Below are positions 1 through 20,322 of a stretch of 20,322 nucleotides of DNA, in pieces. This stretch comes from a virus. Position 1 is the first letter of the stretch, and every line of letters begins with the position of its first letter. The stretch covers positions 1 through 20,322 of IMG/VR virus record IMGVR_UViG_3300049479_000205. One strand, given 5' to 3'. The notes under the pieces were generated by a model. The model saw only the letters and a program-made list of their open reading frames with translations. It was not told the DNA's origin and did no database searches. Position numbers and translations under genes: made by a program.

Positions 1-462
1 CAGCGACCCCACGCCGGTCATGAAGTGGTCGTAGAAGGTCGGATTCTCCACCGCGACGTGTTCGTTCAGCCACGTCTGGAGGTCGATCCCCTTCTCGGCC
101 AACCCCTGCCCGGCCTCGTCGGCGCCCATGAAGTCGATGATGCCGCCGGCCAGCGTCATCGACGCCGGGATCATCTGCGCGATGCCGTTGGCGATCCCGC
201 GCACGCCGCGCATGAAGACGTTCGGGCGGTCCACCTCGTTCGGGGCCGACTGCTCGGGCCACATGGCCTGCCGGGCAAGGTCCACGCCGCCGACGTAGGC
301 GATGTTGCTGTGGGCGGCCTGAACGGCCCACGCCGGGGGCTGCACGAGCGTCGGCTTCCCGACAACGGCCGCAGCAGCGGCCGGCTCCTGCGTAGCGGGC
401 TGCTGCTGGACCCCAGCCTGCTTCAGCGCCCAGTCGGGGGCCTTGATGAGCGGGGCTGGCAC
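1..462 (-). CDS. Large internal virion / ejection protein, N-terminal part (T7 gp16 position), cut by window edge
   Basis: The reading frame is open from a GTG at 462 to the left edge (154 codons, no stop), so only the N-terminus is seen. An SD-like GGGAGGA lies just before the GTG, and the gene starts 2 bases after the stop of the preceding gene. The first 45 residues are rich in Ala, Pro and Gln, probably flexible. Residues about 88-112 (GVRGIANGIAQMIP onward) form a mildly hydrophobic, Gly/Ala-rich stretch of the sort seen in large phage ejection proteins. No lytic transglycosylase motif is visible in this part, although T7 gp16 carries one at its N-terminus. The call rests mainly on position: it follows gp11-, gp12-, gp13-, gp14- and gp15-like genes in T7 order. 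In T7 the gp16 protein is ejected into the envelope to form a DNA channel. The rest of the protein lies outside the window. Confidence 0.7.
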   Translation of the reverse strand, partial: MPAPLIKAPDWALKQAGVQQQPATQEPAAAAAVVGKPTLVQPPAWAVQAAHSNIAYVGGVDLARQAMWPEQSAPNEVDRPNVFMRGVRGIANGIAQMIPASMTLAGGIIDFMGADEAGQGLAEKGIDLQTWLNEHVAVENPTFYDHFMTGVGSL

Positions 463-464
463 GA

Positions 465-1871
465 TCAGTCCTCCCGCCGATTTTTGTACCCGGCAACGAG
501 TCTGGCCGGAGCGCCGACTACATCGCCAAGGGCATCGCCAACGGCTTCTCCGGTCCCCTCAAGAGACGATACCACGCGGCCGAACGCGTCAAGACCTGGA
601 ATGTTCAGACCAGTCCCAGGCTTTGATTCTGGTGTCTTCACGCTTGCAGCGGCGGCCTTCCTCTCGGGCGCCCGAAGCAGCCCAGGAACATCCACGGGCG
701 GCGGAGCCATCTCGATGCCGGGGGCCGGCGGCCAGAACTGAGCCGCGCCGCCGGTCGTCTTATCGACCAGATACCCCTCGTTGGCCTCGCTGTTGTAGAC
801 CGGGACCACGCCGCTCGGGTCGGGGAAAACGCCACTGTTCAGGACGGCGTTGGACGCCGGAACCAGCCCGCGGGGGCCGCCAGCCAGCGCGCGCGCCCAC
901 TTCAGGGCGTCCGGATTCAGTTCCCAGTCTCCGATCCTGTTACGGAACCGCTGAAGCACCTCGATCTTGATCGTCGGCTCGTGAGCGCCTGCCATCAGCC
1001 GGTGGCCCATGAACTCCTCGATCTCGAGGACCATCGGCGCCTTCTGCTGGAACATCGCCTCGAAGTTCATGGAGTTGTTGTCCAGCCCCATCGAAGCCCG
1101 GAGCCATCCGGACAGGCGGTTTGAGGCCACCCCGAGGTCAGCCCCGGACATGCCTCCGTCGGCCGCAGACCGCGCCTCCAGCCGCATCTTGTTCATGTCG
1201 GCGATGCCCTGCCAGATGTCGTCGAAGACGGCCTGCACGGTCGGCTCATCGTACTCGCCGCCGTCGTGCATGTCGGCCTCGAGTTGTGACAGCACCTGAT
1301 ACGCCTTGTCGGCGTCGTACAGGCCGTCAGCGCCGCGCGTCTTCTCCAACTCGGACATGGCCATCGGCCGGATCTTGCCAGCGATGGCGTTCGTCACGAG
1401 CTTCCTGCTGCGCTCGTCGGCCGCCATCTTCTGCTCCGGCGTGACGTAGCCCCAGAGCGGGTGCTTCGTCTCGGTGTCGGGCGCGGGCGGCCCCTGCTTT
1501 CCGTCCTCGACGGCCCCGGACACCTTCTGCGGCCCGAGGTGCAGCGACTCCTCAACGTGCTTGAGCGCGCTGCCGCCCTTCCAGATGTTCCCGTAGGTCT
1601 GGTCGAAGCGCATGGCGGCCGAACGAGCCTGGTTGATCTTGGAGGGGTCCCAGTTTTCGTCGTTGATGGCCTTGTCGATCTCGCTCCACGCGGTTTCGGC
1701 CGCGCCCTGCGCGAGGCGGCTCTCGCCCGCCACCTGAAGCTGGAACTTGGCGTCCTCGAGCGCCGCCTTGCGCCGCTTCTCGGCCTCCTCAGCCCTCGCC
1801 GCTTCGTTCGCCGCGAACTGCGCCCGGCCGCGCTGGAACCCCTCGGCGAAGCTGCCCAGAATGTCTGCCAT
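465..1871 (-). CDS. Internal virion protein (T7 gp15 position)
   Basis: The product is 468 residues, shorter than T7 gp15 (about 750). It starts with MADILGSFAEGFQRG, followed by a strongly charged Ala/Glu/Arg/Lys helix (about residues 10-60) that looks like coiled coil, then a mostly helical, soluble middle. The C-terminal 90 residues are Pro/Ala/Gly-rich. No enzyme motif or membrane segment is recognised. The ATG at 1871 has GGAGGG five bases upstream. It sits between a gp14-like gene (stop 20 bases upstream) and a gp16-position gene (2-base gap), so a role as an ejected internal core protein is inferred from order rather than clear similarity. Another structural role in the tail is possible. 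Confidence 0.72.
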   Translation of the reverse strand: MADILGSFAEGFQRGRAQFAANEAARAEEAEKRRKAALEDAKFQLQVAGESRLAQGAAETAWSEIDKAINDENWDPSKINQARSAAMRFDQTYGNIWKGGSALKHVEESLHLGPQKVSGAVEDGKQGPPAPDTETKHPLWGYVTPEQKMAADERSRKLVTNAIAGKIRPMAMSELEKTRGADGLYDADKAYQVLSQLEADMHDGGEYDEPTVQAVFDDIWQGIADMNKMRLEARSAADGGMSGADLGVASNRLSGWLRASMGLDNNSMNFEAMFQQKAPMVLEIEEFMGHRLMAGAHEPTIKIEVLQRFRNRIGDWELNPDALKWARALAGGPRGLVPASNAVLNSGVFPDPSGVVPVYNSEANEGYLVDKTTGGAAQFWPPAPGIEMAPPPVDVPGLLRAPERKAAAASVKTPESKPGTGLNIPGLDAFGRVVSSLEGTGEAVGDALGDVVGAPARLVAGYKNRRED

Positions 1872-1891
1872 GACTTCCCTCCGCTTGCCGA

Positions 1892-2668
1892 CTAGTACAT
1901 CCCGGCGGGGAGACTTCTCCCGCCAGACGGCAGAGATCCGGCCGTCGTCTTCTTCTTCCCGAGGATGCTCGTGTTCAGGTACGAGTCCCTGTTCCCGATG
2001 GCCGACCCGATCCCGCCGAGGATGCGCTCGCCGAGCGACCGCTCGCCATCAGAGGACGCCGCGCTCGACGTGGACGAGTTCGTGCTGACGACCTTCGACC
2101 CCTTCAGCCGGGCGTCCCACAGGGCGTCCATCTGCTGGATGTAGTTCGTCGCCGCCTGCTGCCGGATCTGCTCCTGCGCCATCGCCGTGCTTTCGGCGGC
2201 CAACGTGGCCTCCTGGGCGGCGTTGCCGAGCGCGGTCGCCGCCCGAGCCTCCTGGATCTTGCCGCCGGTCACGGTGGCGCTGTTGGACCCGGCCCCGCGC
2301 CGAGCGGCGTTGGCGTAGCCCTGCGCCTGCGTCGTCGCCAACCCCTGCTGGATCGCCTGCGCGGCCGGCTGGTAGTTGGCGTTGAAGATCCGCTCCCGAA
2401 GCGCGGCCTGCTCCTCCGGCGTCGGCACCTTGCCGGCAGACGCCAGCCCGGCCATCGCGTTCTCGTAGGCCGCCTGCTCGGCCGGATTCCAGTCCCGAAG
2501 CTGGGTCTGCTGCGTCTGGGTGCCCGAGGCTGTCCCGGAACTGGCGCCCTTCGACCCGCCACCGCCCATGCCGCCGAGGATGTCGCCGGCCACGCCGAGG
2601 ACGGCCGTCCCCAGACCGCCTGTCGCCGCCCCGACCACGCCCTTGAAGATGCTCCCGAGCAGTCCCAT
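1892..2668 (-). CDS. Internal virion protein (T7 gp14-like)
   Basis: The product is 258 residues. The N-terminus (residues 1-38) is Gly/Ala/Val-rich and hydrophobic (MGLLGSIFKGVVGAATGG...), typical of small podovirus ejection proteins such as T7 gp14, which enters the outer membrane. Then comes a Ser/Thr/Gln linker and a long Ala/Gln/Glu helical region (about 60-185) with NPAEQAAYENAMAG and NYQPAAQAIQQGLATTQAQG, a pattern common in this class. The tail is Ser/Gly-rich and ends in GMY. The ATG at 2668 is preceded by AAGGGG with 6-base spacing, and the stop of the GNAT gene is 3 bases upstream. The N-terminal hydrophobicity, Gln/Ala-rich helices and place in the gp11-16-like order agree. Confidence 0.78.
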   Translation of the reverse strand: MGLLGSIFKGVVGAATGGLGTAVLGVAGDILGGMGGGGSKGASSGTASGTQTQQTQLRDWNPAEQAAYENAMAGLASAGKVPTPEEQAALRERIFNANYQPAAQAIQQGLATTQAQGYANAARRGAGSNSATVTGGKIQEARAATALGNAAQEATLAAESTAMAQEQIRQQAATNYIQQMDALWDARLKGSKVVSTNSSTSSAASSDGERSLGERILGGIGSAIGNRDSYLNTSILGKKKTTAGSLPSGGRSLPAGMY

Positions 2669-2671
2669 GAC

Positions 2672-3193
2672 CTACCCCTTCGCCAGACGGCCCATGATGA
2701 CCAGACCCTCTGGCTCTTTGCCGGCGAACTTGATCGCGTTCCGCTTGACGCCTTCCTTGTCGAAGCCGCAGGCGGTGAGCGCGTGAACGGTTCTCGATCT
2801 CGACTTCGGGACGTAGGCCGTCAGGCGCCGCAGCCCGCGGGCCTCGGTCAGCCTGTCGAACAGCGGGACCAGGGCATCCCGCGTCAGGTCCAGAAACGGC
2901 ACCTTGCTCTCGCTGCCGTCCGGGGCGATCCTCGCGTAGTGCTTCGACACCACCACGAGGTCCACGACGGCCTCCTCGCCATCGACGATCTCCGAGATGA
3001 TCACGTCGGCGGCCTTCTCCCCGGAGTCCGTCAGAAGCTCCAGAACGATGCAGTCGCGGCAGATCGCACGGTAGTAGTCCACCATGCGGTTCGGGTTGTC
3101 GAACACCATGCGGTGCCGGCGGGCGATCCCCAGCAGGAACTCGGCCGTGACTTCAGCGGCCGGCACACGGTTGACTGTCCACGTCGCGGTCAT
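2672..3193 (-). CDS. GNAT-fold protein (T7 gp13-like internal virion protein or acetyltransferase)
   Basis: The product is 173 residues. The C-terminal half has the layout of the GNAT acyltransferase family: a central strand around AVVDLVVVSKHY (75-86), a helix PFLDLTRDALVPLFDRLTEA (99-118), strand LRRLTAYVPK (121-130), helix SRTVHALTACGF (133-144) and the typical DKEGVKRN turn (145-152), with a last strand EGLVIMGRL (162-170). T7 gp13, at the same place in the gene order, is a small protein also assigned to this fold. The acetyl-CoA-binding Q/RxxGxG/A loop is not clearly present, so it may be structural rather than catalytic. Its ATG overlaps the stop of the preceding gene (ATGA). Confidence 0.75.
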   Translation of the reverse strand: MTATWTVNRVPAAEVTAEFLLGIARRHRMVFDNPNRMVDYYRAICRDCIVLELLTDSGEKAADVIISEIVDGEEAVVDLVVVSKHYARIAPDGSESKVPFLDLTRDALVPLFDRLTEARGLRRLTAYVPKSRSRTVHALTACGFDKEGVKRNAIKFAGKEPEGLVIMGRLAKG

Positions 3194-4881
3194 GCTCTCG
3201 GTCCCTTCACGCGGATCTCGGGCCGGTAGCCCATGATCTCAAACCCGCCGTCACTGGTCTTGCTGAACTTGAACCGCACCAGCCCGAACAGGCCGTTCAT
3301 CTCAAACCGCCTGTGGGCGCGGCCGGGAACTCCCCAGACCGCCTGCCCCCAGATGAACTTGCCCCATACAGTACCAGAACTACCGAACGATTTCACGAGG
3401 CGAGTAATGGGAATCCACTCGTCGTTCAGGTCGGTCTGGTAGTAGATGTCCACGTCCACGCCACCCTGACCGTAGAACATATCCAGCCACAGGGCGCGCT
3501 CGGCATCCGAGATGGACCCGAAGTTGATCCAGTTGGTGTAGTATTCGGTCGCCACGCTGTCGCTGATGTCCTTGTAGCCGGACCCGTGCAGCACGACACC
3601 GTTGTCGTACGAGCCACCGATGACACGCTCGGCCTGTACCGAGGTGGCCCTGATGATGGAAACGTCCATCATCTCGCACGCCGCCCCATCCCACTTCGTC
3701 CACTTCTTCGAGTTGTAGTAGTAGACGAACGCCGCGTCGTTCTTCGTATCGCCGGACAGGGGGATGAACCACACCACGCGGGCGTTGGTGATGTCGTGGT
3801 AGCAGCAGACGCGCTCGCCGGCTCCGGGGACGATGGCCCTGACTGCCGTCCCGATCTTGAACGACAGGTCGCCCTGCGCCAGATCGCCGTACTCCTGCAC
3901 CGCCGACAGGGCGCGCACGCCGTCCTCGCTCCAGAACAGCAGGTCGTTGCCGACCTTCGCCCACGCCCTGTCGGAGACGCAGCCGACCGGGAAGTCGGCG
4001 GCTACCGACCAGTCATCGGCCCCAGGGTCGCCCGTGTATATCAGCGTCCGGTGCTTCTTGAGGACGACCGTGTAGGAGAACATGTCGATCACGGCCACCA
4101 CGGCATCGCCGTCGCCGCGGCGGGCATAGTAGAACCCGCCGTCGATCAGCGGCTGGGCGACTGCACTGGCGTCGTCCATGTTGCTCCGCATGAAGTTCCA
4201 CGGGACGTTCATCTCGGAGAAGTCCACCCGGTTCGGATCGTCCGCAAATCCCCATGCGTGCATCCGCGCGCCGCGCCCGATGCCGACAAGGCGCATGTAC
4301 TTCGGCCAGTGGTTCGTCGTCCAGCCCTTGAATTCATCGCCCTCGTCGATGGGGTAGCCAGGCGTTCCGGTCCCAGGCGTCACGGTCCCCCAGGCGGCGG
4401 CAGGCATGGTGATGATGTCGCCCGTGGCCGAGGTCTGGCCCAGCGCGATCAGCGGCGCCCCGTTCGTCCTCGGCAGGTACAGGACCGACGGATGCTCGGT
4501 GCCGGATGCGTAGTACCTCGAGTTCTCGCGGCCCCACGACTTCTGGGCGGCCAGCGTGTAGGACGGGCTGGACGTACACTCGACCCACGACCATGAGCCG
4601 GGATCGGCCGTGCGGTAGACCTTGCCCCCGGCGATGCAGTAGATCCAGCCCCGCGACTGCTCGGGCTGGTCGAGCCTGATGATGGCCTCGATCTTGGTCT
4701 GGCCGGTGGGCGTCGTGAGGGCCGAGATGCCGTACCGCTTCCTGATCGATCCCTCCGGGTGGAGGTCGATGTTCACCATGTACGGGCTGTCGTTGTCGGG
4801 CAGGCCAAGCTCCGAGACGCGGACATTGAGCCCGCCGAACTGGTGGAGTTGTGGCTGTTCCGGTCTCTCGTCGTAGCCCAT
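3190..4881 (-). CDS. Tail nozzle protein (T7 gp12 / P22 gp10-like beta-propeller type)
   Basis: The product is 563 residues. It begins with a motif typical of podovirus tail-tube distal proteins: HQFGGLNVRVSELGLPDNDSP followed by VNIDLHPEGSIRKRYG (about 13-51), which corresponds to the 'GG(L/V)N...S...D.E...N...' opening seen in P22 gp10 and T7 gp12 relatives. The rest is beta-rich with repeated aromatic and Gly motifs such as VGNDLLFWSEDGVRAL, which suits a propeller-like fold. Such proteins close and extend the short tail below the gp11-like ring. The gene follows the gp11-like gene (stop 6 bases upstream) and overlaps the GNAT gene at its stop. The SD before the ATG is weak (GTAGG), suggesting translational coupling. 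Confidence 0.8.
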   Translation of the reverse strand: MGYDERPEQPQLHQFGGLNVRVSELGLPDNDSPYMVNIDLHPEGSIRKRYGISALTTPTGQTKIEAIIRLDQPEQSRGWIYCIAGGKVYRTADPGSWSWVECTSSPSYTLAAQKSWGRENSRYYASGTEHPSVLYLPRTNGAPLIALGQTSATGDIITMPAAAWGTVTPGTGTPGYPIDEGDEFKGWTTNHWPKYMRLVGIGRGARMHAWGFADDPNRVDFSEMNVPWNFMRSNMDDASAVAQPLIDGGFYYARRGDGDAVVAVIDMFSYTVVLKKHRTLIYTGDPGADDWSVAADFPVGCVSDRAWAKVGNDLLFWSEDGVRALSAVQEYGDLAQGDLSFKIGTAVRAIVPGAGERVCCYHDITNARVVWFIPLSGDTKNDAAFVYYYNSKKWTKWDGAACEMMDVSIIRATSVQAERVIGGSYDNGVVLHGSGYKDISDSVATEYYTNWINFGSISDAERALWLDMFYGQGGVDVDIYYQTDLNDEWIPITRLVKSFGSSGTVWGKFIWGQAVWGVPGRAHRRFEMNGLFGLVRFKFSKTSDGGFEIMGYRPEIRVKGPRA

Positions 4882-4887
4882 GACAAC

Positions 4888-5640
4888 CTACTCGTTGTAG
4901 TTGAGGCCGCCGTTGTAGTAGATGTCCGAGTTCTTCGACTCGCCCTTGGACGCCGCCGCCTTCGCGAGCATCCGCTGGCCGACGAGGCGGTCTGCCTCCC
5001 AGTCGCTGTACTCCAGCACCTTCTTGAAGCGCGAGAGCGCGAGGTGGTGGCAGGCGTCCCACAGGTTGCGCGGAAGGCCGAGGTAGTCGCCGTCACCAGA
5101 CAGCGCCGGAGCGTGGCGCCAGTAGTGGGCGTACAGGGTGCCCTCCAGGGCCACGAAGTCAGCGTTGGGGACGGGCATCAGAGCGATGTACCCGCTCCAG
5201 TCGGCGCACAGCAGCGGCGTGCCGAAGTTGGTTGTCTGCCCGCCGGCCTGCGCCGTGGATGACAGCCCGCCAACCCCGGACCCCGGCGGGAACAGCCGAA
5301 GCTCCGGGTACACCTCGAGCAGCTTGTCGTAGGTGACGTAGTCGATGGCGAAGTCGCGGTTGTTGCGCGAGACGAACGACGCGAGCTTGTGGTAGTCATC
5401 GGGCAACTCGTACCACATCTGCGAGGCAACCAGTTCGACCTCGAAGTGCCCGCGCCTGAACGGCCACATGGTGTCGTACCACACCTCGTCGCGGGCCGCC
5501 TCAACCGCGTGCATGGCGTTCTCGACGCGCACGGTCGGCTGGGCGAGCGTCACGACCTTCTGCTCGCCGATCTCCATGAGCAGCCGCTGGACGCTCTGGA
5601 GGTACGTCCGGTCGCCTGTGGTTGTGCCGACTACGACCAT
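4888..5640 (-). CDS. Tail adaptor protein (T7 gp11-like tail tubular protein A)
   Basis: The product is 250 residues, a little longer than T7 gp11 (about 196). Features typical of gp11/gp4-type adaptors are visible: an N-terminal helix with YLQSVQRLLMEIGE (13-26), a section with ENAMHAVEAARDEV (40-53) followed by WPFRRGHFEVEL, then YELPDDYHKLASFV (77-90), which matches the 'W.F....Y.LP.D..R' pattern of this family. The C-terminal helical part (AHYWRHAPALS..., LSRFKKVLEYSD) is also characteristic. The protein should join the portal to the nozzle. AGGAGG sits 5 bases before the ATG and includes the preceding tailspike stop TAG. The fold call is firm; the exact interaction partners are inferred. 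Confidence 0.82.
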   Translation of the reverse strand: MVVVGTTTGDRTYLQSVQRLLMEIGEQKVVTLAQPTVRVENAMHAVEAARDEVWYDTMWPFRRGHFEVELVASQMWYELPDDYHKLASFVSRNNRDFAIDYVTYDKLLEVYPELRLFPPGSGVGGLSSTAQAGGQTTNFGTPLLCADWSGYIALMPVPNADFVALEGTLYAHYWRHAPALSGDGDYLGLPRNLWDACHHLALSRFKKVLEYSDWEADRLVGQRMLAKAAASKGESKNSDIYYNGGLNYNE

Positions 5641-5649
5641 GATGGCCTC

Positions 5650-8535
5650 CTACCAGGAAAGTACGCCCGTCGTCACATTCCCGGTTCCGCTGTTATTGAC
5701 TTCCGACCCGGCGTTGGCACCCGACACGCCGTACACAATGTTGCTGTCCGACCCGGAGGCGAACGAGATTCCGTGAGATACGTTCTTCGACGTGTAGATG
5801 TCGAGGTAGTTGTACCGCGACGTGCCGGAAGCGTAGACCCCGATGCCATCGTTTCCACGCGCCCTGATGACGAAATTGTTCCTGTTGGCTCCGTTCAGGT
5901 AGACTCCGCGGCGCCCGTTGTAGCCGGCCACGATCTGACCAGAACAGTCGTCAACCTCAAGGTTGGCGCCATCGTATCCGCAACTGTCAACGGACACACT
6001 GAAGAAGCAGTTCTCAACCTTGCTTGTCTTTGCGCTGAACCCGTGGGAATCGCAGCCGACGATATCTGCATCCACCATCAGCCCGCGAAGCGAACCTGAC
6101 GAATTGATGTGGATGCCCTGACCTGTGTTGGAGTCGATGGAGTCGCATTCAGCGATTGCGGCTCCTGAGATCGTCAGATTGCGGCCGTCCATGATGTCGA
6201 TGGTATAGCCGCGCCCGCAGTCGTACACGGACTCGTTGACCATCGAAATGTTCTGGAAGCCGATGTTGGCCGCCGAATAGATATGAACGGCCGAACCAGC
6301 GATCCCCTCGTAGTGGTTCGACGCAATGGACAGGCCGCGATTGATGGCGCTATTGATGTAGAGCCCGTGGTGCGTCCCCGCCGTCCCGATGTCCTCGAAT
6401 CGGCAGTTGTATACCGTGTCGCCGTCCTTCGGGAAAATCCCGGCGAACGCGCAGTCGTGGATGTAGAGGTTCTGGAACAGGTTGTTCTCAGTCGATCCCG
6501 GCGTGTCGCTCGGTCGGACGCCGTGGTAGAAACCGTCGATCTCGACGCCGTTAACCTGTGCGTAGTTGGCGCTCGTCATCTCGATGCCGTAGCACCCAGA
6601 TGCCGCGGTGGCCTTTCCGGGGCCGACGAGCCTGCCTCCGAGAATCTTGAAGTAGTCGGCTCCAGAGACCTGAATGCACGCTCCAGTCGTTGACGACGAC
6701 AGTATCTTGGCGCCAGCCTGAAGGTCGAAAGTCACCAAGTCGCCAGTCACATCGATGTCCGTAGCGGCGTAAGTCTCGGCGTCAGGGAACAGAACTCGAC
6801 CGCCTCCTGCTGCCTCGGCTGCAACAACTGCCGCCTCAATTGCAGACGTATCGTTGGTCACACCGTCCCCAGTTGCTCCGTAGTCGCGAACGTTGTATAC
6901 GCCATTAACGCCTGCATTCTGTGCGCCCTTGAGCACTCCAGAGGCCGTGTTCCCAAACGCAGAGACGCCGGAGTTTCCTGTGTACTGGAAAACACCGTAG
7001 TATGTGTAACCGCGGCCGGCGGCATTGTCGGCCTCAAGGGCGTGGTTGTTTGACACAACGGTTCCGACGCACGAATGAAGGAGTATTCCGCTGTTATAGT
7101 AGGCCAGCGAGTCTGGCCACTGGGTGTTGTAGGTGAAGTTCCCAGTGACAAGCGAACCAGAGTCTGCGTAGGCGCAGATTCCAGACGTCGCCGAGAAGCC
7201 GACGTAGTTGTTCGAGATGAGCGACCTGCGACCCTTGTAGGTGAAGATTCCCGTCCTCGCGTACTCGATGTTGTTTCCTGTCACGGTAACACCAAGGGCC
7301 GTGTTCAGTCCGATGGCATATCCGTCCGTTCCCCACGGATTCACGGCAGTACCGCCATGAATGTTCCTGATCGTGTTTCCAGATACAACGACGCCCTTCT
7401 GGTTCGTGTTGTAGAGCTTAATGCCGATCTCGGCATTGGCAATATGGTTGTCAGTTACCGAGACGCCAATGTTGCCGCCGTGCAAGACGATGGCCGGGCC
7501 GGCCACGTTTCGGATGGTATTGCCATGAACAGAGTTGTCGATGCTCATGTAGATAAAGTTCGTCTGCGCCGTGTCTGCCGCAGTTGCTTCGTAGATCGTC
7601 CTGTACTCGCTGGCGACTTCGATCTGGATTCCGGCCGCTCCGAGAACGTCCCCGTCGGGGCAGTCCTCGATAATGTTGTGGGCGATCACATACCCTCGCC
7701 CATAGGTGTCGATTGGCGACGTCACGTTGCTGAAGAAGTTTCCAGAGATTTCAACGTGCTGCGTATTTTCTCCGCTGGCCGTGACGCCATACTCGAAGTT
7801 TTCGATGCGGTTGTCCTTGATGGCGATGCGCGTCGATCCAGAGCGCATGATGATGGCGCCGCAGTTGTTCAGATACCACGGGTCTGCCGAGTCTGCGGTC
7901 GTGTTGTCGCTGTTCCCGTCAAGCCACATTCCGCTGATCGTCACGTTGTCGATCGTGTTCCCCCAGAACATCGTCGTGTCTGAGTCGGCCTCCATGACGA
8001 TTTTTGAGCGTCTGTTGTCGCCGGCAATCGAGACGTTGTCGTACAGCGTTGCAAAGCTACTCATGCGGTACTCGCCAGCAGGGAAGAAGACGGTACCTCC
8101 TCCGGCGCTGTTTGCGGCAGACATGGCAGCCCTGATCGCAGTAACATCATCCCCAGAGTCCCCAGCCACCGCCCCATAGTCCAGCACATTGAACGTGTAC
8201 CCGGCGTCCGAGAACACGCGCACATCCTCGACTGTGTATGTCGTGATGTTCGTGCCGGCGATCACCAGATCGTAGAGGCCGGGGGCGATGTAGAAGAAGA
8301 ACCTGCCGTACCCGTCGGTGTAGGTCGGGTTCGACCTGGTCGTGCCGAGCGTAGTCGGGTACAGGTACAGCGTGGCCTTCGTGGTCGTGTTCGCCACATA
8401 GACCGTCACCGACGCCCCGCCCACGACATCGCCGCGCAGCGTCGTCACCGAGTCCTGGTAGCGATAGGCCGTGGCCCCGTGAGCCGCCGAGGCCGCGATC
8501 ATCGCCACGAGCAGGTACAGCAGGAACTTCTTCAT
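5650..8535 (-). CDS. Beta-helix tailspike / polysaccharide depolymerase with N-terminal signal peptide
   Basis: The product is 961 residues. Residues 1-20 (MKKFLLYLLVAMIAASAAHG) are a textbook Sec signal peptide: two lysines, a hydrophobic core and an A-x-G cleavage site. Residues 24-108 resemble the small beta-sandwich found at the N-terminus of many tail fibres (GGASVTVYVANTTTKATLYL, TDGYGRFFFYIAPGLYDLVI). A pectate-lyase-3-type parallel beta-helix starts at about 114 (FNVLDYGAVAGDSGDD..., GGGTVFFPAGEY), and a second one at about 546 (YNVRDYGATGDGVTNDTSAI..., GGGRVLFPDAETY). Both continue as long runs of short strands with many Asn and 'ISGN', 'VTGN', 'ISNN' turns. Such proteins cut or bind capsule, exopolysaccharide or O-antigen. 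AGGAG lies 6 bases before the ATG, so the signal peptide is very likely translated. GC content looks lower than in the flanking genes. No catalytic residues could be assigned. Confidence 0.88.
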   Translation of the reverse strand: MKKFLLYLLVAMIAASAAHGATAYRYQDSVTTLRGDVVGGASVTVYVANTTTKATLYLYPTTLGTTRSNPTYTDGYGRFFFYIAPGLYDLVIAGTNITTYTVEDVRVFSDAGYTFNVLDYGAVAGDSGDDVTAIRAAMSAANSAGGGTVFFPAGEYRMSSFATLYDNVSIAGDNRRSKIVMEADSDTTMFWGNTIDNVTISGMWLDGNSDNTTADSADPWYLNNCGAIIMRSGSTRIAIKDNRIENFEYGVTASGENTQHVEISGNFFSNVTSPIDTYGRGYVIAHNIIEDCPDGDVLGAAGIQIEVASEYRTIYEATAADTAQTNFIYMSIDNSVHGNTIRNVAGPAIVLHGGNIGVSVTDNHIANAEIGIKLYNTNQKGVVVSGNTIRNIHGGTAVNPWGTDGYAIGLNTALGVTVTGNNIEYARTGIFTYKGRRSLISNNYVGFSATSGICAYADSGSLVTGNFTYNTQWPDSLAYYNSGILLHSCVGTVVSNNHALEADNAAGRGYTYYGVFQYTGNSGVSAFGNTASGVLKGAQNAGVNGVYNVRDYGATGDGVTNDTSAIEAAVVAAEAAGGGRVLFPDAETYAATDIDVTGDLVTFDLQAGAKILSSSTTGACIQVSGADYFKILGGRLVGPGKATAASGCYGIEMTSANYAQVNGVEIDGFYHGVRPSDTPGSTENNLFQNLYIHDCAFAGIFPKDGDTVYNCRFEDIGTAGTHHGLYINSAINRGLSIASNHYEGIAGSAVHIYSAANIGFQNISMVNESVYDCGRGYTIDIMDGRNLTISGAAIAECDSIDSNTGQGIHINSSGSLRGLMVDADIVGCDSHGFSAKTSKVENCFFSVSVDSCGYDGANLEVDDCSGQIVAGYNGRRGVYLNGANRNNFVIRARGNDGIGVYASGTSRYNYLDIYTSKNVSHGISFASGSDSNIVYGVSGANAGSEVNNSGTGNVTTGVLSW

Positions 8536-8544
8536 CTCCGTCTC

Positions 8545-9075
8545 CTACGCGCTGGGGATCGTGTTGAACATGAACCGCGGCACGTCGTAGGTCGAGGTCT
8601 TCGTCTCGACGCCAAGCTCCACGTTGCCGGGCTTGAAGTTCGTCTCGTGCCGCGTCTCCACGGCGTCCTGGAGCGAGATCAGCACTTCGGGCGGGACATC
8701 GGTCCACTGGTTGAGCTTGACCAGCCACGTCGTCCCCAGAGGGAACGGCTGCGGGTCGCGCTGGCCATCGTGCTGCTTGAAAATGCGGACCTGCACCCAG
8801 TCCTTGCGGTAAACGCCGCCGTTGTCCACGCACAGGTGGCGCGGGTCGCCCTTCGGCGCGTTGATGAACTTCTCGGGCAGCTTCGCGCCGTCCCGGATCT
8901 TGAAGTTGTTGCGGTCGGTGCGGTCGATGTTGCCCGAGTCCTCCTCGTCCATCATCACCGCGACCCGCTGGGTGCGCTCGGCCTCCAGGATCTCCTGCTC
9001 GATTTCCTTCGGCGTCTTGGTCACTTCCATGACCTTCTCCCGGTCCTGCGGCGTCAGTGCGAAGTCCTTGCCCAT
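8545..9075 (-). CDS. Unassigned protein, probable virion or assembly component
   Basis: The product is 176 residues, soluble and acidic at the N-terminus. The first 70 residues look helical and charged (TPQDREKVMEVTKTPKEIEQ, then EILEAERTQRV); the C-terminal 110 residues look beta-rich, with WVQVRIFKQHDGQRDPQPFP and TTWLVKLNQWTDVPPEV, and end in DVPRFMFNTIPSA. I do not recognise the family. It lies between the capsid genes and the tailspike. Its leader is unusual: a 6-bp hairpin, five A residues and a GGAGG SD, nearly identical to the leader of the scaffold gene. A connector, head-completion or tailspike-associated role would suit the position, but nothing in the sequence proves it. Confidence 0.72.
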   Translation of the reverse strand: MGKDFALTPQDREKVMEVTKTPKEIEQEILEAERTQRVAVMMDEEDSGNIDRTDRNNFKIRDGAKLPEKFINAPKGDPRHLCVDNGGVYRKDWVQVRIFKQHDGQRDPQPFPLGTTWLVKLNQWTDVPPEVLISLQDAVETRHETNFKPGNVELGVETKTSTYDVPRFMFNTIPSA

Positions 9076-9083
9076 CTCTTGAT

Positions 9084-9112
9084 CCTCCGTGTTTTTCGCC
9101 TCGTCAGGCGAC
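9084..9112 (-). promoter_or_regulatory. Leader hairpin plus A-run and SD, copy B
   Basis: On the minus strand the RNA would read TCGCCT-GACG-AGGCGA, a 6-bp stem with a GACG loop, followed at once by AAAAACACGGAGG, whose GGAGG is the SD for the 176-aa protein. A second copy lies at 11612-11639 before the scaffold gene. The two copies differ at only two positions over about 28 bases, and those two are paired with each other (T-A here, C-G there). Confidence 0.6.
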
Positions 9113-9123
9113 GGTTGTTGGCT

Positions 9124-9145
9124 GGGGGCGGCCGAAGCCGCCCCC
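9124..9145 (-). terminator. Stable UUCG hairpin downstream of the capsid genes (terminator or processing/stability hairpin)
   Basis: On the minus strand this is GGGGGCGGC-TTCG-GCCGCCCCC, a perfect 9-bp GC stem closed by the very stable C(UUCG)G tetraloop, 17 bases after the stop of the 127-aa gene. No U-run follows (AGCCAACAACC), so it is not a standard intrinsic terminator. It could lower read-through from the highly expressed capsid genes into the tail genes, or protect the capsid mRNA 3' end. Confidence 0.5.
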
Positions 9146-9162
9146 GGTCTGCGGCGCGAGGA

Positions 9163-9546
9163 CTAGCCCCACGCCTCCCAGGCCCAGGTGTCCGCGTCGG
9201 TCTGGAGGGCGGCCGGGATCGAGAATCCCCGGAACGTCTCCGACTGGCCGACGGTGTACTGGGTCGTCGGAGCCGTGTCGTCTTCGGTGTCGCCGTAGAC
9301 GGCCGGCCCGGTGATGCCCTTCGTGACCACGCCGGTCGAGCCCGTGATCTTCCAGCACGCAGTCGCGGCCATGCCCGCCTGCCACAGGATGATGTCGGGG
9401 TTCGTCCCGGTGTAGTTGACCAGCACGATCTTCTTCGGGGTGAACCCCAGTTCGACGTAGGCGATGGTCCCGTCGGACGTGAGCAGCCCCGAGGCGTACC
9501 GCGAATGCGGCACGTTGGTGCTGTAGGTGATCGCTTCGGTAGCCAT
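9163..9546 (-). CDS. Small protein after the major capsid gene, possible head decoration protein
   Basis: The product is 127 residues, predicted mostly beta, without signal peptide or membrane segment. It opens MATEAITYSTNVPHSRYASG and contains a strand-rich centre (FTPKKIVLVNYTGTNPDIILWQAG) followed by an Asp/Thr-rich loop (GDTEDDTAPTTQYTVGQSET). The size and place directly after the coat gene are those of head-decoration or capsid-stabilising proteins, but I do not recognise a specific family. The ATG at 9546 has GAGAGGTGA upstream. It is separated from the capsid gene by 30 bases and followed by the UUCG hairpin, so it probably shares the capsid transcript. Confidence 0.72.
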   Translation of the reverse strand: MATEAITYSTNVPHSRYASGLLTSDGTIAYVELGFTPKKIVLVNYTGTNPDIILWQAGMAATACWKITGSTGVVTKGITGPAVYGDTEDDTAPTTQYTVGQSETFRGFSIPAALQTDADTWAWEAWG

Positions 9547-9576
9547 GTTTCTTCACCTCTCAGTCAGGGTTGCGGC

Positions 9577-10653
9577 CTACCACCGAGCGCAGCACTCGAT
9601 GCGGACCATGTACTCGTCCTCCAGGATGGCGGCGCCCAGGCACGCCTTCCAGCCCGCGGTCGCCCGCTGGTGCAGCGGGTCGCTGTTGCCGCCCGGCCGG
9701 TCGTAGTACGTCGCCGCCGCGCCCTCGAGCTTGATGACGCCGTAGGCGTCCTTGCCCATGACGAGGCAGGAGTACACGTCCGGGGCCGTGCCGCTGGTCG
9801 CCCGGAAGGTCGCCGCAGCGGTCGAGCCGCCCGTCGAGATCCCGGTCGCCGCATCCGGCCAGACCTTCGCCAGGGTGGTCGTCACGAACCGCACGTTGCG
9901 GTAGGTGCCGATCTCCGTGGGGTAGGCCACGCCGCCCGAAGCGTACTTCTGGCGGGGAATCCAGTCGCCCGTGGCGAAGCCGGCGTTGCTGTTCACCAGA
10001 TCGTGCGCGACGTGCGGGTGGATGATGCAGACGTAGGCCGGGGCGAGGGGGCTCGTGTCCACCTTCGTCGAGGCCGACATCTGGCCGTGGAAGTACTTCG
10101 CGTTGGCGCCCTCCAGCATGGTGATGGCGGTGTCCAGCGCGCGCTTGGTGATGCTGCCGGCCACGGTGGTCCGCGCGCCGACGCCGGTCGTCGGGCTCGC
10201 GCCGTCCGCCGTGACGCGCAGGAACGAAGTCCCGGCGTTGATCACGTCGCGGACGATCACGTCCTTGGTCTCGGCAGCCTGGAGCGCCAGCCGCTTCGTG
10301 GCCATCATCAGGACGTTGTCCGGATGCATGAAGTCCACGACATCGGTGATGCCGACCCAGTCGCCGTACCAGTAGACCGTCCCGAGGACGTTCTCGTAGG
10401 CGAGCTGCTTGCCCGACGGGGTGATGCCTTCGGACAGCGGCACGGTGTTGACGGCCAGCCGCAGCCAGCGGCGCCACATCACCTGGTTGCCGTTGCCCTT
10501 GGTGAGGGTCGTCTTCTGGCCGAAGCGGTCGTGCAGGATCTCCTGTTCCGCGATGGACAGGAAGGTCTTGATGTAGAGGGCTCTGGTCAGCGTCGGCATC
10601 GCGGGCGATACCTCGTTGGCCGACCGAAGCCCACTCAGGGTGTTGTACGCCAT
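9577..10653 (-). CDS. Major capsid protein, N4 gp56 family
   Basis: The product is 358 residues, within the usual length of the N4 gp56 family of HK97-fold coat proteins. Recognised family features are the N-terminal RALYIKTFLSIAEQEILHDR and FGQKTTLTKGNGNQVMWRRW (about 25-63), then LSEGITPSGKQL, then the central YGDWVGITDVVDFMHPDNVL, KRLALQAAETKDVIVRDVIN and a C-terminal KDAYGVIKLEG. It forms the icosahedral shell. An AAGGAGGA SD precedes the ATG with good spacing, as expected for a highly expressed gene. It follows the scaffold gene by 19 bases. Interestingly the coat is N4-type while the downstream tail and ejection genes follow the T7 order. Confidence 0.93.
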   Translation of the reverse strand: MAYNTLSGLRSANEVSPAMPTLTRALYIKTFLSIAEQEILHDRFGQKTTLTKGNGNQVMWRRWLRLAVNTVPLSEGITPSGKQLAYENVLGTVYWYGDWVGITDVVDFMHPDNVLMMATKRLALQAAETKDVIVRDVINAGTSFLRVTADGASPTTGVGARTTVAGSITKRALDTAITMLEGANAKYFHGQMSASTKVDTSPLAPAYVCIIHPHVAHDLVNSNAGFATGDWIPRQKYASGGVAYPTEIGTYRNVRFVTTTLAKVWPDAATGISTGGSTAAATFRATSGTAPDVYSCLVMGKDAYGVIKLEGAAATYYDRPGGNSDPLHQRATAGWKACLGAAILEDEYMVRIECCARW

Positions 10654-10672
10654 GTCTCAGTCCTCCTTGGAC

Positions 10673-11605
10673 CTAGAGGTCAGGGAACTTCCGCGCAAGC
10701 GCCGCGAGGAGCTTGTCGCCGGAGAGGTTCATCAGTGCCTTGACCTGTGCATCCTCGTCGTTCGCGTCCGCTCCGGTAGCGGATCGCGGGCCGCCACCTT
10801 CGGTGTGATGACGCGATGTCAGAGGATTCACGCGGGGTCTCGGCGCTCCATTGACCAGGTCCAGCGCACCGCGTCTGACCAGATCGTGAGCGAGTGCTGC
10901 GGCGCCCGCTACGCCTCCGCCGTAAACGGCCTTGAGTTCCGGGTCGGTGATGCTGTCGAACGCCTCGTGCAGGACCGGCATGTGTTCTGCCGTCAGGCCC
11001 GGAACGAACTTCGAGATGGTCGCCGCCAGACGGCGGTCGCGCTCCTTCTCGATGACCGGGGCCAGATCCTGCCGAAGCGGCGCCACCATCTCCTCGGCGA
11101 TCTCGCGCGCGCGTGCCTCGACGTATGGGTCCAGGAACGCCTTCGTCTCGGGGATGAGGTCGCTGCCGGCCGGCGGAGTCTCCTCCGACTGCGGCGTGCC
11201 ACCGCCCTCCGAGATGAGGCGAGCGATCAGCTTGTCGCGCTGCTCCTCGGCCTTGCGCGCCCGCTCCGTCAGTTCGGCCATGCGCTCGTCCAGCGATCCC
11301 GGCCGCGGCGCACTGGATTCGGGAGCGTCCGGGCCGCTCGGCTCCCTCGGCGCCTCCGGCTCGGCCTTCTTCAGGCCCAGCAGGGCGTCGAGGTCCAGTA
11401 CGTCGTCGTGTCCGGTGTCGATGCCGGGCGTGCCCTCGAGGCCGCCGACGAAGTCGTGCTGCTCGGGCTCCACCGTCCGAACGGGGTCGGCCGCGACCGA
11501 AGCCGTAGGCTCGGCCGTCGCCGTCAGTTCGGGCGGCAGTTCCCCGCCGCTTCCGAGCTTGCTCGCAAGCTCTCCCATGTCGATCACGTCGTCGAAGTCG
11601 CTCAT
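10673..11605 (-). CDS. Capsid scaffold protein
   Basis: The product is 310 residues, acidic and low in aromatics. It has an acidic N-terminus (MSDFDDVIDMGELASKLG), a long Pro/Glu/Asp-rich disordered stretch, a charged helix suited to coiled coil at about 103-132 (SLDERMAELTERARKAEEQR and on), a mid-helical segment PETKAFLDPYVEARAREIAE, and a C-terminus ending LLAALARKFPDL that could contact the coat protein. Scaffold proteins of this kind shape the prohead and leave before or during packaging. It lies directly upstream of the coat gene, between portal and coat, the standard scaffold place. Its ATG at 11605 overlaps nothing, but its leader hairpin and SD are embedded in the end of the preceding 88-aa gene. 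Confidence 0.85.
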   Translation of the reverse strand: MSDFDDVIDMGELASKLGSGGELPPELTATAEPTASVAADPVRTVEPEQHDFVGGLEGTPGIDTGHDDVLDLDALLGLKKAEPEAPREPSGPDAPESSAPRPGSLDERMAELTERARKAEEQRDKLIARLISEGGGTPQSEETPPAGSDLIPETKAFLDPYVEARAREIAEEMVAPLRQDLAPVIEKERDRRLAATISKFVPGLTAEHMPVLHEAFDSITDPELKAVYGGGVAGAAALAHDLVRRGALDLVNGAPRPRVNPLTSRHHTEGGGPRSATGADANDEDAQVKALMNLSGDKLLAALARKFPDL

Positions 11606-11606
11606 G

Positions 11607-11873
11607 TCAACCCTCCGTGTTTTTCGCCCCGTCGGGCGATTCTCTCAGTCGTCCCATCAACCACGAGTTCAGGGATGCCGCCTCATGCAACTTCCCGTCC
11701 TCGAAGGCTCTCTTGAGCGGCCACTCAGGGCCGTCAACCGGCATCGGCGCCTCGCCGCGCCTCATGTCGGCCGTCAACTTCTCGATCAGCAGGTCAAGCG
11801 CCCCCGACCGGTGGGCCGCCCTCAGGGCCGCCAGCCGCGCCTCCTGCATCTCCAGCCGTTCCTGGCTCTCCAC
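11607..11873 (-). CDS. Small helical protein overlapping the portal gene end
   Basis: The frame runs from a GTG at 11873 (GGGAG about nine bases upstream) and gives 88 residues. Its first 80 bases overlap the last codons of the portal gene in a different frame. The protein is helical and charged (QERLEMQEARLAALRAAH, LIEKLTADMRRGE) and contains EWPLKRAFEDGKLHEAASLN, which looks like genuine protein rather than a shadow. Function unknown; small proteins between portal and scaffold often assist head assembly. An in-frame ATG at 11849 is an alternative start that would still overlap the portal gene. The last codons double as the leader hairpin of the scaffold gene. Confidence 0.65.
   Translation of the reverse strand: MESQERLEMQEARLAALRAAHRSGALDLLIEKLTADMRRGEAPMPVDGPEWPLKRAFEDGKLHEAASLNSWLMGRLRESPDGAKNTEG
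11612..11639 (-). promoter_or_regulatory. Leader hairpin plus A-run and SD, copy A (scaffold gene)
   Basis: On the minus strand the RNA would read TCGCCC-GACG-GGGCGA then AAAAACACGGAGG, with the scaffold ATG a few bases later. It matches the element at 9084-9112 except for one base pair, changed from T-A to C-G. Unlike copy B it lies inside a coding sequence (the C-terminal SPDGAKNTEG of the 88-aa gene), so ribosomes leaving that gene would pass through the hairpin. Confidence 0.6.
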
Positions 11874-13770
11874 CTTGCACCGCTCCCGCCTGCGCGGCCG
11901 TCTGGGCCGCAGCCATCGCCGCCTGGTACTCCACGATCAGCGCCCGGTAGTCCTCGGCGCTCATCACCATGTCGTCGCTCTCCTCCAGGATCTCCTTGAA
12001 CAGGCGCCGGTAGAGAACGTCCTTGCGGACGGGCGACGGCATCCCGCCGGCCTCGGCCTGCTGGGTGATCTGCGCAGCCATCATCAGGTTCTGGACGCGC
12101 GCGTCCTTCTCGGCGAGGAACTTCGACCCGGCCACCCGGACCAGCCACCCTCGGCGGATGTCCACGGGGCTGACCTTCTTGACCACCGACTTCTTGTCCT
12201 GCGTGATGCTGAAGACCACGTCCTCGTCGATGTACTGGGCGTTCATCTCCATCGCCGTGTTCAGGGCCTCCTGAATCAGGTCTTCCTCCACGGCCTCGAC
12301 GGCCCCGCCCAGTTTGGTCGCGATGATGTTCGCGTTGCGGGCGGTTCTGGTTGCAGACTCGCGTGAGCCGCTGGCGGTATTGACAGCGCCCGTCATCCGC
12401 TCGTGCCGCGCAATCGCAGCCTCCTCCACGGCGAACCCAAGCGGGAGGCCCTGGAAGTTCTTCTGGATCGGCGTGATCGCGCCCTGCTGCGTGACCTCGT
12501 GGCGCACGCCTGGGCCGCTCGGCTTCATGATGCCATCGACCAGCCAGTCCACAACGACCTCGGACTCTGGCTGGATCACGGCGTTCACGGCGTCGATGTT
12601 CTGGTTGTGGACGGCGTTGACAGTGTCCTGCTCGTCCAGCGCCTTCTCGATGATGCCGATGCCGTAGACGGCGCCCTCGATGGTCGTCAGCCGCGCGTTG
12701 TTGATCAGCAGGCGCCCCGAGTACATCGGAGTCGGCTCGCAGCGGATGACCGCCGTGTCGTTCGCCACGGCCACGATCCAGTTCTCGTAGATGCCGGCCT
12801 CGGGACCGCTCGCGATCTCGAACGTGCCGTGCTGTTCCTTGATCTCGACCTTGTTCGCACCCTGCGGCATCTGAAGCCCGAGCGCCATCTTGACCAGCGC
12901 CTCGGCCTCGTTGTCGGACGCGCGGTCCTCGGATGTGGCGTCGAACACGTTCTTCAGGTTCTCGTACAGGACGTACCCGGTGGCGTCCGGCTTCGTGAAC
13001 CGCTTCAGGTACTCGAGCGTGCGCCACGAACGCATGATCCGCAGCGCCGACATGTCGTCGTTCGGGTGCTGCTCCTGAACGTAGTTGAAGATCGACCCGA
13101 CCTTCAGGACCGGCCCCTGGAACACCACGTCCAACTCGCGCGGCGGCTCGGGCGGCGGCGCGAAGTCCGGCTTGGCCGGCGGCTCGACGCCCATCATCTG
13201 CGCGCGGATGACCATGCCCTGCCAGTCTTCCATGATCGACTGGTACTCGGCCTGGTAGTCGGCGGCCTGCTCGGTCCAGCGCGCCATCGCATCGGCGAAC
13301 TGCTTGTAGTTCACGGCGCGCTTGACGTACCAGTTCATCCACCACGGGCAGTTGCCGAGGATGCCGAGGGACTTGATTCCGGTCATCATCGTGCGCCGGT
13401 ACTTGCCCCACTCCATCTGGTAGCGGAGCAGGTACTTCATGTCCTCGGCCATCTTGTCGTCGATCTGGTTGTCCATGCCCTCGCGGGCCGGCCGCAGGGT
13501 GATGGCCTCGTCGCGCCCGAGGATCTGGTTGTAGATCTGCGGCGCCCACGTCTCGACGGCGTCGTGCGACACGCCGACGTAGCGGCACGAGCGGTTCGAC
13601 TGCTTGGCGTATTCGGCCCACTTCTTGTCGAAGCGGCAGAGGTACGCCATCATGCACCGCTTCCAGGTCTCCTCGAGTTCCGCGCGGTCGTCCTTCCACT
13701 GTCTCCAGTTGGTGACAACCTGCTCGCGAACCTGCTCGAGGGCGGCTGGCGATTTCAGCAGGACGGCCAT
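11794..13770 (-). CDS. Portal protein (podovirus head-tail connector)
   Basis: The product is 658 residues, within the range of podovirus portals. The N-terminal helix (QVVTNWRQWKDDRAELEETW, 17-36) and the following YVGVSHDAVETWAPQIYNQI are typical; later come PTPMYSGRLLINNARLTTIE and IIEKALDEQDTVNAVHNQNI, the portal wing/stem region, then a long helical part after ESATRTARNANIIATKLGGA. The C-terminal 40 residues are Gly/Ala/Pro-rich (AVQGGEPGTAGDAGGAAGGP) and look disordered, unlike the barrel helix of some P22-type portals. It forms the dodecameric vertex through which DNA passes. The ATG overlaps the terminase stop by one base (TGATG) with GGAGG six bases upstream, so the two genes are translationally coupled. 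Confidence 0.9.
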   Translation of the reverse strand: MAVLLKSPAALEQVREQVVTNWRQWKDDRAELEETWKRCMMAYLCRFDKKWAEYAKQSNRSCRYVGVSHDAVETWAPQIYNQILGRDEAITLRPAREGMDNQIDDKMAEDMKYLLRYQMEWGKYRRTMMTGIKSLGILGNCPWWMNWYVKRAVNYKQFADAMARWTEQAADYQAEYQSIMEDWQGMVIRAQMMGVEPPAKPDFAPPPEPPRELDVVFQGPVLKVGSIFNYVQEQHPNDDMSALRIMRSWRTLEYLKRFTKPDATGYVLYENLKNVFDATSEDRASDNEAEALVKMALGLQMPQGANKVEIKEQHGTFEIASGPEAGIYENWIVAVANDTAVIRCEPTPMYSGRLLINNARLTTIEGAVYGIGIIEKALDEQDTVNAVHNQNIDAVNAVIQPESEVVVDWLVDGIMKPSGPGVRHEVTQQGAITPIQKNFQGLPLGFAVEEAAIARHERMTGAVNTASGSRESATRTARNANIIATKLGGAVEAVEEDLIQEALNTAMEMNAQYIDEDVVFSITQDKKSVVKKVSPVDIRRGWLVRVAGSKFLAEKDARVQNLMMAAQITQQAEAGGMPSPVRKDVLYRRLFKEILEESDDMVMSAEDYRALIVEYQAAMAAAQTAAQAGAVQGGEPGTAGDAGGAAGGPEGGPPVGGA

Positions 13771-15191
13771 CAGAAGCCTCCACCGGGCAGGTCGGCTGCC
13801 TTGACGTACTGGAATGTCTCGCGGTACTGCCTGATCGTGCGCTTGCGAAGGTCGTCCCTCGTCGGGATGCCGGAGGCGATCATGGCCCGCAGGGTGTCGA
13901 TGGCGTGATCCTCGCCCCTAGTGTCGATGTCCTCGGGGTTGTTCTTGTCCCGCTGGATGACGGGCAGGGTCCGGATCAGGTGACGGCAGTTCCGCATGAT
14001 CTTGATTCGCGACTGGCCGTTGACCACGCGCAGCATCTCGTGGAGCGCCGCGATCTGGTTGACGCGGCTGTTCGGCCCCTTCTTCCACGGGTGCCAGACC
14101 ATGCGGTCAGGGTCGTCGTGCTTGCCGGTCAGCGCCTCGGCGATCATCCCCATGCCGCTCTGGGTGTCCCAGCACTGGCTGTCCAGCCATCCGTAGGGGA
14201 CGTACAACTCGTTCATGCGCTCCATGCCAGCGAGCTTGCGCCTGACCGTCTCCGGCGCCTCCTGCGTGCCCACGTTGGCCTTGCCGCCCCAGCCGTAGGC
14301 TTCCATGCCGATGATCAGGTCGCCGTCGTAGACGAAGCCCCAGAGGCCGCAGTACGGCTCCGTGTAACCCCAGTCCAGGGCGCGGATGATCTTCTTGTCG
14401 GCCGGGATCGGGGCAGGGTCGATGACGTGGACGCGGGGGTCGAACTCGGGGAAGGCCGAGCCGACGGCGATGTTCCAGTCGCCCTCGCGCATGGCCCGCG
14501 CCAGCACCGGGTCGCTGATCTCGTAGACACGCCCGCCGTAGCCCGGATCGGCCTCCATGAGGATGCGGTTGTCCTCGAGCCTCGACGGGATGTAGACCCG
14601 GTGGTAGGTCGTGCCGTCCTTGCGGCGCACGATGACGGCCTGCCCCGGAGGAGCGATGTCGATGAACCGCTCCTTGACCCACGCATGGCCGGGGCCGCCG
14701 GGGTTGCCCGTGGCGCGCATCCGCGTCGGCACGCCCTTGGATGCGGTCCTCATGCGGTGGAACAGGTAGGTGTAGATGTAGTCCGTCTCGTACTGCGTCA
14801 ACTCATCGACGCCGATCCATGTGTACTGCTGGCCCTGATGCTTCAGGGCATCGCCATCGCGGTCGGCGGCGCGGAACTGAAGGATCGCCCCGGACGGGAA
14901 CTGGAACTCGTGCTTCGATTCCTTCCAGATCCCAGAGCCGTACACCGGGCAGAAGATCTCCTGCGCGCGCCTGATGACGTAGCTCATGTCCGGCGTGAAC
15001 CGGCGCAGGAACAGGCCGACCCACTTCGAGCCGTACTCGATCCCGCGGGAGTAGTCGCCCAGGAGGCCGTCGGTCTTGCCGCCGCCCACGGCGCCGCCGT
15101 AGAAGCACTCCTCCGCCGGACACTGGACAAGCAGCGACTGCGGCCCCGGCTGGGGCTCCCACGCTACCCTGTCCTGGTACGGCGCAGCCAT
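13770..15191 (-). CDS. Terminase large subunit (packaging ATPase-nuclease)
   Basis: The product is 473 residues, a normal length. ATPase domain: Walker A YGGAVGGGKT (31-40), Walker B WIGVDE (125-130) with the catalytic Glu, and the coupling motif ATGNPGG (160-166). Nuclease domain: ALDWGY with D273, WLDS with D337, and GEDHAIDTLRA with D428 or D432, consistent with the RNase H-like three-acid site. It pumps and cuts phage DNA at the portal. It starts 2 bases after the stop of the small basic protein and overlaps the portal gene by one base, a terL-portal order seen in many podoviruses, whereas in linear T7 terL is at the far end. The ATG at 15191 has a GGAAGGTGAAG stretch upstream. Confidence 0.95.
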   Translation of the reverse strand: MAAPYQDRVAWEPQPGPQSLLVQCPAEECFYGGAVGGGKTDGLLGDYSRGIEYGSKWVGLFLRRFTPDMSYVIRRAQEIFCPVYGSGIWKESKHEFQFPSGAILQFRAADRDGDALKHQGQQYTWIGVDELTQYETDYIYTYLFHRMRTASKGVPTRMRATGNPGGPGHAWVKERFIDIAPPGQAVIVRRKDGTTYHRVYIPSRLEDNRILMEADPGYGGRVYEISDPVLARAMREGDWNIAVGSAFPEFDPRVHVIDPAPIPADKKIIRALDWGYTEPYCGLWGFVYDGDLIIGMEAYGWGGKANVGTQEAPETVRRKLAGMERMNELYVPYGWLDSQCWDTQSGMGMIAEALTGKHDDPDRMVWHPWKKGPNSRVNQIAALHEMLRVVNGQSRIKIMRNCRHLIRTLPVIQRDKNNPEDIDTRGEDHAIDTLRAMIASGIPTRDDLRKRTIRQYRETFQYVKAADLPGGGF

Positions 15192-15193
15192 CT

Positions 15194-15424
15194 CTACCGC
15201 TTCACCTTCCGCGCGCTGTATCCGAGCAGCGGCGTGTTGGCCTTGACCCCGCCCGGCGCCTGCTTCGGCGCGGCGTAGGATCGGTTGCGGGCCGGCGTCA
15301 GCCCGGTCGCGTTCGGGACGCCAGAGCCCTTGACGGGCGCCGACGGCAGCATCGACTGCGGGCCGCCGCGCAGCTTGCGCATCATCTGGCTCATGGCCGT
15401 GTGGCCGACGATCTTGCTGATCAC
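15194..15424 (-). CDS. Small basic protein upstream of terminase (unassigned; possible small terminase)
   Basis: From the GTG at 15424 (AAGGGG seven bases upstream) the product is 76 residues and very basic: MISKIVGHTAMSQMMRKLRG at the start and GYSARKVKR at the end, with a Pro/Gly/Ala-rich centre. An upstream extension in the same frame exists but would run into the holin-like gene, and has no better SD. The position directly before terL and after a holin-like gene is that of T7 gp18, the small terminase (89 residues), but no helix-turn-helix is visible, so this is only a positional suggestion. It could equally be a small DNA- or capsid-binding protein. Confidence 0.6.
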   Translation of the reverse strand: MISKIVGHTAMSQMMRKLRGGPQSMLPSAPVKGSGVPNATGLTPARNRSYAAPKQAPGGVKANTPLLGYSARKVKR

Positions 15425-15428
15425 GAGC

Positions 15429-15692
15429 CTACCCCTTGAGTATGGCGACCATCGCCTTGAACGCCCACGCGATGCCGAATCCGATGGCACCGAAGGCGGC
15501 GACGATGAGTTCCTTCTTGCCGATCACCGTCTGCACGCGGTCCAGCTTTTCCTCTGCCTTCTCGACGCGCTCGACGATGTTCTTGATCTGCTCGCTGTGA
15601 ACCTTGCATTCAGCCGGTCCAGCGTCGAGCCTCGCCTTGATCTCGCCAAGCTCCCTGAACAGGTCCATCACTTGCTGTTCGCTCAGTTGCAT
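15429..15692 (-). CDS. Holin-like membrane protein (coiled coil plus one C-terminal membrane segment)
   Basis: From the ATG at 15692 (GAGAGG at 15701-15706) the product is 87 residues. Residues 3-58 are a charged heptad-like helix (QLSEQQVMDLFRELGEIKAR, then EQIKNIVERVEKAEEKLDRV), and residues 62-84 form one hydrophobic membrane segment (LIVAAFGAIGFGIAWAFKAM). This coiled coil-TM layout is that of XhlA-like and other small class-II/III-type holins or holin accessories. The frame stays open upstream to 15923, but that extension looks random, has no SD and is antisense to a better rightward gene, so the start at 15692 is chosen. T7 also places its holin before the terminase genes. No endolysin is seen in the window. 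Confidence 0.75.
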   Translation of the reverse strand: MQLSEQQVMDLFRELGEIKARLDAGPAECKVHSEQIKNIVERVEKAEEKLDRVQTVIGKKELIVAAFGAIGFGIAWAFKAMVAILKG

Positions 15693-15722
15693 TGGGCGAT
15701 CCTCTCGGCTGCGGTTAATTAC

Positions 15723-15751
15723 TTGACCCCGTGCGCGGACTCGGCTACACT
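15723..15751 (+). promoter_or_regulatory. Sigma70-type promoter for the rightward 50-aa gene
   Basis: TTGACC (15723-15728), a 17-base spacer and TACACT (15746-15751). The -35 box matches 5 of 6 consensus bases and the -10 box 4 of 6 with optimal spacing. It lies 23 bases upstream of an ATG with its own strong SD, all on the strand opposite to the operon. An AT-rich stretch (GTTAATTAC) directly upstream of the -35 could help. Confidence 0.7.
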
Positions 15752-15773
15752 GGATACCAAGGGGAGGTTTCTC

Positions 15774-15926
15774 ATGTCCGCACTCCGCGTGATCGCAAGA
15801 CTGCTTTCGTCGCCGCTTCTGTGGGCCGCGTACATTCTCCTGTATCTGCGCTTCTTCTGCACGGCCGCAGACATGAATGACACGTTCCGTGAGTGGGCAG
15901 AGCGCGAACACATCGCCCGTCACTGA
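15774..15926 (+). CDS. Rightward 50-aa single-pass membrane protein (moron-like gene)
   Basis: The gene runs ATG to TGA with AAGGGGAGG (15759-15767) six bases before the start and its own sigma70-type promoter. The protein has a short basic N-terminus (MSALRVIARL), a hydrophobic segment at about 10-29 (LLSSPLLWAAYILLYLRFFC) and an acidic/charged C-terminus (NDTFREWAEREHIARH). This is the only convincing gene on the plus strand inside the leftward operon. It diverges from the holin-like gene and converges on the deacetylase gene, whose stop is 32 bases beyond its own. Independent promoter, small size and inverted orientation are hallmarks of a moron, often expressed in lysogens for exclusion or host effects; an antiholin role is another option because of its neighbour. 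I do not recognise a family. Confidence 0.7.
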   Translation: MSALRVIARLLSSPLLWAAYILLYLRFFCTAADMNDTFREWAEREHIARH

Positions 15927-15958
15927 TTCCGCTGGTCTTCACCGGGCGACCTCCATGT

Positions 15959-18052
15959 CTACCTAACTCCGCGAATCCAGCGGTTGTCCACGCCGTGCGG
16001 CTTGAACCACGCGCGGTCGGCCTCATACACGGCGAAGGTGTCGGTTCTTTGGCTATTAAACGGGTGGTCCACAGCAGAACCAGACGCCATAAGCCAGTTT
16101 GCAAGCTCAGTCGCCGTCATCCACTTCCCGCCCCACTGCCTAACGACTCTAGCAATCAGGCCAATCTCATCGGCCTGAATCCCCTCTGCCGCATACTGCT
16201 CGCTGCCCATTGTCTTTAGGTCGTGGGCGAAGAACGAGACAACAAGTTGGTTTCTCCCGATATGCGAAAACACGGTACGCTCAAACGCGCTCTTTACCTT
16301 GGGCATGTGCGTAAGGCTCGTCGAAAGGCTATCTGGGCCGCCGACGAACTGGATGTGCCCCATGTGAGGCATCAACTGCCTGGCGTTCATCGCGTGCCTT
16401 GCGTACTGCGTCGGACCTACCGTTATCAGCGAATCGCGTCCATACGCAGGAGCGCCTACGCCGGGTGCGTAGTATTTCTCCCGGTCGTATGTCAGCCCAA
16501 AGGCGAGCCCGCGATACGAAAGGTATTCATGGTCAATCAGGGCACGCTGCGAGTATGGGCCGATCTGGCTCGTCGGCGCGCCGTATGACTTCGCCCACAA
16601 AAGGCTGCCGTCAAGATCGCGGCCCATGCTGTCTGCCATCGCGTAAAGCCAGTTGGGCGACGTGTCAACGACAAGAGAGTCATATGCCGTAGAGCCTACC
16701 CCGGTACCAGTCGTCAGACCTTTATTGATCCGGCTGTGGTAGTTGACAGAACCGATATGCCATCTACTGTGCGACCCGATTTCATGCCCGGCATCATGGA
16801 GGGCGATCAGTTCGTTGACAGAGAAGGCGCGCAATGAATCAAGGGCAGAAGAATTTTTAAGCTGAGTTTCTGCGACATACAGCGTCATCTTGCCGCCGTA
16901 AGTGGCGAGCGTGTCCGTCCACGCCTTATTCGCACGATACCGCCCATCGTCGCTCTGAAACACAACGGCCCAATCTGCTGTCCCGAAACGCGGCGTGTAC
17001 CTCTTGGTGATGTACTTGACAACAACGACAGGGGTGCGGTTAGTTACAGACGAGAACCCGTCCCATTGGTAGTGAGCGGGCGCGTTTTCTGTCCCGCCCT
17101 CGTAGTACCCGAGCATGATGCCATTGTTCGTGCGCCCGGCCACGGCCGCCTGCACACAATTCGTCATCTCAACCCAAAACGGGGCCTTGCCCTGAACGGT
17201 TGCGTTTACGTTTCCGGTCCAATCAGAGATGTGGCCCCAATCCCATGCCTTCGCTCTGTTGTACAGGCTTGGCGACCAAGCATACCGCTCTGTTCCAGCC
17301 CATGTCCCGCCGTTAACATCCTCCTGGTGGGACCACGACGCATGGGCGTAGTTTGGTGCCGTCGTTAGACCAGTGCCGCCTTTGACCTGATACCACTTGT
17401 CGTCGTTTTCGTTGTCCATCAGGACACAAATAATCGAATCTACCTGTGACATGTTTGTCGTGGCAGTCATAGAAACGTTCATCCGCGCCGACACTACGGT
17501 CGAATTGGCCGGGATATATTTCTCCCACGGGATATAGAACAACTCTAGCTTGCGGCTTGTCTGCGGCACGCCGAGGTCGATGAATGTTGACCCGGAATAA
17601 TTCGCCGCCCCGAGGGACCAGAGCTGTACGCTTAGGCCACTTGGCGGCTTATACCCATTAGTGTCCGCGTAGTCGATGTTCCCCCACGCGAAGCGGGAAA
17701 CCTTTTGCCCGGTGCCAAGGCGATGAACAGTATCGGCGGGCGATCCAGCCCATCCTCCGGGGGCGCGACCCGCCAGAATGTCATTCAGCCGATAGATGCG
17801 GCGGGTATCTGCCGTGTCTGGCGTTGCTGGCAGCGCAAACAGACTCACCCCGGCGCTGTCGTACCTGGCCTCGGTCGTGAACACAACGACAAACGTGTCC
17901 CAGCCGGCCGCCACGCCGCCCGCATGGTACTCGCCGGCCCTCGAGCCGTAGCTCGTCGCGTACCCACCACGATACCCGCCGCCGGCACCGCACATCGACA
18001 GCAGGCTCACGCCCGCCAGAAGACACAGCCACAGCCAAGCCCATCGGCGCAT
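15959..18052 (-). CDS. Exported polysaccharide deacetylase (NodB/CE4 type) with DNRLRE/CBM96-like domain
   Basis: The product is 697 residues. Residues 1-22 form a signal peptide (MRRWAWLWLCLLAGVSLLSM) followed by Cys21; LLSMC is a poor lipobox, so either a lipoprotein or a normally cleaved protein is possible. A beta-rich region at about 140-348 has the pattern of DNRLRE/CBM96 domains (SRKLELFYIP...ANSTVVSARMNVSM, then TNNGIMLGYYEGG, then VTNRTPVVVVKYIT). The catalytic part starts at about 358 with WAVVFQSDDGR (D368/D369 as in the TFDD motif) and GHEIGSHSRWH (H428 and H432), the metal-binding D-H-H triad of the NodB fold; LVVSFFAHD near 603-611 resembles the last motif. It should remove acetyl groups from an N-acetylated polysaccharide. 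The ATG has GGGGAG eight bases upstream. GC content and codon use look lower and more mixed than in neighbours, suggesting acquisition. Confidence 0.88.
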   Translation of the reverse strand: MRRWAWLWLCLLAGVSLLSMCGAGGGYRGGYATSYGSRAGEYHAGGVAAGWDTFVVVFTTEARYDSAGVSLFALPATPDTADTRRIYRLNDILAGRAPGGWAGSPADTVHRLGTGQKVSRFAWGNIDYADTNGYKPPSGLSVQLWSLGAANYSGSTFIDLGVPQTSRKLELFYIPWEKYIPANSTVVSARMNVSMTATTNMSQVDSIICVLMDNENDDKWYQVKGGTGLTTAPNYAHASWSHQEDVNGGTWAGTERYAWSPSLYNRAKAWDWGHISDWTGNVNATVQGKAPFWVEMTNCVQAAVAGRTNNGIMLGYYEGGTENAPAHYQWDGFSSVTNRTPVVVVKYITKRYTPRFGTADWAVVFQSDDGRYRANKAWTDTLATYGGKMTLYVAETQLKNSSALDSLRAFSVNELIALHDAGHEIGSHSRWHIGSVNYHSRINKGLTTGTGVGSTAYDSLVVDTSPNWLYAMADSMGRDLDGSLLWAKSYGAPTSQIGPYSQRALIDHEYLSYRGLAFGLTYDREKYYAPGVGAPAYGRDSLITVGPTQYARHAMNARQLMPHMGHIQFVGGPDSLSTSLTHMPKVKSAFERTVFSHIGRNQLVVSFFAHDLKTMGSEQYAAEGIQADEIGLIARVVRQWGGKWMTATELANWLMASGSAVDHPFNSQRTDTFAVYEADRAWFKPHGVDNRWIRGVR

Positions 18053-18057
18053 CGCAG

Positions 18058-18507
18058 CTACTCCCCGCTGAAGTCCGCGTCACCCGACTTGATGATGATG
18101 AACTGGACGTAGGGCTTGTCGAAGTGGTAGGTCCGTGTCTCGCCGGCCGGAACCGTGTACGTCGTGTCCGTTGCAGCCACGCCGTACAACGGCCACTTCA
18201 CCTTCTGCACCGCCAGCCCGCGCCTGAACCAGTAGGCCGTGAACTTCGTCTCGGTGTTCGCCACGCACTCGATGGCACGAACCCCGCTGATCGTCTTCGG
18301 CTCGTCGTCGCCGGCGAAGTACGTCGCCGTGTCCGAACCCTGGGTCCACGTCTTGATCCACGTCCCGGTCGCCGGCGAGTCGGCCACCCACCGCGGATGC
18401 GTCAGAGCCGGCGGATCTCCGGCCCGGGCCGAACCCGCCAGCAGCAGCAGACCCACCACGAACACCGCGGCCACAACCGCGCCCAAACGCCTGTCGAACC
18501 TGCTCAC
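18058..18507 (-). CDS. Exported small protein with signal peptide, function unknown
   Basis: A GTG at 18507 overlaps the preceding stop (GTGA) and has GGAGAGG nine bases upstream; this start is preferred over the longer open frame because it gives a perfect signal peptide. The product is 149 residues: MSRFDRRLGA, then a hydrophobic core VVAAVFVVGLLLLAG and a signal-peptidase site SARA/GD after residue 29. The mature part is beta-rich with three Trp, and ends YVQFIIIKSGDADFSGE; segments such as YTVPAGETRTYHF are common in small beta-sandwich virion or surface proteins. No enzyme motif is seen. It lies 5 bases before the deacetylase gene, so the two are almost certainly co-translated and both are exported. 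Confidence 0.78.
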   Translation of the reverse strand: MSRFDRRLGAVVAAVFVVGLLLLAGSARAGDPPALTHPRWVADSPATGTWIKTWTQGSDTATYFAGDDEPKTISGVRAIECVANTETKFTAYWFRRGLAVQKVKWPLYGVAATDTTYTVPAGETRTYHFDKPYVQFIIIKSGDADFSGE

Positions 18508-18869
18508 TTCGCACCGCCTCTCCGGCCGCGTCGGCCGATACCGGACACCTTCGGTTGTTCCACGTGGTCGGGAAACGAAACAGGCGCCGCTTCCGGCGCC
18601 CCAGCGAACATCTCCGGCCCCTGAAACCCGCCCACAGCCTCCGCCGCTTCCTCGGCCGTCAGCACGGGCTCCGCCTCGAACCCAGGAGGCGGAGGCACCA
18701 CCACAGGCGCCCGATTCAAGACCTCCACCACCACCCGCTCCGAAACCCCGCACGCCGCCGAACAGCGGTTCCCGCGCACCACCACGGGCACGTCCACCGC
18801 GCTCCCGCAACGACGGCACATCAGCCCGCCACCAGGCCGAACAGCCATCGGCATACCGCAGCAGTCCAT
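18504..18869 (-). CDS. Cys-rich zinc-ribbon-like protein
   Basis: The ATG at 18869 is chosen because GGGAGG sits six to eight bases upstream; a GTG 15 bases further up would put that SD inside the gene. The product is 121 residues. Residues 3-40 contain C3, C4, C18, C21, C36 and C40 (CCGMPM..., CRRCG, CSAAC), a layout that would bind one or two zinc ions. Residues 50-105 are Pro/Ala/Glu-rich and flexible (VVVPPPPGFEAEPV), and the C-terminus is basic (GIGRRGRRGGAK), as in nucleic-acid-binding proteins. The function is unknown. It overlaps the next gene by 4 bases. Confidence 0.68.
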   Translation of the reverse strand: MDCCGMPMAVRPGGGLMCRRCGSAVDVPVVVRGNRCSAACGVSERVVVEVLNRAPVVVPPPPGFEAEPVLTAEEAAEAVGGFQGPEMFAGAPEAAPVSFPDHVEQPKVSGIGRRGRRGGAK

Positions 18870-18929
18870 CAGCGCACCTCCCACTCGAACAACAACCTAC
18901 CACCCCAACTACCGACCTTCAACCACCAA

Positions 18930-18969
18930 CTGGGGATTTTTACCCAACCACCTGGGGATTTTTCCCCAG
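18930..18969. repeat. Tandem CTGGGGATTTTT repeats, second one part of an inverted repeat
   Basis: CTGGGGATTTTT occurs at 18930-18941 and again at 18952-18963, 22 bases (about two helical turns) apart. The second continues into TCCCCAG, giving a 7-bp-arm inverted repeat at 18952-18969. They lie in the 116-base gap between the 121-aa and 70-aa genes. No T-run follows on the transcribed minus strand, so they look more like protein-binding sites than a terminator. Confidence 0.45.
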
Positions 18970-18985
18970 TTTCCAATCTTCGCAA

Positions 18986-19198
18986 CTATAGCCAGTCGCC
19001 CATCTCACCCAACACCGCAGCCCCCACCGCAGGCAACCCCACGCCCACAGGACCACTCAGCACCAGCGACGAACCGTTGTCGAAACGAAGCACCAACTCG
19101 TTCTCCTCCGTCCGAAACACCCGCACCACCCGCGCCCCACCCACGCACAGCCGAACCAACTCCACACCGTCCTCCACCGTTTCCAACGGATTTGCCAT
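18986..19198 (-). CDS. Small protein of unknown function (70 aa)
   Basis: The ATG at 19198 gives MANPLETVEDGVELVRLCVG and a 70-residue product; a GTG at 19210 would add four residues but has no room for an SD, whereas GGGAAGG lies about eleven bases upstream of the ATG. The protein seems a compact beta structure (VRVFRTEENELVLRFDNGSS, LVLSGPVGVG) and ends MGDWL. I do not recognise it. It is followed by the tandem CTGGGGATTTTT region and then the zinc-ribbon-like gene, and is preceded by a gap of about 280 bases. Confidence 0.55.
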   Translation of the reverse strand: MANPLETVEDGVELVRLCVGGARVVRVFRTEENELVLRFDNGSSLVLSGPVGVGLPAVGAAVLGEMGDWL

Positions 19199-19478
19199 CC
19201 CGTCACGCACCTTCCCAAATCGCTAAATCACCTTTTGGGGGGTGGAGATTGGAGGGCGGGCACCAACAGGTCTCCGACAGGGGAGGAAGACCCCCCACCA
19301 CCGTCACCTGAACGAGGACCGACATGGCACCCAAGCCATCTCCTCACGCCGGAGGGGGAACGAAGGACGCTCGCTACGCTCGCGCTCTCTCTGTCTGGTC
19401 TCGGAGCAAAGGACACGCCCTACGGGCGTGCCTCATTGGTGCCCGCCCGCCCAACGGACAGGCGGACAGGCGCCGCCC
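19199..19478. other. Gene-free stretch with several short inverted repeats
   Basis: No convincing gene is present. A plus-strand frame from 19324 has a possible SD but its product is Arg/Pro/Ser-rich and it runs antisense into the 179-aa gene. Structures seen: CACGCCC-TAC-GGGCGTG (19414-19430), GGTCT...AGACC around 19268-19292, a G-rich stretch at 19234-19260 and a doubled ACGCTCGC at 19367-19383. Confidence 0.4.
19414..19430 (-). terminator. Weak terminator-like hairpin after the 179-aa gene
   Basis: The perfect 7-bp stem CACGCCC/GGGCGTG with a 3-base loop lies about 50 bases downstream of the 179-aa gene stop. On the minus strand it is followed by TCCTTTGC, only a short broken U-run, so termination would be partial at best. 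It could instead be a protein-binding site. Confidence 0.3.
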
Positions 19479-20018
19479 CTATTCCTCCGGGTCGTCCTCG
19501 GTCACGGACCTGAGGCGCCCCGCCTCCGGGCCCGCCGCCGCCGCCGGCCCCGCCAGACCGCCCAGGAGGCGCGCAGCCGCCGCCTGCCATTCCTCCATGC
19601 TCGTCACCGGCACCGGCAGTATGATCACCTTGTCCCGCCCGCCGGCCGCGTCACCGGCCAATCCAAGCGCCTCACGCTCCATCTCGTGAATGGTCGCGAC
19701 CGCGCGCGTCAGCGAGCCCAACGCCGCCGCCACGTTCCCATCCCGCCCAACGCCCTCGCCCCGGTCGATCATCCGCCGCGCCTTGTCCGCCAGCTTCGCC
19801 AGCTCCGCGCAGTCCCGCGCCTGCCGGACCCGGATTGCCTGGACGGGCGAGCCGGCGCCGGGGCGCGGCGCGTCGAGGTCGGCCGGCGGCGCGCTGGTCA
19901 ATTCCTGACCGGTGACGTTTTGCGCCGCTGCGCGTTTTTCCCCAGTTGCAGACATTCGCAACTCAGCGCGCCCCCCCTCCTGTCCGCTTCCGCCCTCGCT
20001 TGCCGTCTTGGTTCCCAT
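19479..20018 (-). CDS. First gene of the leftward operon; possible small terminase or regulatory protein
   Basis: The ATG at 20018 is chosen because AGGAGG (20027-20032) lies eight bases upstream; two earlier in-frame ATGs lack an SD. The product is 179 residues. The first 60 residues are low-complexity (Gly, Ala, Glu, Pro). A helical core at about 60-115 (RQARDCAELAKLADKARRMI, then GNVAAALGSLTRAVATIHEM) is followed by DKVIILPVPVTSMEEWQAAA, a pattern that recalls the C-terminal part of some small terminases, and by an acidic end (VTEDDPEE). No helix-turn-helix was found, so the assignment is tentative. It is the first leftward gene after the control region, a place that suits either a small terminase or a regulator. 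Confidence 0.6.
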   Translation of the reverse strand: MGTKTASEGGSGQEGGRAELRMSATGEKRAAAQNVTGQELTSAPPADLDAPRPGAGSPVQAIRVRQARDCAELAKLADKARRMIDRGEGVGRDGNVAAALGSLTRAVATIHEMEREALGLAGDAAGGRDKVIILPVPVTSMEEWQAAAARLLGGLAGPAAAAGPEAGRLRSVTEDDPEE

Positions 20019-20240
20019 GCTTCCCGCCTCCTGGTTGAAGTCTGTGCCCATGCAAGAGAATAGCAGAAAGCAAGAATACGGGCATGAGAATTGTACAAGT
20101 TCAAGTAGAGTAACGCGCGCGCGCGGTACGCGCGGAGTATATAGACTCTCTCTTGCGCCGCCGGCACCAACTATTTTCGCCCATGCGCCTAAGCTGTTGC
20201 GGCCCAACGAAATAAACTTGCATTTTCTTCTAAATATCGC

Positions 20241-20269
20241 TTGACTGCTGCCGATACCCTATGTATCAT
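20241..20269 (+). promoter_or_regulatory. Rightward sigma70-type promoter
   Basis: TTGACT (20241-20246), a 17-base spacer and TATCAT (20264-20269). The -35 box has 5 of 6 consensus bases and the -10 box 4 of 6. An AT-rich tract (TTTTCTTCTAAATAT) precedes the -35 and could act as an UP-like element. It reads toward the GTG at 20320. Confidence 0.72.
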
Positions 20270-20283
20270 CTGAGCAGATGATA
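20264..20283. promoter_or_regulatory. Operator-like perfect inverted repeat over the -10 box
   Basis: TATCATCTG-AG-CAGATGATA: two perfect 9-base arms around a 2-base centre, covering the -10 box and the start point of the rightward promoter. A dimeric repressor bound here would block RNA polymerase. It is the best operator candidate in the window. Confidence 0.65.
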
Positions 20284-20319
20284 GCACCGCCCCAAGGGGC
20301 ACAACCGGAAGGGGATACC

Positions 20320-20322
20320 GTG
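20320..20322 (+). CDS. Start codon of a rightward gene cut by the window end
   Basis: The last three bases are GTG, preceded by GGAAGGGG (20307-20314) with a 5-base gap and, further up, a strong promoter with operator. Nothing of the protein can be seen. The arrangement suggests a regulator or early gene facing away from the structural operon. Confidence 0.45.

Follow-up and report, generated by a model that had tools for sequence, protein, structure and literature searches.

A short hairpin that stands before two late genes of an uncultured phage, the putative capsid scaffold gene and a 176-aa gene (g176), is probably a cis-acting RNA element of translation initiation, serving as a switch or a helper for both genes. 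The phage is represented by a 20.3-kb record, and the window is the whole stretch of 20,322 nucleotides that was analysed, in which the structural genes lie on the minus strand. The earlier sequence-only reading had proposed an RNA element that sets translation, and this proposal is now well supported: eight genomes carry both copies with all stem pairs kept, substitutions in the stem are compensatory or give wobble pairs, the spacing to the Shine-Dalgarno sequence is constant, and synonymous bases are conserved where the element overlaps an ORF. From this fixed distance, the tolerance of G-U pairs, the strand specificity and the lack of promoter or terminator features, we infer that the hairpin would act in the mRNA, at the initiation of translation.

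Two hairpin copies in the leaders of g176 and the putative scaffold gene

The element occurs as TCGCCTGACGAGGCGAAAAACACGGAGG at 9111-9084, preceding g176, and as TCGCCCGACGGGGCGAAAAACACGGAGG at 11639-11612, preceding the putative scaffold gene, both on the minus strand (Table 1), a point on which the sequence-only reading was silent. The 28-base repeat that it described exists in both copies, the first of which ends at 9111 and not at 9112, one base too far. Both copies also precede a start codon, as it had noted, whereas AAAAACACGGAGG, which it placed after the repeat, belongs to the 28-mer itself. The two 28-mers differ solely at the loop-closing pair, U-A in copy 1 and C-G in copy 2, in agreement with the earlier observation that the two differences are both partners of one base pair (T-A versus C-G in the DNA) and that the stem is kept.

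Each hairpin has a 5-bp stem, CGCC-Y / R-GGCG, with a loop that is mostly GACG, at about -34 to -19 from the start codon. The predicted folds of the two copies have z = -3.2 and -3.7 and leave the Shine-Dalgarno sequence open. An all-against-all scan showed these to be the only pair of 28-mers with two or fewer mismatches in the window, and none was obtained in 10 first-order Markov simulations. The 17-base core GGCGAAAAACACGGAGG was found at just these two sites of the window, with 0.11 matches of up to 3 mismatches expected per shuffle. No Rfam family matched the hairpin when the window, the leaders and the relatives were searched. The hairpin is followed by an A-tract, not a U-tract, which rules against an intrinsic terminator, and no -35/-10 match was found.

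Beyond the major capsid gene, the minus-strand structural genes are a 127-aa gene, g176 and a large tail-spike-like gene. The 310-aa gene, for which no profile match was obtained, is regarded as a putative scaffold by its place in the gene order and its protein composition. The sequence-only reading was right that the copies lie before g176 and the 310-aa gene, which it named scaffold. That copy 2 lies within the 3' end of a conserved 88-aa ORF had been missed. Homologues of g176 were found in 7 relatives at 35-50% identity, one of them cut by the contig end; their N-terminus is variable and their C-terminal beta-rich domain is conserved. The PDB gave no match for the g176 fold, and weak matches to uncharacterised podophage proteins were obtained. 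A relative of g176, a near relative of the portal and the leader were all sought in INPHARED and not found.

A strong, UUCG-capped G+C hairpin without a U-tract lies between the 127-aa gene and hairpin copy 1, and a G+C-rich hairpin is present at the same place in 8/8 genomes; it is possibly the 3' end, or a processing barrier, of the capsid mRNA. Elsewhere in the window, a second repeated leader-like stretch (18952-18987 and 19928-19963, 78% identical over 36 bases), which contains a five-T run and CCCCAGTT, might be a second twice-used element.

Table 1. Genes and leader elements of the window, with positions counted from its first base
Feature	Position	Strand	Remarks
Terminase	13770-15191	minus	
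Portal	11794-13770	minus	
88-aa ORF	11607-11873	minus	between portal and scaffold; last codons encode hairpin copy 2
Hairpin copy 2, UCGCC-C(GACG)G-GGCGA	11624-11639	minus	scaffold leader, overlapping the end of the 88-aa ORF
Linker AAAACAC and Shine-Dalgarno GGAGG of scaffold gene	11612-11623	minus	
Putative capsid scaffold gene, 310 aa	10673-11605	minus	position between portal and major capsid protein
Major capsid protein gene	9577-10653	minus	phrog_1357; distant relative annotated 'N4-gp56 family'
G+C hairpin, UUCG-capped	9124-9145	minus	between 127-aa gene and hairpin copy 1
Hairpin copy 1, UCGCC-U(GACG)A-GGCGA	9096-9111	minus	intergenic leader of g176
Linker AAAACAC (7 nt) and Shine-Dalgarno GGAGG (5 nt) of g176	9084-9095	minus	
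g176 (176-aa gene)	8545-9075	minus	virion region

Conservation of the element in related phages

A search of IMG/VR with the capsid protein yielded three relatives, whose leaders show the element with identical spacing. Scans of the same collection with the exact 28-mer and 17-mer gave no match, and a scan with the degenerate motif YGACGR-N6-AAACACGGAGG returned 22 contigs; the true matches are all relatives of the window phage (lineage A), which carry the motif before one of the two genes, scaffold or g176, or before both, and about nine distinct matches are unrelated chance matches. Alignment searches with portal and capsid, which do not depend on the motif, brought in two further divergent members, both with the hairpin at the scaffold gene and one with a capsid protein just 52% identical. 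In 8/8 genomes that cover both sites, the hairpin stands before both genes with the same linker and Shine-Dalgarno spacing, and the major capsid proteins of these genomes are 52-67% identical to that of the window.

The sequence-only reading had proposed a covariance-model search of related phages, and such a search recovered both sites in eight genomes: model R1, run over whole records, found them in G000, G001, G002, G003, G004, G005, G006, and G009. Both sites are also present in G007 and G008, with leaders identical to those of G005 where compared, and the scaffold site alone is present in G010, G011, and G012, fragments whose sequence stops short of g176. The IMG/VR records may be fragmentary. 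No further match with E below 0.1 was given by R1 in records of 43-45 kb. R1 likewise gave no match below E = 0.1 in those searched among the relatives whose capsid protein is about 35% identical or less (L041-L058, L073-L077), and the element is absent from the leaders of relatives at about 35% capsid identity read by eye. The refuting case named by the earlier reading, related phages without the hairpin or with a broken stem, was looked for, and the observation withstood this check among close relatives. The element appears restricted, as far as seen, to this clade and to lineage B (see below). Portal relatives were sought in bacterial genomes and none was found. One relative, G001, encodes a sigma-70-type factor with regions 2 and 4 (L060:16806-17660) and a C-5 cytosine methylase (L060:9568-10671).

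In all lineage A phages an ORF of 82-91 aa with the motif GPEWPLKRA lies between portal and scaffold, and in most relatives its stop is located 4 nt before the scaffold start, sometimes overlapping it. Since this ORF is conserved in relatives and overlaps copy 2, coding conservation had to be excluded. The pairwise identity of 4-fold-degenerate third bases is 0.83 in the hairpin codons versus 0.34 in the rest of the ORF; three of the four 4-fold columns in the hairpin codons are invariant, and the C/T of the closing pair makes up the remaining one. As these synonymous bases are kept while the encoded residues change (TCG/ACG/GCG; GGG/GAG), the constraint lies on the nucleic acid. No part is nearly as well conserved as the leader, the scaffold and g176 proteins having just 25-44% and 35-50% identity, respectively, to those of the window.

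Over the 17 gapless sites among 18 distinct ones, pairing of the five-pair stem is complete (85/85 cells). G003 is the most divergent of the genomes, and its g176 site, which has lost two bases, was not part of this count; CGCC-GGGG-GGCG is possible there, other folds compete, and no unambiguous 5-bp version is present. The closing pair is seen as C-G, U-A and U-G, with the G-U wobble in 4/17 sites, and in G001 CGACC/GGTCG replaces CGCCC/GGGCG, an A-U for C-G exchange. Double-sided changes are observed in two stem pairs across the 17 sites, and the covariation score was reached by 1/500 shuffles, slid controls being 26-55% paired. Three of the pairs never vary and are for that reason uninformative on covariation, and four of the five are almost fixed. 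The loop is GACG nearly everywhere, the exceptions being GAGG (G003 scaffold) and GCCG (G006 g176), and the position of the hairpin relative to the translation start of both genes is fixed. The covariation supports a secondary structure maintained across diverged sequences, though its variation is limited. The constraint also exceeds pairing, with stem letters that are nearly invariant where synonymous sites diverge; that the sequence of the stem, and not just its stability, is so nearly invariant points to sequence-specific recognition.

One motif match (L022) precedes a scaffold gene (Pfam Phage_scaffold, E = 2e-12) in a phage with a different capsid protein, of the SU10_MCP type. Almost all relatives of this phage (lineage B) carry a 4-bp hairpin before the scaffold Shine-Dalgarno sequence, CGCC-(GACG, GCGA, GCAA or GCGG)-GGCG, and one member is altered on both sides, to CGGC-GACG-GCCG. 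With a model built from lineage B only (R2), the lineage A leaders were the best match in G003 (E = 9e-5) and in G004 (E = 0.002). Because lineage B was found through the lineage A motif in a huge collection, the likeness in letters between the two lineages is a selected one; the retention of the hairpin among lineage B relatives is independent of the motif search. Homology between the scaffolds of lineages A and B is not detectable, and lineage B genomes have a single convincing copy each. In the scaffold leaders of L084, L090, L094, and L110 a second hairpin, of the GGGGAGCGATATCCCC type and with apparent compensatory changes, lies directly 5' of the small one.

A proposed protein-bound operator and its alternatives

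The leading mechanism, which we put forward tentatively, is that the hairpin is a translational operator bound by a capsid-assembly protein; the sequence-only reading had already raised a coat or scaffold autoregulator as a candidate. The sequence, structure, conservation, covariation, location and copy number of the element are shown by the data, and for this reading we infer both the ligand and the sign of the effect. The hairpin would belong to the region where translation of the scaffold and g176 mRNAs, both late, is initiated; there an A-rich single-stranded linker of about 7 nt would separate the stem from GGAGG and in this way leave the Shine-Dalgarno sequence free. Among capsid-assembly proteins, the likeliest ligands would be the g176 product and free scaffold, and, because the hairpin would be situated within the footprint of the 30S subunit, the bound protein would exclude the ribosome. 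Synthesis of scaffold and of g176 protein would then be coupled, and would cease once unassembled protein builds up.

An operator is supported by the two copies at the same two genes in 8/8 genomes covering both sites, as well as by an unrelated lineage whose Pfam Phage_scaffold gene has a similar hairpin, also changed on both sides, from CGCC/GGCG to CGGC/GCCG. Against it, the scaffold and g176 proteins matched no RNA-binding family, the major capsid gene has no such hairpin before its start, the g176 hairpin of G003 is ambiguous, and a role without a ligand accounts for these observations equally. A protein that reads the loop is in general unlikely, given that the loop varies (GAGG, GCCG; in lineage B GCGA, GCAA, GCGG).

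The main rival to the operator is a translation enhancer or insulator that works without a ligand. Hairpin and A-rich linker would keep upstream G+C-rich RNA off the Shine-Dalgarno sequence and would provide a standby surface for the 30S subunit, resulting in higher constitutive translation of two highly expressed late genes. The predicted fold indeed leaves the Shine-Dalgarno sequence accessible, conservation extends to the A-rich linker, loops differ between sites whose stem is kept, and an unrelated lineage, whose scaffold is non-homologous, shows the same arrangement; small hairpins near starts are common in these genomes. However, pure stability predicts free compensated drift of the stem, yet four of its five pairs are almost fixed, and the restriction to two genes and the absence before the major capsid gene are left unexplained. 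It appears that the evidence points both ways: a stem that is nearly invariant and a hairpin confined to two genes speak for a specific ligand rather than mere stability, and a loop that varies and a hairpin that also accompanies unrelated scaffolds speak the other way. For this reason we hold the operator to be nearly, but not quite, probable, and the ligand-free role to be a realistic possibility.

The remaining explanations fare worse. It is rather improbable that the hairpin is an mRNA processing or stability element. In this reading a late transcript would be processed, the hairpin would mark its 5' end or protect it, and the UUCG hairpin upstream of g176 would close the capsid mRNA at its 3' end. 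In 8/8 genomes the g176 copy is indeed preceded by a strong G+C hairpin that lacks a U-tract, and the lineage B copy too has another hairpin before it. Against this, no such hairpin stands upstream of the scaffold copy, which is embedded in a translated ORF, and processing has no need for a fixed Shine-Dalgarno distance. Even greater doubt attaches to the reading as a DNA element that serves a sigma factor or phage RNA polymerase as promoter or operator, in the manner of the N4 hairpin or the T7 phi9/phi10 promoters. The virion RNA polymerase of N4 uses hairpin promoters, and in both phages a short G+C hairpin is repeated upstream of genes, the capsid here being a distant N4-gp56 relative; the motif is asymmetric, it is repeated upstream of late genes, and G001 encodes a sigma-70-type factor. 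Yet G-U pairs and the Shine-Dalgarno sequence belong to the element here, the motif ends less than 10 nt from the start codon, and no -35/-10 sequence was matched. The wobble closing pairs (4/17 sites) break a DNA palindrome, and such G-U intermediates favour RNA over it. No giant virion polymerase is included among the scanned proteins, and a Pfam RNA_pol search of six relatives gave no match, the control likewise being without one. Promoter, terminator and T7-type polymerase readings found no support, the last in a search without a working positive control. Finally, the two window copies are 26/28 identical and copy 2 is coding, as expected from coincidence, recent duplication or coding conservation of the C-terminus of the 88-aa ORF. 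This explanation is barely conceivable: copy 1 is intergenic in the window, yet has the same sequence, and the explanation is refuted by the orthologous pairs retained in 8 divergent genomes, the synonymous bases conserved while the residue changes, and the covariation.

A wider claim can be built on the operator, namely an undescribed class of phage operators in which one assembly protein, by binding RNA at a short hairpin used twice per genome, couples the synthesis of scaffold to that of a second late protein, and which also occurs at lineage B scaffold genes, having been acquired or evolved more than once. We consider this claim somewhat unlikely.

Known systems and significance

Autoregulation of the phage P22 scaffolding gene, acting after transcription, is reportedly the subject of work by Wyckoff and Casjens from 1985, which is cited in PMC5744158. 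The control of scaffold synthesis in P22 sits at the scaffold mRNA, and the element described here is also located at a scaffold mRNA; P22, however, has another capsid and scaffold, and in our case the element is defined while its regulation is a proposal. We know of no defined RNA hairpin for scaffold control in P22, which has been known genetically for decades. In the MS2-type RNA phages, the capsid protein binds a coat-protein operator hairpin. Both are small hairpins at the start of a phage gene, but that of MS2 includes the start codon, and the genome in which it is found is RNA. The translational operator of E. coli thrS was also compared (PMC7373986). It mimics the tRNA anticodon arm and is much larger, whereas the hairpin here is without tRNA likeness. 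Repression of thrS works by competition with the 30S subunit.

In the open-licence literature no paper describing the element was found. The hairpin represents a compact RNA element that stands at scaffold genes and has phylogenetic support; its occurrence at a second gene of the same genome serves as an internal replicate, and this second target gene may offer a lead to the role of the otherwise unclassified g176 protein.
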